A stretch of 64,000 bases of DNA from a virus. The stretch covers positions 157,644 through 221,643 of IMG/VR virus record IMGVR_UViG_3300026292_000003; one strand, given 5' to 3'. The notes beneath the pieces are model-generated. The model searched no databases, was not told the origin of the DNA, and worked only from the letters and a program-made list of their open reading frames with translations. The translations under genes were made by a program, and so were the position numbers. Shown in pieces: positions 1-64,000 of the stretch (positions are counted from its first letter, which is position 1; each line of letters starts with the position of its first letter).

Positions 1-1
1 C

Positions 2-589
2 GTAGTTAAAATTGGTATTGGACCAGGCTCAGTATGTACAACAAGAACAATGACAGGTATTGGAGTACCACAGTTTTCAGCTATATTAGAATGTGCAGAT
101 GCGGCAAATGGCGTTGATGGACATATTATGGCAGATGGTGGTTGTGTACACCCAGGAGATATTGCAAAAGCACTTGGTGGTGGAGCTCATATGGTTATGA
201 TAGGTGGTATGTTAGCAGGACACAAAGAAGGTGGTGGTAAACTTATCACTAAACATACAGCCACAGGTGGTGCGTATAAAACACCTGAGGGAACATATGT
301 TCCTTATTATGAAGAACAACAGTTTGTTGAGTTCTACGGAATGAGTTCAGATCGTGCTAGAGAGAAGCATGGCAAACGAAAAGATGGATATAGAGGTAAC
401 GAAGGTAGACATATTGTTATGCCTTACAGAGGACCTATTAATGACACAGTTGAGAATATACTAGGTGGTGTTAGATCAGCGGCCACTTATATTGGAGCAA
501 GACGTTTAAAGGATATGCCAAAGTGTGCAACATTCGTAAGAACAAATAATGTTATCAATAGAACTTACGAGCAATTCACAGTAAAATAA
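2..589 (+). CDS. guaC: GMP reductase, C-terminal part (cut by window start)
   Basis: NADPH-dependent reduction of GMP to IMP, part of purine salvage. The reading frame is open from base 2. It shows the IMPDH/GMPR catalytic loop GIGPGSVCTTR with its Cys, then DGGC and MIGGMLAGH phosphate-binding segments, FYGMSS, and the GMPR-type end ILGGVRSAATYIGARRL. About 195 residues are present; the N-terminal part of the barrel lies upstream. The GMPR-style C-terminus and the absence of a CBS domain here favour GMP reductase over IMP dehydrogenase. In a phage it would be an auxiliary gene that rebalances nucleotide pools during replication. Confidence 0.9.
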   Translation, partial: VVKIGIGPGSVCTTRTMTGIGVPQFSAILECADAANGVDGHIMADGGCVHPGDIAKALGGGAHMVMIGGMLAGHKEGGGKLITKHTATGGAYKTPEGTYVPYYEEQQFVEFYGMSSDRAREKHGKRKDGYRGNEGRHIVMPYRGPINDTVENILGGVRSAATYIGARRLKDMPKCATFVRTNNVINRTYEQFTVK

Positions 590-633
590 GTATTGCTCAA
601 AATGCATAACAGCCTTTACTAATTAAAACATCA

Positions 634-815
634 GTTTTTTTCACTTCCGTGATAAATAGAAGTGAAGACAAAAAAGCGACCTCAGCTTATAAAAAATGAG
701 TGGCACTAGGGAAAGACCAGGGCGTGCCGACGCCTCAAAACCGACTGACACCGGAAAAGACTGGAATTGGATTCTTTCCCGAGAATGAATCCCAAAAAAT
801 TAATGGAGAAGAAGA
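634..815 (+). ncRNA. Candidate structured leader RNA (unassigned)
   Basis: The gap after guaC holds a late promoter in the loop of a 7-bp inverted repeat (TCACTTC at 641-647, GAAGTGA at 659-665). It is followed by GC-richer sequence with nested complementarity: GGGAAAGA near 709 pairs with TCTTTCCC near 773-780 and encloses the hairpin GGCGT-GCCG-ACGCC near 722-735. GGATTC/GAATCC can form a competing hairpin. The segment ends at the start of a small gene and stands out from the AT-rich surroundings. It matches no riboswitch class I can name. The fold is read by eye only. Confidence 0.35.
651..658 (+). promoter_or_regulatory. Late promoter GATAAATA
   Basis: T4-type late promoter element, upstream of the candidate structured leader and the small-gene run at 815-1370. 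It sits in the loop of the inverted repeat TCACTTC/GAAGTGA. Confidence 0.6.
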
Positions 816-1042
816 TGACTCGAACTTTGAGTGCTCTTGTAACGGCGATTTCTGATGCGTTAACCCCAAAAGGATCAACAGACTCGCAATTACTACTTTG
901 GGCTAAAACAGAATATGGTAATGACTGGCAGTATGCATACAGATGGATGAAAGAGAATCCTGGTACTGTACCTTTTAATAAACCAGTTGTAAAAATAGAA
1001 GTACAGAAGGATAAAGAACATGATGAATACTTTGGTGTCTAA
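815..1042 (+). CDS. Small conserved-type phage protein
   Basis: 75 residues, function unknown. The start at 815 follows GGAGAAG closely; an in-frame ATG at 767 lies inside the structured leader and lacks a ribosome site. The sequence is soluble and contains WAKTEYGNDWQYAYRWM, an aromatic-rich helix, with an acidic C-terminus (KEHDEYFGV). Its 3' end overlaps the next gene by 23 bases, so the two are probably translationally coupled. No family recognised. Confidence 0.6.
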   Translation: MTRTLSALVTAISDALTPKGSTDSQLLLWAKTEYGNDWQYAYRWMKENPGTVPFNKPVVKIEVQKDKEHDEYFGV

Positions 1043-1208
1043 TTATTGTGCTATATGTGAAGCAGTATCACATTGGACAAGAAGATTTTTCGCAAGATTA
1101 CTAGAAACTTTTGAAACAGTAGGGAAAGCAAGAGCTTCCGCAGAACTAACCCGACAAGGGTATCATAAAGAAGCAAAGGCGTTGATGTGCGATGTTAAAA
1201 GCGATTAA
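1020..1208 (+). CDS. Small basic protein, coupled to neighbours
   Basis: 62 residues. AAGGA lies about eight bases before the ATG at 1020. The N-terminal half is amphipathic (WTRRFFARLLETF). The C-terminal half, GKARASAELTRQGYHKEAKAL, resembles small proteins found next to DUF3563/DUF1127-type genes in proteobacteria. It overlaps genes on both sides. Function unknown; association with nucleic acid or membrane is only a guess from charge and amphipathicity. Confidence 0.6.
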   Translation: MMNTLVSNYCAICEAVSHWTRRFFARLLETFETVGKARASAELTRQGYHKEAKALMCDVKSD

Positions 1209-1326
1209 GAAATTTTTTAAAAATATAACTATGTCAGAAAGCGAACGTTATCTAGCAAATTCAGTAGATTTAGTTGACCTTGAAAGAAGACAACGAGAAT
1301 TAAGAACTAAAGGATTTAGAGTATAA
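1192..1326 (+). CDS. DUF3563-like micro-protein
   Basis: 44 residues. The C-terminal half, ERYLANSVDLVDLERRQREL, matches the DUF3563 pattern (YLa.a.D..dLErR.R), a short family of unknown function in proteobacteria. The N-terminus is amphipathic and basic (MLKAIKKFFKNI). The gene starts inside the end of the previous gene and its stop overlaps the next ATG (TAATG), typical of coupled translation. Confidence 0.6.
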   Translation: MLKAIKKFFKNITMSESERYLANSVDLVDLERRQRELRTKGFRV

Positions 1327-1370
1327 TGTGGCCTTATACAGAAGAAGAGAACGATTTTTTAAGTAAATAG
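1326..1370 (+). CDS. Possible 14-residue peptide MWPYTEEENDFLSK
   Basis: A 15-codon frame begins in the TAATG overlap with the DUF3563-like gene. The peptide is acidic and aromatic. A single 14-codon frame could be chance. The exact start/stop coupling and the run of four tightly nested small genes make a real peptide plausible. No function is assigned. Confidence 0.3.
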   Translation: MWPYTEEENDFLSK

Positions 1371-1402
1371 TACCATTGCTCATAAACTATAGTGTTAACT
1401 AG

Positions 1403-1410
1403 CATAAATA
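1403..1410 (+). promoter_or_regulatory. Late promoter CATAAATA, leaderless configuration
   Basis: The element ends five bases before ATG 1416. If it is used as in T4 (TATAAATA at -13 to -6), transcription would start on the A of the ATG. No ribosome binding site precedes that ATG. Confidence 0.6.
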
Positions 1411-1415
1411 GTAGT

Positions 1416-2387
1416 ATGAGCAAGGTACATTTACTATCACAAATTATTACAAGTTTACAACAGGAAACTACTCAGCAAGGCAAATATAACATATTAAGCC
1501 AATATGAAAAAGAAGCTATTCTGAAAAGAGTAGTAAGTATAGCCTATAATCCTTGGATAGATTTAGAAATGCAAAACTTTGAACCCAAAAGAATGGGCAA
1601 AAAGTTTGGTATGAGTATACCTAAATTTTTACATATCATTGATGATATGATTGAAGATAAATTCACACAAAAAGAAAAAGAGTTTTCTTGTCAAATGGCA
1701 ATGATGCATATAAATGTTACAGAAGCAGAGTTGTTTATTAAGTTAGTTAGGCAAGAGTTAGATTTAGGATTAACAGACGAAACTATTAATAAAGTTTGGC
1801 CTGGGCTTGTAATGAGTTATCCTATAAGTTACCCAAGTGCAAAAGATTATAAATCGTTTAATCAATTTCCAGCCGCGGTACAGCCAGTTAGTAGAGGACT
1901 AAGAGTAAATATTATAATTCACAAAAATACAGTATCATACAAGGACAAGCTAGGGCAGGACATATTAGGTTGGGAAATATACAATGAACAATTTATTAAT
2001 CTTGCACAAGGGAACAATACAGTATTTGATGGTCACGCAGTAGTAGCAAAAGGTCCACAAATAGTTGAAACAGATAATCAAAAAGTATTAGAAGCAGATC
2101 CTAAAGACGTTAGATTTATGTTATGGGATGTAATTAGATTTGATGGATTTATAAAAGGTGAAGATACTAGAGTTGGTTATAACTGGCGTCATAACGGCAT
2201 AGAACATATGCAGATACTAGCAATAGAGAAAAATAAACAACCTTGTTATGATTTAGTACGTGCTGACCTTGTAGGTAGTCAAGAACAATTAGAACTTTCA
2301 GTAAGTAAAATGAAACCTTGTGTTATTAAAGCATTAGATGGTACGTGGAAACACGGTATTGACAATTCGCAAATTATTATTAATTAA
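1416..2387 (+). CDS. T4 gp30-like DNA ligase homologue lacking catalytic residues
   Basis: 323 residues. The N-terminal helical domain follows T4 DNA ligase closely: ILKRVVSIAY corresponds to LLKRVYRLTY and TINKVWPGL to IANKVWPGL. At motif I, where T4 has QLKADGAR, this protein reads QPVSRGLR, so Val158 replaces the AMP-accepting Lys. Motif III DGEL is DGHA. Motif IV lacks its Glu and the KxK end is absent. The protein is also far shorter than T4 ligase (about 487). It should be unable to adenylate and is probably a structural or DNA-binding pseudoenzyme. The start is set by a late promoter five bases upstream. Confidence 0.7.
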   Translation: MSKVHLLSQIITSLQQETTQQGKYNILSQYEKEAILKRVVSIAYNPWIDLEMQNFEPKRMGKKFGMSIPKFLHIIDDMIEDKFTQKEKEFSCQMAMMHINVTEAELFIKLVRQELDLGLTDETINKVWPGLVMSYPISYPSAKDYKSFNQFPAAVQPVSRGLRVNIIIHKNTVSYKDKLGQDILGWEIYNEQFINLAQGNNTVFDGHAVVAKGPQIVETDNQKVLEADPKDVRFMLWDVIRFDGFIKGEDTRVGYNWRHNGIEHMQILAIEKNKQPCYDLVRADLVGSQEQLELSVSKMKPCVIKALDGTWKHGIDNSQIIIN

Positions 2388-3147
2388 GTCTTCCAACAAT
2401 TCTTTTAATATATTTTGATCCTAGATGATCATAAAGTCCATCAAATAATTGAAATTTAGTCCAAGCCTTAATTGTACCTCTACCCTTATCAACAAATCTT
2501 TGCCACCAAGTAGTATTAGTTTTAATCTTCATATCGTATGTCATATAATATAATTTACCTACGTGTGAGTAGTATCCAAATGGTGGTACTTGACATACAA
2601 TGTCGTTATTATTAACAAACCTATAAGCTTCTATTTCGTCAAACTGTTTACCCCATTCTCTATCTCCAACACGTGGACTTCCATAAGTGTAAAGAACTGC
2701 ATTTTTATATCCTAGCTCAACTAATCTACTTATTACAATAGTAGCCATTGCGGCTCCTAAACTATGTCCTGTAATAATAAACCTATCTTTTTTATTTTTA
2801 GTTTTTAACCATTTTGTAATAGAAGGCCAAAGTTTATCAACTTCACCTTTAAATCCAGCATGAACGTTTCCTTCAGTTTCACTATCTGCAGGCCATGCTT
2901 TAATGTCTGCTAATATGTCTTTAAATGATGTAGGTTCAGTTCCTCTAAATGCTAATACATTATAATATGGTGTAGATATTCCATAACCTTGTGCATTTTC
3001 TACTTCAAAGTATTTTATTTTTTTAAATTTTAGATTTTGCTCTTTTAAATAGTTTTCTAAAGTAGCATGGTCTTCGTATGCATATTCACATATGTTGGCA
3101 CATATTTCTGCAAACATCCAATCTATATTATTTTTCTGGGTGCTCAA
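2380..3147 (-). CDS. Class 3 (alpha/beta-hydrolase) lipase
   Basis: 255 residues, presumed to hydrolyse acylglycerols or phospholipids. It shows the lipase class 3 hallmarks: FRGTEP oxyanion-hole strand (67-72), nucleophile elbow TGHSLGAA with Ser129, SPRVGD, and NNND with Asp182. His241 lies 59 residues after the Asp, a plausible triad. No signal peptide, so it probably acts inside the cell, for example on the inner membrane. Its start overlaps the MscS-like gene by 20 bases, so the two membrane-related genes form one minus-strand late unit. Its 3' end overlaps the ligase-like gene by 8 bases. Confidence 0.85.
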   Translation of the reverse strand: MSTQKNNIDWMFAEICANICEYAYEDHATLENYLKEQNLKFKKIKYFEVENAQGYGISTPYYNVLAFRGTEPTSFKDILADIKAWPADSETEGNVHAGFKGEVDKLWPSITKWLKTKNKKDRFIITGHSLGAAMATIVISRLVELGYKNAVLYTYGSPRVGDREWGKQFDEIEAYRFVNNNDIVCQVPPFGYYSHVGKLYYMTYDMKIKTNTTWWQRFVDKGRGTIKAWTKFQLFDGLYDHLGSKYIKRIVGRLN

Positions 3148-3445
3148 TGATCTTCTCCAGTTTATGCGTAGGTATTCGTTTGTTGTCTATATAACGCCAA
3201 ACCTTTCCTCTGCCATTACTTACTTGAAATATCGTTTCTCTATAACCTATACTTATTATAGTAGCTTTTTCGCCATCTAGGAATACTATATCACCTGGTT
3301 CAAAACCTGGTTTCATTTTCCAACGTATACTGGCAATAAGATCACCAACAAGTTCCTTTACCCATAAAGCTACAAGGGCGGTAAGACCTAGTGCTATAAT
3401 AGGTGCAAGAATGTTTGATAATTCAAGGGTTTGTTCTTCTAACAT
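3128..3445 (-). CDS. Mini MscS-like protein (one TM helix plus beta domain)
   Basis: 105 residues. There is one N-terminal membrane segment (ILAPIIALGLTALVALWV). It is followed by a domain like the MscS beta domain: FEPGDIVFLDG, ATIISIG, and WRYIDNKRI in place of the usual V-x-IPN. Full MscS channels have three TM helices and a C-terminal alpha/beta cage, both missing here. It may be a channel modulator or a membrane adaptor rather than a channel. The ATG lies five bases after a late promoter and has no ribosome site. Confidence 0.6.
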   Translation of the reverse strand: MLEEQTLELSNILAPIIALGLTALVALWVKELVGDLIASIRWKMKPGFEPGDIVFLDGEKATIISIGYRETIFQVSNGRGKVWRYIDNKRIPTHKLEKIIEHPEK

Positions 3446-3450
3446 AAAAC

Positions 3451-3458
3451 TATTTATC
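3451..3458 (-). promoter_or_regulatory. Late promoter GATAAATA, leaderless configuration (minus strand)
   Basis: Reads GATAAATA-GTTTT-ATG on the minus strand in front of the MscS-like gene and lipase. The five-base gap predicts initiation at the ATG itself. Confidence 0.7.
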
Positions 3459-3466
3459 TTTTCTGC

Positions 3467-3495
3467 TTGACACTAAGGTTAAAATAGCTTATAAT
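3467..3495 (+). promoter_or_regulatory. Sigma70 promoter for peroxiredoxin
   Basis: TTGACA (3467-3472), 17-bp spacer, TATAAT (3490-3495): a full consensus match with about 50 bases of leader before ATG 3548. It lies back to back with the late minus-strand promoter. Confidence 0.85.
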
Positions 3496-3547
3496 GAGTA
3501 CATAATTTGGCACAAAGAAGTGCAATTTAACAGAGAGTTATACTATT

Positions 3548-4081
3548 ATGAAAGGTTTAAAGATACCGTCAGTTACTTTTAGAGTTAGACAAGGTGACGA
3601 AGAAGTACCGGGAGAAGCTGGTTGTCCTATTGGAGGAGAATGGATTACTACAACAACAGATGATTACTTCAAAGGTAAACGTATTGTATTGTTTAGTTTA
3701 CCAGGTGCATTTACACCAACTTGTTCCTCAAAGCAGTTACCGGGTTTTGAAGGAAATTATGAGACAATTAAGGCAAAAAACATTGATGAGATTTACTGCA
3801 TAAGTGTAAATGACAGTTTCGTTATGAATGCTTGGGCAGAAAAAATGCAAATTAAAAATGTTAAAATGATTCCAGATGGCTCAGGAAACTTTACTAGGTT
3901 TATGGGTATGCTAATTGGAAAGAACCATTTAGGATTTGGAATGCGTAGTTGGAGATATATGGCAGTTATTAACGATGGAGTTGTTGAACATTGGTGGCAA
4001 GAACCAGGAATCAATAACGAAGGTGATGATAACGATCCATATGGAGAAACTTCTCCAGAAAATTTAATGAAAACTTTATAA
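3548..4081 (+). CDS. Peroxiredoxin (Prx5/AhpC-TSA type)
   Basis: 177 residues. Reduces peroxides with an N-terminal peroxidatic Cys. PGAFTPTCSS holds the P-x3-T-x2-C motif with Cys59, and RYMAVI supplies the later Arg. The length fits the Prx5/hybrid family. No signal peptide, so cytosolic. It has its own strong sigma70 promoter, which suggests early or constitutive expression during infection, perhaps against oxidative stress in the host. Confidence 0.85.
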   Translation: MKGLKIPSVTFRVRQGDEEVPGEAGCPIGGEWITTTTDDYFKGKRIVLFSLPGAFTPTCSSKQLPGFEGNYETIKAKNIDEIYCISVNDSFVMNAWAEKMQIKNVKMIPDGSGNFTRFMGMLIGKNHLGFGMRSWRYMAVINDGVVEHWWQEPGINNEGDDNDPYGETSPENLMKTL

Positions 4082-4091
4082 AGAGAATATT

Positions 4092-4616
4092 TTGAAACAA
4101 GTAAAAGATACAATTAATAATTTCTTTAAATGGGTAAAAGGTACAGAATTAGTAGAGCTAACAGATATAGATGTTTCTGAAGATCCTGTAAGACCTGAAT
4201 TAACACTTGAGTGGAGATTATCTGCTGAAAGAAAGATTTATGGACTTAAATTTGAGGATAGCATAGAAGCAATAGTTTGTGTAGCATATACTAATGAAGT
4301 ACCAATTACTGTTAGAGAAATGGACTATATGAGTCAGGTAGCTTGTCAAGAAAACCAATCTGGTTCTATTGCAGTAGCTTATACAGTATGGTCAAGAAAA
4401 AGAGGAGCAGGTAAAGAGATAATTAATAAGTTACACGAGTTTTTAGTTAGCGAAAGAACTGCGACGAAACGATTAGTAACATTGTCTCCTCTCACGCCTA
4501 TGGCAACACATTTTCATATTAAAAATGGTGCAAAACAAATAAGTATTAATGATACTACACAAAATTTTGAATATAGTTTAGTAAATTCAAAAACAAATTA
4601 TAGTACATATAATTAA
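4092..4616 (+). CDS. GNAT-like acetyltransferase
   Basis: 174 residues from a TTG start 10 bases after peroxiredoxin, preceded by AGAG. The core shows a GNAT-like order: strand IEAIVCVAY, strand IAVAYTVWS, then RKRGAGKEIINKLHEF (CoA pyrophosphate loop), RLVTLSPLTPMATHFH and NGA near the end. Substrate unknown. It is cotranscribed with peroxiredoxin. The fold call is moderate because the R/Q-x-x-G-x-G/A loop is not canonical. Confidence 0.55.
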   Translation: MKQVKDTINNFFKWVKGTELVELTDIDVSEDPVRPELTLEWRLSAERKIYGLKFEDSIEAIVCVAYTNEVPITVREMDYMSQVACQENQSGSIAVAYTVWSRKRGAGKEIINKLHEFLVSERTATKRLVTLSPLTPMATHFHIKNGAKQISINDTTQNFEYSLVNSKTNYSTYN

Positions 4617-4636
4617 AAAATTAATCCACAATTCGG

Positions 4637-4664
4637 TTGACAATTAAACTTTTACGTGTATAAA
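4637..4664 (+). promoter_or_regulatory. Sigma70 promoter for tmRNA
   Basis: TTGACA (4637-4642), 16-bp spacer, TATAAA (4659-4664). It sits directly before the tmRNA acceptor piece. Confidence 0.8.
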
Positions 4665-4671
4665 TATACAA

Positions 4672-4733
4672 GTAAGCGATGAAGCGACTTAACGGTAGAC
4701 TGGACCTCGGGGCAGTACCGAGCAGGTCCACCA
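4672..4733 (+). ncRNA. ssrA: Permuted tmRNA, acceptor (3') piece
   Basis: In permuted two-piece tmRNA the acceptor half is transcribed first. Here a T-arm (CTCGG 4706-4710, 7-base loop, CCGAG 4718-4722) is followed at once by CAGGTCC (4723-4729), discriminator A and encoded CCA (4731-4733). CAGGTCC pairs over seven positions, one of them G-U, with GGGCCTG at 4802-4808, rebuilding the alanyl-tRNA-like acceptor stem across the two pieces. The 5' end is approximate, set from the promoter. Confidence 0.85.
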
Positions 4734-4801
4734 TAAACACTTTGTAGTTACCAGAACTAGATGGTACCCTAAAGTAAGGACAGACGCAGAGTGTTTATGA
4801 T
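4734..4801 (+). other. tmRNA intervening segment with closing inverted repeat
   Basis: The spacer between the two tmRNA pieces is bounded by a perfect 9-bp inverted repeat (ATAAACACT 4733-4741, AGTGTTTAT 4790-4798). The repeat would bring the CCA end and the start of the coding piece together in the precursor. Removal by host tRNA-processing enzymes is expected from known permuted tmRNAs. Confidence 0.7.
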
Positions 4802-4984
4802 GGGCCTGAATTAGGATCGACAGATATTATAGGGAAGTGGAGTTTACCGGGTGATTGCGTAATTGATCAAATTTTATAAACGCAGAAGATAATTTTGCAA
4901 TAGCGGCCTAATTTAGGCACGTAGGGGTGGGAACTACCTGGCAACAGAAGTGCCACTGTATTCTTTAGAATTCAGTTACTACAA
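4802..4984 (+). ncRNA. ssrA: Permuted tmRNA, coding (5') piece, tag AEDNFAIAA
   Basis: Starts with GGGCCTGAATTAGGATCGAC, which matches the conserved tmRNA 5' end. A short frame at 4882-4911 (GCA resume codon to TAA) encodes AEDNFAIAA, ending in the Ala-Ala required by ClpXP/ClpAP. Downstream, GGCAC/GTGCC (near 4915 and 4952) encloses further complementary bases, as expected for pseudoknots. The 3' end is approximate. It releases stalled ribosomes and tags incomplete proteins; the A-x-D-N-x-A pattern resembles alphaproteobacterial tags. Confidence 0.85.
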
Positions 4985-5005
4985 AAAGATAAACTTCTTA
5001 TCTTT
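4985..5005 (+). terminator. Hairpin after tmRNA
   Basis: AAAGATAA (4985-4992) and TTATCTTT (4998-5005) form an 8-bp AT-rich stem with a 5-base loop. There is no long U-run, so it may be a processing stem or weak terminator rather than a full intrinsic terminator. Confidence 0.45.
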
Positions 5006-5022
5006 ATATCAAGGAAATATAT

Positions 5023-5616
5023 ATGAAATATATAATGACAGCGGCGTTCGTCGCTTTTATGTTTTCTACTGCTAACGCAGAAGATTACAACAATACATCA
5101 ATAACTATGGCCGCAGAAGGACCTGAATATGGTGTAGAATTATCAACAAATGACACTACAAGAAAAGTAAGTGTCTACAATACTAATGGCGCATTAGATC
5201 TAGGAGTACAGTTATTAGATAACGGCACTAACACAGATTTTAATGTATCTGTTGGTAAGACTATCGATAGAAATATTGGAATGGCAGAATCACCATTAGC
5301 TACAGTTTATGTATCTGCAGAAGCTGAGTATAATTGGGGCGATAGTTTTACTAAAAACGAAATGCATTTTACTCCTAAAATTGGAGCTAAAAAAGCTATT
5401 GGAAACCTAACACCATTTGGTGAAATAGGTTACGGTCTAAAATCAATTGAAGGTGATTATCTTGATATTGATAGAGACACACCGTTTGCTGAAATCGGTA
5501 CATCAGTTGGTCTAACTGATAATACGTCATTAAAAGCATCAGTAACACAATCAATGAATACTGATTGGGAAAAGACTGATCGTGAAATTGGACTAAAGCT
5601 GACAGTTCAGTTTTAA
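5023..5616 (+). CDS. Secreted outer-membrane beta-barrel-like protein
   Basis: 197 residues. A clear signal peptide (MKYIMTAAFVAFMFSTANA) is followed by alternating strands such as ATVYVSAEAEYNW and PFGEIGYGL. The C-terminus is LKLTVQF; a terminal Phe is the beta-signal for the BAM complex. I infer an 8-strand-like small barrel placed in the host outer membrane. Ribosome site AAGGAA precedes the ATG. It lies directly after tmRNA and may be read from the same promoter. A role in superinfection exclusion or envelope remodelling is possible but not shown. Confidence 0.6.
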   Translation: MKYIMTAAFVAFMFSTANAEDYNNTSITMAAEGPEYGVELSTNDTTRKVSVYNTNGALDLGVQLLDNGTNTDFNVSVGKTIDRNIGMAESPLATVYVSAEAEYNWGDSFTKNEMHFTPKIGAKKAIGNLTPFGEIGYGLKSIEGDYLDIDRDTPFAEIGTSVGLTDNTSLKASVTQSMNTDWEKTDREIGLKLTVQF

Positions 5617-5627
5617 TTAATTAGGTT

Positions 5628-5655
5628 GCGGGTTACCCTTTACACAAAAACCCGC
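5628..5655 (+). terminator. Hairpin GCGGGTT/AACCCGC
   Basis: A 7-bp GC-rich stem between the barrel gene and the late promoter at 5662; the tail is ATTTCC rather than a pure U-run. A likely transcription stop for the tmRNA/barrel unit. Confidence 0.55.
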
Positions 5656-5661
5656 ATTTCC

Positions 5662-5669
5662 GATAAATA
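5662..5669 (+). promoter_or_regulatory. Late promoter GATAAATA
   Basis: Lies 28 bases before ATG 5698 of the Rieske-like gene; the leader carries AGAGGAG. Confidence 0.7.
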
Positions 5670-5697
5670 TTATAGACAGGCAAGAGGAGATTTTATC

Positions 5698-6777
5698 ATG
5701 CCGCCTAGAAATCATAAAAATTGGTTAGCAAAACCAAACGTAGAATATGTAAGTAGTGAAATATATTCAGATCAAAAAATTTTCGAAGAAGAAATAAAAC
5801 ATATCTTTAGTAAGGTATGGGTACCAGTATGCCATACAAGTGAAATGAATATGACTGGTTGTTTTAGAACAACACAAATTGCATTTCAAAATATAATTGT
5901 TATTAAATTTAGTAGTGGAATTGTTAGAGCATTTCATAATAAAGATGTAACAAAAGTATCAGGTATGGATATGTCGCTTTGTTATCATGCATTAAGTTGG
6001 AAAGAATTGCCGTGCGAAATAAAGCATGGTGGAATGGTATGGGTAACTTTAGATACAGAAACAACACAGAGTGTAGATCAATGGACGGCTGGTGCATTTG
6101 ATTGTATTAGTGATGCAATTGATGCAGAAGACTTAGAAGTATTTCATTACCATAAAGCAATTATACCAACAAACTATAAACTATGGCATGATACAAATAG
6201 TGAATTTTATCATGACTTTATGCATTATTTTAATAGAGTAACTGGTTTTAATGATGAATATTTTGCTAGAAAAAATATTCCATTTGATAACGGTCACGTA
6301 AATGTAAGTAGCTTTACAGTTAATTATACAGAATTTAATAAAGATGGTGACCGAGGAGAATTAAGTTTTCCTAACTTACCACCAAACCAATGGTATATGG
6401 TAGACTTGTTTCCAGGGTTTAATTTTAATTTGCGTGGTAGTGCGTATCGTAGTGATAGTGTTACTCCACTAGGGCCTAATAGCACACTTATAGAGTTTAG
6501 GGGCTATGGGCTAGAAAAAGATACTAAAGAAGAACGTGAAACTCGTATCAAACATCACAATACTATATGGGGACCTTTTGGACGTAATTTGCACGAAGAC
6601 TTAATTGGAGTTACAGGGCAAGGAGTATCAATGGCAGAAGGCACAGAAAAAAGAAACATTTTACATGGTAGGCACGAAAATGGAACTATACATGATGAGG
6701 TTGGTATGAGGCATTATTACGCAGAGTGGGGAAAACACGTAAACTTAGATCCTTCTAATCCTATTATTAGTACTTGA
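5698..6777 (+). CDS. Rieske-oxygenase alpha-subunit homologue with degenerate cluster
   Basis: 359 residues from ATG 5698 (ribosome site AGAGGAG). The N-terminus follows aromatic-ring-hydroxylating oxygenases (HIFSKVWVPVCHTSEM, then VRAFHNKD). The first Rieske pair C-x-H is gone, and only CYHALSW recalls the second. The catalytic domain keeps NYKLWHDTNSEFYHDFMHYF, the place of the mononuclear iron His residues, but their spacing is H-x3-H rather than the usual H-x4-H. A C-terminal HEDLIGVTGQG matches the region of the Asp ligand. It is probably not a normal Rieske enzyme and may be an iron protein with a changed electron route. Confidence 0.65.
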   Translation: MPPRNHKNWLAKPNVEYVSSEIYSDQKIFEEEIKHIFSKVWVPVCHTSEMNMTGCFRTTQIAFQNIIVIKFSSGIVRAFHNKDVTKVSGMDMSLCYHALSWKELPCEIKHGGMVWVTLDTETTQSVDQWTAGAFDCISDAIDAEDLEVFHYHKAIIPTNYKLWHDTNSEFYHDFMHYFNRVTGFNDEYFARKNIPFDNGHVNVSSFTVNYTEFNKDGDRGELSFPNLPPNQWYMVDLFPGFNFNLRGSAYRSDSVTPLGPNSTLIEFRGYGLEKDTKEERETRIKHHNTIWGPFGRNLHEDLIGVTGQGVSMAEGTEKRNILHGRHENGTIHDEVGMRHYYAEWGKHVNLDPSNPIIST

Positions 6778-6801
6778 CATTATTCTTAAATCTGTTAATA
6801 T
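6774..6801 (+). promoter_or_regulatory. Sigma70 promoter for tRNA-Arg
   Basis: TTGACA (6774-6779), 16-bp spacer, TAATAT (6796-6801), overlapping the end of the Rieske-like gene; tRNA begins at 6808. Confidence 0.8.
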
Positions 6802-6807
6802 GTATGT

Positions 6808-6884
6808 GGACCATTAGCTCAGCTGGATAGAGCGCCTGTCTACGGAACAGGAGGCCAGGAGTTCGAATCTCTTATGGTCCGCCA
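6808..6884 (+). tRNA. tRNA-Arg (anticodon ACG)
   Basis: Acceptor GGACCAT/ATGGTCC, D-arm AGCTCAGCTGGATAGAGC, anticodon stem CCTGT/ACAGG with loop CTACGGA (anticodon ACG), T-loop TTCGAAT, discriminator G and encoded CCA. The A34 would need host TadA to make inosine. The late promoter of the SpeD gene begins four bases after the CCA. Confidence 0.95.
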
Positions 6885-6887
6885 AAA

Positions 6888-6895
6888 GATAAATA
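6888..6895 (+). promoter_or_regulatory. Late promoter GATAAATA, leaderless configuration
   Basis: Directly after the tRNA CCA end; followed by GACGA and a GTG at 6901. The five-base gap matches four other late genes and fixes the start of the SpeD homologue. Confidence 0.7.
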
Positions 6896-6900
6896 GACGA

Positions 6901-7302
6901 GTGAAACTGCTAGAGCATAAGCATATTATAATAAGAGCGGAAGTACTTGATCCGCCACGTGCAGAAAACCCTACAAGTGAACAAGTAAAAACTCTGATCA
7001 ATGATATTGGAATGAAAATTATGATGGGTCCTTTTGCCCAAAGATCAGAAATGGTAGGTAATGCAGGACTTACAGTAGCAACAATTATAGAAACATCACA
7101 CGTAATACTACATACCTGGGATGAAGTGCATCCAGCATTAATGCAATTAGATGTTTATACTTGCAGTCATTTAGATCCTAAAATAGTTTTTAAATGGCTA
7201 GAACAATTCAAGCCAACCAAAATAGATTACAAATATATTGATAGGGAATTTAAGTTAGATCTTAAACGGAAAAAGATACCTTTCCATATTGAACAGGATT
7301 AG
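6901..7302 (+). CDS. speD: SpeD-like pyruvoyl-dependent decarboxylase
   Basis: 133 residues. S-adenosylmethionine decarboxylases self-cleave before a Ser in ESH to form a pyruvoyl group and feed spermidine synthesis. Here the region reads IIETSHVILHTW. Ser66 and His71 keep the family spacing, but the residue before the Ser is Thr, not Glu. DVYTC supplies the catalytic Cys88. The length fits class 1b SpeD. Some SpeD homologues have become arginine or ornithine decarboxylases, so the substrate is open. GTG start chosen because an upstream ATG lies inside the tRNA acceptor stem. The 3' end overlaps a convergent gene by 41 bases. Confidence 0.75.
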   Translation: MKLLEHKHIIIRAEVLDPPRAENPTSEQVKTLINDIGMKIMMGPFAQRSEMVGNAGLTVATIIETSHVILHTWDEVHPALMQLDVYTCSHLDPKIVFKWLEQFKPTKIDYKYIDREFKLDLKRKKIPFHIEQD

Positions 7303-7951
7303 TTAAATATCTTTTAATATATTTTTTAGCGACATCTTCGTTATGCCAATGTTCGTGTGACACTTGTTTTAAATCTTCACACCAAAAAATATTAATAAAC
7401 CCATTCTTTTTATAGTGTTCGTGTTGATATGTATCATCTACTAGTGATTCACTATACGTGGAAATTAAAACTTCATTAGGAACATGATTATTATATGTTA
7501 ATCCATTCCAAGCATCGTCTACATTATTAAATTTTGTATAAGGCAATTCTTTTGTAGTACCATAATCAGGAAAATTAAAATCTAAAACTATACATTCAGT
7601 AGATAAATTTTGTGCCCATCTTGCATTTAATCTACTTACACCTGGGTGGCAAAAAGTATTACCAGGTTCTCTTCTTACTATTGGTTTGTATACTATGGAT
7701 TGATCAGCCATCCATAAACATTGAACAGCACCTCTTACACGTCGGTGAAAGTCATCTATTAAATGATTGTCTGTATAATGTTTCCAATTAATATTATTGT
7801 GATAGTTCCTTATAAACCTAGTCCATTCTTTTGGTCTTTCTAAGTAACGTTCTTCGGTATCTGTTATATCAGCAGTACCTATGTTACCTCCACGTTCTAT
7901 AAGGTTATAGTAAAACTTTTTAAAATTATTATATGCTAAATTTTCTGCCAT
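7262..7951 (-). CDS. Unknown protein with HPG-x2-RL-x-A-x-W motif
   Basis: 229 residues, no known family recognised. The segment CHPGVSRLNARWAQN resembles VHPGSGRLQALWLCG in the protein at 59375-60166, and both are followed by an aromatic, acidic stretch (FNFPDY; FNEPEF). This suggests a phage paralogue pair. Rich in Trp, His and Tyr; no signal or membrane segment. Starts 16 bases inside the preceding minus-strand gene, so probably cotranslated. The conserved His/Arg could be catalytic or ligand-binding, but this is not established. Confidence 0.6.
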   Translation of the reverse strand: MAENLAYNNFKKFYYNLIERGGNIGTADITDTEERYLERPKEWTRFIRNYHNNINWKHYTDNHLIDDFHRRVRGAVQCLWMADQSIVYKPIVRREPGNTFCHPGVSRLNARWAQNLSTECIVLDFNFPDYGTTKELPYTKFNNVDDAWNGLTYNNHVPNEVLISTYSESLVDDTYQHEHYKKNGFINIFWCEDLKQVSHEHWHNEDVAKKYIKRYLTNPVQYGKVSFSV

Positions 7952-9306
7952 GGAAATAGTTTTGATAAGTATGGAAATTTTGGATCTTCATTAACTAAAT
8001 TAATGTCAAATCCTCTAGTAACAAATTTATCAGGATGTTTATTAAAGAAATCTATATAATCACTTTCAAGTCTTAGTCTAATATTTTTACTATATAGTAT
8101 TGAATTAATTTCATAGTTAAAAGCATTACTTACATCGATAAAAACTTTTTTATCACTATCCCAATCTATTTCATCTTTTAATTCTTTTTTTATTCTTGCT
8201 ATTGCCATAAGATCAAGAACTCTAAATTCGTGTTTAAATGTTTTATAAGTTGTATTCCACCATTTTACAAAATCTTCACCTAGTCCTTCTATATACTCGT
8301 CATTAAAATGTAAGTCTTTTTCGCATACAAATCTACTGCCAATTATAGGATTTTCTTTTTTATAATCCTTAACAAATTTAGACCAATTTCTTCCGTCCCA
8401 ATTATTACTAATATACCATTGCATATGTACTGCAACAGTATCAATATCGTATGCAACAAGTTTTCCGCCTTCTTCTAAGTTATTAATATATGCATTTGCT
8501 ATCGGACTTATTCCACCGCTGGTACTATAAACAGTTTTACATTTATGATCTTTTTTTATAGTATCTAGTGATTCAGTATTTGCACTATACCATCTTGCGT
8601 CCCATAAATCATGACCTACTTGAAATAGTTTTTCATAATGGTCCATCATTTCGCCGTACAAATATTCTTTTCCATCTCTTAAATTATCATCCCATATACC
8701 AACTTTTTTACCTTGTTCCATAGCAACACGTAACAAGTTATGTCCTTGCCATTTGCCACTTGCTTGTACAGTTTCATTTGTAGCCCATATTTCTGTGGGG
8801 TTATATGTCTGATCTCTTTTTCCTAATGTTACTTCACTTCTACGTATTTTTGGTGCAGTCCAATCTATATCGTCAAATTGATTTTCACCAAATTCTGGTC
8901 TTCCACTAGCAACCCACCATTCTAAATCAATGAACATACATTGAGGATGAATTTGCCACCATCTATGTTTTCTATCTAATATGTGTCCTACAATAACACA
9001 ATCTTTATATTGGTTATTCCAGTATTCTTTTGACTTTTCAATAAAATTACGTAGTATTATACCTTGCTTACAAATAAGTAATTTTTTAAATCCAGTATCA
9101 TATGCAATACTACATAGCTTAACAAACTCGTTTGCTTGTATTTGAGGTATACGTCTATATTTAAAACTGTAAAAATCAAGAAGATTTTGAGTTATACCTT
9201 CGGTAGCTTTATCTTTTATTTTGTCGTTTAATAGCCAACCAATACCACAGTTGTCTGGTAGCTTGTCAGCAGTATGGTCAAACTGGAATATTTTTTCATG
9301 TCTCAT
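7936..9306 (-). CDS. Large unknown protein, possible C-terminal methyltransferase-like fold
   Basis: 456 residues from ATG 9306, which has AAAAAGG upstream; the ATG at 9336 lies too close to the late promoter to be transcribed. The N-terminal half has CVIVGHILDRKHRWWQIHPQ and MFIDLEWW, recalling small-molecule or sugar transferases. The C-terminal half has VYSTSGGISPIANAY followed by GKLVAYDID, which resembles a Rossmann nucleotide-binding turn. No firm family. It forms a late minus-strand pair with the HPG-motif gene. Confidence 0.55.
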   Translation of the reverse strand: MRHEKIFQFDHTADKLPDNCGIGWLLNDKIKDKATEGITQNLLDFYSFKYRRIPQIQANEFVKLCSIAYDTGFKKLLICKQGIILRNFIEKSKEYWNNQYKDCVIVGHILDRKHRWWQIHPQCMFIDLEWWVASGRPEFGENQFDDIDWTAPKIRRSEVTLGKRDQTYNPTEIWATNETVQASGKWQGHNLLRVAMEQGKKVGIWDDNLRDGKEYLYGEMMDHYEKLFQVGHDLWDARWYSANTESLDTIKKDHKCKTVYSTSGGISPIANAYINNLEEGGKLVAYDIDTVAVHMQWYISNNWDGRNWSKFVKDYKKENPIIGSRFVCEKDLHFNDEYIEGLGEDFVKWWNTTYKTFKHEFRVLDLMAIARIKKELKDEIDWDSDKKVFIDVSNAFNYEINSILYSKNIRLRLESDYIDFFNKHPDKFVTRGFDINLVNEDPKFPYLSKLFPWQKI

Positions 9307-9339
9307 ATTTTGAACCTTTTTATTAACATAGTACATTAC

Positions 9340-9347
9340 TATTTATT
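9340..9347 (-). promoter_or_regulatory. Late promoter AATAAATA (minus strand)
   Basis: Upstream of the 456-residue minus-strand gene; the expected start point falls within the ATG at 9336, leaving a leader with AAAAAGG before ATG 9306. Confidence 0.55.
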
Positions 9348-9372
9348 ATCTTTAATAAATCAAATTAAGTAG

Positions 9373-9401
9373 TTGACAACGACTACAAATGATGTTATAT
9401 T
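9373..9401 (+). promoter_or_regulatory. Sigma70 promoter
   Basis: TTGACA (9373-9378), 17-bp spacer, TATATT (9396-9401), driving the small genes at 9431 and 9652. Confidence 0.85.
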
Positions 9402-9430
9402 ATTAACATTGAATGAGAAGGAAAACGGAT

Positions 9431-9649
9431 ATGATTACAAGCAGACAGGTAGTTGAGATAATCAACGAAGAGATTGATAAGAATAATGAAGATAGTATCC
9501 GTAAGGCACTACAGAAGGTTAAAGATAGAATTGAGTTTCTTGAAGAATTAGAATTTGTTCATCAGCACAAACAACCAGTGTATGATGCTAGAAAATCTGA
9601 AGAACAGAAAGAAACTGCACAAAAACAGTTTAACGAGTATTTTAAATAG
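9431..9649 (+). CDS. Small coiled, highly charged protein
   Basis: 72 residues. Start at 9431 has AGAAGGA upstream; an ATG at 9413 lacks one. The sequence is almost entirely helical and charged (IINEEIDKNNEDSIRKALQK, then EELEFVHQHK), suggesting a helix bundle or small regulator. Strong early promoter. Function unknown. Confidence 0.65.
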   Translation: MITSRQVVEIINEEIDKNNEDSIRKALQKVKDRIEFLEELEFVHQHKQPVYDARKSEEQKETAQKQFNEYFK

Positions 9650-9651
9650 CC

Positions 9652-9819
9652 ATGGAGTACAGTGAACTAATAAACAAAATTCAAGTGCTAACGGAATCAG
9701 TAGAGGTATTCCGGAGTCGTATACAAGAACATGACACCGGATACCTGTACACTACCATAAGCACAATTGAAGACTACATAGAAGAACTTGAAAAACAAGT
9801 TAAATCCTTAGATCATTAA
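9652..9819 (+). CDS. Small helical protein
   Basis: 55 residues, starting two bases after the previous stop. Predicted as a helical hairpin (LINKIQVLTESVEVFRSRI, then TTISTIEDYIEELEKQVK). No family recognised. Probably coexpressed early with the gene at 9431. Confidence 0.55.
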   Translation: MEYSELINKIQVLTESVEVFRSRIQEHDTGYLYTTISTIEDYIEELEKQVKSLDH

Positions 9820-9843
9820 AGTAAAAAAAGTACCAAAAAGATG

Positions 9844-9872
9844 TTGACAAGTCGGTAACATTATCGTACTAT
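9844..9872 (+). promoter_or_regulatory. Sigma70 promoter
   Basis: TTGACA (9844-9849), 17-bp spacer, TACTAT (9867-9872); serves the gene at 9901 and probably the tRNA pair behind it. Confidence 0.85.
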
Positions 9873-9900
9873 GTATATAAATTAAACAGAAGAGACGCAA

Positions 9901-10191
9901 ATGAAACTACAAGATCTTAAAATGGTACAAACTACAGTTCCTAATGGGGTTCAGGCCCTAGTGAAGTTTGGGCCCCATTACGAGCTGAGCATTGTCAAGA
10001 ACGATGTCTCATATGGTGGCAAAATGGGACTATACGAAATTGCAGTATTTCTAGATAACCAAATGACAGAACTACCCGGCATCACAGAGTCCGGAGATAC
10101 AGTCAAAGGATTCCTTACAGAAGATAATGTAAATGATATCCTATCCTCAATGACCCAATTGACAAAAAGGGAACCTCAACAAACAAACTAA
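9901..10191 (+). CDS. Conserved-type small phage protein
   Basis: 96 residues. Ribosome site AGAAGAG. A compact alpha/beta profile: ALVKFGPHYELSIVKN, GGKMGLYEIAVF, and a C-terminal helix (NVNDILSSMTQL). It lies directly upstream of two tRNAs under a strong early promoter. Function unknown. Confidence 0.65.
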   Translation: MKLQDLKMVQTTVPNGVQALVKFGPHYELSIVKNDVSYGGKMGLYEIAVFLDNQMTELPGITESGDTVKGFLTEDNVNDILSSMTQLTKREPQQTN

Positions 10192-10200
10192 TCAGCTATA

Positions 10201-10277
<77 letters not shown>

Positions 10278-10283
10278 ATTTAT

Positions 10284-10369
10284 GCGAGTGTGGCGGAATA
10301 GGTAGACGCAACGGACTTAAAATCCGTTATCTTTATGGTGTGTGGGTTCGAGTCCCTCCACTCGCACCA
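10284..10369 (+). tRNA. tRNA-Leu (anticodon UAA)
   Basis: Acceptor GCGAGTG/CACTCGC, anticodon stem with loop CTTAAAA (anticodon TAA), a long class II variable arm, T-loop TTCGAGT and encoded CCA; 86 bases. Reads TTA/TTG, common Leu codons here. Confidence 0.95.
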
Positions 10370-10386
10370 AATTGGAGTCCTGTATT

Positions 10387-10394
10387 GATAAATA
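10387..10394 (+). promoter_or_regulatory. Late promoter GATAAATA
   Basis: Between tRNA-Leu and ATG 10414; the leader carries AAGGAGA. Confidence 0.65.
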
Positions 10395-10413
10395 TTATCT
10401 AAAAAGGAGATTT

Positions 10414-10614
10414 ATGGCAGGATTTAAAGCAACAAGAGGACAAAGAACTCATAACTGGAAACGTATGCTAAATGGTATTGAGATTAAACCTTGTATGTAC
10501 GTTAATGAGAATGGTAAAAAAACAATGGCTGGATCAGTTGATGGTGAAGTAATCAGAGACAGTAACGGAAAAGTATTACCGTATAGATCAATTCAACACA
10601 CATCGATGGAATAG
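10414..10614 (+). CDS. Small basic late protein
   Basis: 66 residues. ATG 10414 with AAAAAGGAGA upstream; longer frames run back into tRNA-Leu. Basic N-terminus (FKATRGQRTHNWKRML), then CMYVNENGKKTMAGSVDGEV, which looks like a beta hairpin with paired turns. Function unknown. Confidence 0.6.
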   Translation: MAGFKATRGQRTHNWKRMLNGIEIKPCMYVNENGKKTMAGSVDGEVIRDSNGKVLPYRSIQHTSME

Positions 10615-10616
10615 TC

Positions 10617-10850
10617 ATGTGGAAGATTATAGCAGTAATCTGTATCCTTGAGTGGCCAGATTACACAATGAATTCTGAGCTGGTGTGTAGAATGTTTGAA
10701 GATTCAACAGATGCGAGATTTCAAACTAAAGAAGAGTGTGATAAATCAGCAATAATAAAGTATAACAATACTTTAGATAGTTTTGAAAAATATCGTGAAA
10801 CTTTTGAATCGTTAGAAGTTGCGTGTGTGAGAACAAAAAATGAAGTTTAA
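10617..10850 (+). CDS. Small probably exported protein with paired Cys
   Basis: 77 residues. Short hydrophobic N-terminus (MWKIIAVICILEW), then QTKEECDKSA and VACVRTK. The layout (F-x-T-x-x-E-C, final V-x-C) matches the small protein at 58054-58245, suggesting a shared disulfide-bonded fold in the periplasm. The weak hydrophobic N-terminus makes export uncertain. Confidence 0.5.
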   Translation: MWKIIAVICILEWPDYTMNSELVCRMFEDSTDARFQTKEECDKSAIIKYNNTLDSFEKYRETFESLEVACVRTKNEV

Positions 10851-11326
10851 ATATGACCTTGAGATCTTAATAGCCATATAAACCCAACAGTTACACCACC
10901 TAACAATACTACTAAAAATACAATTAATGCACCATCTATAAGTGCCTGTTTTCTTTCTTGTTGTTTGTAAATTGTTTCTTCTCTTTCTTGTCTAATCTTT
11001 CTTCGCATTTCAATTAGTTCTTTCCACGTGCCAAATCCATAACGCCAATTTAATAGTGTTTGTAATTCTGCTTCTTGTTCTTTAATTGTTTTTTCGTGGA
11101 TTAATAATGCAAGAGCTTCTTCTTCAACACTACCTGCTTGAAATAATTTTTTAAATAGGGGAGGTTTTTGATTATTTTGTTTGGCTTTTCTAACGTCACT
11201 TACTGCACCAAACCATTTTCCCATTTGGCCTACAACGTTTTCGAAATCTTGCCCAACGGTTACTGCTCTCTTAATTGTATTAAAAGCCGTGGTCGCTACC
11301 GCGATCGCTGAAATTGGATCTACTAT
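10847..11326 (-). CDS. Tail-anchored membrane protein with possible ATA start
   Basis: 159 residues if it starts at ATA 11326, or 125 from ATG 11224. Codons upstream of the ATG stay open and look coding (IVDPISAIAVATTAF). The only good ribosome site, AAGGAG, lies eight bases before ATA 11326; there is no ATG, GTG or TTG in between. A charged helical middle (QEREETIYKQQERKQ) leads to a C-terminal membrane helix (LIVFLVVLLGGVTVGFIWLL). Possible role in lysis or virion membrane contact; not assigned. Confidence 0.5.
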   Translation of the reverse strand: MVDPISAIAVATTAFNTIKRAVTVGQDFENVVGQMGKWFGAVSDVRKAKQNNQKPPLFKKLFQAGSVEEEALALLIHEKTIKEQEAELQTLLNWRYGFGTWKELIEMRRKIRQEREETIYKQQERKQALIDGALIVFLVVLLGGVTVGFIWLLRSQGHI

Positions 11327-11403
11327 TGGTTTGACTCCTTACTTAACTATATGTATTTAATACATATATAACCAACATTAAACCCGTATTTAAACGAAAT
11401 ATC

Positions 11404-11432
11404 TTGACAATTTCTTTTATAATGTTTATAAT
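11404..11432 (+). promoter_or_regulatory. Sigma70 promoter for lysis/radical SAM unit
   Basis: TTGACA (11404-11409), 17-bp spacer, TATAAT (11427-11432): full consensus. A late-like CATAAATA lies just downstream near 11436. Confidence 0.85.
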
Positions 11433-11467
11433 AAGCATAAATACAACGTATTCAAAAGGAACGAAAT

Positions 11468-11647
11468 ATGACTTTTATACATTCGACTAACGATATTAAG
11501 TCTAAGGTTATGGTAATCTTAGATAAGATAGAGTTACTCCAAGAAGCTGAAGTGTTAGGTAACACAGATTCAAAAAAACACCTGGTAGACGATATCAGAG
11601 CTCTTGCGAGAGAAATTGCTAACGATAACGTTAGCAACGTAAAATAG
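11468..11647 (+). CDS. Small helical protein
   Basis: 59 residues, ribosome site AAAGGAA. Helical throughout (KSKVMVILDKIELLQEAEVL, then LVDDIRALAREIAND). First gene of the unit leading to the holin candidate and endolysin. Could be a lysis regulator by position only. Confidence 0.6.
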   Translation: MTFIHSTNDIKSKVMVILDKIELLQEAEVLGNTDSKKHLVDDIRALAREIANDNVSNVK

Positions 11648-11660
11648 AGGAGAAAATATT

Positions 11661-11831
11661 ATGTTTTCATGGATTAAAGATAGATTTGCAGAACGTACAT
11701 CTCTAGATGGCGGAATGCTAATTGCAGTAGGTGTAATTGGATTGTTCTTTTCGGCAATAATTCCAATGAACCTAATTTGTTGGGCCGCTATAGGTTATGG
11801 CGCCTGGACACTATTAAAGTCAGAAGGATAA
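11661..11831 (+). CDS. Two-TM small membrane protein, holin candidate
   Basis: 56 residues, ribosome site AGAGGAGA. A short charged N-terminus, then two hydrophobic stretches (MLIAVGVIGLFFSAII and LICWAAIGYGAWTLL) around a short turn, ending in charged KSEG. Size, topology and position seven bases before the endolysin fit a class II-type holin. No family match is claimed. Confidence 0.55.
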   Translation: MFSWIKDRFAERTSLDGGMLIAVGVIGLFFSAIIPMNLICWAAIGYGAWTLLKSEG

Positions 11832-11837
11832 TAATAA

Positions 11838-12290
11838 ATGGCCTTTAAATTAAGTAAGAGAAGTCTATCAAGGCTTGACGGTGTTAACCCAAAATTAGTA
11901 AAAGTTGTAACAACGGCTATTACTATGTCCAAGATTGATTTTGGAGTAATATGCGGTCTACGAACAATAGAAGAACAACGTGAGCTCGTTGCTAAAGGTG
12001 CATCACAGACAATGAAGTCTAAACACATCGATGGCAATGCAGTTGACTTAATGGCTTATATTGGTAGTAGAGGATCATGGGAAATGAACTTATATGATGA
12101 TATCGCTGATGCAATGAAAATTGCCGCAGATGAGCATAACATCCAAATCAGATGGGGTGCCGCTTGGCATATCACTGATCTAAGAGAATGGGATAGTTCA
12201 ATGCAGGACGCAATGAATGCCTACATCGACCTAAGAAGAAGTCAAGGTCGAAGACCATTCATAGATGGACCGCATTTTGAACTAATGTAG
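11838..12290 (+). CDS. M15-family peptidoglycan endopeptidase (endolysin)
   Basis: 150 residues. Zn-dependent L-alanyl-D-glutamate/D-Ala-D-Ala-type peptidase that cleaves the cell wall peptide. KSKHIDGNAVDLM holds the S-x-H-x2-G-x-A-x-D zinc motif, and GPHFEL gives the terminal zinc His. No signal peptide, so it needs the upstream holin. Single-domain, as in T5-type endolysins. Confidence 0.85.
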   Translation: MAFKLSKRSLSRLDGVNPKLVKVVTTAITMSKIDFGVICGLRTIEEQRELVAKGASQTMKSKHIDGNAVDLMAYIGSRGSWEMNLYDDIADAMKIAADEHNIQIRWGAAWHITDLREWDSSMQDAMNAYIDLRRSQGRRPFIDGPHFELM

Positions 12291-12294
12291 GATT

Positions 12295-13482
12295 TTGACT
12301 CAGAATAATCACAGCACTAGTTGGTGTCCTATACCGTTTAATGCTATTTCGTTTCACCCAACCGGCAATTTAACTCGTTGTATGATGAGCAATACGCCGA
12401 TGGGTGAAACCTTTGACAGCCCTCAGATGCAAAAACTGCGTCATGATATGTTGGCTGGCACCTGGGATAAAGAAGGGTGTATGACTTGTTGGAAAAAAGA
12501 ACAACAAGGTAATATAAGTCAAAGACAAAAGTGGTTACAACGTAGTCCCTCAGATTTCAAAAATACAGATGGATTTATAAAACCAAAAATAACAGGAAAC
12601 CCTGTTAATCACCTTTTTATTAACTATAGCAATATATGTAATTTTAAGTGTAGAATGTGTGGACCAGATTATAGTACTAGTCTAATACCAGAGCATAAAC
12701 ATTTACATACAATAGGATTACGTAAAGAAGTAAAAATAGAAAATATTAAAAATAGAAATTTTATTAATACATATCTAAAAGAAAATCCAGAAAGTTTAAA
12801 AGATGTAACTAGTATATGGATAACAGGTGGCGAACCCTTTATGGACGATAACTGTTATGATTTAATTGACATACTAGCTGAAAATGGAAATGAATTTGAA
12901 ACAGATATGGTTATTACTACAAATGGCTCTAAAGTAGATTTAGATAAGTTACAAAAATTTGAGAATTTAAAATTCTTTGAATTAGATTTAAGTATTGATG
13001 CACCTAATACTATGTTTGAGTATATGCGTAGTGCAGGCGTATTTACTTGGGATCAAATGAGTAAGTTAATTGATGATTTAACTTATTTTAAAAAACAGAA
13101 TAGTAGTTGGTTTCATATGTGTTTTAATGCTAGTATACAAGCATATAATTACGATACAATACTTGAATTTGATTCAGTATGTAGGAAAGCAGGAGCATTG
13201 AACAATACTAGAATGTTAATATTTCCAGAACATTTTAGACTCAACGTACTACCTTATAAATATAGAAAAGAACAATTTGATAAAATCTATGATTATAAAG
13301 TAGTAAATGATCCAAGGTTTAAAAGAACTCATATGGATATATGCAAAAATCTTTTACAAGAACAAGCAAATGAAACTGTAATCAGTAGATTTAAAGAACT
13401 TACGATAGCACAAGACAAGTATAGAAAAATGTCTATAAAAGACTTCCATCCACGGTTAGCGGAGTTTATATATGAAAAATAA
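12295..13482 (+). CDS. Radical SAM protein with N-terminal SPASM/twitch-like Cys domain (copy 1)
   Basis: 395 residues from a TTG start. The N-terminus carries SWCPIPFNAISFHPTGN, a second Cys (29) and GCMTC (62, 65), a likely auxiliary Fe-S cluster site. The radical SAM motif CNFKCRMC uses Cys115, 119 and 122. GGEPF (S-adenosylmethionine amino-group binding) and TTNGSK follow. SPASM/twitch enzymes usually modify peptides; here the auxiliary domain precedes the barrel. It overlaps its tandem paralogue by 11 bases. Target unknown. Confidence 0.8.
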   Translation: MTQNNHSTSWCPIPFNAISFHPTGNLTRCMMSNTPMGETFDSPQMQKLRHDMLAGTWDKEGCMTCWKKEQQGNISQRQKWLQRSPSDFKNTDGFIKPKITGNPVNHLFINYSNICNFKCRMCGPDYSTSLIPEHKHLHTIGLRKEVKIENIKNRNFINTYLKENPESLKDVTSIWITGGEPFMDDNCYDLIDILAENGNEFETDMVITTNGSKVDLDKLQKFENLKFFELDLSIDAPNTMFEYMRSAGVFTWDQMSKLIDDLTYFKKQNSSWFHMCFNASIQAYNYDTILEFDSVCRKAGALNNTRMLIFPEHFRLNVLPYKYRKEQFDKIYDYKVVNDPRFKRTHMDICKNLLQEQANETVISRFKELTIAQDKYRKMSIKDFHPRLAEFIYEK

Positions 13483-14785
13483 TCAAAATGAAAACGGCTT
13501 ATGGAGATTTGATCCAAAAAAGCACGTAGTTCCTGCTGACCAAATAGAAACAAAAGTAGTTGAAAACGATCAATGGAAAAATATACACAGTAACAGTTGG
13601 TGTCCAATTCCGTTTAATACAATAAGCTGGCATCCTAGTGGGCATATATCAAGATGTATGATGAGTGACGACAATATGGGAACTCATTATGACAGTGAAC
13701 ATATGCAAAGGTTAAGAAGAGATATGTTAGCTGGTAAGTGGGATACTTATGGATGTACTAGCTGTCTTAACAAAGAAAAGAAAGGTTATCGTAGTCAACG
13801 TATGAGTTGGCTAAGACATGATAAGATTAAGCATCTAGGAAATCCAGAACCTTATCGTAATCCAAAATTAACCGGTAATCAGATAAGTCATTTGTTTATT
13901 AATTTTTCAAATGTATGTAATTTTAAATGTAGAATGTGTAGTGCAAACTTTAGTAATAGTTTGATACCTGAAAACAAGCATATGTTAGAAAAATTTCCAC
14001 TTGAATATAAAAAGGTTCCACTTCAGAATCAAAAAAACTTTAATGATATTATTGGATATTTAGAAAAGAACTTAGACATACTACCTGGTATAAAAAGTAT
14101 TTGGATGACAGGAGGAGAGCCCTTCATGACTGATGATCCATACAAACTGATTGACTTAATTGTAGAACACGGCAAGCCAGAAGAACTTGATATAGTTATT
14201 ACTACAAATGGATCAAAATTAGATTTTGAAAAGTTAGAAAAGTTTAACAAAGTTAAAAAATTAACATTAGATTTAAGTATTGATGCAGTAGGACCTTTGT
14301 TTGAATATATGAGAAGTAATAAGGTTTATACTTGGAGTCAAATGGAAAATACTTGTGGTAAATTATATGAATATAAAAAAGTAAATAAGAAATGGTTTGA
14401 TTTTTTTATTAATAGCAGTTACCAAATATTTAATTATGATAACTTATTAGAATTTTACGATTTTATATATGATCATAAATGTGAAAGTAATATAAGAATG
14501 TTAATGTTTCCTGAACATTTTAGAGTGGGTAACTTGCCAAAAGTATTTAAAGATGAAGCTAGAGCAATGTGTGATAAGATAGAATTAAGGTATGGAAATA
14601 GAAATGTACATAAGATTAAAATTCTAGATGATATTAGAACTGCATTAGATATTGAAGAACCTTACTTACATAGAACTTTAAGAGTAGTACCAGAACAAGA
14701 TAAATTTAGAGGAGTATACTTAACTGACTATCACGATAAACTAGCTGACTTAATATATGGACCAAAACAATTATGCCTGTTTTAA
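13472..14785 (+). CDS. Radical SAM protein with N-terminal SPASM/twitch-like Cys domain (copy 2)
   Basis: 437 residues, tandem paralogue of the previous gene with an extra 40-residue N-terminus. It repeats SWCPIPFNTISWHPSG, SRCMMS, GCTSC, then CNFKCRMC, GGEPFM and TTNGSK. The two differ mainly in the C-terminal third, where the substrate normally binds, so they may act on related but different targets or on two sites of one target. Cotranscribed with the endolysin and the P-loop-like gene behind it. Confidence 0.8.
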   Translation: MKNNQNENGLWRFDPKKHVVPADQIETKVVENDQWKNIHSNSWCPIPFNTISWHPSGHISRCMMSDDNMGTHYDSEHMQRLRRDMLAGKWDTYGCTSCLNKEKKGYRSQRMSWLRHDKIKHLGNPEPYRNPKLTGNQISHLFINFSNVCNFKCRMCSANFSNSLIPENKHMLEKFPLEYKKVPLQNQKNFNDIIGYLEKNLDILPGIKSIWMTGGEPFMTDDPYKLIDLIVEHGKPEELDIVITTNGSKLDFEKLEKFNKVKKLTLDLSIDAVGPLFEYMRSNKVYTWSQMENTCGKLYEYKKVNKKWFDFFINSSYQIFNYDNLLEFYDFIYDHKCESNIRMLMFPEHFRVGNLPKVFKDEARAMCDKIELRYGNRNVHKIKILDDIRTALDIEEPYLHRTLRVVPEQDKFRGVYLTDYHDKLADLIYGPKQLCLF

Positions 14786-15534
14786 CAAGACCTCAACATA
14801 GAACATACACAATAGTTTATAATACAGGATTACCTGGAGAATGGTTTTCTTGGTTTATTAATATGCATCATGGATTTCCACGTATTGATTTATTAGATAT
14901 TAGAACAGAAACTACAAAGCCTGGGCAAGAACCTATTGCACATCAAGGTAGAGTGTGGGTTCCAGAAAGTAGAAAATTTGAAAATCATGAAGGTGAATAT
15001 TGGACTATTGAACGTAACCATTTTTATACTGCTATAGAAAAAGGTTTAGAAATGGGTGTAGGTGATTTTGATAAATTAATAATTAAAATACATCCATATC
15101 ATTACTTAAATTATATATGGGATAATTTTAAAAAGATACATAACAAAGATACTAATATAACAAATCATATTGTATTAGAAGTAAGCGATAAAGACATATT
15201 AGGTATACTAGAAGCTGATCATGAATTTTATCGTCCTAGGCATAGACCTAAGTTTCAATATAGTGTTACTCCCCAATGGGAAGGATTGTCATATGATACA
15301 GATGGTGATCTACCTGTGTTTAATGACTTTAATGAAGGTTATGTACACTATAAAAGTCAATTTGAAGAAAAAGGTGTACACGTAGATAAGATAGATGTTG
15401 CAAAAATATTCCAACAAGATGTAAGTGAATACTATAAATTATTACATATATTAGATAGCCCACCTTTAAAAAAATGGAAAACCCTAGTAAAAGAATATAC
15501 AGATTTTAGATTTGATGGTATAAAATTTACTTGA
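14773..15534 (+). CDS. Possible sulfotransferase-like (P-loop) protein
   Basis: 253 residues. It begins with a strand and turn, TIVYNTGLPGEWFSWFINMH, in the position of a sulfotransferase phosphate loop but without a Lys. It ends with an acidic/aromatic helix region (VSEYYKLLHILD), as in phage sulfotransferase-like proteins. PAPS binding cannot be shown. It overlaps the second radical SAM gene by 13 bases, suggesting a shared pathway. Confidence 0.45.
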   Translation: MPVLTRPQHRTYTIVYNTGLPGEWFSWFINMHHGFPRIDLLDIRTETTKPGQEPIAHQGRVWVPESRKFENHEGEYWTIERNHFYTAIEKGLEMGVGDFDKLIIKIHPYHYLNYIWDNFKKIHNKDTNITNHIVLEVSDKDILGILEADHEFYRPRHRPKFQYSVTPQWEGLSYDTDGDLPVFNDFNEGYVHYKSQFEEKGVHVDKIDVAKIFQQDVSEYYKLLHILDSPPLKKWKTLVKEYTDFRFDGIKFT

Positions 15535-15559
15535 CATTGATAAGAATAAGTGTTATATT
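15531..15559 (+). promoter_or_regulatory. Sigma70 promoter
   Basis: TTGACA (15531-15536) overlaps the stop of the previous gene; 17-bp spacer; TATATT (15554-15559). Confidence 0.85.
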
Positions 15560-15589
15560 GTTAATACAATTTTGTAACGGAGTTATTTT

Positions 15590-16039
15590 ATGACTATGCA
15601 TCTAGCACGTGGTCTTACCACGTTGAATACTAAAAAACGTAAAGCAAAGAAAAGAAAATCTGCTGATCATTATATTGCTGGATGGCGTAAGCAAAATAAA
15701 TTCTATAAAGAAAAAGGTTTAGAAATGATGACACTAGATGAATATATTGACTATGTTCATGGTGTCTATAAACCTAAACAAGAACCTCGAGCAGTACAAG
15801 CACCATGGCACCATACTGATTCTGCATATCATAGGGAATCCCCAAAAGTTCCTAGCAGTAATTCAAAGCATGGTATTGGTACTGCCACTAAAAGACCATC
15901 TATGCAATACACAGGTGAACGTAAACTAGTAGGTATTGCTATGATGCACAAAAGTAATTTAGTTCCTGTATTTGCAGATGATGACGATAAAACAGGATCT
16001 AAACAAGCCACTGAAATCGCACAGATGCGAAGGAACTAA
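15590..16039 (+). CDS. Conserved-type phage protein, basic N-terminus
   Basis: 149 residues, ribosome site ACGGAG. A strongly basic N-terminus (TKKRKAKKRKS) is followed by WRKQNKFYKEKGLEMMTLDE and a region rich in Ser/Pro/His. This pattern is seen in hypothetical proteins of T4-like marine phages. Nucleic-acid binding is plausible from charge. Function unknown. Confidence 0.65.
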   Translation: MTMHLARGLTTLNTKKRKAKKRKSADHYIAGWRKQNKFYKEKGLEMMTLDEYIDYVHGVYKPKQEPRAVQAPWHHTDSAYHRESPKVPSSNSKHGIGTATKRPSMQYTGERKLVGIAMMHKSNLVPVFADDDDKTGSKQATEIAQMRRN

Positions 16040-16043
16040 ATCA

Positions 16044-16346
16044 TTGGAAAGCAAAGTTTGGAGTGTGACTATAAATGGTCAGAACGATTGTGTTGTATTG
16101 ACTGATTTTGAAGCAATGCAAGTCAAGATGAAATTTATGCCAGATATTGAGATGTACGATATGACAGAACGTCATGGATTAAAACCAGCTCACTTGCATA
16201 AGTTAGATCGTAAAAAACAAAGCATACCAGGTCTATCTTGGATAGGTCCAGAACCTACATACACTAAAGGCGTTGGTCCAGGTATGTTTGGTGGTGCGGC
16301 AGATATGATTTGGGAATTTAAGGACCTAATGGATATGGATATTTAA
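16044..16346 (+). CDS. Unknown protein, TTG start
   Basis: 100 residues. Earlier in-frame starts lie inside the preceding gene; TTG 16044 has GAAGGA about nine bases upstream. Starts with VWSVTINGQNDCVVLTDFEA, a beta-rich region, and ends in a Gly-rich stretch (GVGPGMFGGAADMIWEF). Two bases separate it from the nucleotidase gene. No family recognised. Confidence 0.55.
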   Translation: MESKVWSVTINGQNDCVVLTDFEAMQVKMKFMPDIEMYDMTERHGLKPAHLHKLDRKKQSIPGLSWIGPEPTYTKGVGPGMFGGAADMIWEFKDLMDMDI

Positions 16347-16347
16347 T

Positions 16348-16929
16348 ATGGAAAAGATTATTTTAACTGATGTAGACGGAGTTCTACTAGATTGGGAGAC
16401 TGCTTTTTATGAATGGATGAAAAATAAAGGGTATGATGCAAAGAACGAAGGCATTTATAATATGGAAGCTGTTTTTGAAATGCGACAGGATAAAACAAAA
16501 GCATTAATTAGAGAATTTAATAATAGTGCGTGGATGGCTTATTTACAACCATTACGAGATGCTAGAAGTGGGGTAGCTAAATTAGTAGAAGCAGGATATA
16601 CGTTTCATGCTATAACTAGTATAAGTCTAGATCCTAATACAAAAGAATTGAGACAACAAAACTTAGATAGTGTATTTGGTAAAGGTGTATTTACAAAACT
16701 TGTTTGTCTAGATACTGGTGCTGACAAAGATGATGCATTAGCTGAATATAAAGATAGTGGATTATATTGGATTGAAGACAAGACAATGAATGCTAATCTT
16801 GGAGCAAGATTAGGTCTTAAGAGTATACTTATTACTCATAACCACAATAAAAATGATAGCGAATTAGATTCTTCTGTTCAACGAGCAGGCAAATGGACCG
16901 AAATAGTTGACATCGTTGTTAACTGTTAA
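16348..16929 (+). CDS. HAD-family 5'-nucleotidase-like phosphatase
   Basis: 193 residues. Motif I is LTDVDGVLLDW, motif II region is ITSIS, and WIEDK gives the acidic motif IV. This is the pattern of small HAD phosphatases such as 5'(3')-deoxyribonucleotidases, which would recycle nucleotides. A second HAD protein in this window (39002) carries a capsid-targeting-like leader; this one does not, so it probably acts in the cytosol early. Confidence 0.75.
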   Translation: MEKIILTDVDGVLLDWETAFYEWMKNKGYDAKNEGIYNMEAVFEMRQDKTKALIREFNNSAWMAYLQPLRDARSGVAKLVEAGYTFHAITSISLDPNTKELRQQNLDSVFGKGVFTKLVCLDTGADKDDALAEYKDSGLYWIEDKTMNANLGARLGLKSILITHNHNKNDSELDSSVQRAGKWTEIVDIVVNC

Positions 16930-17675
16930 ATTTCGTTATCACCATAAATTGTTAGAACTTCTGTTACTGCAACGTGTCTTTCTACGTCGCCTGTAGTAAA
17001 TTCTACTACACCAATTAAATTACTTTGTTTTTGTTTTAACAATTTAATAAATTCTTTGAGGCCATTGTGTTCAAAGCCTCTATCATGTTGTGCTAAATCT
17101 CCTGTTACTATAATTTTTGAATTATCACCAATACGTGTTAGCAACATCTTCATTTGAGATGGTGTTGCATTTTGCATTTCGTCAGCAATAATCCAACTGT
17201 TTTTGAAAGTTCTACCTCTCATATAAGCAAGTGGTGCAATTTCAATAACATTGTCCTCGATCATAGACTCGATTCTTTTGGGTGACCAGTATTCTTCCAT
17301 AACGTCAAAAATAGGTCTTGTCCATGGTGCCATTTTTTCAACAAGTGTTCCGGGTAGGAATCCGTGTTGTTCATCAACGGAAACAGCTGGTCTAGTAACA
17401 ACGATTTTTTCGCACTCACCATTATTATATGCGTCAATCGCAGAAAGAACACCAAGTAAGGTTTTACCTGTACCTGCTGGACCCATAGAAAATACTATAT
17501 TCTTTGTGTGGTCGTCAAGCATAGTTACATAGTCTTCTTGAGCTATGTTGCGTGGAATTATAGTCACGTGTTTTTTTCGTTGCTTGAATGCTTCTTTTAC
17601 GTGGATTACGTTACTGTTTTCGTAATGTTGTTGATAGTGTTGTTGTTTTTTTGTTTTTCGAGCTCGTTTAGCCAT
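16926..17675 (-). CDS. phoH: PhoH-like ATPase
   Basis: 249 residues from ATG 17675 (ribosome site CAGGAG); a longer frame to 17720 lacks one. Walker A GPAGTGKT, VTRPAVSVDEQHGFLPG, Walker B WIIADE, and GDLAQHD sensor. PhoH is common in marine phages and is linked to RNA metabolism and phosphate stress in hosts. N-terminus is basic (AKRARKTKKQQH). Convergent with the HAD gene, with a 4-base overlap. Confidence 0.9.
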   Translation of the reverse strand: MAKRARKTKKQQHYQQHYENSNVIHVKEAFKQRKKHVTIIPRNIAQEDYVTMLDDHTKNIVFSMGPAGTGKTLLGVLSAIDAYNNGECEKIVVTRPAVSVDEQHGFLPGTLVEKMAPWTRPIFDVMEEYWSPKRIESMIEDNVIEIAPLAYMRGRTFKNSWIIADEMQNATPSQMKMLLTRIGDNSKIIVTGDLAQHDRGFEHNGLKEFIKLLKQKQSNLIGVVEFTTGDVERHVAVTEVLTIYGDNEI

Positions 17676-17769
17676 ATTAACTCCTGTATTCGGGATGGAA
17701 GGCCCAATTTGCCTGCTCATAAGTATTTAACATCGAAAATCTCTAATTAACTGAATGTTAAATAAAAGT

Positions 17770-17777
17770 GATAAATA
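17770..17777 (+). promoter_or_regulatory. Late promoter GATAAATA
   Basis: Heads the 17797-23338 operon; the leader contains AAGTAAGGA before ATG 17797. Confidence 0.7.
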
Positions 17778-17796
17778 ATATAAAGTAAGGAATATT

Positions 17797-18324
17797 ATGA
17801 TGGATCAAAATTACATATTAAACAATTTAAAAGCTAATACTAGTAGGAATAGTGCATTAGAAACACTTATGAATTTAGAAAGTGTTATCGACCATGCTAA
17901 CATATATGCCTATCCTAATTGGATAGAAGGTGAAGTAGTTGAAGGACCTCATATTGATAGATATTGGGTTACAGTTACTTTAATGTATCCACATAAACTT
18001 ATGCCAGATCCAGAAGGTGCTGAAAGATTGTTAAAACATGGTTGCAAAGTATACTATGCTAAAGACGAATTAGAAACTGCGGCTAAATTAAAAAGTCCAG
18101 ATGATAGTGAAGGTCAAGATAATGCTAGTGAAAGACGACCAGGACAAACTAGAGCTAAGGTAGTTAAAAAACCAATTTGGTTAGTTACATTAGTAGTACC
18201 AAGAAAATTTATGGATGATATTGAAGCTAGTAAATTAAGAATAGAAGACCAAGCTATTAATAGTGATGCAGTAGAACAAGCAAACGTAGAGGCTATGGCA
18301 CCACAACCTGAAGGTGAAGTATAA
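17797..18324 (+). CDS. Conserved-type T4-like marine phage protein
   Basis: 175 residues. The N-terminal part (ILNNLKAN, then YAYPNWIEGEVVEGPHIDRY, VTLMYPHKLMPDPEGAERL) resembles a hypothetical protein found near structural genes in T4-like cyanophages. A variable acidic linker precedes KPIWLVTLVVPRKFMDD. Likely a late virion-assembly protein; function unknown. First gene of a late operon, overlapping the next by one base. Confidence 0.6.
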   Translation: MMDQNYILNNLKANTSRNSALETLMNLESVIDHANIYAYPNWIEGEVVEGPHIDRYWVTVTLMYPHKLMPDPEGAERLLKHGCKVYYAKDELETAAKLKSPDDSEGQDNASERRPGQTRAKVVKKPIWLVTLVVPRKFMDDIEASKLRIEDQAINSDAVEQANVEAMAPQPEGEV

Positions 18325-18794
18325 TGAGTATTCAAAATAATGATTTAGAAGATTTAATATCTACTGTAGTAAGCATAGACCAATATAAAAGTAAAATTGG
18401 TAAAGATGAGAATGTAGTGGTAATAGCATTTGATATAAAAGATAGCGACCCTGCAAAAGATTTAAGTCAATTTATTGAAACAGGACATGAATGTATTGAT
18501 GTAGATGTTTCACCTGGACCAACTAAAGATGGTACATATAAAGTTTTTATAGAATTAGAAAGAAATAGTAAGTTATTTGATTCTATTGATAAGATATTAA
18601 AAGACATTTCAAGAGTTGATAATTTAGCAAAGGATTTTAGATTTAAAGCATACAAGAGTGGTGATGTTCCTAAATCATGGAGCAAAGACAACTTTGAAAG
18701 GTTTGTTATTAGTAGCAGTTACGATTATCTATTAGCAAATAATTCAGAAGCTAAAAACATCACAGAAAGACTAAAATTCTTAAATAAATATTAG
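18324..18794 (+). CDS. Conserved-type late phage protein
   Basis: 156 residues. VVVIAFDIKDSDPAKDLSQF, then DVDVSPGPTKDGTYKVFIEL, a pattern I associate with T4-like marine phage hypotheticals. Helical C-terminus. Overlaps the preceding gene, so the two probably form a complex or are made in equal amounts. Function unknown. Confidence 0.6.
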   Translation: MSIQNNDLEDLISTVVSIDQYKSKIGKDENVVVIAFDIKDSDPAKDLSQFIETGHECIDVDVSPGPTKDGTYKVFIELERNSKLFDSIDKILKDISRVDNLAKDFRFKAYKSGDVPKSWSKDNFERFVISSSYDYLLANNSEAKNITERLKFLNKY

Positions 18795-18797
18795 CAC

Positions 18798-19016
18798 ATG
18801 GCAAAACAAGAATCTATTAAATTTTCTGGTCGTGTGTTAGACTCGTTACCGGGTTCCTTTTTTAAAGTGGAACTAGATAACGGACACAAAATAACAGGTG
18901 TTATGAGTGGAAAGATCAGAAAAAATAATATCAAGATTTTGCCTGGCGATAAGGTTGACATAGAAATGTCACCATACGATCTTAGTAAAGGTCGTATAGT
19001 TTTTAGGTATAAATAA
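18798..19016 (+). CDS. infA: Translation initiation factor IF-1
   Basis: 72 residues, exactly the usual bacterial IF-1 length. [37 protein letters not shown] and the end [15 protein letters not shown] match the S1/OB-fold IF-1 family throughout. IF-1 binds the 30S A site and controls start-codon selection together with IF-2 and IF-3. It lies in a late operon before the spanins and chaperones. A phage copy could bias initiation toward phage messages, including predicted leaderless late mRNAs; that link is inference. Confidence 0.9.
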
Positions 19017-19020
19017 AAAT

Positions 19021-19506
19021 ATGTTTGGAATATTTGGAAGACTAAAAGTTTATTTTATAATGTTTGCGGCATTCGCAGTATTTGCCGGAGTCGCTTATTG
19101 GTACTATCAAAGTACACAAAAGCAGATTATAGCATATGCTAAAAATCAAGCAACATTAGAAACTACTGTAGAACTGCAAAAGCAGACTACATTAGCTCTA
19201 CAAAAAGACCTAAAGAAAGCAAATGATGCATTAGTAACACTAACTGACGAATTTGCTGAAAGTAGAAAAAACGTTAAAGAATTGGAAACAATCTTTAATC
19301 AATCTAAAGATGGAACTAAAAGAGACTTCGGTGAAGAATCAATTAAGAACCCAGAATATATTGAGGGCGAAATTAATAAAGGTTCAAATCAAGTTTTCAG
19401 ATGTTTTGAATTATTAAGTGGGCAGAAGCCTATGGAAGGTGATAAAAATGAAGAACAGTATATTAATTGTATTAATGGCACTACTAACTCTAACGGGTTG
19501 CAGTAG
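19021..19506 (+). CDS. i-spanin-like (Rz-type) protein
   Basis: 161 residues. One N-terminal membrane helix (FIMFAAFAVFAGVAYWYY) is followed by a long coiled coil (TLETTVELQKQTTLALQKDL, KKANDALVTLTDEF). This is the Rz layout. A lipoprotein gene begins inside its 3' end in another frame, the typical Rz/Rz1 arrangement. It would link inner and outer membranes in the last step of lysis. Confidence 0.75.
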   Translation: MFGIFGRLKVYFIMFAAFAVFAGVAYWYYQSTQKQIIAYAKNQATLETTVELQKQTTLALQKDLKKANDALVTLTDEFAESRKNVKELETIFNQSKDGTKRDFGEESIKNPEYIEGEINKGSNQVFRCFELLSGQKPMEGDKNEEQYINCINGTTNSNGLQ

Positions 19507-19810
19507 TCTAAAAGTACCACAAATACTAAAAGTTAACACAGCACCTATAGAGAAACATTCTTTAAAACTCCCTAAGGTTGATCAATATGATGCAAGATCA
19601 TTGGAGTGGATAGTTCTTACTCCTGACAATGTAGACGAAGTGTTTGCAAAACTAAAAGCTAATAACATAGACCTCGTACTTTTTGCTGTAACTGATGATG
19701 GATACCAAAACTTATCGCTTAATATGGCTGATATAATTAAATTGGTAAAACAACAAAAATCCATTATAGCGGCTTACGAAAAGTACTTGGACAATGAAGA
19801 AGCTCAATAA
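19448..19810 (+). CDS. o-spanin-like lipoprotein (Rz1-type)
   Basis: 120 residues from ATG 19448. Signal peptide with lipobox LTLTGCSS, then a Pro-containing region, then a folded C-terminal part ([20 protein letters not shown]). It starts 59 bases inside the i-spanin gene in a different frame. It is longer than lambda Rz1 but fits an outer-membrane lipoprotein spanin. Confidence 0.7.
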
Positions 19811-20471
19811 TCCTTGGTATATTCTTGGCGTTGAACCTAACGCATCGCTTACCGCGATAAAAAAAGCATATAAAAGATTAGCAATTAGAATGCACCCAGA
19901 CAAAGGTGGCTCTGTAGCTGATTGGTTAAATGTAAGTCAAGCATATGAAAAGATTTTAAAGAAAGAACACGTACCTGTAAAGAAAGGTAAAGATGTTAAA
20001 TATGTTGATATATACTTAACTATACAACAACAAATAAATGGTTTTGAAGGCTTTGTAGTAATAGATGAAGAAAAAGAATTATATTTAAAAGTAAAAATAC
20101 CAGCAGGTGCATTAAGAAATGATAAGTTTAGAGTAATACACAATGCTAAAAAGTACATTATAAATATTAAAGAAAAAGCAGATAAAGTCTTTACAAGACA
20201 AGGAAATAATGTTATAGTATATAAAAAGTTAGATATAATAGACATAATGAAACAAAAACCGTTTGTTGTTATATCTCCTTTAGGTGAATATCTCGAAGTA
20301 CAAATTCCACCAAATACAGATTCTGGAAGTATAATTGTCGTAAAAGGACAAGGCTTATACAACAGAAGAACAAAGAAAAGAGGAAACTTAAGAATTAACG
20401 TGAAAGTAAATATACCCACAGTGAACAAAGATAATGTTCAACAAATTATAAAAAGATTAAAAGATGACTGA
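19794..20471 (+). CDS. dnaJ: DnaJ-like cochaperone
   Basis: 225 residues. J domain at 1-60 with [20 protein letters not shown] and the HPD tripeptide (34-36) that stimulates DnaK. No Gly/Phe-rich linker or zinc finger. The rest resembles the two C-terminal substrate-binding domains ([50 protein letters not shown]), like CbpA/DjlA-class short J proteins. Overlaps the ClpA-type gene by 8 bases, so the two are coupled and may form a protein-remodelling unit. Confidence 0.85.
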
Positions 20472-22725
20472 TATAGAAAAAATTGTTATAACTGCTATTA
20501 ACCTAGCAAAGAAATTTAGACACGAGTATGTTACTATTGAACATTTGTCGGCTGTTATATTAGATGACCCAGAAGTTCAAGCAATGTGTTATGAAGTACA
20601 AGCAGATCATGAACAGTTACAAATTTCATTAGTAAATTATTTAGAGCATGATTGTAAAGAATTAATAAAAAGTAAAAAAGAAGAACCTAATCCATTTAAG
20701 ACTCAAATGTTAGAAAGGGTTTTTAACAGAGCATTAACTCAAGCATTGTTTCAAGGTAAGAAAGCAATTAATCAGTTAGATTTAGTATTAAGTATATTAG
20801 GTGAAGAACATAGTGTTGCGGCAACATATGCAGATCAATGTGGACTTAATAAAAATAAAGTTATGGCTTGGATGCAAGATACAGCTCAAGCACAAATTGA
20901 TACAATATTTACAGCCATGCCACCAGGTATGGATCCTTATGGACACAATGGTCCACAAACTCCACTTGCAGTATTAAATCAATATTGTAATAATCTAAAT
21001 GAAGCAAGTCAAGACTTTGATGATGTAGTAGGGCGTAGAGATGTGTTAAGAGATTTAGTTCAAACTGTAGCACGTAAGAAAAAATCAAATGCAGTATTAA
21101 CAGGAGGCAGTGGTGTAGGTAAAACAGCCATTGTACAAGGATTAGCAAAATTAATTGTAGAAGGTAAAGTTCCTGAAGTTATAAAAAGTAAAACTGTATG
21201 GGAACTTGATATGACAAAACTAGTAGCTGGTACAAAATACAGAGGTGACTTTGAAGAACGTATGAAGCAATTAGGAGAAGCATTACGAAAACAACCAGAC
21301 ATTATTTTATTCATAGATGAGATACATCAAATAATTGGTGCAGGTAGTACAAATCAATCAATGGACGCAGGTAATATGTTAAAGCCTGCATTAGCAAGTG
21401 GAACATTAAAAGTTATTGGTGCTACAACAGATGAAGAATATAGAAGAGTATTTGAGAAAGAAACTGCATTAGCACGTAGGTTTACAAAAGTATCAGTAGA
21501 TGAACCTAGTGTAAAAGATGCTAAAGAAGTATTAAAACATACTATAGTTTCTTATGAAGGATATCATGATGTAGAAATTACAGATGAGGCTTGTGAACTA
21601 GCAGTTGATTTAAGTCATCAATATATGTTTAATAAAAAGTTACCAGATAAAGCATTTGACATAGTTGATAGAGCCTGTGCATATAATACAATATTACCAG
21701 TAAAAGATAGATTAAAGGTTATTGGTGTAGATGAAATTAGAGCAGAAGTATCTAAACTTACTACAATACCTGAAGAACATTTAGGACTTTCAAAAGATAA
21801 AGAAACTGCTACTAAACATAGCGAAGTAAGATCATTCTTAGAAAAAACTGTATTTGGACAACAAGGTGCTATTAATCGTGTAGTTGATAGTATTACAGTT
21901 AGTATGGCAGGATTAAAAGATCCTGTTAAACCTATTGCAAGTTATTTGTTTACTGGTCCAACTGGTGTTGGTAAAACAGAATTAGCAAAAAGATTAGCAC
22001 AAGCAATGACTATGAAACTGGTACGTTATGATATGGCAGAATATCAAGAACGTCATACAGTATCAAAACTTATTGGATCACCTCCAGGATATGTAGGGTT
22101 TGCAGATGGAAAAGCAGGTGATGGTTTATTAATTACACAACTAGAAGATAATCCAAATTGTGTACTATTATTAGACGAAGTAGAAAAAGCACACCCAGAC
22201 TTAATGAGTGTATTATTAAGTTTATTAGACGAGGGTACAATTACAAGTAGTACTGGTAAAATAGTAAATGCAAAAAATGCAATAATTATTATGACTAGTA
22301 ACTTAGGTGCCAGAGATGCGTCAATTAAAAGTATAGGTTTTAACGAAGAAACTTATAATCACAAAGCAGTAGATGAAGCAATAAACAATTACTTCTCGCC
22401 AGAATTTCGTAATAGGCTTGATGGTATAGTAAAATTTAATTCATTATCACGTGAGAATATGAACAGTATTGTTATTAAATTCTTAAATGAATTAGAGAGT
22501 TATGTAGCTCAAAGAAACATAGAAATTTCTTGGGGTCCTGCATTACAAACTATGCTAGAAGATAAAGGGTATGATCCTCAGATGGGAGCAAGGCCTTTAG
22601 CAAGACTAATTAACGAAAAAGTAAAACTTCCATTAGCTAAATACTTACTAGATAGAGAAGGTAAGAAAAAGCTAAACTTAACAGTTGATTGGAAGAAAGA
22701 CGAGCTAGTAATTAATGGAAAATAA
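20464..22725 (+). CDS. clpA: ClpA-type AAA+ unfoldase with IGF loop
   Basis: 753 residues, close to E. coli ClpA (758). The order is a Clp N-domain; AAA-1 with Walker A GGSGVGKT and [15 protein letters not shown]; no ClpB-type middle domain; and AAA-2 with [27 protein letters not shown] and the sensor regions. SIGFNE at 623-628 places an Ile-Gly-Phe tripeptide where ClpA carries its ClpP-binding IGL loop, so it probably docks on ClpP rather than acting as a ClpB-like disaggregase. No phage ClpP is seen; it would use the host's. Confidence 0.85.
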
Positions 22726-23338
22726 ACCAACATTAAAATTATTTTATGGATTATATGATACTTGTATTAAGTTAAATTCCATTCCGCTAGGCTACGAATT
22801 CAGTTATAACAAATTTTCAAAAGATGCTCACTTTCCAGGTTGGAGAGGTGTAAAGCATATTAATAGAAGCAAATCAACATATGATTGTTTAGTATATACA
22901 TCAAGCAAATATATAATCAATGATATATTAAAAAATGATTTTTTACAAAGTAAGATAGTATCTATACAACGTCCTATAAGTCAAAAGCATAAAGAAATGT
23001 TAAAGAAGAAAGATAGGAAAGTTATTTTAAGAGAATCTCTATGGTTTGGCAAATATAAGCATAGAGTACAATGCACTCATAATTGGGATAGACCAGTTAC
23101 AAAAGATGAGAGCTTTGAAATAGTACAATGGATATATAATAATTTTAAAAAATCTGAAACACGTATAGTTAATACTATGGGAGCTTATTTAGGTTATCAC
23201 AGAAAAAACCAACGATTAGCACCTATTCCTACAGTTTTTACTACAAACGAAGAGACTATAATGTTGTTTAAACTAACATTTAGTGATCGTTTGAACATGA
23301 ATATAGAAACAATCATTCAGGTAAACGATATAGATTAG
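22715..23338 (+). CDS. Unknown late protein
   Basis: 207 residues, overlapping clpA by 11 bases. Basic, rich in Tyr/Lys (LKLFYGLYDTCIKLN; HFPGWRGVKHINRSKS; ESLWFGKYKHRVQC). Ends in a beta-like stretch (IMLFKLTFSDRL). No membrane segment and no family recognised. Last gene of the 17.8 kb late operon. Confidence 0.55.
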   Translation: MENKPTLKLFYGLYDTCIKLNSIPLGYEFSYNKFSKDAHFPGWRGVKHINRSKSTYDCLVYTSSKYIINDILKNDFLQSKIVSIQRPISQKHKEMLKKKDRKVILRESLWFGKYKHRVQCTHNWDRPVTKDESFEIVQWIYNNFKKSETRIVNTMGAYLGYHRKNQRLAPIPTVFTTNEETIMLFKLTFSDRLNMNIETIIQVNDID

Positions 23339-23345
23339 ATAAATA
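23338..23345 (+). promoter_or_regulatory. Late promoter GATAAATA
   Basis: Overlaps the stop of the previous gene and drives virion genes from 23369; leader carries CAGGAG. Confidence 0.7.
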
Positions 23346-23368
23346 CTTGTAGATACAGGAGAACATAC

Positions 23369-23740
23369 ATGGCTAGTTCCATAATTTTATTAACAAATAA
23401 GAACGAATTATCATATACAAGTAACGCCGTTAAAGGCGACGGTTACTACGGTTTTAGTGATGGCTTACATACTATGAGCTTTCACGTAGTAAACTTTACA
23501 GGTAGAATACATTTAGAAGCTACAATCGTTGAGAATCCTACTGATGACGATTGGTTCCCTATCGAACTAGACGCAGTAACTCCTTATTACCAATTCACCG
23601 CTGAAACTGCAACCAAAGGTATTAGTTTTGAAGGAAACTTTGTATATTTAAGATGCAAAGTGGATAGAGCATACTTAGGTGCAAACTCATATGATCCTGC
23701 ATTACATGGTTCAATTGACAAAGTGGTGGTTCTACTATAG
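23369..23740 (+). CDS. Virion structural protein
   Basis: 123 residues. Beta-rich, with KGDGYYGFSDGLHTMSFHVV, GRIHLEATIVENP and GNFVYLRCKVDRAYL. The pattern matches small structural proteins encoded just before tail fibre genes in T4-like marine phages. It sits 10 bases before the fibre and shares its late promoter, so it is probably a fibre-associated or adaptor protein. Confidence 0.65.
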   Translation: MASSIILLTNKNELSYTSNAVKGDGYYGFSDGLHTMSFHVVNFTGRIHLEATIVENPTDDDWFPIELDAVTPYYQFTAETATKGISFEGNFVYLRCKVDRAYLGANSYDPALHGSIDKVVVLL

Positions 23741-23750
23741 GAGATAAACT

Positions 23751-25757
23751 TTGGCCATTAAAGCATTCAGCGGCGGTATTCAAAATCAACCATTACCAGA
23801 AATTAACCTAGCTAATATTGCAGACGGTGATATCCTAGTCTATGATGTAAGCACAAAAGCATTTGAGAACACCGCAGGTAGTTTTACTACATTAGACCAA
23901 GTTAATGCTCTTATAGCAAACATTAACAGTGGTGGAACAGTAGATTTAAGTAACTATGCTACCACAGCCTCACTTTCTACAGAAGTCACAAATTTGACAG
24001 CTTTAATTAACTCTAAGACTACTGAATCTTATGTAGATGCACAGATAGCCGCACTTCCTGGACCTACTGATTTAACTAACTATGTTACAAATTCAGATCT
24101 TGCGGCGGCAATAGCAAACTTTGATACTAGCACAGAAATTGATGGAAAAATTAATACGGCTATTGCAAACGCCACATTCTTTGATGGCGATTACAATAAC
24201 CTTTTTAACACTCCCCAAATTCCATCATTAACTGGATATGCTACACAAGTTTGGGTACAACAACAAATTAATGCTATACCCGGTGGCGGTGGAGGTGGTT
24301 CAACAACACTAGATGGATTAACTGATGTTGATACTACAAGTGCAACAGCAGGTCAAGTATTAAAATATGATGGTAATTCATGGGCACCAGCAGATGATGC
24401 AACAACTGGAGGTGGCGGAACTGATGCAGATACATTAGATGGTTTTGATAGTTCTTATTATTTAGATTATACTAACTTTACTAATACTCCAGCTCCTGTT
24501 ACACCATTTAGTGGTGACTATGCAGACCTAACAAACAAGCCAACATTATTTGATGGAGCATATGCTTCGTTAAGTGGTGCACCAACTGTTCCAACAGATT
24601 TAAGTGATTTAACTGATACAACTAATTTATTATCAGGTGCGGCTTATACTGATGCAAGTGTAGATATACATATTAATAAAGCATCAGCGGCATCTGGTCA
24701 AGTATTAGGTTGGGATGGTTCAGATTATGTTTGGGTTAACAATGCAGGTGGAGGCGGCGGTGCTACTTCTTTAGGTGGACTAACAGATGTAAGTAATACT
24801 GCACCATCATCAGGAATGGTTTTAAAATGGAATGGTACTGAATGGGCTCCAGCAGTTGACGCAACTACAGGCGTTGGTGGAAGTAACTATGCAACAGAAT
24901 CTTATGTAGATCAAAAATTAACAGAACGTGGACCACATTTTAGTGGTGACTATAATGATTTAACAAACACACCTGTTTTATTCTCAGGTGACTATACTGA
25001 CTTACTTAACAAACCAGCAGGTAATGCAGATTTAAGTTTACAACTTGTTGGTACTGATTTACAATTATTAAATATAGAACCTGATCCAGATACAATTATT
25101 AGTTCAGTAAGTTTATCTTCATTAGGTGCGGCGATAGGTACTAGTATAGATTATACAGATTTACAAAACTTACCTAACTTGTTTAGCGGTGACTATAATG
25201 ATTTAGTTAATAGACCAAATTTATTCTCAGGCAATTATGATGATTTAGCAAATAAACCAGTAGTACCTAGTATTGCAGGATTAGCATCTACTGCTTATGT
25301 TGATGCGGCAGTTACTGGTGCAACAACAGGAGATAAAGTATTTGAAGGTAACGTAAGTCAAGTAGCAAAAGTTTCTAATGTTGTTGCGGCATCGCAAGAT
25401 AATTATATTATATCTATTACAACAACAGATGCAACAATTACTGAAGCATTATTAATGAGTGGTAATAGAATAGAAATTGAAGATAATAGTACAGTTATGT
25501 ACGATATTCATGTTGTAGGTGCAGATAGCACAGAACATCATGGTGTAAAAATTAAAGGAATCATAGATAGAACTAGTGGAACTACCGCATTAGTTGGTAC
25601 TCCTGCTAAAGAAATATTAGTAGAAAATGATGATGGGTGGAATGCAGACGTTATTGCAGACACCGTAAATGGTAGTTTAAAGATTACAGTTCAAGGAGAA
25701 GCAAGTAGATCCGTACAATGGACTATATTTGTGGAACTAAAAACCGTAAAAAGATAG
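23751..25757 (+). CDS. Tail fibre-like protein with modular repeats
   Basis: 668 residues from TTG 23751 (ribosome site AGGAG seven bases before). Repeated modules include F-S/D-G-D-Y-x-D-L-x-N-x-P at least six times and two copies of L-x-GLTDV...GxVLK(Y/W)(D/N)G...WAP. These are typical of phage fibre shafts. The C-terminal 130 residues (from about GDKVFEGNVSQVAK) lack repeats and probably form the tip or trimerisation domain. Recognises the host surface. Confidence 0.8.
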   Translation: MAIKAFSGGIQNQPLPEINLANIADGDILVYDVSTKAFENTAGSFTTLDQVNALIANINSGGTVDLSNYATTASLSTEVTNLTALINSKTTESYVDAQIAALPGPTDLTNYVTNSDLAAAIANFDTSTEIDGKINTAIANATFFDGDYNNLFNTPQIPSLTGYATQVWVQQQINAIPGGGGGGSTTLDGLTDVDTTSATAGQVLKYDGNSWAPADDATTGGGGTDADTLDGFDSSYYLDYTNFTNTPAPVTPFSGDYADLTNKPTLFDGAYASLSGAPTVPTDLSDLTDTTNLLSGAAYTDASVDIHINKASAASGQVLGWDGSDYVWVNNAGGGGGATSLGGLTDVSNTAPSSGMVLKWNGTEWAPAVDATTGVGGSNYATESYVDQKLTERGPHFSGDYNDLTNTPVLFSGDYTDLLNKPAGNADLSLQLVGTDLQLLNIEPDPDTIISSVSLSSLGAAIGTSIDYTDLQNLPNLFSGDYNDLVNRPNLFSGNYDDLANKPVVPSIAGLASTAYVDAAVTGATTGDKVFEGNVSQVAKVSNVVAASQDNYIISITTTDATITEALLMSGNRIEIEDNSTVMYDIHVVGADSTEHHGVKIKGIIDRTSGTTALVGTPAKEILVENDDGWNADVIADTVNGSLKITVQGEASRSVQWTIFVELKTVKR

Positions 25758-25764
25758 CAAAGAT

Positions 25765-25772
25765 GATAAATA
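25765..25772 (+). promoter_or_regulatory. Late promoter GATAAATA
   Basis: Eight bases after the fibre stop; drives the 25828 gene, whose leader carries AAGGAG. Confidence 0.7.
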
Positions 25773-25827
25773 AATGTAGTAGCAAAAGCTACAGAACATT
25801 AAATATACATTTTAAGGAGAACTAAAA

Positions 25828-26133
25828 ATGGCAACAAGAAATCCAGCAAACGTAATTGAGTTCGGTAAAGTTAACTTTGGCGCACCTATTACAGTATTCG
25901 CAATCGCATCTGCATCAGGTATCGATGGACAAGTAGCTCCAGGTGAAGACCTAGAGAAATTTGTAGAAGCAGTACAATCAAAAGGTACAGTTATCGGTCT
26001 AGGTGCTGAATCAGGTGGAGCATTCAACTGTTATGTTGAAAACTCTTCTTGGACAGCGGCTGACTTAGAAACAGCAGTTCAAGCATTAGGCGGAACTCTA
26101 GCTTCAGCAACAGTTACTGACGCAGGTCTATAA
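25828..26133 (+). CDS. Small probable virion protein
   Basis: 101 residues. Codon use is more GC-rich and regular than its neighbours (many GCA, GGT, CTA), consistent with high expression. Sequence is Ala/Gly-rich with ITVFAIASASGIDGQV and a final alpha/beta hairpin (LETAVQALGGTLASATVTDA). It has its own late promoter and a strong terminator, so it is made as a single abundant message. Possibly a head decoration protein; not proven. Confidence 0.6.
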   Translation: MATRNPANVIEFGKVNFGAPITVFAIASASGIDGQVAPGEDLEKFVEAVQSKGTVIGLGAESGGAFNCYVENSSWTAADLETAVQALGGTLASATVTDAGL

Positions 26134-26162
26134 TATTTAAATTATAGATATTAAAACAATTC

Positions 26163-26198
26163 AAAAGCCCAGTATACTTAATTGTGTACTGGGCTTTT
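26163..26198 (+). terminator. Strong intrinsic terminator
   Basis: AAAAGCCCAGTA and TACTGGGCTTTT form a stem of about 12 bp with a short loop, ending in TTTT. Symmetrical A and T runs make it potentially bidirectional. Confidence 0.85.
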
Positions 26199-26210
26199 CC
26201 TTTGACGATA

Positions 26211-26218
26211 GATAAATA
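26211..26218 (+). promoter_or_regulatory. Late promoter GATAAATA
   Basis: Follows the terminator and precedes ATG 26248, whose leader carries TAGGAG. Confidence 0.7.
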
Positions 26219-26247
26219 CTATATACACACTATAGGAGTACAATAAA

Positions 26248-26610
26248 ATGTCAACAGATATAAACAAAGACGGTAAAGTTTCATGGCTTGAAGCATTTCC
26301 TTATTGGTTTGATAAATTACGTATATTTCCAAGAATATTCATTTCTATGTATATCTATTTGTTATACAGAGTAACTGAATGGTTTATGGCTTTGCCAGAA
26401 CCAAGTATGCCACAAGCTGGTTTAGTAAGTGTTGTAGTTGGTGCCGGTGCGGCATGGTTTGGACTATATGTAAATAGTACAAGTGAGAATCCAGGTAAAA
26501 TTGTAGTACAAACAACTGCAAGTCCTACTTCAACAAGCGGTTCCTCTTATTCAGGAGCGGCGTCAGCTGAAGCAGAATACTCAGATGAATATAAGGGTGG
26601 AAAATATTAA
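26248..26610 (+). CDS. Membrane protein with two TM helices
   Basis: 120 residues. N-terminus SWLEAFPYWFDKLRIF is amphipathic. Two membrane segments follow (IFISMYIYLLYRVTEWF and GLVSVVVGAGAAWFGLYV), then a low-complexity Ser/Thr/Ala tail ending YKGGKY. Late, next to virion genes. Could be a holin or an infection-related membrane protein; topology alone cannot decide. Confidence 0.6.
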   Translation: MSTDINKDGKVSWLEAFPYWFDKLRIFPRIFISMYIYLLYRVTEWFMALPEPSMPQAGLVSVVVGAGAAWFGLYVNSTSENPGKIVVQTTASPTSTSGSSYSGAASAEAEYSDEYKGGKY

Positions 26611-27161
26611 TGTATCAACATCATATTATATTAAAAACAAAAGAACCACTGGAAGCCAAACTCGTTGCTGAATGGTTAAAAACAGTAAAAGAGTTTGGAC
26701 CAGATGATATTGCATTTGCATATCAGCACGGTGATCACGAAGTAAGTATGGAATATGGAACAAATGAAGAAAGTCCACTACCGCATAGTTACGTAGTTCC
26801 ATTAAAAAGAGATATGACAGCAGATGAAACATTTGTTGTTGTTTCAGCTTGGGAATACAAATATATGCCAGACTTTAATATAGAAATTTCTAATATGTAT
26901 GATACAATGCAAGACTTTGAAATAGACATCGATGAAGATGTTAAACAAAAAGCAACACTAGATCTTAACAAGTGGCATCATAATAGATGGCGTGACGAAA
27001 TGTTAAAAGAAGGTTGGCATTATGGATTGTACTTTAGTTCAAAAAACAAAAGTCACCCTGCATTAAAAGATTGGGATTCATTACCAGAGAGTCATAGAAG
27101 AAGTCCACAGTTTAACAATAAAGAGATATTTGAATGGTTGCGTAAAAACGGCGTAGCATAA
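26610..27161 (+). CDS. RyR-domain-containing protein
   Basis: 183 residues. The last 60 residues (HNRWRDEMLKEGWHYGLYFS, then KSHPALKDWDSL) match the RyR domain seen in ryanodine receptors and in some bacterial and phage proteins, where its role is unclear (possible ligand binding). The N-terminal part is alpha/beta and unassigned. Overlaps the membrane protein gene by one base. Confidence 0.65.
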   Translation: MYQHHIILKTKEPLEAKLVAEWLKTVKEFGPDDIAFAYQHGDHEVSMEYGTNEESPLPHSYVVPLKRDMTADETFVVVSAWEYKYMPDFNIEISNMYDTMQDFEIDIDEDVKQKATLDLNKWHHNRWRDEMLKEGWHYGLYFSSKNKSHPALKDWDSLPESHRRSPQFNNKEIFEWLRKNGVA

Positions 27162-27162
27162 A

Positions 27163-28071
27163 ATGATATCTAAAAACGACTTTGTCGTACTTACAGAAGA
27201 CGGACAAATCAAATCAACACAAACTCATTTCCTTATTAAGAATAATCTTACAGATTTTATAAGATGGGATTGCGAAGTATTTTCACACACAAAGAATATC
27301 AATTCACAAACTGGTAAAACAGGTTACACAGCCTGTGGTAATAAATCTACAACTTGTAACGTAGGAATATGCTCGTGTCCTACTGATATATATTTGCCTA
27401 AAGGTTTAAACGAGCATTGGCTTTTTTTATTAAGAGAAAAAGTTAGAAAATTATCTACAAATGACATATTAGATAGTTACCAATTAGAAGATGGTAAAAT
27501 TGTTGCTTGTGGTCAACTAGGATTATTAGTTAATACAAAATTTGTAGTAGACTGGAACTTATTAAGAAGATGTAATTTTTCTTGTACCTATTGTGCTCCA
27601 GATATACACAGTTATACAAGTGAGTTTCCACCTTTTGAACAATTACAAAAAGAATTTAATGATATAAAAATTCCACAAGGTAAAGAAGCATATTTTAACC
27701 TAAATGGTGGTGAACCAACATTACACCCAAATATATTTGACATAGTAAAAATGTGTTACAATGTTGGACACGTAGAACTATTATCAAATGGAACTGCTTC
27801 AGTTTCAATGTATAATGATTTACTTGATTATACTAAAATTAATATAAGTTTACACCACGAATTAATTAACGAAAAACATATGAAAAAATTTGTTAAAATA
27901 GCTGAATTAAATAAAGGTGAATTAGTGTTTAAATACTTTAATACATTTGACGAAGAAAAATACAAAGAATACTTGGATAAATTATCAACATTTAACCATG
28001 TATCAATTATTACCAACAAACGTCTTATCTTACGTGGTCAACGTAACCAAGATAAATCTTGGGCAACATAG
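27163..28071 (+). CDS. Radical SAM enzyme, divergent type
   Basis: 302 residues. The radical SAM motif CNFSCTYC lies mid-protein (about residue 137), followed by NGGEPTLHP and LLSNGTAS. The N-terminus has its own Cys-rich patch (ACGNKSTTCNVGICSCP), possibly an auxiliary cluster or zinc site. This architecture differs from the other five radical SAM proteins in the window. It starts one base after the RyR-domain gene. Substrate unknown. Confidence 0.75.
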   Translation: MISKNDFVVLTEDGQIKSTQTHFLIKNNLTDFIRWDCEVFSHTKNINSQTGKTGYTACGNKSTTCNVGICSCPTDIYLPKGLNEHWLFLLREKVRKLSTNDILDSYQLEDGKIVACGQLGLLVNTKFVVDWNLLRRCNFSCTYCAPDIHSYTSEFPPFEQLQKEFNDIKIPQGKEAYFNLNGGEPTLHPNIFDIVKMCYNVGHVELLSNGTASVSMYNDLLDYTKINISLHHELINEKHMKKFVKIAELNKGELVFKYFNTFDEEKYKEYLDKLSTFNHVSIITNKRLILRGQRNQDKSWAT

Positions 28072-28072
28072 G

Positions 28073-28101
28073 TTGACTTCTATTTTATAATCTGTTATAA
28101 T
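28073..28101 (+). promoter_or_regulatory. Sigma70 promoter
   Basis: TTGACT (28073-28078), 17-bp spacer, TATAAT (28096-28101), serving the lipoprotein and UvsE genes. Confidence 0.85.
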
Positions 28102-28124
28102 AAAGCTAACAAGGAAGGAAAAAA

Positions 28125-28328
28125 ATGACTAAAACTATAGCATCAATAATCGTCCTAGGATTTCTAGTAGGGTGTAGTGCAATACCAGAAAATCCAAGAA
28201 TGTCTTTTGGTAAGAAATGTTCAGTTACTGAAGAAAATCAGGTTGCATATTCTTATGTATGGTTGTACAATAAAGACTCAGGACTAGAAGCAAATAAAGA
28301 AACTTGTAAAAAATTAGAAGAGAAGTAA
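28125..28328 (+). CDS. Small lipoprotein
   Basis: 67 residues. Signal peptide with lipobox FLVGCSA (Cys at 17). The mature part has CSVTEENQVAYSYVWLYNKD and a second Cys, so one disulfide is likely. Ribosome site AAGGAAGG. Probably sits in the host envelope early in infection; a superinfection-exclusion role is possible but unproven. Confidence 0.7.
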   Translation: MTKTIASIIVLGFLVGCSAIPENPRMSFGKKCSVTEENQVAYSYVWLYNKDSGLEANKETCKKLEEK

Positions 28329-28334
28329 TATATA

Positions 28335-29360
28335 ATGACTTTAGGTAAAGTTGGTTTTGCTTGTAAGTATTTACATCACGATCAAACACAAAAGAAGAAA
28401 ATCCTAGAGGAACTTCAAAGACCACTTACTGAAAAATGTACAACAGTAAGGTGGCTTAATAGTCAACATAGAGATGTAGCAGAGCAAAGGCTATGGGACA
28501 TAATGGTCCATAATAGTCAAGCAGTTTACAACCTAATAGAATATGTTGGCAGTTTACCAGAACGACAGAGAATGGTTAGGCTGGGCAGTAATCAACTGCC
28601 CGTCTATACTCAAGATGATTGGCGATATTTCTGGAAACGCACAGACGTAATTGATTACGCAAATAAGTATTATAGTAGAGCAGGTGAACTTGCAAGGAAA
28701 CTTGGTGTACGTCTTAGTATGCACCCAGGGCAATTTACAGTACTAGCAAGTGATAATCCTGAAATTGTAGAACGTAGTATAGAGGAGTTTGAATATCATG
28801 CGAATATCATCAGGTGGATGGGCTACGGTAAGAGTTGGCAAGACTTCAAGTGTAACGTCCACATCTCAGGCAAAAAAGGTCCAGCCGGTATCAAAGCCGT
28901 CCTTCCAAGATTGTCTACAGAAGCAAGAAACTGTATTACTATTGAAAACGATGAAAACTCGTGGGGCATCGATGCCTCGCTTGAACTTGAGAAGGAGGTA
29001 GCACTCGTTGCAGACATACACCACCACTGGGTTCATAGTGCCGGAGAGTATATACACGTCAATGACGACAGAATTAAACGTATTATTGATTCTTGGCGTG
29101 GCGTTAGGCCTGTGTTGCATTATAGTGTTAGCCGTGAAGATTATATCAACTCGGATAACAAAAGACATAGACCGGACTTTCAAGCCCTTATTGAGCAAGG
29201 ATACAAAAAAGCCAAATTAAGAGCCCATAGCGACTATATGTGGAATACAGCCGTTAACGAATGGGCTGGAACATTCCGTAAAGACTTTGATATCATGGTA
29301 GAAGCTAAAATGAAGAATTTAGCTAGTATCCCATTTGAGGAACAAACAGCTCTTATTTGA
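28335..29360 (+). CDS. uvsE: UV-damage endonuclease (UvsE/UVDE)
   Basis: 341 residues. Nicks DNA 5' of UV photoproducts. TIM-barrel metal-site segments are visible: RLSMHPGQFTVLAS, FEYHANIIRWMG, CNVHISGKKG, TIENDE, VADIHHHWVH, HYSVS and AHSDYMW. All match the UVDE family. The codon use is slightly less AT-rich than its neighbours. Sits under an early-type promoter. Useful for sunlit surface water. Confidence 0.9.
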   Translation: MTLGKVGFACKYLHHDQTQKKKILEELQRPLTEKCTTVRWLNSQHRDVAEQRLWDIMVHNSQAVYNLIEYVGSLPERQRMVRLGSNQLPVYTQDDWRYFWKRTDVIDYANKYYSRAGELARKLGVRLSMHPGQFTVLASDNPEIVERSIEEFEYHANIIRWMGYGKSWQDFKCNVHISGKKGPAGIKAVLPRLSTEARNCITIENDENSWGIDASLELEKEVALVADIHHHWVHSAGEYIHVNDDRIKRIIDSWRGVRPVLHYSVSREDYINSDNKRHRPDFQALIEQGYKKAKLRAHSDYMWNTAVNEWAGTFRKDFDIMVEAKMKNLASIPFEEQTALI

Positions 29361-29366
29361 TAAATA
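29359..29366 (+). promoter_or_regulatory. Late promoter GATAAATA
   Basis: Overlaps the uvsE stop; heads the long late array beginning at 29387, leader with AGGAG. Confidence 0.7.
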
Positions 29367-29386
29367 CTACAAATAGGAGATACATT

Positions 29387-29725
29387 ATGAATGATATTCA
29401 AAGATTAAAAGAACTTTCAGGCATCATATCTGAAGCACCAAAACCCGTAGCAAAAATAAGCCAAGGCGGATTTATGGACTGGAAATATTCTAGTCGTGAT
29501 GATATAATAGACTTGGGACATAGTGTAGCCGACTCATTAAAAGTAGAGGGTACATATACTCACGATTTAAACAAAGAATGGGAACAAACTGGTTACATTA
29601 ATTTAGCTATGATACAGAATTGGGAAGAAATCAAAGGACAAATTCCAAGTGAAGATTTAGAACAAATTTTAGAAGATGAAGAAATTATCGAACCTGCAAG
29701 ATGGTTAGATGTAGATTGGGTTTAA
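29387..29725 (+). CDS. Late protein with DIQRLKELSGI leader
   Basis: 112 residues from ATG 29387 (AGGAG upstream). The N-terminus MNDIQRLKELSGIISEA is a short helix followed by Ile-x-Glu-Ala, a possible prohead protease site. A similar leader (MDIDRLKVLAGV) opens the gene at 31085. The body is acidic with LNKEWEQTGYINLAMIQNWE. Function unknown; proposed as an internal head protein from its leader and location. Confidence 0.55.
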   Translation: MNDIQRLKELSGIISEAPKPVAKISQGGFMDWKYSSRDDIIDLGHSVADSLKVEGTYTHDLNKEWEQTGYINLAMIQNWEEIKGQIPSEDLEQILEDEEIIEPARWLDVDWV

Positions 29726-29726
29726 T

Positions 29727-30962
29727 ATGAAATTTAATGATATAAAACAAATGCCACAAGAAGGCGACATTGTAGGTTTAGAATTTGGCGATGTGATGAT
29801 CGAATCTAAATTTGTGGAATATCTAGATGATGGTATCGTAGTAGAAATGGCTCCTAAAGGCGAACAACTATTAAAAGAATTTTTACCTCTTATACCTGCG
29901 GCAGTATGGGCAGGCGGTGCGGCGTGGAGTGCATATGATGCATGGCAGGCAAAAAAAGCATATGACAGAGGTGAAATTACAAAAGGTCAATTAGCAGGAA
30001 GAATTGGTACTGATGCGGCACTTACAATTATAGGTGGTGGATTAGCAAAAGGTGCAGTAAAAGCAACAAAAGCAGTAGCAAAAATGTTTAAGAAAAAACC
30101 AGATGTAAAAATTGATGTACCAAAAGTAGAACCAGTTAAAACAAATAATGTTCCAGTTAAAACAAACAATGTTCCAGTTAAAACAAATAATGTTCCAGTT
30201 AAAACAAACAATGTTCCAGTTTCAACAACTGGTGGAGCAGTAGCAGGTAAGACAACTAGTAAAGTAGTCACAAAGAAAGTTGACGATATAAAAAATAAAA
30301 ATAAGAATAAAAAGAAGAAAAGTAAACTTAATAGATTTGGTGGTAACCTAGCACCAAATGCAACTATGGGTTCTAATCTATCTGGCGTTGTAAACAAATA
30401 TGGATTTGGTTCAACAGTAAATGCATCTATGCAATATGAAGATATGGATGGTGATCAAGCAAAAGTTTTAAAAGGCTTTGATGCAAAAACACAAGCTGAA
30501 ATAGTAAAACTAAAAGCACGTTATCCACAAGCAGACAATTTAATGTCAGCACTATTAGCAGATGTGGCAAGTAAAAATCAGGCAGGTGTTAACAGTGATC
30601 ATAGACAAGATTTAAAATTTAAAGATTTAGAAAAACGTTTATTTGATTTAGAACAAAAGTTAAATGCAAGAGTTACAGAAGAACTTACTGAAGCGGAATA
30701 TCAAGGACGAAAAGTTGAACTAAACAAACCAACACGTGGTGATGTTAAAAAGTTTAAAGTATATGTCAAAGACCCTAAGACTGGAAACGTTAAGAAAGTA
30801 AACTTCGGACACGGCGGAACAAGTGCTGAAGCAAAAGGTGAAAAGACTATGAGTATTAAAAAGTCTAATCCTGAAAGACGTAAGAGTTTTAGAGCAAGAC
30901 ATAACTGTGATAATCCTGGTCCAAAGACTAAAGCACGTTATTGGTCATGCAAGGCTTGGTAA
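29727..30962 (+). CDS. Virion-associated protein with VPVKTNN repeats and basic C-terminal module
   Basis: 411 residues. N-terminus MKFNDIKQMPQEGDIVGLEF looks like an SH3/KOW-like barrel. A hydrophobic segment (LLPLIPAAVWAGGAAWSAY, imprecise) is followed by a Lys-rich linker with four 7-residue VPVKTNN repeats. The C-terminus VYVKDPKTGNVKKVNFG, then KSFRARHNCDNPGPKTKARY, is a module I associate with T4-like marine phage structural proteins. It also contains ELTEAEY, a candidate protease site. Probably a prohead or internal protein. Confidence 0.6.
   Translation: MKFNDIKQMPQEGDIVGLEFGDVMIESKFVEYLDDGIVVEMAPKGEQLLKEFLPLIPAAVWAGGAAWSAYDAWQAKKAYDRGEITKGQLAGRIGTDAALTIIGGGLAKGAVKATKAVAKMFKKKPDVKIDVPKVEPVKTNNVPVKTNNVPVKTNNVPVKTNNVPVSTTGGAVAGKTTSKVVTKKVDDIKNKNKNKKKKSKLNRFGGNLAPNATMGSNLSGVVNKYGFGSTVNASMQYEDMDGDQAKVLKGFDAKTQAEIVKLKARYPQADNLMSALLADVASKNQAGVNSDHRQDLKFKDLEKRLFDLEQKLNARVTEELTEAEYQGRKVELNKPTRGDVKKFKVYVKDPKTGNVKKVNFGHGGTSAEAKGEKTMSIKKSNPERRKSFRARHNCDNPGPKTKARYWSCKAW
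30132..30215 (+). repeat. Four tandem 21-bp repeats
   Basis: Unit CCAGTTAAAACAAATAATGTT with one C/T alternation, repeated four times in frame, coding for VKTNNVP. A length-variable linker. Confidence 0.85.
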
Positions 30963-30965
30963 TAA

Positions 30966-31085
30966 ATGAGCAGAAAAACTTCCCCAAAACAAAAAATACA
31001 GAACCTTCGTTCTGCTAAAAAAAAGTTTAAAAGAAAACTTAATTTTAAAATTAAAAAAAGAAAACAAAGACAGGGTTTAGTATAA
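30966..31085 (+). CDS. 39-residue highly basic protein
   Basis: Starts three bases after the previous stop and its TAA overlaps the next ATG. About half the residues are Lys or Arg (KKKFKRKLNFKIKKRKQRQ). A DNA-condensing or head-packaged basic peptide is plausible from composition and location. Confidence 0.55.
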   Translation: MSRKTSPKQKIQNLRSAKKKFKRKLNFKIKKRKQRQGLV

Positions 31086-31282
31086 TGGATATTGATAGAC
31101 TAAAAGTATTAGCAGGTGTAAATAAATCTGTTGCTGAATCTCCTGAAGGATCTAACATAAGTATTATTGGATCTGAAAAAGCAAAAATTCAAAGAGAACG
31201 TAAAATTAAACCAGGAACAGACGAATGGTTTAAATTGTGGTTTTCAAGACCACATCTTACTGGTGAAAAACCAACAAAATAG
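31085..31282 (+). CDS. Small late protein with DIDRLKVLAGV leader
   Basis: 65 residues. Leader MDIDRLKVLAGVNKSVAES resembles that at 29387 and ends in Val-Ala-Glu-Ser. The rest is a soluble domain with KPGTDEWFKLWFSRPHLTG, a Trp-rich motif found in small marine phage proteins. Function unknown; a head-internal role is inferred from the leader. Confidence 0.55.
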   Translation: MDIDRLKVLAGVNKSVAESPEGSNISIIGSEKAKIQRERKIKPGTDEWFKLWFSRPHLTGEKPTK

Positions 31283-31293
31283 GAGAACGCATA

Positions 31294-31680
31294 ATGGGTA
31301 CGGCAACCCTTTTACTTTTTGTACTAATGTGCAAACACGCGATTTGCGACTTGGCACTACAGTCATTTAGAACACCAACAGACAAATATAAGTATTTCAA
31401 TAAAGGTTTACATATACATTCATTAGATCACGGAATAGGTGCGTTCATTGTACTACTATTCTTTATAAACCCATTGTACGCCGCTCTATTTGCGTTTATT
31501 GACTATATTTTCCATTGGCATATTGACTTTATTAAAACAAATATTACTCGAAAATTTGGCTGGACAAAAGATGGTAAGGCTTTTTGGCGTCTACAAACAT
31601 TTGATCAAATTGCTCACTATGCAACGTATGCTCTAATAGTGTATTTGATATTTAAATGCCCTTTATGCATAATTAGATAA
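31294..31680 (+). CDS. DUF3307-family membrane protein
   Basis: 128 residues. About four hydrophobic segments with the family's conserved polar points: MCKHAICDLALQS, HIHSLDHGIGAF, FHWHIDFIK, and TFDQIAHYATYALIVYLIF. DUF3307 proteins occur in bacteria and phages and are of unknown function; the His/Asp pattern in the membrane suggests a metal or proton site. Ribosome site AGGAG. Confidence 0.75.
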   Translation: MGTATLLLFVLMCKHAICDLALQSFRTPTDKYKYFNKGLHIHSLDHGIGAFIVLLFFINPLYAALFAFIDYIFHWHIDFIKTNITRKFGWTKDGKAFWRLQTFDQIAHYATYALIVYLIFKCPLCIIR

Positions 31681-31683
31681 ATA
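31676..31683 (+). promoter_or_regulatory. Late promoter GATAAATA, leaderless configuration
   Basis: GATAAATA-CAGTT-ATG(31689); five-base gap, no ribosome site. Confidence 0.75.
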
Positions 31684-31688
31684 CAGTT

Positions 31689-34600
31689 ATGCGTATAAAC
31701 GAAGTAGATAGAGAACTAACTCAGACTGAACTAGATCAACTAGAAACCTTTGCAGATAGATTATTTGCAAAGATAGGTATTGATGTAGAATTCACCCGAC
31801 ATTTTTTGGATAGAGTAAATGATGAACGTAATGTAAAACAAATTACGGCAGGTGAATTAACTCGTTTATTCAAACAAGAATACAAAAGATGGGGTAAACA
31901 AATTGCACAATTAGGTCCTGATACAGAAGCAGTATTAAAAGATCTTGCAACCGATGTTAATATACCCTTTGCCTTGCGTTGGGATTCTTCAAATAACGAA
32001 TTAGATCTTATTGCTAAAACAGTAATGAGAAAACCAGATTTCAAAACAAGTAATCAAGAATTTGCAGTAGAATATAAAACTTCAACAAACGATCTTAATA
32101 TTATAATGGAGGGATTACCTGCATTAAATAATGGTGGTGCGTTAGGAACAGGACTTTCTCCAGCTGAATTTAAAACAAGATATGGAATGTCTCCTGCTAA
32201 TGCAAACAAAACACTAGGAAATGTTATTGAATTATTTCCACAAGAAATTAAAAACAATCCAAGATTTAGACCTTTTATTAAACAATATATAATGAATCCA
32301 AAACAACTTGGAAATCTTCAAGCAGTTAATGATAATGTTATAGATCTTGATAAATGGAAAAAGAAAAAATTAAATAATAAATCTTGGAAAAACTTTTTTA
32401 AAAAAGCACCAATAAGAGCAGTAGGTTCGTTCCTTACTTTTCTATTAACACCTACACAATTAGGTGATGGTGAAATTCCAATGGACGAACGTATGGTTAT
32501 GGATACAATAAGCAAAATGTCAGATGCTGATCCACTAGCAATGATGGAACTTATAAAATCATCATATCCAGACACTTATCAAGATAATTGGTATTACAAA
32601 AATGCGGCTGAAAAATATTCAGATCAAGTTATAGCACAATTAGATGGAAAAGTGGATCCTTCTTTACAAAAAGCAGTAGAGAAAGTTAGAAAAGCAAAAG
32701 AGATGGAAAAGTGGAATGCTATGCCACTTGATCCAGGTTTACAAAAAGCATTAGATGCTTCTCAACCAAAAGTAGATTTTACTACAGGACCTGAATTGGG
32801 TCACCCTGCTCCAAAAATTGATCCAGCTCCAGATATGCCAGAGCCTGCTAATGATCCAGAACCAATTAAGCAACCAGAAGTAATTCCGTTTCCACAACCA
32901 AGACCAGAGAAACAACCTGAAGTTCCTGAGCCAGATAAAAAGCCAGAAGTTGAACCAGAAGGTCCAGAACAACCCAAAGAACCAGAAGTAAAACCAGATG
33001 AGAAACCAAAAGTTATTCCGTTTCCACCTGCACCCGAAGTTCCAGAAGTTCCTGAATTGCCAGATCCAACTACAACTCCAGAGCCAATTAAGACTCCAGA
33101 GCCAATTACAACTCCTGAGCCAATTAAGACTCCAGAACCAATTAAGCAACCAGAACCAGAAATTCAACCAGCTCCGGTTAGAGATCCAGATAAGGATCCA
33201 TTACCACAACCAGATTATGAGCCAAAAGATATTCCTATTGAAATACCTGAGCCAATTAAAATTGAGCCAGCACCGGAACCAGTTCCACAGCCAGAACCAA
33301 TTAAGCAACCAGAGCCAATTAAGCAACCAGAAATAGTGCCAACTCCAGGTAATGTTACAGCACCAGATGTTGGAATAATTCCGGCTCCATTACCAGTTCC
33401 AGCTCCAGCACCAGTTCCGCCAGGAATTCAACAAAAACCTTATAGAAGAAAAAGATGGGATACAGGTGGATACAATGACTTATACAAAACTAATTTATAT
33501 AGATGGACACAAAAATACGGAACATTTGAAAATGACAAATTAAATAAAATGTTACTTACACTTGGTGAAAACAGTATTAGTACTAGAACTAACGTTACAA
33601 CAAATAAAACTGGAAATGGTACAAACCAAACATTTAGTAAATATATTCAAAAGACTGGAAACGATGGCGGTACATCTTTAAGTAAAGTATCAAATCTAAA
33701 TAAGACAGCTAGTGGAACTACAGGTACTACTACAAAAAGATTTGTGAGACCAGGAGGAAGTGGAACAAACACAACATTTAACCACGGAACTGGAAAAGTT
33801 ACTAGAACTAATTTTCAATTAAAAGGTCCACAAAGCTGGGCATATGATAAGAAATTAAATTCATCAGTAACTAAAGAAGCTCAAGCAGTAGCAGGTGGAA
33901 AAGTACATAAAAATATTACAGGGCATAACTTAACTTGGAAAGGTGTTAAACAAGAGAGAATAGACTTTGAATTAATTAGTATTGATAATGCTACTAAAAG
34001 TGTTAAATTAGGAATACTTAAACCAGAAGAATTTGCAGGTGAAGTAGCTAACGTATCATTTAAAACACTTCGTAGAGGACCATTTGTAAAAACAGAATTA
34101 AATGAATCAATTATTATGGAAGGCGGAGCAATGCCAGGCGTTGGTGCAATCCATATAGATGAAATAAACCCAACACTAGAACAACTAGAAAAGTCATTAG
34201 GATTAGATTTAAAAAACTTTACATTAGGTAGTGTTGGTAAAAGACAATTTAGCGGTGATATTGATGTAGCGTTAAATTTGAAGCCTGAAGATCTTCCAGC
34301 GTTTGTTGAGAAGCTTAAAAAGAATCCTTTAATTAAGGATATAGCAAAATCAAGTGTTATAATGACAAAAGTACAAATTCAGAATTTTGATAAATCTAAA
34401 TCAGATGGAAGACCACGTACAGGTTTTGTACAATTAGATTTCATGCCAGGTGATCCAGGTTGGTTAAAAACTTACTTTCATTCACCAAGTGAAAAGGAAT
34501 CAAAATATAAAGGTGTGTTCCGTAACGTAATGGTAGCTACAATGGCCGCAGTACATAATAGAGATGACAGTGATGCTGAAGTGGAAGATGGAAGACCTTT

Positions 34601-34916
34601 AGAGAGTAGACGTTTTATGTGGAGCCCCACAGATGGATTAGTACGTGTTCTACGTACTCCAGTTCCAGCAAAGAATGGTAATGGTTATACCAAAAAGAAC
34701 CAAAACAAAGTTATAGATGGACCATGGAAACAAGCTGATGAAATCGCAAAACAACTTGGGTTAAATAGTGCAAAGGACTTAAACAGTTTTGAATCATTGT
34801 TAGATGCAATGAAAAAGAGCTATACTCAAGAAGAGCAGAAGAAAGTCATTGATAATTTAAAAGATAGTAAAGTAGTCCAAGACATTGGTTTACCTGACGA
34901 AATTAAAGATCTATAA
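31689..34916 (+). CDS. Giant multidomain protein: leader, Pro-rich spacer, nucleotidyltransferase
   Basis: 1075 residues. The N-terminus begins MRINEVDREL, then a domain EFTRHFLDRVNDERN...LDLIAKTVMRK that resembles small RelE-like folds in phage proteins. Residues about 370-590 are a Pro/Glu repeat (PEPIKTPEPITTPEPIKQPE type). A Gly/Thr/Asn-rich middle follows. The C-terminus has GSVGKRQFSGDIDVAL and VQLDFMPGD, the G-S...D-x-D plus third acid of nucleotidyltransferases. Possibly a packaged effector; substrate unknown. Leaderless late start. Confidence 0.65.
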   Translation: MRINEVDRELTQTELDQLETFADRLFAKIGIDVEFTRHFLDRVNDERNVKQITAGELTRLFKQEYKRWGKQIAQLGPDTEAVLKDLATDVNIPFALRWDSSNNELDLIAKTVMRKPDFKTSNQEFAVEYKTSTNDLNIIMEGLPALNNGGALGTGLSPAEFKTRYGMSPANANKTLGNVIELFPQEIKNNPRFRPFIKQYIMNPKQLGNLQAVNDNVIDLDKWKKKKLNNKSWKNFFKKAPIRAVGSFLTFLLTPTQLGDGEIPMDERMVMDTISKMSDADPLAMMELIKSSYPDTYQDNWYYKNAAEKYSDQVIAQLDGKVDPSLQKAVEKVRKAKEMEKWNAMPLDPGLQKALDASQPKVDFTTGPELGHPAPKIDPAPDMPEPANDPEPIKQPEVIPFPQPRPEKQPEVPEPDKKPEVEPEGPEQPKEPEVKPDEKPKVIPFPPAPEVPEVPELPDPTTTPEPIKTPEPITTPEPIKTPEPIKQPEPEIQPAPVRDPDKDPLPQPDYEPKDIPIEIPEPIKIEPAPEPVPQPEPIKQPEPIKQPEIVPTPGNVTAPDVGIIPAPLPVPAPAPVPPGIQQKPYRRKRWDTGGYNDLYKTNLYRWTQKYGTFENDKLNKMLLTLGENSISTRTNVTTNKTGNGTNQTFSKYIQKTGNDGGTSLSKVSNLNKTASGTTGTTTKRFVRPGGSGTNTTFNHGTGKVTRTNFQLKGPQSWAYDKKLNSSVTKEAQAVAGGKVHKNITGHNLTWKGVKQERIDFELISIDNATKSVKLGILKPEEFAGEVANVSFKTLRRGPFVKTELNESIIMEGGAMPGVGAIHIDEINPTLEQLEKSLGLDLKNFTLGSVGKRQFSGDIDVALNLKPEDLPAFVEKLKKNPLIKDIAKSSVIMTKVQIQNFDKSKSDGRPRTGFVQLDFMPGDPGWLKTYFHSPSEKESKYKGVFRNVMVATMAAVHNRDDSDAEVEDGRPLESRRFMWSPTDGLVRVLRTPVPAKNGNGYTKKNQNKVIDGPWKQADEIAKQLGLNSAKDLNSFESLLDAMKKSYTQEEQKKVIDNLKDSKVVQDIGLPDEIKDL
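32870..33420 (+). repeat. Degenerate Pro-Glu coding repeat
   Basis: Irregular 12-18 bp units of the type CCAGAGCCAATTAAG encode P-E-P-I-K/T repeats. It forms an extended spacer between folded domains, with no spacer/repeat regularity of CRISPR type. Confidence 0.8.
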
Positions 34917-34945
34917 TTGACTTTTTTCAATATATTAGTTATAAT
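34917..34945 (+). promoter_or_regulatory. Sigma70 promoter, probably leaderless
   Basis: TTGACT (34917-34922), 17-bp spacer, TATAAT (34940-34945), five bases before ATG 34951. Overlaps the stop of the preceding gene. Confidence 0.8.
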
Positions 34946-34950
34946 AAGCC

Positions 34951-36129
34951 ATGCCAGAAAAATACTGCATATACACGAATAATTTCACCTTTGTAGACAA
35001 TGATGGCTATGTTGCGTTATGTTGTAAGAACTTAAAAAACAAACTAACACAATATCATATCAAAGATTACAAATTAAGCGAAATATGGAATAGCCCAGAA
35101 ATGCATTCCGTAAGGCAAGAAATTGCCAGCGGAGGAGAACCTATGGGTTGTTTTAAATGTTATGATCCAGAACGTGATGGTGTACGTAGTTTTAGACAAA
35201 AAGCATTAGGTATGATTAACAAAGGTGTACCCTTTGAAGATGAAAAAATACACGCATTAGATTTAAGACTAGGTAATGTATGCAACTTAAGATGTGTAAT
35301 GTGTTTCGCTGGTAATAGTAACAAAATTTTAAAAGATCATAAGCAAATGGCAGACCATTTTAAATGGAAAGAAGGTCGCCTAGAAAAAGAAGCAGAAAAG
35401 TATCACAAAAGCAATTATGACTGGAGTGATGATGAAAGAGCCTGGGAAAACATTATTACCAGTGTAGATAAAAATTTAAAACACGTTTACCTAGCAGGTG
35501 GTGAACCATTTTACTTAAAAAACTTTCCAACAACTGTAGAACGTTTAGGTACACTAGCACCAGATGCTAGATTTGTTATTAACTCAAACGGTACAAGACT
35601 ATTAAGAGAAAAAGATCTAAAACAACTGAAAAAGGTTGAGAATGTATTCATTAGATTTAGTGTTGACGGTTGGGGTGGTGCAGATGAATGGATTAGACAA
35701 GATACAAAATGGGAAGAAAAACTACAAGTAATGGATCAATATTACAAACACTTTAAATTAAGAGTTTGGGATATTACTGCAAATAGTTTAGGTGTTAGAC
35801 AAATACCAAAGCTAATAGAATATCTTTGGGAGCATTATCCTGAAGCAAAAGTACAAATTAGACCCGTAGTTAATAAGACAGAAATATTAATGGAAAATAT
35901 TCCTGATAGACTAAAAGCAAAGCCTTTGGAATTCTTTGAGAAACACAAAAATAAACTTGAAGGTGTTGATCATGTAATTAACGAGATGCGTAAACCATTC
36001 AATCCAGATCCTAACAGAGCAAAAACAGTTAAGCATTGGGTTGATTACTACGATAATACCGGCGTAGTAAAACTAGGTGACTTTGATCCAGAGCTTTCAG
36101 ATTGGATTCAAAGTAATGGGCAACAATAA
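34951..36129 (+). CDS. Radical SAM protein with N-terminal SPASM/twitch-like Cys domain (copy 3)
   Basis: 392 residues. N-terminal Cys set YCIYTNNFTF, ALCCKN and GCFKC, then CNLRCVMC, LAGGEPFY and INSNGT. Same order as copies 1 and 2 but distant in sequence. It has its own early-type promoter with almost no leader and overlaps copy 4 by 14 bases. Interrupts an otherwise late array, so it is expressed separately from the surrounding head-type genes. Confidence 0.8.
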   Translation: MPEKYCIYTNNFTFVDNDGYVALCCKNLKNKLTQYHIKDYKLSEIWNSPEMHSVRQEIASGGEPMGCFKCYDPERDGVRSFRQKALGMINKGVPFEDEKIHALDLRLGNVCNLRCVMCFAGNSNKILKDHKQMADHFKWKEGRLEKEAEKYHKSNYDWSDDERAWENIITSVDKNLKHVYLAGGEPFYLKNFPTTVERLGTLAPDARFVINSNGTRLLREKDLKQLKKVENVFIRFSVDGWGGADEWIRQDTKWEEKLQVMDQYYKHFKLRVWDITANSLGVRQIPKLIEYLWEHYPEAKVQIRPVVNKTEILMENIPDRLKAKPLEFFEKHKNKLEGVDHVINEMRKPFNPDPNRAKTVKHWVDYYDNTGVVKLGDFDPELSDWIQSNGQQ

Positions 36130-37333
36130 TTTTTGTAGTATACCTTGGATACATTCAGCAACTAAAACAAATGGTGCTAGTAGAGTATGTTGTTTGATGA
36201 GCAACTACGAACAAGGTAATGGCGGTCAAACAGGACATAACTTCAAAACAGATACTATAGAAGAAATACACAATAGCGAATATACTCGTAATCTTCGTAA
36301 GAAGTTTTTAAAGGGTTATAAACCAATTGAATGTAATACGTGTTGGGTTAAAGAGAAGAATGGTGGACAAAGTAGACGTATGTTTACTAATAAAATGTAC
36401 AAGCATTTAATTGACTATGAGAAAGCATTAAAGATCACAAAAGAAGATGGCAGTACAGATCAAATGCCAGTATATTGGGATTTACGTTTTGGTAACTTAT
36501 GTAATCTAAAGTGTGTTATGTGTGGACCACAAAGTAGCAGTATGTGGTATAAAGATTGGGCTCATATGTATGATACGGATCATTTTGAAGATTCAGGAGA
36601 AAAAATATTTTTTAAAGATAAAGGGGTTGACAGTAACGTATACGATTGGTATACAAGTAGCAACTTCTGGGAGCAAATGGAAAAGAATATAGATCAGCTA
36701 GAACATATATACCTAGTTGGTGGCGAGCCTATGCTTATTGAACAACATTATATATTTTTACAAAAGCTAATAGATAAAGGCGTAAGTCAAAATGTTACAT
36801 TGGAATATGATACAAATATTACTAACGTACACCAACGTGCTATTGAGCAATGGAGTAAGTTTAAAACATTAATGTTAAGAGTAAGTATAGATGATTATGG
36901 AGAACAAAATGATTATATACGTTTTCCTAGCAAATGGTATAAGTTAGATGAGAACATTAAACGTATTAAAGAATTAGTACCAAATACAAAAGTTGAAATA
37001 AGTATAACTTGGCAAATGCTTAATGCATATACATTTTTAAATTTAGTAGAGCATTTTAAAGATTACTTTATTAATATTAGAATATTGTCTGCACCAGAGA
37101 TATTTGATCCAAAACACTTACCAAAACAGGCTAAATTAGAGCTTATTGATATGTACAATAGTTCTGTACATAAAGATAAACTAAAGCATCTAATAAGCTA
37201 TCTAACAAATAACTTAAATAATAATAGATTATTATACCAAGAATCAGCAGATTTTCTAAATAGGCTAGATGTATTAAGAGGTACAGATTGGCCCAAAACG
37301 TTCAAGCAACTGCATAAATCGATAAATATATAA
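36116..37333 (+). CDS. Radical SAM protein with N-terminal SPASM/twitch-like Cys domain (copy 4)
   Basis: 405 residues from ATG 36116. N-terminal FCSIPWIHS, VCCLM and CNTC; then CNLKCVMC, LVGGEPML and TNITN. The C-SxPW signature near the start is shared with copies 1, 2 and 5. Coupled by overlap to copy 3, so the pair probably works on one substrate. Substrate unknown. Confidence 0.8.
   Translation: MGNNNFCSIPWIHSATKTNGASRVCCLMSNYEQGNGGQTGHNFKTDTIEEIHNSEYTRNLRKKFLKGYKPIECNTCWVKEKNGGQSRRMFTNKMYKHLIDYEKALKITKEDGSTDQMPVYWDLRFGNLCNLKCVMCGPQSSSMWYKDWAHMYDTDHFEDSGEKIFFKDKGVDSNVYDWYTSSNFWEQMEKNIDQLEHIYLVGGEPMLIEQHYIFLQKLIDKGVSQNVTLEYDTNITNVHQRAIEQWSKFKTLMLRVSIDDYGEQNDYIRFPSKWYKLDENIKRIKELVPNTKVEISITWQMLNAYTFLNLVEHFKDYFINIRILSAPEIFDPKHLPKQAKLELIDMYNSSVHKDKLKHLISYLTNNLNNNRLLYQESADFLNRLDVLRGTDWPKTFKQLHKSINI
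37321..37328 (+). promoter_or_regulatory. Late promoter GATAAATA
   Basis: Overlaps the end of radical SAM copy 4; leader AAAAGGAG before ATG 37347. Restarts the late array. Confidence 0.7.
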
Positions 37334-37346
37334 AAGGAGCATACTT

Positions 37347-37799
37347 ATGAAAGTTAATGAAATAGTAACAGAACAAGGTGTTATAGTCAAAGGCGTAAAC
37401 ACAACAGTCGATGTTCAACCTGGTGAAACAGAGCGTCAGGCGGCTAAACTATTCCCAATGAATAAAGGTGGGAAACCAGCATCATTAATTAATGATAAAG
37501 TTCGTAAGAATAGCAATCCACACGTTCTTTTTAATATGGGCTTAACTGAAGAGCAAATACTACTATTAGAAAAAGTAGTTAAGCAATCAAAGCCTATGAA
37601 AGTATTAATGAACCTAGCAAGTAGAAATGATAATAATCCATTTCCAGTAAAAATGGGTGATATTATAGTTAATGTTACACCCGATACTGCTAGAAGAGTT
37701 ATACACCATTATTTTAATTCAAGTGATTTTAGACAAAACGAAATTGAGAAGATGTTAAATGATGCAATGGGATTTAAAAAACTTGTAAAGGAGATTTAA
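37347..37799 (+). CDS. Late protein with capsid-targeting-like leader
   Basis: 150 residues. Leader MKVNEIVTE followed by Gln-Gly; Ile-Val-Thr-Glu fits cleavage after Glu by a T4 gp21-like protease. Body: ETERQAAKLFPMNKGGKP and a helical C-terminus ending FKKLVKEI. Has an AAAAGGAG ribosome site. No family recognised; proposed internal head protein. Confidence 0.6.
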   Translation: MKVNEIVTEQGVIVKGVNTTVDVQPGETERQAAKLFPMNKGGKPASLINDKVRKNSNPHVLFNMGLTEEQILLLEKVVKQSKPMKVLMNLASRNDNNPFPVKMGDIIVNVTPDTARRVIHHYFNSSDFRQNEIEKMLNDAMGFKKLVKEI

Positions 37800-37985
37800 A
37801 TGGACAAAAAGGAAATGTATACCGAGTATGGGTATAGAGGTACTGTTGAATTACAATTAGAAAAAGACCGTAACAAGAAATTAGTAGAAGATAACAAAAA
37901 GCTAGTTGAAGATAATAAAAAACTAATAGAAGCTAATGAGAAATTAATTGAGGACTTAAGAAAGGCTGAAGAGAAATTAATATGA
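37800..37985 (+). CDS. Small coiled-coil protein with heptad repeats
   Basis: 61 residues, starting directly after the previous stop. From residue 25 a perfect heptad pattern N/D-N-K-K-L-V/I-E runs to the end, encoded by 21-bp near-repeats (37881-37940). A rigid parallel coiled coil is likely. It overlaps the next gene by 4 bases. Confidence 0.6.
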   Translation: MDKKEMYTEYGYRGTVELQLEKDRNKKLVEDNKKLVEDNKKLIEANEKLIEDLRKAEEKLI

Positions 37986-38281
37986 GAATAAATGAAATTA
38001 TTACTAAAGAATTTGCTCCAACAAAAACAGCAAAGCAAGTGGCACACAATGCCCAAGCTGATGCCGCATTCTGGAAAAGCAAACTTGCACCTACTCCATT
38101 AAATAAAGATACAATGGTAATTACTGGTCCTAATGCACAAAACAAGATTGATAATAAAATTGCAAAAGCTAACAGTTTAAGTAAGGCGGCAAATGTAAAC
38201 CCTAATGCATTTACTAACAATTTACAAAAATCTTTTAGTAATAATACATCAAAATTTAAAACTAAATTTGGAAGATCATAA
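37982..38281 (+). CDS. Late protein with capsid-targeting-like leader
   Basis: 99 residues. Leader MRINEIITKEF. The rest is basic and Asn/Lys/Ala-rich with low complexity (KIAKANSLSKAANVNPNAF). It resembles internal head proteins by composition. Overlaps neighbours at ATGA-type junctions. Confidence 0.55.
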   Translation: MRINEIITKEFAPTKTAKQVAHNAQADAAFWKSKLAPTPLNKDTMVITGPNAQNKIDNKIAKANSLSKAANVNPNAFTNNLQKSFSNNTSKFKTKFGRS

Positions 38282-38628
38282 TGAAAATAAGTGAAATTGT
38301 AACAAAGAAAACAGGTGCAGGTACAGTAAAAACTGTAGGTGGAAATGAGATTTCTAGAAGCACTCCTAATATAGGTGGACTACAAACAACTCAATATGCA
38401 GATGGATCTATCAAAAGTACATTCAATACTAACATAGGTGGAACATCTACAAATTTTACAAAAGTAAATGGAATTAATACTAACACAAATATGGCTTCTG
38501 GTAACCTTGCACTTAAAACAACAAACACTGGTAACAATAAATTTAAATTAAATAAAGCCACGTATAATATGGGCGGTGGACAAGGTACCCTAGTAGCACA
38601 GCCAGGTAAGTGGTCAGTAAGGAAGTAG
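38281..38628 (+). CDS. Late protein with capsid-targeting-like leader
   Basis: 115 residues. Leader MKISEIVTKK. The rest is Asn/Thr/Gly-rich and beta-like (TSTNFTKVNGINTNTNMASG). Basic tail (GKWSVRK). No family; its TAATG overlap couples it to the preceding gene. Confidence 0.55.
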   Translation: MKISEIVTKKTGAGTVKTVGGNEISRSTPNIGGLQTTQYADGSIKSTFNTNIGGTSTNFTKVNGINTNTNMASGNLALKTTNTGNNKFKLNKATYNMGGGQGTLVAQPGKWSVRK

Positions 38629-38630
38629 TT

Positions 38631-39005
38631 ATGAGAATAAATGAAATTACAAAAGAAGGATTTGACGACGCAGGGCAAAAAATTTACAAAGGTAATACAA
38701 CTCGTGTTGTTCATACACCAGTAGCAGATAAAAATATTAGTGTAGCAACCCAACGTATTAATAAATTTGCTAGTGATAGAGCCAGAGATGATCTAACTTA
38801 TAAAGGTGCTAAAATAACTGTACCAGGAACTAATCAAGCTATTGCTAAAGCTAAGAGTAATACAGTTACAGCATACAACAAGCAAGATAAAATAGATCAA
38901 AGATCAGGTGCAGGAACTTCTTACATTACTAAAGGCAAGCCAATTAAGTTTGGTAACAATGATAATGTTAAACTTAATATGTTCAGTAGTAAGGACAAAG
39001 AATGA
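38631..39005 (+). CDS. Late protein with capsid-targeting-like leader
   Basis: 124 residues from ATG 38631 (AAGGAAG upstream). Leader MRINEITKEG. Basic body (RINKFASDRARDDLTYKGAK). Overlaps the next gene by 4 bases. Function unknown. Confidence 0.55.
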   Translation: MRINEITKEGFDDAGQKIYKGNTTRVVHTPVADKNISVATQRINKFASDRARDDLTYKGAKITVPGTNQAIAKAKSNTVTAYNKQDKIDQRSGAGTSYITKGKPIKFGNNDNVKLNMFSSKDKE

Positions 39006-39886
39006 AAATTAATCAAATCATAAATGAAGCAGTAGATTCAAAAGCTGAAATATATGTTGATATGGATGGCGTATTAGCAGACTTTTTTGGCGTATGGACT
39101 AAAATGGTTGGCGTTAAGAATTGGAAAGAAGTTAAAGACGTTGACTCTGCATTAGATATGATTAGAAGTCAAAAAGATTTTTGGATTAATTTACCACTTA
39201 CACCCAATGCCTCAAAGTTATTAAATTCAATTAAAAAAGTAAAAGGAAACTATACTATATTAAGTTCTCCTTTACCAGATGATCCAAATTCAGAACCACA
39301 AAAACGTGAATGGGTTAAAAAGATGCTTTCAGGTTTTGCACCTAAAAGAGTTATTATAACGCATAATAAAAGTGCGTATGCAAAACAACCTGATGGAACT
39401 CCTAATGTATTAATTGACGACTATGGAGATAATATTCAAAAATGGGAAAACGCAGGTGGAATAGGAATACAACACTCAGATAAAAATGCAGATGCAACAG
39501 TTTCAAAATTAGAAGAAGCTGATTTTGTTCATGCAATAAGCAGATTTATGAATAGAAATATACGTCCTGGTTTCTATAAAAGAGCCGCAAAAAAGTTTCA
39601 TGAATGGTTAAAAGGTCAAGCACCTTACAGACATAGCCTAGGATATTATGCTATGGAATGGGGTCATCAGTATAAACATATAGATTGGAGAAATCTAAAA
39701 CAAGCATATGAAGTTATGTTTGGAGATGATGTATTAGTAGAAGGCAAAGAACCTAAACTTGTAAAAGATAAAAAACAAAAGAATTTAAGCAGTATGGATA
39801 AACCTACAAAGTATGAAAGACGTAAAAATTATACTAAAGCTGATGAAGGTGAAGAGCCAAAACAAAAAAAAGAAAAGAAAAAATGA
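39002..39886 (+). CDS. HAD phosphatase with capsid-targeting-like leader
   Basis: 294 residues. Leader MKINQIINEA is followed at once by HAD motif I (IYVDMDGVLADF), a motif II Ser region (YTILSSPL), and VLIDDYGDN as motif IV. A second half (FVHAISRFMNRNIRPGFYKR) and a Lys/Glu-rich tail are not in the HAD core. If the leader is a targeting tag, this is an enzyme packaged in the head, unlike the untagged HAD at 16348. Confidence 0.65.
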   Translation: MKINQIINEAVDSKAEIYVDMDGVLADFFGVWTKMVGVKNWKEVKDVDSALDMIRSQKDFWINLPLTPNASKLLNSIKKVKGNYTILSSPLPDDPNSEPQKREWVKKMLSGFAPKRVIITHNKSAYAKQPDGTPNVLIDDYGDNIQKWENAGGIGIQHSDKNADATVSKLEEADFVHAISRFMNRNIRPGFYKRAAKKFHEWLKGQAPYRHSLGYYAMEWGHQYKHIDWRNLKQAYEVMFGDDVLVEGKEPKLVKDKKQKNLSSMDKPTKYERRKNYTKADEGEEPKQKKEKKK

Positions 39887-40077
39887 AAATAAAAGATGTA
39901 TTACAACTTCCAGCAATCAATATTGGTGATGAAGTCTATGTAGGTAGATTTAAAAATCGTAAAGCTACAGTAACAGGCTTTGGAGTTGATAATCATAATC
40001 AGCCTATATTAAAAACAAACAAGGGCGAACACAAGTTATTCAAGCCTAGAATAGCAAAATTAATGAAAGAAGAGTAG
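39883..40077 (+). CDS. Small SH3/KOW-like protein
   Basis: 64 residues. MKIKDVLQLPAINIGDEVYV resembles the start of the 29727 protein (MKFNDIKQMPQEGDIVGLEF). Beta-rich with KNRKATVTGFGVDNHNQP and a Lys-rich end. Probably a small barrel binding nucleic acid or protein. Overlaps the HAD gene by 4 bases. Confidence 0.55.
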   Translation: MKIKDVLQLPAINIGDEVYVGRFKNRKATVTGFGVDNHNQPILKTNKGEHKLFKPRIAKLMKEE

Positions 40078-40088
40078 AGTTCAACTCT

Positions 40089-40469
40089 ATGAGAGTATCC
40101 TTAAAAAGACTACAACCCAATGATGCATTTCATTTAAGACGCATACTTGACAAAGATACTGCTCTTAAATGTTATTTAACATGGCCGTTTACAAAAGAGG
40201 TTGCAAAAACTTTCATTTCAGACTATAATACATATGGAATATGGATTAATAATGGAATATTAGTAGGAGCCATAGAAGTTAAAGAGTCATTGGAAACAGC
40301 ATATTTTGTTTCACCTACATATAGAAACAAAGGTATAGCTACAAAGGCTGTAACAGAGTGTAAAGATTTATTTGGAAAAAAACAACTATGGTGTGTTATT
40401 AATCCAAAAAATAAGGCAAGTTTGAAGGTAGCTGAAAAATCAAAATTACGAGTAAATTTTGTCAGCTAA
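40089..40469 (+). CDS. GNAT acetyltransferase
   Basis: 126 residues. Core: LVGAIEVKESLETAYFVSPT, then YRNKGIATKAVTEC (acetyl-CoA loop R-N-K-G-I-A), LWCVINPKNKASLKVAEK. Matches the compact GNAT/RimJ-like fold. Target unknown. Lies within the late array without a leader tag. Confidence 0.75.
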   Translation: MRVSLKRLQPNDAFHLRRILDKDTALKCYLTWPFTKEVAKTFISDYNTYGIWINNGILVGAIEVKESLETAYFVSPTYRNKGIATKAVTECKDLFGKKQLWCVINPKNKASLKVAEKSKLRVNFVS

Positions 40470-40478
40470 ATATCTTAT

Positions 40479-40715
40479 ATGTCTAATAAGAAGTTTAATA
40501 AAGACCTTATTAAAGATAACCATGGTCCAATGAATAGTGTCTCGAAAGACGACGCACTAGTCTGGGCAGGTGCTCCGCCAGTAAAGAATTTAAGTAACTT
40601 GGAGCCAAGAATTAGAAGAGAAGTATTAGCTAAAAAAAAGAAAGCTGAAACTAGTTCTAAAAAAGCTGATAGAAATATTAGCAAACAAATTAAAAGAAAG
40701 TATGAAGAGGAATAG
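40479..40715 (+). CDS. Small basic late protein
   Basis: 78 residues. MSNKKFNKDLIKDNHGPMNS, then APPVKNLSNLEPRIRREVLA and a Lys-rich coiled end (KKKKAETSSKKADRNISKQI). No family. Composition suits a DNA- or core-associated protein. Confidence 0.55.
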   Translation: MSNKKFNKDLIKDNHGPMNSVSKDDALVWAGAPPVKNLSNLEPRIRREVLAKKKKAETSSKKADRNISKQIKRKYEEE

Positions 40716-40717
40716 AT

Positions 40718-41479
40718 ATGGATTATAGTAAAGTTGATAAAGACGGAAAAGAGCTTAACACAGTTCCAAAAGCTAATCAAGCAAAACAAGCTGGTTACTA
40801 TGATAGATGGATTGAAAGTGGAAAGACTTGGGGAGAACCTACACCTGAAGATATCAAATGTGAATTACAACTAGATGCCTTATGTGACTTTGAACCACTT
40901 AAATGGGAAATTGATTTAGGTTGGTTTAAAAAAGAAATTAAAGCATATGATGGCAAATGGGTACCATATCTTCGTAGAGAAGGTGTTGTAAATAATAGAG
41001 AAGGATTATGTTTAGTAGGATTACCAGGTGATGAACCTTGGGATAGTTTAAGTATGCCAGAAGCAAGAAGACGTACTGGTAGAAAGTTAAGTGAATTAGA
41101 TTTTAACGAACCAACACAACTATACAAAGACTTAAAAAGTTTACATCCATTATTAGATTATTGGAAGCCTTTGGGACGTACGATGATAGTAAATTCTGGT
41201 GCAGGTGGCTGGTTTCCACCACATAAAGATCAACCTTTATTAACCAGAGATACGTTTAGAGTATGTGCATTTATATCAAACAACGTAACGCATGATGCGT
41301 ATGAATGGCATATGGACGGTCGTGTATGGCCTATTAAAGCAGGTGGAGTATATTATATTAATACTAAAAAGACGCACAGAACTCATGCCTGGAAAGATAA
41401 TAGTTTACATTTAGTAATGAATATACCTAAAACTTGGGAAAATGTACTCAAGCTAATGAGTGCAACCCTCAATTACTAG
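40718..41479 (+). CDS. 2-oxoglutarate/Fe(II)-dependent dioxygenase-like protein
   Basis: 253 residues. The C-terminal half has WFPPHKDQPLL (His169-x-Asp171) and THRTHAW with the distal His, on a jelly-roll-like pattern ending LHLVMNIP. This fits prolyl/aspartyl hydroxylase-like oxygenases, common in T4-like marine phages. Needs Fe(II), 2-oxoglutarate and O2. Substrate unknown; a virion protein side chain is one option. Ribosome site GAGGAA. Confidence 0.75.
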   Translation: MDYSKVDKDGKELNTVPKANQAKQAGYYDRWIESGKTWGEPTPEDIKCELQLDALCDFEPLKWEIDLGWFKKEIKAYDGKWVPYLRREGVVNNREGLCLVGLPGDEPWDSLSMPEARRRTGRKLSELDFNEPTQLYKDLKSLHPLLDYWKPLGRTMIVNSGAGGWFPPHKDQPLLTRDTFRVCAFISNNVTHDAYEWHMDGRVWPIKAGGVYYINTKKTHRTHAWKDNSLHLVMNIPKTWENVLKLMSATLNY

Positions 41480-41497
41480 TGTATATTAAACAAATTA

Positions 41498-41505
41498 GAT
41501 AAATA
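41498..41505 (+). promoter_or_regulatory. Late promoter GATAAATA, leaderless configuration
   Basis: GATAAATA-CTTGT-ATG(41511); five-base gap, no ribosome site. Confidence 0.75.
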
Positions 41506-41510
41506 CTTGT

Positions 41511-42005
41511 ATGAAAGTATTTGATATCATAAACGAAGATGCTGACGGTGGAAGTTCAATGGCAGGTAACTTTGCTAGTGTTAGTTTTCCTTTGTTTGGC
41601 AAAAAGAAGCAGATTAGACGTGCAGTTGATCCTAAAGGATATTTAGGTGATGGCAAACTCAAGCTACCCAAAGTAGGTTATAACAAACCTGTTAAAGTAG
41701 ATAACGTAGCTGAGTCTGTAAACGAGAAGGTATACAAAAAGAACCCAGATGATCCTATGGATCCAGAAGTTCATGTGCCGGGTATGGCAGTATACAGTCT
41801 TAAAGGTCTTGAAAGAGATGTAAAAGGTATGTTTGAAGATTTAGCAAAACAAGCAGGTGATGGTAATTGGGAAAACATAGATTATTACTTACATCAGCAC
41901 GGAGTTTTATCAGCTAAAGTAAAAGCGATAGCAAGTACATATGAAGATTTAGAAAATACGAGAAAACGTGGAGGCAGAGCTTCTCAAGGTATTATAAAAA
42001 GGTAA
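41511..42005 (+). CDS. Late protein with capsid-targeting-like leader
   Basis: 164 residues. Leader MKVFDIINEDA. Then FPLFGKKKQIRRAVDPKGYL, a region with VPGMAVYSLKGLERDVKGMF, and a basic end. A second Ile/Val-x-Glu position (VAESVNE) lies near residue 67. First gene of a leaderless late message that continues through 42011 and 42812. Function unknown. Confidence 0.6.
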   Translation: MKVFDIINEDADGGSSMAGNFASVSFPLFGKKKQIRRAVDPKGYLGDGKLKLPKVGYNKPVKVDNVAESVNEKVYKKNPDDPMDPEVHVPGMAVYSLKGLERDVKGMFEDLAKQAGDGNWENIDYYLHQHGVLSAKVKAIASTYEDLENTRKRGGRASQGIIKR

Positions 42006-42010
42006 CGACA

Positions 42011-42802
42011 ATGACACCAAATGAACAAAAAATTGACAACACTTTTAATAGAGTGATGGACGATATAAACAGATTACAAAAAGCATTCCAACCAGGAAAA
42101 AATTTAGAAAAAGCTATCGCAGAAGTCGGTGGTGATATAGGTTGGTTAACAGAAATTAATAAATCTTTTGATGACTTATATGAATCATTAGAAGAAGGAC
42201 ATATGGGAGCAATAGCTCATTTACAAATGGAAGAATCAGCAAAAAAAGAAGTTAAAGAAAGTGTATTAGACTCTGCAGATGATGATGGGTTTATGGCACG
42301 TTCACAACTATACTTCCTAGCACGTGATGCAATTAATTTGCACGGCATGATTGATGATAGATCAGATTTAGAACCATGGGTTCAAAGTAAAATATCTCAA
42401 GCTTCAAAAGACATTGATGCAGTACGTCGTTATACTGAGTACAATGCAATGGAGCAAGAACAAGAACCAGAAGTACCAGCAGTAATACCAGGAGAAGAAC
42501 CACAAGAAGAAATGCCAACAATAGACGTACAAATGCCAGCAGGAGAATCAGTAGTAGAAGAAAAAGATCCTGAAACAGATTTCACAAGATGGTTAAAAGA
42601 CAAATACAATAAATCAGTGAGAGATCTAAAAGGTGATGAGTATACTAAAATGTCTAAAGAGTTTCAAGCATCTAAGAAAAAAGATGAAAGCATTAATGAA
42701 GAAATGAAATTTGATGACAAAAGAGATGCAGACCTAAAAGTCTTTGCAAAAGATTTGTATAAGAAGGCTGTTAAAAAAGCTAGAAGCAAAGCAAACAAAT
42801 AG
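42011..42802 (+). CDS. Acidic helical late protein
   Basis: 263 residues. Helical N-terminal region (NTFNRVMDDINRLQKAF), a domain with LARDAINLHGMIDDRSDLEP and WVQSKISQASKDIDAV, a Glu/Pro-rich linker (EPEVPAVIPGEEPQEEMP), and a Lys-rich C-terminus. The middle domain resembles one repeated in T4-like marine phage structural proteins. Possible scaffold or core component. No leader tag. Confidence 0.55.
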   Translation: MTPNEQKIDNTFNRVMDDINRLQKAFQPGKNLEKAIAEVGGDIGWLTEINKSFDDLYESLEEGHMGAIAHLQMEESAKKEVKESVLDSADDDGFMARSQLYFLARDAINLHGMIDDRSDLEPWVQSKISQASKDIDAVRRYTEYNAMEQEQEPEVPAVIPGEEPQEEMPTIDVQMPAGESVVEEKDPETDFTRWLKDKYNKSVRDLKGDEYTKMSKEFQASKKKDESINEEMKFDDKRDADLKVFAKDLYKKAVKKARSKANK

Positions 42803-42811
42803 GAGCATATC

Positions 42812-45637
42812 ATGAGAATACTAGACTTAGGCGAAGCTGGTTACGAAGGACAATCAGAAGCACAAAAACATTATTTTTATATTGAAGGCGATTACGATCA
42901 AGATCGTGGAATAAGTGAAAAAGATTGTGAAGAGATTACAAAACAACTTGTTGATATGGGATTAAAAGCTCATTGTCAACCAGATGAGTCTAGACAAGGT
43001 GTTGTAGAAATTAACACTTACAGTGGTCATACAACTATAGCAGATGCACTAGCTAAAGCTGGATACGAAGCTGATGCAGTTGGCGACTATGCAGGTTTTA
43101 CTTTTCATGAAGGTGAAGCAAATATTATAGCAGAAAATCCAAAAAAATTTACAAAAGCAGACTTTGACGCAAACGAAGACAAAAACTATCACACAGAAAA
43201 CGGTGTTGAATTAGCTAAAGCATTTGGTACTCCAGAAGAGATTGAGCAAATGGAACAAATTGCAAAAAATCATTATACTCGTGGACATATACTATCACAT
43301 GAAATAGATGCTCGTAGTGAAATTGTTGGAAAATATCTTCCATCATTAGAATCACAAGAAGAAGCAATGAGTAAAATGACTGAAGGCGATTTACAACCAG
43401 GTGATATAGAATTACTAAAACCAATGGTTGATATGAAACCAGAAGTATTAAAAGTTTATGCAAGAAATATTATAAAGAAATATCCACACCTTAAAGATAA
43501 CGTTATGAGAATGTTACCTGAATCACAAGAAGAAGATTTTATTGTTACATACAACGGAACACAAAAAGCAAATGATGCAGATTCTGCATTAGATATTTTA
43601 CAAGATAATGGATATGATGTAGAACGTGACTTTGATGGTACGTTTAAAGTATCTTATGAAGGTGTACAAAAAGCAGATAATATATATGACGTATTAGATT
43701 TATTACGTGATGAAGGTTATGAAGTACAAATTGCTGAACGTAAACTTTCTAAAGGTGAAGAAGATAAAAAAGAAGATATTGTAAAAGGCATGAAAAAAGA
43801 TAAAGACGGATTCAAAGAAAGATATGGCAAAGATGCAGAAGCAGTAATGTATGCGACAGCAACTAAATTAGCCAAAGAAGAAAATATAGTTGAAGACGAT
43901 GAACAAGCACTTGCACGTCAATTAATGCGTAAAGATGGAATTGATCCAGATAAAGTAAGTGACGGTGGAGTATTTTCCAAGTATCGTGAAAAGGCAAAGA
44001 AACAACTATCAGAAGATTTTATGGACGACAGAAAATATCAGAGCTTAGAAGAATTAAGAGACAAGTTAGTAGATATTGAAAAACATATTAAACGTTTAGG
44101 CGTTATGGACGGTGCCACAGAGTGGGAAGGTAAACACCTAACAGGTACAGCCGATATACACGACCAACTTACTACTATGTATAAAGATATTGCAGGACTA
44201 CAAGGTGCAGTAGGTAGAGCATTAAAAATAGTACCTGCAGAACAAAATCCATCTACAAAAGAATTTAAAAAGAAATATGGAATGGGCGAAGCAGACTCAA
44301 TGGGAATGAACAAGTATGGACTTGCGGCGGCAAAGAAAAATGGCAAGTTTATCTCATATAGAAATGGTAAAAAAACAGGTGAGTTTGATTCTATGGAAGA
44401 ACTTTCAAAACACCAACTTGATTTAATTAAAGATGAATCAGTAGAAGTAAAAGAAGGTGTAAATGATGTAGATAAAATTCATCAACTTACAGATGAGCTT
44501 TATAGAGAATTAGTTGATTTCCAAAACGAAGAGTTTGATGAAAACATTGAAGAGCTTATTGGACACCTAGCAGAATTCAAAGCTAAACTTGAAGGTGATA
44601 CAGGATCATTTTCAGAAGATACTATTAAAGAAGCATATATCAATAATACAAAAGATGCTATTGACATTTTAGGACGGCTACGAGGCAAAGGTAAGCAGTT
44701 AGAAAGAGGCCAACAAGAATACAAAGGTAACCTACCAAATGAGTACGTTAATGATGTATGGGACGTATGGACTTGGATGGAAAGTAAACTTGGTGGTGGA
44801 GCAGAAGCAAATGATCCAAAACTTAAAGCAATTATGCAAGAAGTATTTTGGCTCAGAGGCGAAGCTAAAAAAATGGAAAGAAATTACAGTCCAGATCTAG
44901 AGCGTTCAGAAGATCATATGGGAGCGGCAGGTTTTGGAAATATGGTAGTGAATACTTTATATCCATTAATGCAATGGCTAGATATGAATGATAGTAAGTT
45001 AAACGAATTTGATATTAAAAAATCATTTAATAATATTGCTAACAACGTTAAAAACACTATGTCAAATGTTGTTAAAGGAAATCCATTAAGAACTAAAATG
45101 AATAAAAATGCAAATAAAAATGGACCAAGTTTAGCAAGACAGATTAATTGGGGTGGAAAGTATGAGTCAAAAGATGATATAAACGAACTTGATACATTTG
45201 CACCAAAAACAGATTACATAAAAGGTCCAGGTGGCGAGTTTTATAAAATTGAATATCGTAACAATAGTGGACTAACAGGTAAACGTAAAGATGATACGGC
45301 TAGATTCGTTTCAGTGAATCCTGCAAGTGATCAAGAAGTATCTGCATTAAATTTAGATGATATGATTGCTAAAGGTAATACAAGTATTCATCAAGGACAC
45401 GATCATCAAGGTGGATTACCTTGGAGTGATAAAGACATTGCTGTTTATGCATATGGCGGCGATGATTATGAAGAAGGAATTCCTAACAATGCAAAAATGA
45501 AATTAATTAAAGTAATGACTACAGAAGCTGAAAAGAAAAGGAAAGCAGAGCTAGGCACGAAAATACGTTCGTGGAGAGAAACAAAAGCTGACATGAAGAA
45601 GAAAATTGAAGCTTCTAAACCAGGAGATAAAAAATGA
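42812..45637 (+). CDS. 941-residue modular protein, possible capsid polyprotein
   Basis: Leader MRILDLGEAGYEG. The chain has many short segments ending in hydrophobic-x-Glu followed by a small or acidic residue: MTEGDL, LPESQEE, LSEDFM, MGEADS, VKEGVN, LNEFDI, INELDT. Two similar 40-residue units (FIVTYNGTQKANDADSALDI and FKVSYEGVQKADNIYDVLDL) lie side by side near 250-320. I infer a polyprotein cut by a gp21-like prohead protease. No enzyme domain recognised. Ribosome site GGAG. Confidence 0.5.
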   Translation: MRILDLGEAGYEGQSEAQKHYFYIEGDYDQDRGISEKDCEEITKQLVDMGLKAHCQPDESRQGVVEINTYSGHTTIADALAKAGYEADAVGDYAGFTFHEGEANIIAENPKKFTKADFDANEDKNYHTENGVELAKAFGTPEEIEQMEQIAKNHYTRGHILSHEIDARSEIVGKYLPSLESQEEAMSKMTEGDLQPGDIELLKPMVDMKPEVLKVYARNIIKKYPHLKDNVMRMLPESQEEDFIVTYNGTQKANDADSALDILQDNGYDVERDFDGTFKVSYEGVQKADNIYDVLDLLRDEGYEVQIAERKLSKGEEDKKEDIVKGMKKDKDGFKERYGKDAEAVMYATATKLAKEENIVEDDEQALARQLMRKDGIDPDKVSDGGVFSKYREKAKKQLSEDFMDDRKYQSLEELRDKLVDIEKHIKRLGVMDGATEWEGKHLTGTADIHDQLTTMYKDIAGLQGAVGRALKIVPAEQNPSTKEFKKKYGMGEADSMGMNKYGLAAAKKNGKFISYRNGKKTGEFDSMEELSKHQLDLIKDESVEVKEGVNDVDKIHQLTDELYRELVDFQNEEFDENIEELIGHLAEFKAKLEGDTGSFSEDTIKEAYINNTKDAIDILGRLRGKGKQLERGQQEYKGNLPNEYVNDVWDVWTWMESKLGGGAEANDPKLKAIMQEVFWLRGEAKKMERNYSPDLERSEDHMGAAGFGNMVVNTLYPLMQWLDMNDSKLNEFDIKKSFNNIANNVKNTMSNVVKGNPLRTKMNKNANKNGPSLARQINWGGKYESKDDINELDTFAPKTDYIKGPGGEFYKIEYRNNSGLTGKRKDDTARFVSVNPASDQEVSALNLDDMIAKGNTSIHQGHDHQGGLPWSDKDIAVYAYGGDDYEEGIPNNAKMKLIKVMTTEAEKKRKAELGTKIRSWRETKADMKKKIEASKPGDKK

Positions 45638-45885
45638 TATTTAATTGGATTAAAAACATATTAGGTGTTGGTGAAAAGCCTTTGGTTTTAACTGACGAAG
45701 TAGAGCCAAAGAAAAATGAGATTAAACCTATTATCGTAAAACCTTCATTTAAAACTAAAAAAGATTTGTCAAGTATGACAAAAGGTAGACTTGAAGAAGT
45801 TGGTAGAATCTATGGTATAGAATTAGATAAAAGATTAACTAAAGCTAAACTAGTAGATCAACTTTGGAAACAGTTAAAGAAATAA
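45634..45885 (+). CDS. Small protein with SAP/HeH-like C-terminus
   Basis: 83 residues, overlapping the previous gene by 4 bases. N-terminus is amphipathic (IFNWIKNILGVG). The C-terminal 40 residues (LSSMTKGRLEEVGRIYGIEL, then KRLTKAKLVDQLWKQ) look like a SAP/HeH helix-extension-helix, a DNA-binding fold. Function unknown. Confidence 0.55.
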   Translation: MIFNWIKNILGVGEKPLVLTDEVEPKKNEIKPIIVKPSFKTKKDLSSMTKGRLEEVGRIYGIELDKRLTKAKLVDQLWKQLKK

Positions 45886-46077
45886 ATGATGGCTGAATTC
45901 GTTAGAAAGCCAGCAGAGCATACTAACGGACATTGCCAAAATTGTGGACATCCTAGCCATTGTGGTGGAAGTCTACAACAAGAAGTAAGAGATTATGCTT
46001 GTGATAGTAAAGATAATAATAACACACGTATGATTGAAGTCTGTAAATGTTGCAGATGTAAAAACTGTACTAAATAG
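45886..46077 (+). CDS. Small Cys-rich (zinc-binding) protein
   Basis: 63 residues. GHCQNCGHPSHC, then Cys in DYACDS and CKCCRCKNC: enough ligands for two zinc sites. Similar zinc-ribbon mini-proteins are common in T4-like marine phages. Starts directly after the previous stop. Confidence 0.65.
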   Translation: MMAEFVRKPAEHTNGHCQNCGHPSHCGGSLQQEVRDYACDSKDNNNTRMIEVCKCCRCKNCTK

Positions 46078-46093
46078 TACAAAGGACTAAATT

Positions 46094-46237
46094 ATGAAGT
46101 TACATAAAGGTTTTGTAGAACACGAAACTACGCCGAAGAAGACAAGCATTGGGAACAATAAATCCAGACATAAAACTTCTTCTATGAATAAGCATAAGAG
46201 GCGTTCATACAAGCCGTATAGAGGACAAGGAAAATGA
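46094..46237 (+). CDS. 47-residue basic protein
   Basis: MKLHKGFVEHETTPKKTSIG, then NKHKRRSYKPYRGQGK. The ending (KHKRRSYKxYRGQGK/R) matches small conserved proteins of T4-like marine phages. Its TGA overlaps the next ATG. Probable nucleic-acid binding. Confidence 0.65.
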   Translation: MKLHKGFVEHETTPKKTSIGNNKSRHKTSSMNKHKRRSYKPYRGQGK

Positions 46238-47436
46238 GACTAGATCAACTATTTAAAGAAAATGATACTACAGTAAAAACTATGTCTATGCCTGAGAAGG
46301 TAGCAGTATTTGATAGATTACAACCAGGTCAAGAAATTGGCTTATGGTTTGATTCAGTTATTAGAAGAGCTGACAAGTATAAACCCTTTGTAGTTGGTAG
46401 AAAAACAAGATCAAAATTACGTCCTTTAGAAAAAATTACACTATTACAAAAAAGCAAAGATGGTGGAACAGGTGGTATGAAATACTACCTATATAAGAGA
46501 AATGGTGACAATGTTAGTTTAGCAATGGGCGATATGGCCGCAAGTCTAGTAGACATTAAAGAAGCTAAAGCATATGACATAAACGAAGCTGATACAACTA
46601 TAATGGAAAGAATAGTACTAGATATAGACTATAGTAGAAATCCAGAAGCATTACTTAAAGCAGTTAATACAATGGGTAAAAGATTAGACCTTACATTAAT
46701 GAATGCACCACAAGCAATTAAAGATTTAAAAGAAAAAGGCTTTGCTAGAATAGAAGGTAAAGATGCAGACATTATGTCATTTGTAAATTATCTATATTCA
46801 AAAGGTATTGAGCCAAACTACGATATTCAAAATATGGATAAAGTACAAACACCAGGTTTAAATGCTAATCCAAATATGCCTGCATTTATAGGCAAGAAAG
46901 AAGTACCAGTTGAAGAAGGTATTCCATTATCCACAATGTACGGACTTGTTATTGATGGCAAGTATGTTGCTAAAGGCTCAAAAGAAAAAATGAGAAAAAT
47001 GCAAAAAGAAAAAGGTGGTACAGTTTATAATGCTCCTGGCAAAAAAGTAGGAGACAGTGAAGGTAAAGTTAAAGAAGGACATTCTAATACTAGACAGCAA
47101 TCTCAAACTATGTTAAAACTAGAAGAGTTAAGAGATATGATTATGGTACTAGATATGAATGATGATTCAAAAACATCAGCACTTACAGCATTAGATCAAG
47201 TAGCTGATGATATAACAGTTCTTGAATCAAAAGATGGAGCTAATAGTTCTACATATGGTGGACCCAGAGCGGCACAGATATATTTAAAAACTATAGACGA
47301 CTATGCTATGATGCTTAAAGGCAAAGATGGCGATGTAGAAGAAATAGGATATAGAATTCAAAATGCGGCAGATGATTTAAGAAAACATCTAAAACTTGAT
47401 CCTACTAATTTAAGAACAGCATTTAACGAAAAGTAA
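46234..47436 (+). CDS. Late protein with capsid-targeting-like leader and internal cleavage-like sites
   Basis: 400 residues. Leader MRLDQLFKEND. The N-terminal domain is beta-rich (PGQEIGLWFDSVIRRADKYK). Further hydrophobic-x-Glu sites occur at INEADT, VEEGIP and VKEGHS. A helical C-terminal domain (MLKLEELRDMIMVLDMNDDS) resembles regions of the 941-residue protein. Proposed multi-part internal head protein. Confidence 0.55.
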   Translation: MRLDQLFKENDTTVKTMSMPEKVAVFDRLQPGQEIGLWFDSVIRRADKYKPFVVGRKTRSKLRPLEKITLLQKSKDGGTGGMKYYLYKRNGDNVSLAMGDMAASLVDIKEAKAYDINEADTTIMERIVLDIDYSRNPEALLKAVNTMGKRLDLTLMNAPQAIKDLKEKGFARIEGKDADIMSFVNYLYSKGIEPNYDIQNMDKVQTPGLNANPNMPAFIGKKEVPVEEGIPLSTMYGLVIDGKYVAKGSKEKMRKMQKEKGGTVYNAPGKKVGDSEGKVKEGHSNTRQQSQTMLKLEELRDMIMVLDMNDDSKTSALTALDQVADDITVLESKDGANSSTYGGPRAAQIYLKTIDDYAMMLKGKDGDVEEIGYRIQNAADDLRKHLKLDPTNLRTAFNEK

Positions 47437-47448
47437 TAGGAGAGAATA

Positions 47449-48528
47449 ATGAGATTACATGATTTATTTTTATTAAAAGAATACGATGATTTAGAACAAG
47501 AAAAACAAGGTATTATCTCTGCTATATCTGGACTTCGTGCTGACAACGAAGAAGATGCTAAACTATTAGATAGAATTTATAAAGTATTAAACACAGGCCA
47601 AATTGGTCAAAATATTTCAAATGCTTTCACAGTACCATTAGAAGGTGAACCATTAAGTGATAAAGAAAAAGCTCTAGTAGTACAAGACATGACTACTATT
47701 ATTTCTCAATCAGATAATGATTTTAAATCACTTTCAGGTATGACAGAAATGTTAGAAAAAGGTGGCGTTGTTGATGTTGGAGCATTAGATTCTCCACTAA
47801 CTACATTCAGCAATGTATTTCAACACCCAGCGGCAGTTAAAGTATTTCATGCATTAAAGAATTATGGAACTGGTAAAAAACAAAAAGGCCCAGGCGAATA
47901 TGCTTTGGCTTGTTTAACTAATAAAATTAGATTAGCGGCAGGTGAAGGTGACATTGAAGTTGATGGCATTGGAAAAGTAGAATTAAAATCAGCAGTATCT
48001 AGCACAGGTGGACGTATAGGTTACGGTGGTGGATCACAAAAAGCTAAAAGAGCAGTACTAGACAAATACGCAGAAAGAATTCCAACAGTTATGGGTGCTA
48101 TTGGTGGTAAAGGTGGTTCGTTGGGATTAAGTAAATTTGTTCCAGCATTAGCACAAGACTTACCACTTAATGATGCAGACAGTAAGAAATTAAGAGAACA
48201 GATTGCAAGTGAACTATTAACAATGGATATGGAAAACTTTGCACAACCAATTATAAAAGCATTTGGTAGTACAGACAATGTAGAACAAATTGAAGACGAA
48301 TATTTAAAAGCAAACTTTGCATGGTACAAAGATAGAGATGATTTTGATGCCCTATTACTATGTAGTTTCCCGAATGAAAAATTTGCTATGATTAAAAATG
48401 ATAGTGATTTAATAGCCTTTAGAAGAGGCGGACAAGCTAACTCAACAAGTATAAGTATTATTCCTACACAAGCTGGTGCAGGAAGAGAACAATGGGCTCA
48501 GCTAACTCTAAATAAGGCTAAGGTATAA
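47449..48528 (+). CDS. PD-(D/E)XK-like nuclease with capsid-targeting-like leader
   Basis: 359 residues. Leader MRLHDLFLLKEYD. The middle has GPGEYALACLTNKIRLA, then GEGDIEVDGIGKVELKSA: a Glu, then G-D, then E-x-K, the order of the PD-(D/E)XK nuclease core. The C-terminal domain is alpha/beta and unassigned. A packaged nuclease could attack host DNA or rival DNA on entry; that is inference. Ribosome site TAGGAGAG. Confidence 0.6.
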   Translation: MRLHDLFLLKEYDDLEQEKQGIISAISGLRADNEEDAKLLDRIYKVLNTGQIGQNISNAFTVPLEGEPLSDKEKALVVQDMTTIISQSDNDFKSLSGMTEMLEKGGVVDVGALDSPLTTFSNVFQHPAAVKVFHALKNYGTGKKQKGPGEYALACLTNKIRLAAGEGDIEVDGIGKVELKSAVSSTGGRIGYGGGSQKAKRAVLDKYAERIPTVMGAIGGKGGSLGLSKFVPALAQDLPLNDADSKKLREQIASELLTMDMENFAQPIIKAFGSTDNVEQIEDEYLKANFAWYKDRDDFDALLLCSFPNEKFAMIKNDSDLIAFRRGGQANSTSISIIPTQAGAGREQWAQLTLNKAKV

Positions 48529-48531
48529 TAT

Positions 48532-48771
48532 ATGATGTTTTGGTACTATTGGGCATTAAAAGCAATAGCAGGCGGAATTATAGGAAGTGCATTTGCTAAT
48601 TGGTTCCAAGGAACTAAAGTAGGTATATGGTTTTTTAAAAAAGTAGAAAACTTAATGCATTGGGCGGCTGAACGTTATAATCTAGAAATACTAAAAACTG
48701 AAAGTAGATTTGCAAAAAAATATCCCACAATAATGGAAAGATTAGAGAAATTAGAAAAAAAGAGAAAGTAG
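48532..48771 (+). CDS. Small membrane-anchored protein
   Basis: 79 residues. One hydrophobic N-terminal segment (WYYWALKAIAGGIIGSAFANW) with a Gly zipper, then an amphipathic and charged C-terminal helix (MERLEKLEKKRK). No ribosome site is obvious. Function unknown. Confidence 0.55.
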   Translation: MMFWYYWALKAIAGGIIGSAFANWFQGTKVGIWFFKKVENLMHWAAERYNLEILKTESRFAKKYPTIMERLEKLEKKRK

Positions 48772-48775
48772 TACT

Positions 48776-49504
48776 ATGTCTATAGAAGCTTGGGAAAATA
48801 GATACACAGTAAGAAAATTTTCAGAAACTAACAGAGAAATCAATCCAGAACATTTAAAATATCTAGAAACAGCATTAAACAACTTACCATATCAGTGTAA
48901 TATAAAATCTGATGTATGGATATATCTTGGCAGTAGTGATAAAGATCTTGAATTCAGAAAATGGTTGATGGAAAATATATACAATATGTATAATCAAAAA
49001 GGTGAATTTAAAGAACATATGTTACCTGTGCTACAAGCACCCGGTATTATGTTGTGTGTCAAAACAAGTAGAGCTTGGTTAGATGGAGCAGGTGACAGAT
49101 CATCTAGTGATATAGAAGCTATAGCAGATAGAGCAGAAGGTATGTTTACTGGTGCAGTTATTGCAATAATGCTAAACTTTGGATACAAAGTAGGAACATT
49201 TCGTTGCACATCTGGACTAGAAGAATACCCAAACGATAAAATAGAATACTTTTCTAACTACATTAAAGACAGATATGAATCACAACTTGCACATATGTTT
49301 CAAACAGATGATCCAGAAGAATTTGAATTTGAGCCAGGAACAATAGTAGCATTTGGCCCAGAAGATGAAAAATACATAAACATTAAAACTGGTAAAGCTC
49401 TAGTACCTGGAACCAATAAAGCTGAATGGAATGGTTACGAATTTCATTCTTATAAGATAACAGGTAGACAAACTTACGATATACCTTCGTGTATCTTTCA
49501 ATAG
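48776..49504 (+). CDS. Nitroreductase-family flavoprotein
   Basis: 242 residues. Starts AWENRYTVRKFSETN, the FMN-binding R-x-S/T-x-R-x-F/Y of nitroreductases; later MLPVLQAPGIMLCV and a GAVIAIMLNFGYKVGTFRC helix-strand region. Probably an FMN-dependent NAD(P)H oxidoreductase. Substrate unknown. Lies between the head-type array and the P-loop-like gene at 49514. Confidence 0.7.
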   Translation: MSIEAWENRYTVRKFSETNREINPEHLKYLETALNNLPYQCNIKSDVWIYLGSSDKDLEFRKWLMENIYNMYNQKGEFKEHMLPVLQAPGIMLCVKTSRAWLDGAGDRSSSDIEAIADRAEGMFTGAVIAIMLNFGYKVGTFRCTSGLEEYPNDKIEYFSNYIKDRYESQLAHMFQTDDPEEFEFEPGTIVAFGPEDEKYINIKTGKALVPGTNKAEWNGYEFHSYKITGRQTYDIPSCIFQ

Positions 49505-49513
49505 GAAACAAAT

Positions 49514-50368
49514 ATGAATCACATTTATCTAGTATGTACTCGTAGTGCGATAAGTGCTAGTGCATTAACTTATATAATAAATCAAAGTCCACAGTTCTAT
49601 AACATAACCCATCAAGGCCTTTATATAGATGAAGATGGTGAAAGCTTCTCAAAAGCAGTTACTATAAATGATTGGTGGAATATTCCACATGACTTCGCTA
49701 AAGCATACAATGAAGATTTACGTAACAATGAGACCATGTCCGTTGACACATTAAAGGCATTGTGTGATGCTTGGACTATAGACAAGGATATAGCATTATT
49801 CACACACGCAAAAAACACAAAAGACATTATGAAGTGGAGAGATGAATTTAATTTACCAATAAAAGTAGTTACTACGATTATGGGAAAAAATTGTTTTAAA
49901 TATTTGGATATGTATTTAAAAAGAGAGTATAGTAGCCTAATGAATGAGTTTACTGATTTGTTTGATACTTGGAAACACATATACAATCAATTCTTAACTA
50001 TAGATACAATATGGGCATCTAATACTGATTGCGTACTAGAAATGAACGACTGGTTAGACTCAGCAGAAGTAGCCTATAACAAGCTAGATATAGCACATAA
50101 TAAGCACATAGCACAATGGATAAGCGAATATAAGATGTACAACAGTTATACTGAATTAGATATTCAAAAGAATAATATATCTAACAAGTTGAAAACAATA
50201 TGTTACATTTACAATAAATATGAGTATATGCTCCATAACGATATGGCTAAACGTTTATTTGCAATCGCAGTAATTGATGCAGTTAGAGAATGGGAAGAAA
50301 ATAGTACTATGCAAGATATAATCAATAGGGTTGCAAAAAAGGCAAGATTGAGCTTGACTAATACCTAG
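49514..50368 (+). CDS. Possible sulfotransferase-like protein
   Basis: 284 residues. N-terminus HIYLVCTRSAISASALTYII has the strand-loop-helix of a sulfotransferase PAPS loop without a Lys. A later strand (DIALFTHAKN) and IKVVTTIMG resemble the 3'-phosphate region. The family is weakly supported. Related in layout to the genes at 14773, 60163 and 60851. Ribosome site AGGAA. Confidence 0.4.
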   Translation: MNHIYLVCTRSAISASALTYIINQSPQFYNITHQGLYIDEDGESFSKAVTINDWWNIPHDFAKAYNEDLRNNETMSVDTLKALCDAWTIDKDIALFTHAKNTKDIMKWRDEFNLPIKVVTTIMGKNCFKYLDMYLKREYSSLMNEFTDLFDTWKHIYNQFLTIDTIWASNTDCVLEMNDWLDSAEVAYNKLDIAHNKHIAQWISEYKMYNSYTELDIQKNNISNKLKTICYIYNKYEYMLHNDMAKRLFAIAVIDAVREWEENSTMQDIINRVAKKARLSLTNT

Positions 50369-50382
50369 TTAAAGTGTATAAT
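50354..50382 (+). promoter_or_regulatory. Sigma70 promoter for dsbA
   Basis: TTGACT (50354-50359), 17-bp spacer, TATAAT (50377-50382). Overlaps the end of the preceding gene. Confidence 0.85.
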
Positions 50383-50411
50383 TTATAAAATTAACAAAGG
50401 AGAATTTGCAT

Positions 50412-50669
50412 ATGAGTATTTCATTCAGTAATGATGATATAGAAAAACTTAAAAGGCTAATTCAAGAAGGTACTCAAGTCATGGGCGAAGTCGAAACCTT
50501 AAACGAGGGATTAAAAGACACCGTCAAGCATATTGCAGAAGAAATGGGAATCAAACCGGCTGTACTTACTAAAGCAATTAAGGTAGCACACAAAGGCGAG
50601 TTTGGTAAACATAGAGATGACTTTGATACTCTTGAGTCTATTTTGCATAGTGTCGGAAAAGACATCTAA
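50412..50669 (+). CDS. dsbA: DsbA-like dsDNA-binding late transcription regulator
   Basis: 85 residues from ATG 50412 (AAGGAG). Matches T4 DsbA along its length: DIEKLKRLIQEGTQVMGEVE, LKDTVKHIAEEMGIKPAVLT, KAIKVAHKGEFG. T4 DsbA binds double-stranded DNA and modulates late promoters. It fits the many late elements in this window. Early/middle promoter directly upstream; the radical SAM gene follows three bases later. Confidence 0.85.
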   Translation: MSISFSNDDIEKLKRLIQEGTQVMGEVETLNEGLKDTVKHIAEEMGIKPAVLTKAIKVAHKGEFGKHRDDFDTLESILHSVGKDI

Positions 50670-50672
50670 GTA

Positions 50673-51926
50673 GTGCAACAAAAAGATACCGCTTATATTC
50701 CTACTTCTGAAAATACATGGTGTGTCAGTCCTTGGACTGAGATTCATATTGATCAAGAAGGTGAGATGGTATTTTGCTGTCAAGCTAAAGACGTAGTAGG
50801 AAACGTCAAAACAGATAAAATCAAAGATATCTTTAATGGCATTGAATACAAAAAAGCCAGACAAATGACATTAACTAATGTCTGGCCTAAAGGATGCCAT
50901 TTATGTGAAAGAGCAGAAAAGGTTGTTAACCGAAGTATGCGATATCAACAACAAGAAACATATGACGGTAATTTAAATCCTGTAATACCAGACATTACAA
51001 AAAACTACAAAATACAAAAGTTTAAAATTGATTTCAGTAATCAATGTAATTTAAGATGTACGATGTGTGGTCCTAATAGAAGTACTGGCTGGTTCAAAGA
51101 TGCTAAAATGCTTATGAACTCTGACCTTACTAGAAAAGAAGTAGGTAGAGCAGTATACATTCAGCAAAAAGATGATACACTTCCATACAGTATAGAAAAT
51201 TATGGAATTCCTAGTAGTGTTGTAGATGATAATTTAGATGTTATATTAGATACCAAATTGATTGATATAAGTGGTGGAGAACCTTTTTATACGCCACAGT
51301 TCAAATATCTAGTAGATAAACTAGTAGAGCATAATTACAAAGGAAGATTAAAAGTTATTACAAATCTAACATTGTTAGATAAAGAGTATGTAGAAAAATT
51401 AAAAAATATTGATACAACATTAATTGTTAGTATGGACGCCGTTGGCGATTTATACGAATACGTGAGACCTAGTACACCATTTGGAAAATACAAAGGCAAA
51501 GATATACAAAACAAGATTATTGAATTAAAACACGATCACGGTTTTGATATGTCAATAAGTTATACACCACAACTGTTTAATGTATATAACATACAAGATT
51601 ATTTAGATTGGTTACAATTTGCTAAATTAGGATTGAAAAGTGAGTTTATGTTTAATGGACCTGTTGTTCATCCCAGATATTTAACTATAGCGGTACACCC
51701 AGATATGGATTACAAAATGAGACTTGCAGAAAGACTTGAAAAAGATTTTGGTAAAACTAATAGGTTAGATGGAATAATTAACCTATGTAAGAAACCAAGA
51801 GACGAAGAAGAATTAGACAACTGGAAGTTCTTCTGTAAAATCACAGAAATGCTTGACAAACATAGAAAAACAAGTATACTAAACTATATTCCGCAATTAG
51901 AAAAATACTGGGTTAAAAACGTATGA
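50673..51926 (+). CDS. Radical SAM protein with N-terminal SPASM/twitch-like Cys domain (copy 5)
   Basis: 417 residues from a GTG start. TWCVSPWTEIHIDQEG, VFCCQA and GCHLC form the N-terminal Cys set; then CNLRCTMC, ISGGEPFY and ITNLT. Same architecture as copies 1-4. Sandwiched between dsbA and DNA polymerase, overlapping the latter by 4 bases, so it is made with the replication genes. Substrate unknown. Confidence 0.8.
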   Translation: MQQKDTAYIPTSENTWCVSPWTEIHIDQEGEMVFCCQAKDVVGNVKTDKIKDIFNGIEYKKARQMTLTNVWPKGCHLCERAEKVVNRSMRYQQQETYDGNLNPVIPDITKNYKIQKFKIDFSNQCNLRCTMCGPNRSTGWFKDAKMLMNSDLTRKEVGRAVYIQQKDDTLPYSIENYGIPSSVVDDNLDVILDTKLIDISGGEPFYTPQFKYLVDKLVEHNYKGRLKVITNLTLLDKEYVEKLKNIDTTLIVSMDAVGDLYEYVRPSTPFGKYKGKDIQNKIIELKHDHGFDMSISYTPQLFNVYNIQDYLDWLQFAKLGLKSEFMFNGPVVHPRYLTIAVHPDMDYKMRLAERLEKDFGKTNRLDGIINLCKKPRDEEELDNWKFFCKITEMLDKHRKTSILNYIPQLEKYWVKNV

Positions 51927-54616
51927 GTTATGTAGACGCAATTCACAACAAAGAAAAAGATGTTGTACAGGTAGTTGAACGTGTAGATGGTAAACGTCAG
52001 TTCAAAGAAATTCCTGCAAAATACACATTTTATTATAAAGATGCACGTGGTAAATTTACTAGTATTTTTGGTGAAAAGTTAGAACGTGTAGTTTGTAATA
52101 CCAGTAAAAAATTCAACACAGAAAAGAAGATTAATGGGCACAAAGGTTTGTATGAAAGTGATGTAAATGTTATTTTTAAAACATTTGCTGAAAACTATGA
52201 TCCTAATGAAGTGCCAAAACTTAATATTGCATTTTTTGATATTGAGACTGACTTTAATAAAGAAATGGGATTTGCTGAACCTAGTGATCCTTTTAATCCT
52301 ATAACTGCTATTAGTTTACATTGTAATTGGCTTGATACAACTATATGTCTTGCAATTGGTCCTAAAACTATGAGCTTTGATGAAGCACAGGCAGTAACTA
52401 ACAAGTTTGAAAATACTATACTATTTAGAACTGAAAAAGAACTACTTGAAGCATTCCTTGACTTAATTGATGATGCTGATATATTAAGTGGTTGGAACAG
52501 TGAAGGTTTTGATATTCCTTATATGGTTAATCGTGTTGCTAAAGTAATGAGTAAAAGTCATACACGTAAATTTTGTCTTTGGGATAAAATGCCTAAAGAA
52601 AGAAGGTTTGAAAGATATGGTGCAGAACAACAAACATTTGATTTAATTGGTCGTGTACATTTAGACTATATGGAATTATATCGTAAGTACACATATCACG
52701 AAATGCATAGTTATAGTTTAGATGCTATTGGTGAATATGAACTAGGCGATCGTAAAGTAGAATATGATGGTACGTTAGACCAGCTATACAACAATGACTT
52801 TGAAAAGTTTATTGCATATTCTAGGCAAGACGTTGAACTACTTGTTAAGCTAGATGCTAAACTACAATTTATTGATTTGGCAAACGTATTAGCACATTCT
52901 AATACTGTACTACTTCAAACAACAATGGGTGCGGTTGCACAAACAGATCAAGCTATTATTAATGAAGCACATAGGCAAGGACTTATTGTTCCTGATAAAA
53001 GATATGATAAAGATACTACACAGGCCGCAGGTGCATATGTTGCTAATCCTAAAAAAGGTATGCATAAGTGGGTTGGTAGTATTGACTTGAACAGTCTATA
53101 TCCTAGTATCTTACGTAGTGGTAATATGAGTACGGAAACTATTATTGGTCAAGTGCGACATACATATACACAAGAAATGATCGAGAATGCAAAAACTGTA
53201 GCAGAGGCCTGGGAAGGAAGATTTGCTACACATGAATATGAAAAAGTTATGGAAAAAGATATAGTTGAAAAGCTACATCTTGATTTTGAAAATGGTGATA
53301 GTTTTGAAGCAACCGGTGCAGAAATATATGAATTAATTTTTAATAGTGGGCAACCTTGGATTATTAGTGCTAATGGTACAATATTCAGTTATGAGAAAAA
53401 AGGTGTTATTCCTGGTTTGCTAGAACGTTGGTATGCTGAACGTAAAGAGCTACAAGCAAAAGCACGTGAAGCTAGAGCAGAAGGCGGAGATGCATTTGCA
53501 TTTTGGGATAAACGACAACTTGTTAAAAAGATTAACTTAAACAGTTTGTATGGTGCATTATTAAATCCTGGTAGTAGATTCTTTGATAGTAGATTAGGGC
53601 AAAGTACAACATTAACAGGTAGAGTTATTGCAAGACATATGGCGGCAGAGCTTAACAAAGTTATTGCAGGTGAATATGATTATATGGGTAAAGCTATTGT
53701 TTATGGTGATACAGACTCAACTTATTTTAGTGCATATCCTGTTTTAAAAGAACAGATTAAAAAAGGTGAAATTAATTGGGATAGAGATAATATTATTTCA
53801 TACTATGATGCAGTATGTGAAGAAGTTAATAAAACATTTCCTGCATTTATGAATAAAACATTTCATACTACCTTAGAGCTAGGTCAAATAATTGCGGCTG
53901 GTAGAGAAATGGTAGGAAGTAGTGGAATCTTTATTACTAAAAAACGTTATGCAATGTTAGTATTTGATAACGAAGGTAAACGTGAAGATGTAGATGGTAA
54001 AGCTGGCTATATTAAAGCTATGGGGTTAGATCTTAAACGTAGTGATACGCCACCTTGGATGCAAGACTTTCTTAAAAACATTTTACTAGATGTACTTACA
54101 GGTAGTGAAGAAAATGAGATAATTGATAAAATTATTGAGTTTCGTAAAGAATATAGAGAAAAGCCTAGTTGGCAAAAAGGTAGTCCTAAACGTGTTAACA
54201 ATTTGACTGCATATAGAGGTAAGATGGATAGATATGATAGAGATAGAAAGAAAGCACATGACACAGGTAAAAGTGTAAAAGACATTAAAAAGCCTCCTAT
54301 GCCAGGTCACGTAACTGCGGCACTAAATTGGAATAAGCTAAGACAGATCAATAGCGATAGTTATGCAGTAGAAATTACTGATGGTATGAAAACTATTGTA
54401 TGTAGGCTTAAAGATAATCCAATGGGTATGACAAGTGTTGGTTATCCTACAGATGAAACACGTTTGCCAGAATGGTTTAAAGAATTACCATTTGATGATG
54501 ATCATATGGAATCCGTAGTAGTTACTAAAAAGCTAGAAAATCTACTAGGTGTGCTAAATTGGGACCTAGATAAAGCCGCGGCAAAAAACACATTTAACAG
54601 TTTATTTGAGTTTTAA
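51923..54616 (+). CDS. 43: DNA polymerase, family B (T4 gp43 type)
   Basis: 897 residues (T4 gp43 is 898). Exonuclease I FFDIETDF, Exo II NSEGFDIPY, Exo III region YSRQDVELL. Polymerase motif A SIDLNSLYPSILRS, motif B KKINLNSLYGALLN, motif C VYGDTDSTYF. All metal and proofreading acids are present. The C-terminal NTFNSLFEF resembles the clamp-binding tail of gp43. Replicates the phage genome with a gp45 clamp not seen in this window. Confidence 0.95.
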   Translation: MSYVDAIHNKEKDVVQVVERVDGKRQFKEIPAKYTFYYKDARGKFTSIFGEKLERVVCNTSKKFNTEKKINGHKGLYESDVNVIFKTFAENYDPNEVPKLNIAFFDIETDFNKEMGFAEPSDPFNPITAISLHCNWLDTTICLAIGPKTMSFDEAQAVTNKFENTILFRTEKELLEAFLDLIDDADILSGWNSEGFDIPYMVNRVAKVMSKSHTRKFCLWDKMPKERRFERYGAEQQTFDLIGRVHLDYMELYRKYTYHEMHSYSLDAIGEYELGDRKVEYDGTLDQLYNNDFEKFIAYSRQDVELLVKLDAKLQFIDLANVLAHSNTVLLQTTMGAVAQTDQAIINEAHRQGLIVPDKRYDKDTTQAAGAYVANPKKGMHKWVGSIDLNSLYPSILRSGNMSTETIIGQVRHTYTQEMIENAKTVAEAWEGRFATHEYEKVMEKDIVEKLHLDFENGDSFEATGAEIYELIFNSGQPWIISANGTIFSYEKKGVIPGLLERWYAERKELQAKAREARAEGGDAFAFWDKRQLVKKINLNSLYGALLNPGSRFFDSRLGQSTTLTGRVIARHMAAELNKVIAGEYDYMGKAIVYGDTDSTYFSAYPVLKEQIKKGEINWDRDNIISYYDAVCEEVNKTFPAFMNKTFHTTLELGQIIAAGREMVGSSGIFITKKRYAMLVFDNEGKREDVDGKAGYIKAMGLDLKRSDTPPWMQDFLKNILLDVLTGSEENEIIDKIIEFRKEYREKPSWQKGSPKRVNNLTAYRGKMDRYDRDRKKAHDTGKSVKDIKKPPMPGHVTAALNWNKLRQINSDSYAVEITDGMKTIVCRLKDNPMGMTSVGYPTDETRLPEWFKELPFDDDHMESVVVTKKLENLLGVLNWDLDKAAAKNTFNSLFEF

Positions 54617-54641
54617 CACTCATAGGTTGCACAACTTTCTA

Positions 54642-54670
54642 TTGACAAAACCAGTTAATTAACTTATTAT
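54642..54670 (+). promoter_or_regulatory. Sigma70 promoter
   Basis: TTGACA (54642-54647), 17-bp spacer, TATTAT (54665-54670). An ATG at 54679 lies very close to the predicted start point. Confidence 0.75.
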
Positions 54671-54702
54671 ATTACTTTATGATAATATATCGTAAATATT
54701 AT

Positions 54703-55254
54703 ATGCAGAAGGCGTTAATATTTTTAGTATTTACATTGTTTTCATTCAACGTAAATGCGACTGAAATAACCAACAATGAGTTCGCTAAAAGAATTAGCAA
54801 GTGTGTTAGTTCAATTTATGCAGATGCTGAACAATATCCAAAACACAAACAAATTCCACTAGAACTAGTAATTGCACAGGCCGCACACGAATCAGCTTGG
54901 GGTAAAAGCAGGTTTGCAGTAGAAGGTAATGCATTATTTGGTGTAAGAACTTGGGATGAGAACGTCCCACATATAAAAGCTAAAGGAGCACCAGATGCAG
55001 AATGGGGTGTTAAAACATATAGAAATTGGTGCGATTCTGTAGCAGATTATATTAGAATATTAAATAACCATCCAGCATATGAACAATTCAGAGAAGAGCT
55101 AGATTTTCAATACAAAACACTAGGTAAAGCAGAAGCCATTACATTAGTGCAATACTTAGAAGCTTGGAGTGAGCAAGGACAACAGTATATTCACCTACTT
55201 CAAAGCATAATTCAGTCATTATATCAGCAAGATTTCTTCAAAAATATCAAATAA
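54703..55254 (+). CDS. Secreted glucosaminidase-like wall hydrolase (Bax-like)
   Basis: 183 residues from ATG 54703, or 191 from ATG 54679. Signal peptide MQKALIFLVFTLFSFNVNA, then LELVIAQAAHESAWGKSRFA with the catalytic Glu and GNALFGVRTW, the pattern of the GH73/Bax family. NHPAYEQFR and a C-terminal helix follow. The signal peptide means it can reach the periplasm without a holin, so it may remodel the wall before lysis. The start choice is uncertain because neither ATG has a ribosome site. Confidence 0.75.
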   Translation: MQKALIFLVFTLFSFNVNATEITNNEFAKRISKCVSSIYADAEQYPKHKQIPLELVIAQAAHESAWGKSRFAVEGNALFGVRTWDENVPHIKAKGAPDAEWGVKTYRNWCDSVADYIRILNNHPAYEQFREELDFQYKTLGKAEAITLVQYLEAWSEQGQQYIHLLQSIIQSLYQQDFFKNIK

Positions 55255-55270
55255 TTTTCAAAAAAGATTA

Positions 55271-55297
55271 AAAACCCTTGATTTTACTGGGTTTTTT
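55271..55297 (+). terminator. Intrinsic terminator
   Basis: AAAACCC and GGGTTTT stem around an 11-base loop, with a T-run, 17 bases after the glucosaminidase stop. Confidence 0.8.
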
Positions 55298-55311
55298 ATT
55301 GGTAAAAAAGG

Positions 55312-55340
55312 TTGACTTTTATACCAAGATGTCTTACAAT
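55312..55340 (+). promoter_or_regulatory. Sigma70 promoter with shared spacer element
   Basis: TTGACT (55312-55317), 17-bp spacer, TACAAT (55335-55340). ACCAAGATGTCTTA (55323-55336) in the spacer is repeated exactly at the promoter at 56576. Confidence 0.85.
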
Positions 55341-55375
55341 ATATACATAATTAGAAAAAAGGAGAAATATAAATT

Positions 55376-55705
55376 ATGATGTTTAAAAAAGAAAACTTTG
55401 AATATGATGGTATGTACTTAATGTATAATCTTAAGCCTGGTCAACATTATGGTAACAATGAATTTGTTGCTAGATTTAAATATGTTAAATTTGCAGGTGC
55501 TTTTAAAAACTTCTTAATTAAGCATTTTACTACTGATGAATATTTTGGTAGATATAAAGCAGGTGAAAGCCCATTAGATATTTTAGAATCTAAAGGTTTT
55601 GTTACACCACAAGCTAAAAAACTTTGTAAAAAGCATGATATGGTTCCTAGCAAAGAAAACTATATGAAATGTATTAAAATTGAAATGGAAAGAAGAGGAC
55701 TTTAA
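55376..55705 (+). CDS. Unknown early-type protein
   Basis: 109 residues, leader with AAAGGAG. Compact and basic-aromatic: FKKENFEYDGMYLMYNLKPG, FKNFLIKHFTTDEYFGRYKA and a helical end (MKCIKIEMERRGL). No family recognised. First gene of the early-type small-gene run. Confidence 0.6.
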   Translation: MMFKKENFEYDGMYLMYNLKPGQHYGNNEFVARFKYVKFAGAFKNFLIKHFTTDEYFGRYKAGESPLDILESKGFVTPQAKKLCKKHDMVPSKENYMKCIKIEMERRGL

Positions 55706-55707
55706 TA

Positions 55708-56232
55708 ATGAACGCACTAGTTTCACATATCGAATCAAAAAATGCAGAAATGCAGAAGTGGATTGATGAAGATCCAAAAAATAGGTTTGGTGGTATGCTA
55801 GTTACTGATCCTGCACATTGGGCAGAGTATAAAATCTATACACCTGCTGAATTAGACAGGTATTTAGATGAAACTACTCTTTACGAGATGGTTTCTTATT
55901 GTACTAGCAAGAGTTATGCTAGACACGTTGTTGCTAATACTGATGGTATGAGTGATGAAGAATTTAAAAAAGAAATGGACTATTGGTCTAAAGAATCTGA
56001 TGCTCATTCTATAGAAGAAGCAGAAGCTGAAAAAATTAATATCAAAGAATTTGAAGATAGAGTTACTGACACTATTAAATCAGGTGCAGGTAATAGGGAA
56101 ACTGCATTACGTTGGATAATGCAGGCTGAGAATATGGAAGATGAACATGACGCAGGTTATATTTGTTATTGTTTAAATTTGCCATATTCTTATGAGAAAG
56201 AATTTCAACCATTAATTAAGAGGGTTGCATAA
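55708..56232 (+). CDS. Unknown acidic early-type protein
   Basis: 174 residues. Helical and acidic (ESKNAEMQKWIDEDPKNRFG; EEAEAEKINIKEFEDRVTDT), with WIMQAENMEDEHDAGYICYC near the end. Cotranscribed with 55376. No known domain. Stop overlaps the next ATG by one base. Confidence 0.6.
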   Translation: MNALVSHIESKNAEMQKWIDEDPKNRFGGMLVTDPAHWAEYKIYTPAELDRYLDETTLYEMVSYCTSKSYARHVVANTDGMSDEEFKKEMDYWSKESDAHSIEEAEAEKINIKEFEDRVTDTIKSGAGNRETALRWIMQAENMEDEHDAGYICYCLNLPYSYEKEFQPLIKRVA

Positions 56233-56330
56233 TGGGTAATTGGATTAAAAACTTTTTAGATGGATTAGCAATAAGAGTTTTTTGGTTTATTATCTTTGTA
56301 ATCTTCTGTATGATATTTCAACCATTTTAA
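56232..56330 (+). CDS. 32-residue single-TM peptide
   Basis: TAATG overlap with the previous gene. MGNWIKNFLDGLAIRVFWFI, then IFVIFCMIFQPF: amphipathic start plus one membrane helix. Likely a membrane microprotein; function unknown. Confidence 0.55.
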   Translation: MGNWIKNFLDGLAIRVFWFIIFVIFCMIFQPF

Positions 56331-56339
56331 AAAATAATT

Positions 56340-56579
56340 ATGGAAAAGCTAGGTATTGATATTTTAAAAGAATTAGGAATGGGTCCATTAGATAGAGGAC
56401 ATGGTAGTCCATACGACAGAGGTCGTGCAGATAGTTACTATAGACGTAGCAAAAGACCCCATTATAGGCTGGGTCAAGTAGAAATAGATGAAAAAAATAT
56501 GACCCAAGAAGAAAAAAGCCAGTATTTACAAGGGTTTTTGGACAATGAAAAAGACGGTGATTTTAAAGATTTTGGTTGA
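56340..56579 (+). CDS. Small phage protein with DRGRADSYYRR motif
   Basis: 79 residues. Central GSPYDRGRADSYYRRSKRPH is an unusual Gly/Arg/Tyr/His-rich motif that I associate with small proteins of T4-like marine phages. The C-terminus is acidic (QYLQGFLDNEKDGDFKDFG). Function unknown. Confidence 0.6.
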   Translation: MEKLGIDILKELGMGPLDRGHGSPYDRGRADSYYRRSKRPHYRLGQVEIDEKNMTQEEKSQYLQGFLDNEKDGDFKDFG

Positions 56580-56604
56580 CAAATTAACCAAGATGTCTTA
56601 TTAT
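56576..56604 (+). promoter_or_regulatory. Sigma70 promoter with shared spacer element
   Basis: TTGACA (56576-56581), 17-bp spacer, TATTAT (56599-56604) or an overlapping TATAAT at 56602. Spacer holds the same ACCAAGATGTCTTA (56587-56600) as at 55323. Confidence 0.85.
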
Positions 56605-56636
56605 AATAGTATAGTTAGAAACAAAGGAGAAAATAT

Positions 56637-56885
56637 ATGATACACAGTTTGTTAGAAATGGAATTTAATAAAGCAGTTAACGATTCTGACAACAAAAACG
56701 AAGACGGTTCTATTAATTGGAACTTTGTTGATTCAGATTGTTATATGAGTGGTGTTCCAAAACTATACAAAAACGATGCTGAGTATTATGCAGATTGGAA
56801 TGATTTAGCAGATAAGTTTGAAGCTAAATCTTCAACAGTTGACTTTGATCAAACTTCATTTAATTTTAACCAGGAGGACAAATAA
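56637..56885 (+). CDS. Small acidic early-type protein
   Basis: 82 residues, ribosome site AAAGGAG. Very acidic with many Asn/Asp/Tyr (NDSDNKNEDGSINWNF; YKNDAEYYADWNDLADKFEA). DNA mimicry is a possibility from charge only. No family recognised. Confidence 0.6.
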   Translation: MIHSLLEMEFNKAVNDSDNKNEDGSINWNFVDSDCYMSGVPKLYKNDAEYYADWNDLADKFEAKSSTVDFDQTSFNFNQEDK

Positions 56886-56886
56886 T

Positions 56887-57171
56887 ATGACGCCGGAACT
56901 TAAAAATGCAATTGATGCATTGAGAAAAATCAATAGCACTTCAGACATGAGCGAACTTGCTGATGCTTGGAAACTTCATTCAAGATATATTGGATCTCAA
57001 AATAAAAGAGGTCTTAAAATTGGTGATATGATTGAATGGGAATATAGAGGTAACATTAAGCAGGGTGAAATTGTTAAAATTAATCCTACTACTACTGTAA
57101 TTAAAGGTGAGTTTGATATTAGAACTAGAATTTCAAATTCATTAATTAAAGGTAAAGTGGAGGTTGCTTAA
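56887..57171 (+). CDS. Small protein with SH3/KOW-like barrel
   Basis: 94 residues from ATG 56887 (AGGAGG upstream). Helical N-terminus (AIDALRKINSTSDMSELADA), then IGDMIEWEYRGNIKQGEIVK and TTTVIKGEF, a small beta barrel. Might bind nucleic acid or a host protein. Overlaps the next start by one base. Confidence 0.6.
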   Translation: MTPELKNAIDALRKINSTSDMSELADAWKLHSRYIGSQNKRGLKIGDMIEWEYRGNIKQGEIVKINPTTTVIKGEFDIRTRISNSLIKGKVEVA

Positions 57172-57374
57172 TGTCGCAGACTAAAAATATGTATTGGGAC
57201 GAAGCTGAAAAGGCTTTGGATGTTTTAAAGGCAAAAAAAGATGCAGGCGAAAGTATTGAGAGTATCGTTGCATTTGCTAAAGAACAGAATGTTGCTTGGG
57301 GTCTAGTTGGTTTTGATACTGACTATCCAAGTGAGCTTGAAGATCAACTTACTGAATGGTTACAGGAGGCCTAA
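57171..57374 (+). CDS. Small acidic helical protein
   Basis: 67 residues. Helical (YWDEAEKALDVLKAKKDAGE; ESIVAFAKEQNVAWGLVGF), ending in an acidic helix. TAATG overlap upstream; AGGAGG inside its end serves the next gene. Function unknown. Confidence 0.6.
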   Translation: MSQTKNMYWDEAEKALDVLKAKKDAGESIESIVAFAKEQNVAWGLVGFDTDYPSELEDQLTEWLQEA

Positions 57375-57379
57375 ACAGA

Positions 57380-58051
57380 ATGAACTTTATAATGAAAGCT
57401 ATTAGTAATCTTTTTACTGGCATATGCATTTTAGGAATTGCCTTCTTTGCATTAAACTATCCACCTACAGAAGTTAAAGCTGATACAACAGGTGTATTGC
57501 CTGATTATGAGGTAGTGGATATTGAACAACATAAATTTATAATGGATACTGAACTAGTTAAATATACAAAGAAAGATGTTGCTTGTTTAGTAGAGAATAT
57601 GTACTTTGAAGCACGTAGTGACGGGTATGCAGGTATGTATGCAGTAACAATGGTAGTTATGAACCGTGTTGCTGATAAGAGATATCCAAATACAGTTTGT
57701 GGTGTTATACAACAAGGTCCTACTAGAGAGTCTTGGAAAACACGTGGTAAAGATGTTGCAGATAGTGAACGTAAATATTGGCCAATTAAAAACAGATGTC
57801 AGTTTAGCTGGTACTGTGATGGTAAAAAAGATGTAATGTATAACGAAGAAGCAGTACATTTGGCTACAGATATTGCCCTACTTGTTTTAGACATAAGTAC
57901 TAATAGATTAGGTGATACAACATTCCTGGTTGATATAACAGAAGGTAGTACACATTATCATACCAACTATGTTAATCCTAAATGGAAGAACGATAGAGGA
58001 ATGGCTAGAATCACTAGTGTAGGAACACACATATTTTATAGGTGGAACTAA
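57380..58051 (+). CDS. Cell wall hydrolase, SleB/CwlJ family
   Basis: 223 residues from ATG 57380 (AGGAGG). N-terminal membrane anchor or signal (LFTGICILGIAFFALNY). Hydrolase_2 core: CLVENMYFEARSDGYAGMYA, VMNRVADKRYPNTVCGVIQQ, CQFSWYCDG and THYHTNYVNPKW, including the catalytic Glu of FEAR. Predicted lytic activity on peptidoglycan in the periplasm. It stands in an early-type operon, unlike the M15 endolysin, so it may loosen the wall during infection. Confidence 0.85.
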   Translation: MNFIMKAISNLFTGICILGIAFFALNYPPTEVKADTTGVLPDYEVVDIEQHKFIMDTELVKYTKKDVACLVENMYFEARSDGYAGMYAVTMVVMNRVADKRYPNTVCGVIQQGPTRESWKTRGKDVADSERKYWPIKNRCQFSWYCDGKKDVMYNEEAVHLATDIALLVLDISTNRLGDTTFLVDITEGSTHYHTNYVNPKWKNDRGMARITSVGTHIFYRWN

Positions 58052-58053
58052 AG

Positions 58054-58245
58054 ATGGCTGAATGGCTACTAGTATTAGTATTAGCAACCTCAACAGGAGA
58101 TATTAAAGCTCATACGGTTGCTAATTTTAACACCGTTGCAGAATGTACTGACGCAATGGTTACAGTAGGAAAAGAAGGTCCTGCTATAGATGAACCACAA
58201 AACGTTGTTGTAGTTTGTCTAGAAAAAGGAAAGGACGATGAATAA
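58054..58245 (+). CDS. Small probably exported protein with paired Cys
   Basis: 63 residues from ATG 58054. Short hydrophobic start (MAEWLLVLVLATSTG), then FNTVAECTDAMVTV and VVVVCLEK. Same layout as 10617-10850. Possibly periplasmic with one disulfide. Confidence 0.55.
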   Translation: MAEWLLVLVLATSTGDIKAHTVANFNTVAECTDAMVTVGKEGPAIDEPQNVVVVCLEKGKDDE

Positions 58246-58343
58246 TGGAAGATATGTTTTTAATAAGTGATTGGGAATTAATCGGATATATGACTCTTTT
58301 TTCTGTATGCTTTTTATTCTGGTTATGGTGGACAGGCAAGTGA
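58245..58343 (+). CDS. 32-residue single-TM peptide
   Basis: TAATG overlap with the preceding gene. Acidic start (MEDMFLISDWE), then a membrane helix (MTLFSVCFLFWLWW). Its TGA overlaps the next GTG. Membrane microprotein of unknown role. Confidence 0.55.
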   Translation: MEDMFLISDWELIGYMTLFSVCFLFWLWWTGK

Positions 58344-58543
58344 GTAAAAAGAAAACAAAAAAAATAAAAAAAGTAAAAGACCATGAGCTACTACAGGCAA
58401 ATAATTATTTGAAACTTGGAAAAAGAGTAGATGCTTTAGAAGTTAAAATTGATAAACTTGCTAATATGATAGACGAGCATATTAGAATTTTTGATACACC
58501 AGGGCCAATCAAGAGAATTTGGCAAAAACTCTTAGGAGAATAA
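58340..58543 (+). CDS. Small basic coiled-coil protein, GTG start
   Basis: 67 residues from GTG 58340 in a GTGA overlap. Lys-rich start (SKKKTKKIKKVK) then a coiled coil (LKLGKRVDALEVKIDKLANM) and a short tail. Start chosen because upstream codons belong to the TM peptide's region in another frame. Function unknown. Confidence 0.5.
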   Translation: MSKKKTKKIKKVKDHELLQANNYLKLGKRVDALEVKIDKLANMIDEHIRIFDTPGPIKRIWQKLLGE

Positions 58544-58546
58544 TAA

Positions 58547-58699
58547 GTGAAACAATGGATTAGCAAAGACAAATATGAAGATTGGGCAACTGTTATTAGA
58601 ACAGAACAAGTTCCAGTCGCTAGGGTAATTCAAGTAATGGAAGAGAACCCAACATTTGCAGAATGGTATAGAAAAACTTATCTGAATGAAACTTCGTGA
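58547..58699 (+). CDS. Small protein, GTG start
   Basis: 50 residues, ribosome site TAGGAG. WISKDKYEDWATVIRTEQVP, then VARVIQVMEENPTFAEWY: helical, with aromatic residues. Overlaps the SGNH hydrolase start by 14 bases. No family recognised. Confidence 0.5.
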   Translation: MKQWISKDKYEDWATVIRTEQVPVARVIQVMEENPTFAEWYRKTYLNETS

Positions 58700-59384
58700 C
58701 CATACTAATTTTAAAGAAATAAGATATACTGAATCTGAATGGTTCAGTAATTTTACATTAGGACATGATGAACCAGGTGGCCGTAATTGGTTAGATGAAG
58801 GCGAAAAAGAACTTGGTGGAAATGAACTTGATGTTGAATATCATATTAATAGATACCGTTATAGAGATAATATAGAACCAAACAAAAATATACCTGCGGC
58901 GTTTGGCTGTAGTTATACATTTGGTTATGGAGTTAACAATCCTTGGCCAAAGTTAATAGGCGTAGCTAATTGTGGACAGAATGGTGCTAGTAACGATATG
59001 ATTACTAGACTTGCTATAAGTTATTGTGAAACTTTTAAGCCATCAGAAATATATGTATTATGGACATTTCCACATAGAAGAGAACATATAAACAATGATG
59101 GTGGGTTAGACAAGTATAGAAATATGTCAACAAAAACACTAGACGAAGAATTTAAAAACAAAACTTGGCGTAGTAGTTATTTAGAGTTAAGCAATGATAA
59201 AGCTGATCAATATAACTTTACTAAAAATAAAATATTATTAAATCATTATTGTTCTGTATATAACATTCAACTTAATCAGGCAACAATATTTGATTTTCCA
59301 AAAGATAAATTTCCATTAGCCAGAGATAACGATCATCCAGGTAAAGACTGGCATACTAATTTGGCTGGTCACTTATGCGAGTAG
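58686..59384 (+). CDS. SGNH/GDSL-type hydrolase-like protein
   Basis: 232 residues. AAFGCSYTFGYGV gives block I with Ser76; NCGQNGASNDM gives the Gly and Asn blocks; RDNDHPGKDWHTNLA at the end gives D-x-x-H (Asp214, His217). This order defines SGNH hydrolases, usually esterases or deacylases on lipids or glycans. No signal peptide, so cytosolic. It overlaps the HPG-motif gene by 10 bases; the two are probably used together. Confidence 0.7.
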   Translation: MKLRDHTNFKEIRYTESEWFSNFTLGHDEPGGRNWLDEGEKELGGNELDVEYHINRYRYRDNIEPNKNIPAAFGCSYTFGYGVNNPWPKLIGVANCGQNGASNDMITRLAISYCETFKPSEIYVLWTFPHRREHINNDGGLDKYRNMSTKTLDEEFKNKTWRSSYLELSNDKADQYNFTKNKILLNHYCSVYNIQLNQATIFDFPKDKFPLARDNDHPGKDWHTNLAGHLCE

Positions 59385-60166
59385 ATCCATTTAATAAATG
59401 GTTAGATGAACATAGAAGTATGGGAGGCTATGTAGCTTCTTCATATGTTAATTGGGATATACTAGCTGACCCAGGCGATGATATAGTAAAACTACTAGAA
59501 CAATTCAAAGACCTTCCATTTGATGCAGTAATGGAATTTGCTGAAGCAGATAGATTTGATAATGAAATGGGTTATAGAGATATCTGTGAAGATGCTAGTA
59601 AGTTATTCTTTTTAACAGAGCTAGTGCAATTTAATGAACTATTATATTGCCCACAAATTATACACGAGCCATGGTTTGATAGATATAGAGTGCATCCAGG
59701 TAGTGGAAGATTACAGGCACTTTGGTTATGTGGCTATAACAGTATAAAATGTATATACACACATTTTAATGAACCTGAATTTATTCCACCAGGAGATTGT
59801 TTTGAAATAATAAACAAACGTCAGTTTGATAAAGAAATAATGTTAAGACCAGATCCTATTAAATGGCATTTTGAAGTGTACGAAGCTTTTCCAAAAGAAA
59901 AACAAGAACAAGTATGGACCAAACGTAGGGATAGAGAATGGGAGTGGCATCATACAGAAACAGATAAACCTTGGAAGTTTATGAGGTTTAGTGAAGGTCC
60001 TGATTTTGCACATCATAAAAAGTTATGGAGAAGTTATGCTATTGATGGTTGGCAAGACTTACAACACGATCATATACAAATAGGATCAACAGTTTTTGAG
60101 TTTAATAATAAAGGTAAAGTAAGTAACGTTAAAAGATTTAAAAATATTGGATCAAAATCTTACTAG
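59375..60166 (+). CDS. Unknown protein with HPG-x2-RL-x-A-x-W motif (paralogue of 7262-7951)
   Basis: 263 residues. HEPWFDRYRVHPGSGRLQAL and a later FNEPEFIPPGDCFEI. Shares the HPG-RL-A-W signature with the minus-strand protein at 7262-7951. Rich in Trp/Tyr/His. Cotranslated with the SGNH-like hydrolase and convergent with the minus-strand cassette. No known fold identified. Confidence 0.55.
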   Translation: MRVDPFNKWLDEHRSMGGYVASSYVNWDILADPGDDIVKLLEQFKDLPFDAVMEFAEADRFDNEMGYRDICEDASKLFFLTELVQFNELLYCPQIIHEPWFDRYRVHPGSGRLQALWLCGYNSIKCIYTHFNEPEFIPPGDCFEIINKRQFDKEIMLRPDPIKWHFEVYEAFPKEKQEQVWTKRRDREWEWHHTETDKPWKFMRFSEGPDFAHHKKLWRSYAIDGWQDLQHDHIQIGSTVFEFNNKGKVSNVKRFKNIGSKSY

Positions 60167-60867
60167 AAGTTCAAATACGAAATAGTAACATCATGCTTTA
60201 ATCCCATAAGTGGATCTTTACTATCCCATCTATATCCTTCTAAATGTTTTATATGATTATCAAGTGGTGTGTCTGGTAATGGATTTAAATTCCATTTATT
60301 TTTAAAATGTCCTAGACTTGCAATGTGAGTATCTAGCCCATATTCCCATATAGTCTTTCTAGCTAAAAATACTTCTTCTTTTAATTTCTCTTTTCCATAC
60401 TCGTTGTTTTTATAAAATTCTTTATAGTGTGGATATGGAGTATCTGGTCCGCCTACACTAGTCCACCCAGCAAAACAACCCTCAGGTGGTCTTGTTACAA
60501 TACAAAATTTACTTTCTGGAAATGTATCAATCATCCAATCTATGTTGTATATAAATTGATGGCATCTAACAATATATGTCATAGCAGGATCCCATACAGG
60601 CCATGCTTGAATTATTTCTTCAAATATATCATCTTTTGACATTGTGTTAATGTTATGGAAATTTTTTCCTAGTTCATTACCAGGACCAAAGTAAACACCT
60701 GTATGACGAACATTACCCCATTTGGTATCGTGTTTCAATAGTCTTTCAGGAGTTCTATCTCCTTTGTCAACTTTAAGTTCTGGTATTTCACTTAATACAT
60801 AACTTACTGCACTCCATTTACTACCAGGAGCACCAGTCATCCAAATTACGTTACTGAAGTCTTTCAT
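60163..60867 (-). CDS. Sulfotransferase-like P-loop protein (a)
   Basis: 234 residues, ribosome site AAAGGTGG. VIWMTGAPGSKWSAVSYVLS is a strand-loop-helix with Gly-Ala-Pro-Gly-Ser-Lys, close to a sulfotransferase PAPS loop. SKFCIVTRPPEGCFAGW fits the 3'-phosphate-binding R-P region. The best sulfotransferase candidate of the window. Last gene of the late minus-strand cassette; overlaps the preceding gene by 17 bases. Confidence 0.55.
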   Translation of the reverse strand: MKDFSNVIWMTGAPGSKWSAVSYVLSEIPELKVDKGDRTPERLLKHDTKWGNVRHTGVYFGPGNELGKNFHNINTMSKDDIFEEIIQAWPVWDPAMTYIVRCHQFIYNIDWMIDTFPESKFCIVTRPPEGCFAGWTSVGGPDTPYPHYKEFYKNNEYGKEKLKEEVFLARKTIWEYGLDTHIASLGHFKNKWNLNPLPDTPLDNHIKHLEGYRWDSKDPLMGLKHDVTISYLNF

Positions 60868-61618
60868 TAAGCCACCTTTTGATTTCTTTATAATCTATAT
60901 CTAATGTAGTATTTAAAACACGTTCGTGGTTAACTGTTTTTCTAAAAACACTATTTGAGAACATTTTAGCATATACTTCTTTGGTAAGCATTGGCTCGTA
61001 TTTGTCTTGCCAAAACTTTTTCTTTCTTTCAAATGCCCAAACATCTGCTAGTGTTAAATCTTCTTTTCTACCTTTTAATATTTCTAAGTATTTTAAATAT
61101 TTGTTATCTTCTGGAACTATTCCTTTGTGTCTTACATATGCTGGAAACTCTTTTACTATTTCCATCCATCTTTTTGTTGTTTGTTTAGGATCGTGCAATA
61201 TATTAATAATTAATGCATTAGGAAAATGTTCTAATATTTTACTTGGCATAGTATGAGTACAATAAATTACTCTTTGATCATTATCAAATATATCTTGTCC
61301 ACCATTTTCTACAAACAACTTATCAAACATTTTATAATATTGTTTTTCGTTAGGTATATACTTTTCTACATAATCATGTGTAGGTGGAAGTTTACCTTTG
61401 GGTGTAATTCTATCAAAATGGAATCTGCTTAATTTACGTTGTCTAATATGTTTATCTACTATACCTACGTTCCAAGGATTAATTCCATTCTCTTTACAAC
61501 TATACCAATACATACAAGGCATTGTTGCTAACACTCTAGCTAACTTGTGGCCACTAGCACCTTGTTCAAAACTAATGAATATCCATTTGTCTTTTTCTTT
61601 ACGAACTTTGTCTGCCAT
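60851..61618 (-). CDS. Sulfotransferase-like protein (b)
   Basis: 255 residues from ATG 61618; an ATG at 61636 is also possible. KWIFISFEQGASGHKLARVL has a P-loop-like Glu-Gln-Gly-Ala-Ser-Gly-His-Lys. ALIINILHDPKQTTKRW resembles the R-D/H-D-P 3'-phosphate region of sulfotransferases. A helical C-terminus ends LNERLQ. Donor and acceptor unknown. Confidence 0.5.
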   Translation of the reverse strand: MADKVRKEKDKWIFISFEQGASGHKLARVLATMPCMYWYSCKENGINPWNVGIVDKHIRQRKLSRFHFDRITPKGKLPPTHDYVEKYIPNEKQYYKMFDKLFVENGGQDIFDNDQRVIYCTHTMPSKILEHFPNALIINILHDPKQTTKRWMEIVKEFPAYVRHKGIVPEDNKYLKYLEILKGRKEDLTLADVWAFERKKKFWQDKYEPMLTKEVYAKMFSNSVFRKTVNHERVLNTTLDIDYKEIKRWLNERLQ

Positions 61619-62297
61619 AATACCAATACCTTTCATTGTGGAATTTAACTACATCTCCGGTAGCAAACCACTCGTCGTATACACATATGTCACCTTTGAC
61701 ATATAATTCATCTTCTACAATTTTTGTTTCTGCAAATACTTCATTACCCATTAATGTACAAGTCCTGCCATCTATGTCTAAGTCTTCTGCTTCTGCATTT
61801 GAAGGTGTAAATGTTTCGTTAATAGCTACAGGGCCAACTTCACTCATACCCCAATTTGCTATAAACGTACAACCCTTGTCTACAAACTTATTAATTATAC
61901 TAGCTGGAACTCTATCACTACCACAAGCAATAATCTTTCCGGTTAGATCTATATCAGCCCAACTTTTAGTTCTTGTAATTGCTTCTGCCATACCAGGTGT
62001 TAAATGACTGTGAGTAAAATCTTTAATACTACTGACCCACTTAAATGGGTTAAATGATTCTATATGAACTTGTGCCTTTACTTCTATAGCAGGTAATGTT
62101 TGTGCAAATAACCCACCTGCATGATCCATACTGCATACAGTATAAACTTTGCTATCTTTAGTAATCATCTGTACATCCCTAGCCACTTTGTTTGCTGACT
62201 TAATTTTATCAACAGGTTGATGTATAGGTTTACTAGGACCGGTTGTGCCACTAGTATAAATTGTTGTACCTTCATTTAGAATCTTTATTAAGTTCAT
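61599..62297 (-). CDS. Minimal ANL-superfamily (AMP-binding) core
   Basis: 232 residues, under half a normal acyl-CoA synthetase or adenylation domain. Motif A3 YTSGTTGPSK (14-23), A5 NWGMSE (148-153) and A7 FATGDVV with YGR (211-229) are intact. The N-terminal subdomain of about 150-180 residues and the C-terminal lid with the catalytic A10 Lys are missing. It may bind ATP and an acid but needs a partner for a full reaction, or it does something else. Overlaps both neighbours. Confidence 0.75.
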   Translation of the reverse strand: MNLIKILNEGTTIYTSGTTGPSKPIHQPVDKIKSANKVARDVQMITKDSKVYTVCSMDHAGGLFAQTLPAIEVKAQVHIESFNPFKWVSSIKDFTHSHLTPGMAEAITRTKSWADIDLTGKIIACGSDRVPASIINKFVDKGCTFIANWGMSEVGPVAINETFTPSNAEAEDLDIDGRTCTLMGNEVFAETKIVEDELYVKGDICVYDEWFATGDVVKFHNERYWYYGRQSS

Positions 62298-62562
62298 CTT
62301 TCAATTTTTTCCAATCTGGATGTTGTGGCAAATATTTGTGTAAACCTATTGCCTGGTTAATAACCATTTCTAATAATTTAAAATTAAATAGTGGTGGAAA
62401 TATACCATGTATAATACTAGCAAACGCCATGAATAATTGTTGACCTGCCGCTTTAAATGCAATATACAGATGTATAAAATAATGTATCACAGGATTCTTT
62501 TTTGGTCTTTTATTTAAAGAATCTGCTACTCCTAAATGTTTCCAATCAAACCATTGTTTCAT
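62272..62562 (-). CDS. DUF6356-like membrane protein
   Basis: 96 residues. VIHYFIHLYIAFKAAGQQLF, then MAFASIIHGIFPPLF resembles DUF6356-type proteins (H-x5-A-x2-HAxFPFLF). One or two membrane helices, His-rich ends. Probably anchors the cassette at the membrane. Overlaps the GNAT-like gene by 17 bases and the ANL gene by 26. Confidence 0.6.
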   Translation of the reverse strand: MKQWFDWKHLGVADSLNKRPKKNPVIHYFIHLYIAFKAAGQQLFMAFASIIHGIFPPLFNFKLLEMVINQAIGLHKYLPQHPDWKKLKDELNKDSK

Positions 62563-63058
62563 AATACTTTTCTATGTTAAGTTTCCATACTGATTGACGT
62601 TGTCCGTATATTTCTTCTTCAGTAAAGAAATCAACTACTCCTTGTTTTTCTAATAAATGAAATAGTTTATCTGTTCTATTCATTTTTCCACTTGCATCAT
62701 TTTCTACGTTTGTAGTAATATATGCAGGTTGTTTATCTGAGCTTCCTGCCCATTTTAATTGTTCTGGTAATATCCATTTCCACGGAATACTAGTCATATG
62801 TTTTTTACTTAATCCGTGTTGAGCAGGCATAGTTTGAACTCCTCTAAAAAGCATTCTATGTCCATCATGAAACTTATGACAACCTGCCATTGCAACTATA
62901 ATATCGTTATGATAAGCCGCCCACCATTCACCTTGGTGTTTTTTACACCAATCGTATTTCATTGCTTCTAAGTTGGCATTATTAAGGTAGCCCATATCTT
63001 CGCAGATATAACCAAAGAATTCTATATCTCTTTTTCCAGGATCTATTTTTACTAGCAT
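62546..63058 (-). CDS. GNAT-like protein, first gene of minus-strand cassette
   Basis: 170 residues. EWWAAYHNDIIVAMAGCHKF, then RMLFRGVQTMPAQH and PAYITTNVENDASGKMNRTD, and KLFHLLEKQGVVDF; the order fits phage GNAT proteins. The acetyl-CoA loop is not canonical, so activity is uncertain. Late promoter on the minus strand at 63082-63089. Confidence 0.5.
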   Translation of the reverse strand: MLVKIDPGKRDIEFFGYICEDMGYLNNANLEAMKYDWCKKHQGEWWAAYHNDIIVAMAGCHKFHDGHRMLFRGVQTMPAQHGLSKKHMTSIPWKWILPEQLKWAGSSDKQPAYITTNVENDASGKMNRTDKLFHLLEKQGVVDFFTEEEIYGQRQSVWKLNIEKYYETMV

Positions 63059-63081
63059 TGTTCTATAATTATATACATACT

Positions 63082-63089
63082 TATTTATC
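63082..63089 (-). promoter_or_regulatory. Late promoter GATAAATA (minus strand)
   Basis: 23 bases before ATG 63058; drives the five-gene cassette down to 60163. Confidence 0.7.
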
Positions 63090-63114
63090 TGTCAATGATT
63101 GATTGACATTATGT

Positions 63115-63122
63115 GATAAATA
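63115..63122 (+). promoter_or_regulatory. Late promoter GATAAATA
   Basis: Divergent from the minus-strand promoter at 63082; drives ATG 63173, whose leader has AAAGGAG. Confidence 0.7.
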
Positions 63123-63172
63123 GTATAGTATATACAAAATGTACCAGATAGGTGCATAAAGGAGAAATTAAA

Positions 63173-63448
63173 ATGGCTTTCGTAAAAACTGCAGACTTGG
63201 TAACCAAGAACGATAATACCTATGCAACTACAGATGAATTTAAAGCTGAGCATGGTTTACTAGGTACGGAAAATACCAATTATATTACTGACAGTAGCAT
63301 TACTTTAAATGATGCTGGTACTGGTGTTAGAATAGTTTTAACCTATGTTGATGAAGCAACTGCTGATGCACATAGAGCGGCATTTGCTGATGAGATCGCG
63401 GCAAAGAATTACGATGTTACAATCGTATCTGAAGAAACTACTGAATAA
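63173..63448 (+). CDS. Small late protein, possible virion component
   Basis: 91 residues from ATG 63173 (AAAGGAG). MAFVKTADLVTKNDNTYATT, then ITLNDAGTGVRIVLTYVDEA and an Ala-rich helix. Relatively GC-rich codons, like the gene at 25828, suggesting high expression. No family recognised. Confidence 0.6.
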   Translation: MAFVKTADLVTKNDNTYATTDEFKAEHGLLGTENTNYITDSSITLNDAGTGVRIVLTYVDEATADAHRAAFADEIAAKNYDVTIVSEETTE

Positions 63449-63465
63449 TATATTTGGTAGTTTAA

Positions 63466-64000
63466 ATGATGAAGTTAAGTAATACACAGAAGCTTCTATC
63501 AATTCATGCATTTTGTCACTTGATGTTAATACCAGCATTCATCTACGGCAATATATGGCTATTCGTTGCAAGTTTCATATGGTGGCAATGGATAGCGGCG
63601 ACATCAATTAGTGCAGGTTATCATAGATATTTTAGTCACAAATCTTTCAAGGCATCTGCATGGTATGAAATATATGCACAAATCTTAGGATTATTTGCTA
63701 ACCCTGGTCCTGTATTAACTTGGGCGGCAACTCATAGAATGCATCACACATATGTAGATTCAGACAAAGATCCACATAGCCCTACTATAAAAGGATTCCT
63801 AAAAGTTTATTGTAGTGCTTGGGGTGATGATGTAAAAATAGAACGAAGAATGTTAAAAGGATTGAATGCTCCTAGCATAAAATTTTTTCATAAAAATTAT
63901 TTTACGTTAATATTTTTATTACCTACATTCTTATTCTTAATCAATCCTATGTTATTTTTATTTGGTTGGTGCGTTCCGGTTGTGTTTGCTTTTCATGGAT
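63466..64000 (+). CDS. Acyl-lipid/acyl-CoA fatty acid desaturase (cut by window end)
   Basis: 178 residues seen. Membrane segments (HAFCHLMLIPAFIYG; WLFVASFIWWQWIA) and two of the three di-iron histidine boxes: HRYFSH (H-x4-H) and HRMHH (H-x2-HH). Delta-9 type by order. Introduces a double bond in membrane fatty acids with O2. The third His box lies beyond the end. Start ATG-ATG at 63466; cotranscribed with 63173. Could change host membrane fluidity. Confidence 0.9.
   Translation, partial: MMKLSNTQKLLSIHAFCHLMLIPAFIYGNIWLFVASFIWWQWIAATSISAGYHRYFSHKSFKASAWYEIYAQILGLFANPGPVLTWAATHRMHHTYVDSDKDPHSPTIKGFLKVYCSAWGDDVKIERRMLKGLNAPSIKFFHKNYFTLIFLLPTFLFLINPMLFLFGWCVPVVFAFHG

Follow-up and report, generated by a model that had tools for sequence, protein, structure and literature searches.

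A conserved phage gene cassette around a lidless adenylate-forming core: a possible acyl-activation-and-transfer module

Five overlapping genes near the end of a large phage record may make up a conserved acyl-activation-and-transfer module, in which a membrane-docked, lidless adenylate-forming (ANL) core feeds a P-loop transferase and a GNAT of atypical type. We give this reading a substantial chance that falls short of an even one. The stretch of DNA analysed, here called the window, is the terminal 64 kb of a virus record of 221,643 bases. Its genes are of phage type (DNA polymerase, PhoH, endolysin), and its DNA polymerase is nearest to those of the jumbo phages Phosso, Atu_ph07, GAP32 and CBB (45-48% identity). 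The window also has about six radical-SAM-like ORFs on the plus strand (12295-14785, 27163-28071, 34951-37333 and 50673-51926), one of them confirmed by PHROG.

All five cassette genes lie on the minus strand at 60163-63058. The unit begins with a GNAT-like gene (62546-63058; 170 aa), assigned from the ORF call, AlphaFold and Foldseek. It is followed by a gene for a small DUF6356-like membrane protein (62272-62562; 96 aa) and by the lidless adenylate-forming core, or mini-ANL (61599-62297; 232 aa; PF00501, AlphaFold and Foldseek). The last two genes are ST1, a P-loop-like transferase with the motif FEQGAxGH (60851-61636; 261 aa) that was defined by its neighbourhood family and a GNAT fusion, and ST2, a sulfotransferase-like protein with a TGAPGSKWS loop (60163-60867; 234 aa) whose family matches PF13469 weakly. 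Successive ORFs overlap by 17, 26, 38 and 17 nt, in agreement with the preliminary description of this DNA and in support of its proposal that they form one transcription and translation unit. It is not certain where ST1 starts: from an in-frame ATG further on, the 38-nt overlap would shrink to about 20 nt, as in L003. Chance overlap of ORFs was ruled out because the same gene set surrounds ANL in tens of diverged contigs.

A sigma70-type promoter (TTGACA-N16-TATAAT; 63068-63095, minus strand; 12/12 match) lies 9 nt upstream of the GNAT start, and its hexamers and spacing are identical in L003, L011-L015 and L079. Within its spacer, at 63082-63089, is the T4-late-like GATAAATA, which is enriched in the window (15 sites against 7.7 expected). 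Many GATAAATA sites stand directly 5' of plus-strand genes as a T4-late-like promoter box. The cassette had been called late; that label is doubtful because a perfect, conserved sigma70-type promoter heads it, though GATAAATA sits in the spacer. Judged from the two elements together, expression may be early, late or both.

Mini-ANL matched PF00501 with an E value of 5.6e-14, but over no more of the 384-position profile than 168-377, which leaves it with neither N-subdomain nor lid. The protein begins about 15 residues ahead of motif A3 and stops at A8, with A3 at S16-G20/K23, A4 at H59-G62, A5 at N148-E153, A7 at T213-D215 and A8 at R229. Set against feruloyl-CoA synthetase (491 aa), it is missing the lid and some ~138 residues at the N-terminus. 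AlphaFold predicted a confident stand-alone core fold (pLDDT 92.7), for which the best Foldseek match was MenE (E 7e-14). Profile span and alignment thus agree with the original description of a 232-residue core that has A3, A5 and A7 and neither an N-subdomain nor the lid lysine.

This architecture is common to a whole family. Clustering 129 mini-ANL sequences at 93% identity left 79 representatives (56 from viruses, 23 from cells). Every one is 214-265 aa long, and the medians are 18 residues before the A3 serine and 2 after the A8 arginine. S16, G17, H59, E153 and D215 are each present in 79/79, R229 in 78/79 and K23 in 75/79; overall, A3, A4, A5, the A7 Asp and the A8 Arg are conserved at ~95-100%. 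The A10 lysine of the lid is missing from every member. The conserved motifs and shared ends indicate that the nucleotide site has been kept and the lid consistently left out. dN/dS for mini-ANL is ~0.07-0.24; between the window and L003 dN/dS, approximate since the genes overlap, was 0.10/0.43 for ANL and lower for its partners, at 0.04/0.73 for DUF6356, 0.05/0.45 for GNAT and 0.05/0.44 for ST1. By these sequence comparisons, the mini-ANL family is old and evolves under purifying selection, in phages as well as in bacteria. A pseudogene, or a recent truncation absent from other phages, was ruled out by 79 relatives of the same architecture, invariant motifs and low dN/dS.

The partners named at the outset proved to be the commonest companions of ANL in the 56 viral neighbourhoods. 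GNAT (50/56) and ST1 (43/56) were the most frequent gene families after ANL, followed by DUF6356 (33/56) and ST2 (27/56). Counted by position (same strand, no more than 3 kb from ANL), with shorter ORFs and near-copies also taken in, the figures were 49/56 for GNAT, 40/56 for ST1 and 36/56 for DUF6356. The usual order is GNAT-DUF6356-ANL-ST1 or ANL-GNAT-ST1. Immediately 3' of ANL in L115 and L117, ST1 and GNAT are fused into one protein of 417 aa (ST1 at 1-242, GNAT at 244-416). Some neighbourhoods hold additional genes: TctA/TctC tricarboxylate-type transporter genes were assigned by eye in 17/56 (L004-L037 contigs), as were glycine-betaine-type ABC transporter genes in the same phage contigs.

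The GNAT-like gene was weak by sequence (E 0.024), with no PHROG family, and its fold was confirmed by an AlphaFold model (pLDDT 87.9) that matched GNATs in Foldseek (E 1.8e-5); the assignment is one of modelled fold alone. None of 85 family members has the consensus CoA P-loop [QR]xxGx[GA]. Although Q/RxxGxG/A is the GNAT CoA-loop consensus, some active GNATs have atypical P-loops (PMC4964394), and the missing loop is therefore no proof of a donor other than CoA.

The DUF6356-like protein passes the curated PF19883 score by a narrow margin (24.5 bits; cut-off 24.4) and has a hydrophobic segment, which bears out its naming as a DUF6356-like membrane protein. Among the representatives, its gene is the immediate upstream neighbour of ANL, usually overlapping it, in 30/56 from viruses and 13/23 from cells. 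The link between the two is strengthened by a second phage ANL, full-length at 452 aa, that also adjoins a DUF6356 gene, amid DNA-metabolism genes (G008; L141:5540-7127). DUF6356 occurs away from ANL too in ANL-carrying phages, including the present record, and its role is therefore probably that of a general membrane adaptor.

Of the two proteins that had been called sulfotransferase-like, ST2 partly deserves the name: 4/11 members of its family match PF13469 (Sulfotransfer_3; best E 2.5e-4), the window copy falls below the cut-off, and a sub-threshold sulfotransferase is plausible. For ST1 the name barely holds, with 1/14 family members matching a Pfam sulfotransferase (E 0.0044) and a resemblance to ST2 over the loop only. 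Neither ST1 nor ST2 had a meaningful match among solved structures. Further sulfotransferase-like ORFs were seen by eye in the window at 14773 and 49514. The fatty acid desaturase reported on the opposite strand is present, divergent to the cassette and one gene away, though incomplete (63466 to the contig end, plus strand; NF049918, 1.2e-8). Its proposed partnership did not stand: the family numbers 11 among the loci and adjoins ANL in the closest relatives only, and we rejected it as a module member.

Cellular carriers of mini-ANL were found in SAR11 (Pelagibacteraceae), Methylophilaceae, Gammaproteobacteria and small-genome marine MAGs. The DUF6356-ANL pair is kept in 15/23 cellular representatives, where it lies among unrelated genes; several other copies have no DUF6356 nearby. 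GNAT or ST1 was near the cellular ANL in 0/23, and no GNAT homologue was found in five ANL-carrying cellular genomes, in a search that had no positive control. ANL can apparently work without these partners, given the copies without GNAT and ST1 and, in several cases, without DUF6356 nearby. Among SAR11 relatives ANL was present in 2/147 genomes, one being the query genome itself, and this rarity makes it an accessory gene there. Cells and viruses interleave in the ANL tree with at least six label changes, and the SAR11, Methylophilaceae and guaA-linked MAG clades each adjoin viral clades. Such interleaving of sequences indicates repeated exchange of mini-ANL between phages and cells. The window also encodes a permuted tmRNA of alphaproteobacterial type (4617-5002, plus strand; RF04321, 98 bits; RF01849, 97 bits; tag AEDNFAIAA). 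All four of the other large phage records examined (G006-G009), and the SAR11 genome too, likewise have a permuted tmRNA, which suggests that the phage hosts are alphaproteobacterial.

In the acyl-activation module that we propose, mini-ANL would bind ATP or AMP and a carboxylate and would form or hold an acyl-adenylate without the usual lid, while the small DUF6356 protein would dock it at the membrane. The GNAT, which has no usual CoA pyrophosphate loop, would pass the acyl group, once activated, to an amine or an acceptor like it, and ST1, with ST2 where present, would contribute one more P-loop-transferase reaction, for example sulfation. In favour stand the retained nucleotide-contact motifs, the purifying selection, the recurrent GNAT and ST1 neighbours, the ST1-GNAT fusion, the DUF6356-ANL adjacency and a confident core fold that matches acyl-CoA ligases. 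Counted against this reading are the absence of the A10 lysine and of ~138 N-terminal residues, and the cellular copies that have no GNAT or ST1 nearby. In known ANLs the A10 lid lysine contacts the alpha-phosphate in adenylation and the lid rotates for thioesterification (PMC8388817), so a lidless core could not thioesterify in the usual way. Adenylation itself would be possible, because an N-terminal fragment of firefly luciferase without the C-terminal domain retains some activity (PMC12064465). Its constant partnership with a GNAT of atypical type suggests GNAT, in place of CoA, as the recipient of the acyl group. A more specific version, in which mini-ANL is a new lidless adenylating branch with family-specific His and Cys residues and a membrane partner and passes its acyl-adenylate to a CoA-independent GNAT, is decidedly unlikely. 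A lipid or small-molecule pathway, as first suggested, is plausible.

The main rival is a non-catalytic role, in which mini-ANL would sense or hold an acid, AMP or an acyl-AMP and act as a regulator of, or scaffold for, its partners. It would fit the loss of the lid lysine in every member and the variable A7 glycine (G in 48/79, then K, H and R). The family signature of C55, H96, H98 and NWGM[ST]E, in which H96 is invariant, H98 and C55 are near-invariant and Trp replaces the A5 Tyr, could be a ligand site. However, conservation of the catalytic A3 loop, the A5 Glu and the A7 Asp (~95-100%) goes beyond what the binding of nucleotide by itself usually requires, and we consider this role rather unlikely.

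We also think it unlikely that the module, instead of making a free metabolite or lipid, yields products that modify the virion or host surface by way of acyl and sulfate groups on glycans or fibres. Its frequent neighbours, assigned partly by eye, include genes for dioxygenases and methyltransferases and others resembling sulfotransferases and glycosyltransferases, yet there is no consistent link to fibre genes, and the unrelated surroundings of the cellular DUF6356-ANL pair do not fit.

Mini-ANL could instead be half of a split enzyme whose lid or N-subdomain comes in trans from a different protein of the phage or host. Full ANL enzymes are numerous in hosts, and fuller ANLs are also present in some of the related phages (c25, c32, G007 and G008). 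These are not consistent neighbours, however, the c25 type occurring in 6/56 viral mini-ANL neighbourhoods, and no lid domain (AMP-binding_C, PF13193) was found in the window's own record, which may be incomplete, or in 5/6 other phage records. We regard a split enzyme as very unlikely.

Pat-type acetyltransferases acylate lysines of acyl-CoA synthetases. Acylation of host ANL lysines by the GNAT, with mini-ANL as decoy or adaptor and the module shutting or redirecting host acid activation, draws on known GNAT-ANL regulation via the A10 lysine (PMC8388817) and on the constant GNAT-ANL pairing, but seems most improbable given that mini-ANL has no target lysine, the GNAT has no consensus CoA loop, and both ST1 and the cellular DUF6356-ANL pair are left unexplained.

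Among 50,697 phage records there was no homologue of GNAT or ST1; cultured-phage homologues were limited to two weak ones for ANL (~27% identity, in unannotated gut records) and two weak ones for ST2. Open-licence papers, in which absence is weak evidence, yielded nothing on what DUF6356 does, on this combination of genes, on comparable marine phage modules or on a family of lidless ANLs, in keeping with the initial impression that the pathway had not been described. If mini-ANL is active, few adenylate-forming enzymes would be smaller, and it would test directly whether the lid is dispensable. Should the acyl-activation reading and its more specific version be true, a lidless ANL with a CoA-independent GNAT would constitute a CoA-free route of acyl transfer spread by ocean phages. 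Since mini-ANL is common to large uncultured ocean phages, some SAR11, methylotrophs and Gammaproteobacteria, it points to undescribed chemistry in abundant microbes. In mini-ANL, moreover, the unannotated DUF6356 family gains a partner.

Compared with ANL acyl- and aryl-CoA ligases (PF00501; MenE, FadD and feruloyl-CoA synthetase), mini-ANL shares the core fold, motifs A3-A5-A7-A8 and the acyl-pocket region, whereas the N-terminal ~138 residues, the C-terminal lid and the A10 Lys are absent. Because of the missing lid and lysine, we treat it as a core-only relative and do not class it as an acyl-CoA ligase. The cassette GNAT has the fold of GNAT acyltransferases (PF00583) and differs in its family's lack of the consensus CoA P-loop. 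ST2 resembles PF13469 sulfotransferases in its loop and RxP region through weak, below-cut-off matches, while ST1 is essentially without a family. With DUF6356 proteins (PF19883) the phage protein shares the small hydrophobic type, an IHxxxPxxF segment and a score over or near the cut-off; it differs in its coupling to ANL. Viral flavin halogenases have been reported from cyanophages, and such phage-borne tailoring genes are likewise found in large marine phages; a tryptophan-halogenase-like gene (PF04820, E 4e-58; e.g. L004:8759-9832) even sits inside the module, between GNAT and DUF6356-ANL, in L004-L007 and L010. Tailoring genes differ from the mini-ANL module in gene set, and we know of no phage example that has this one. 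The module presents an ANL core whose architecture and context are new.
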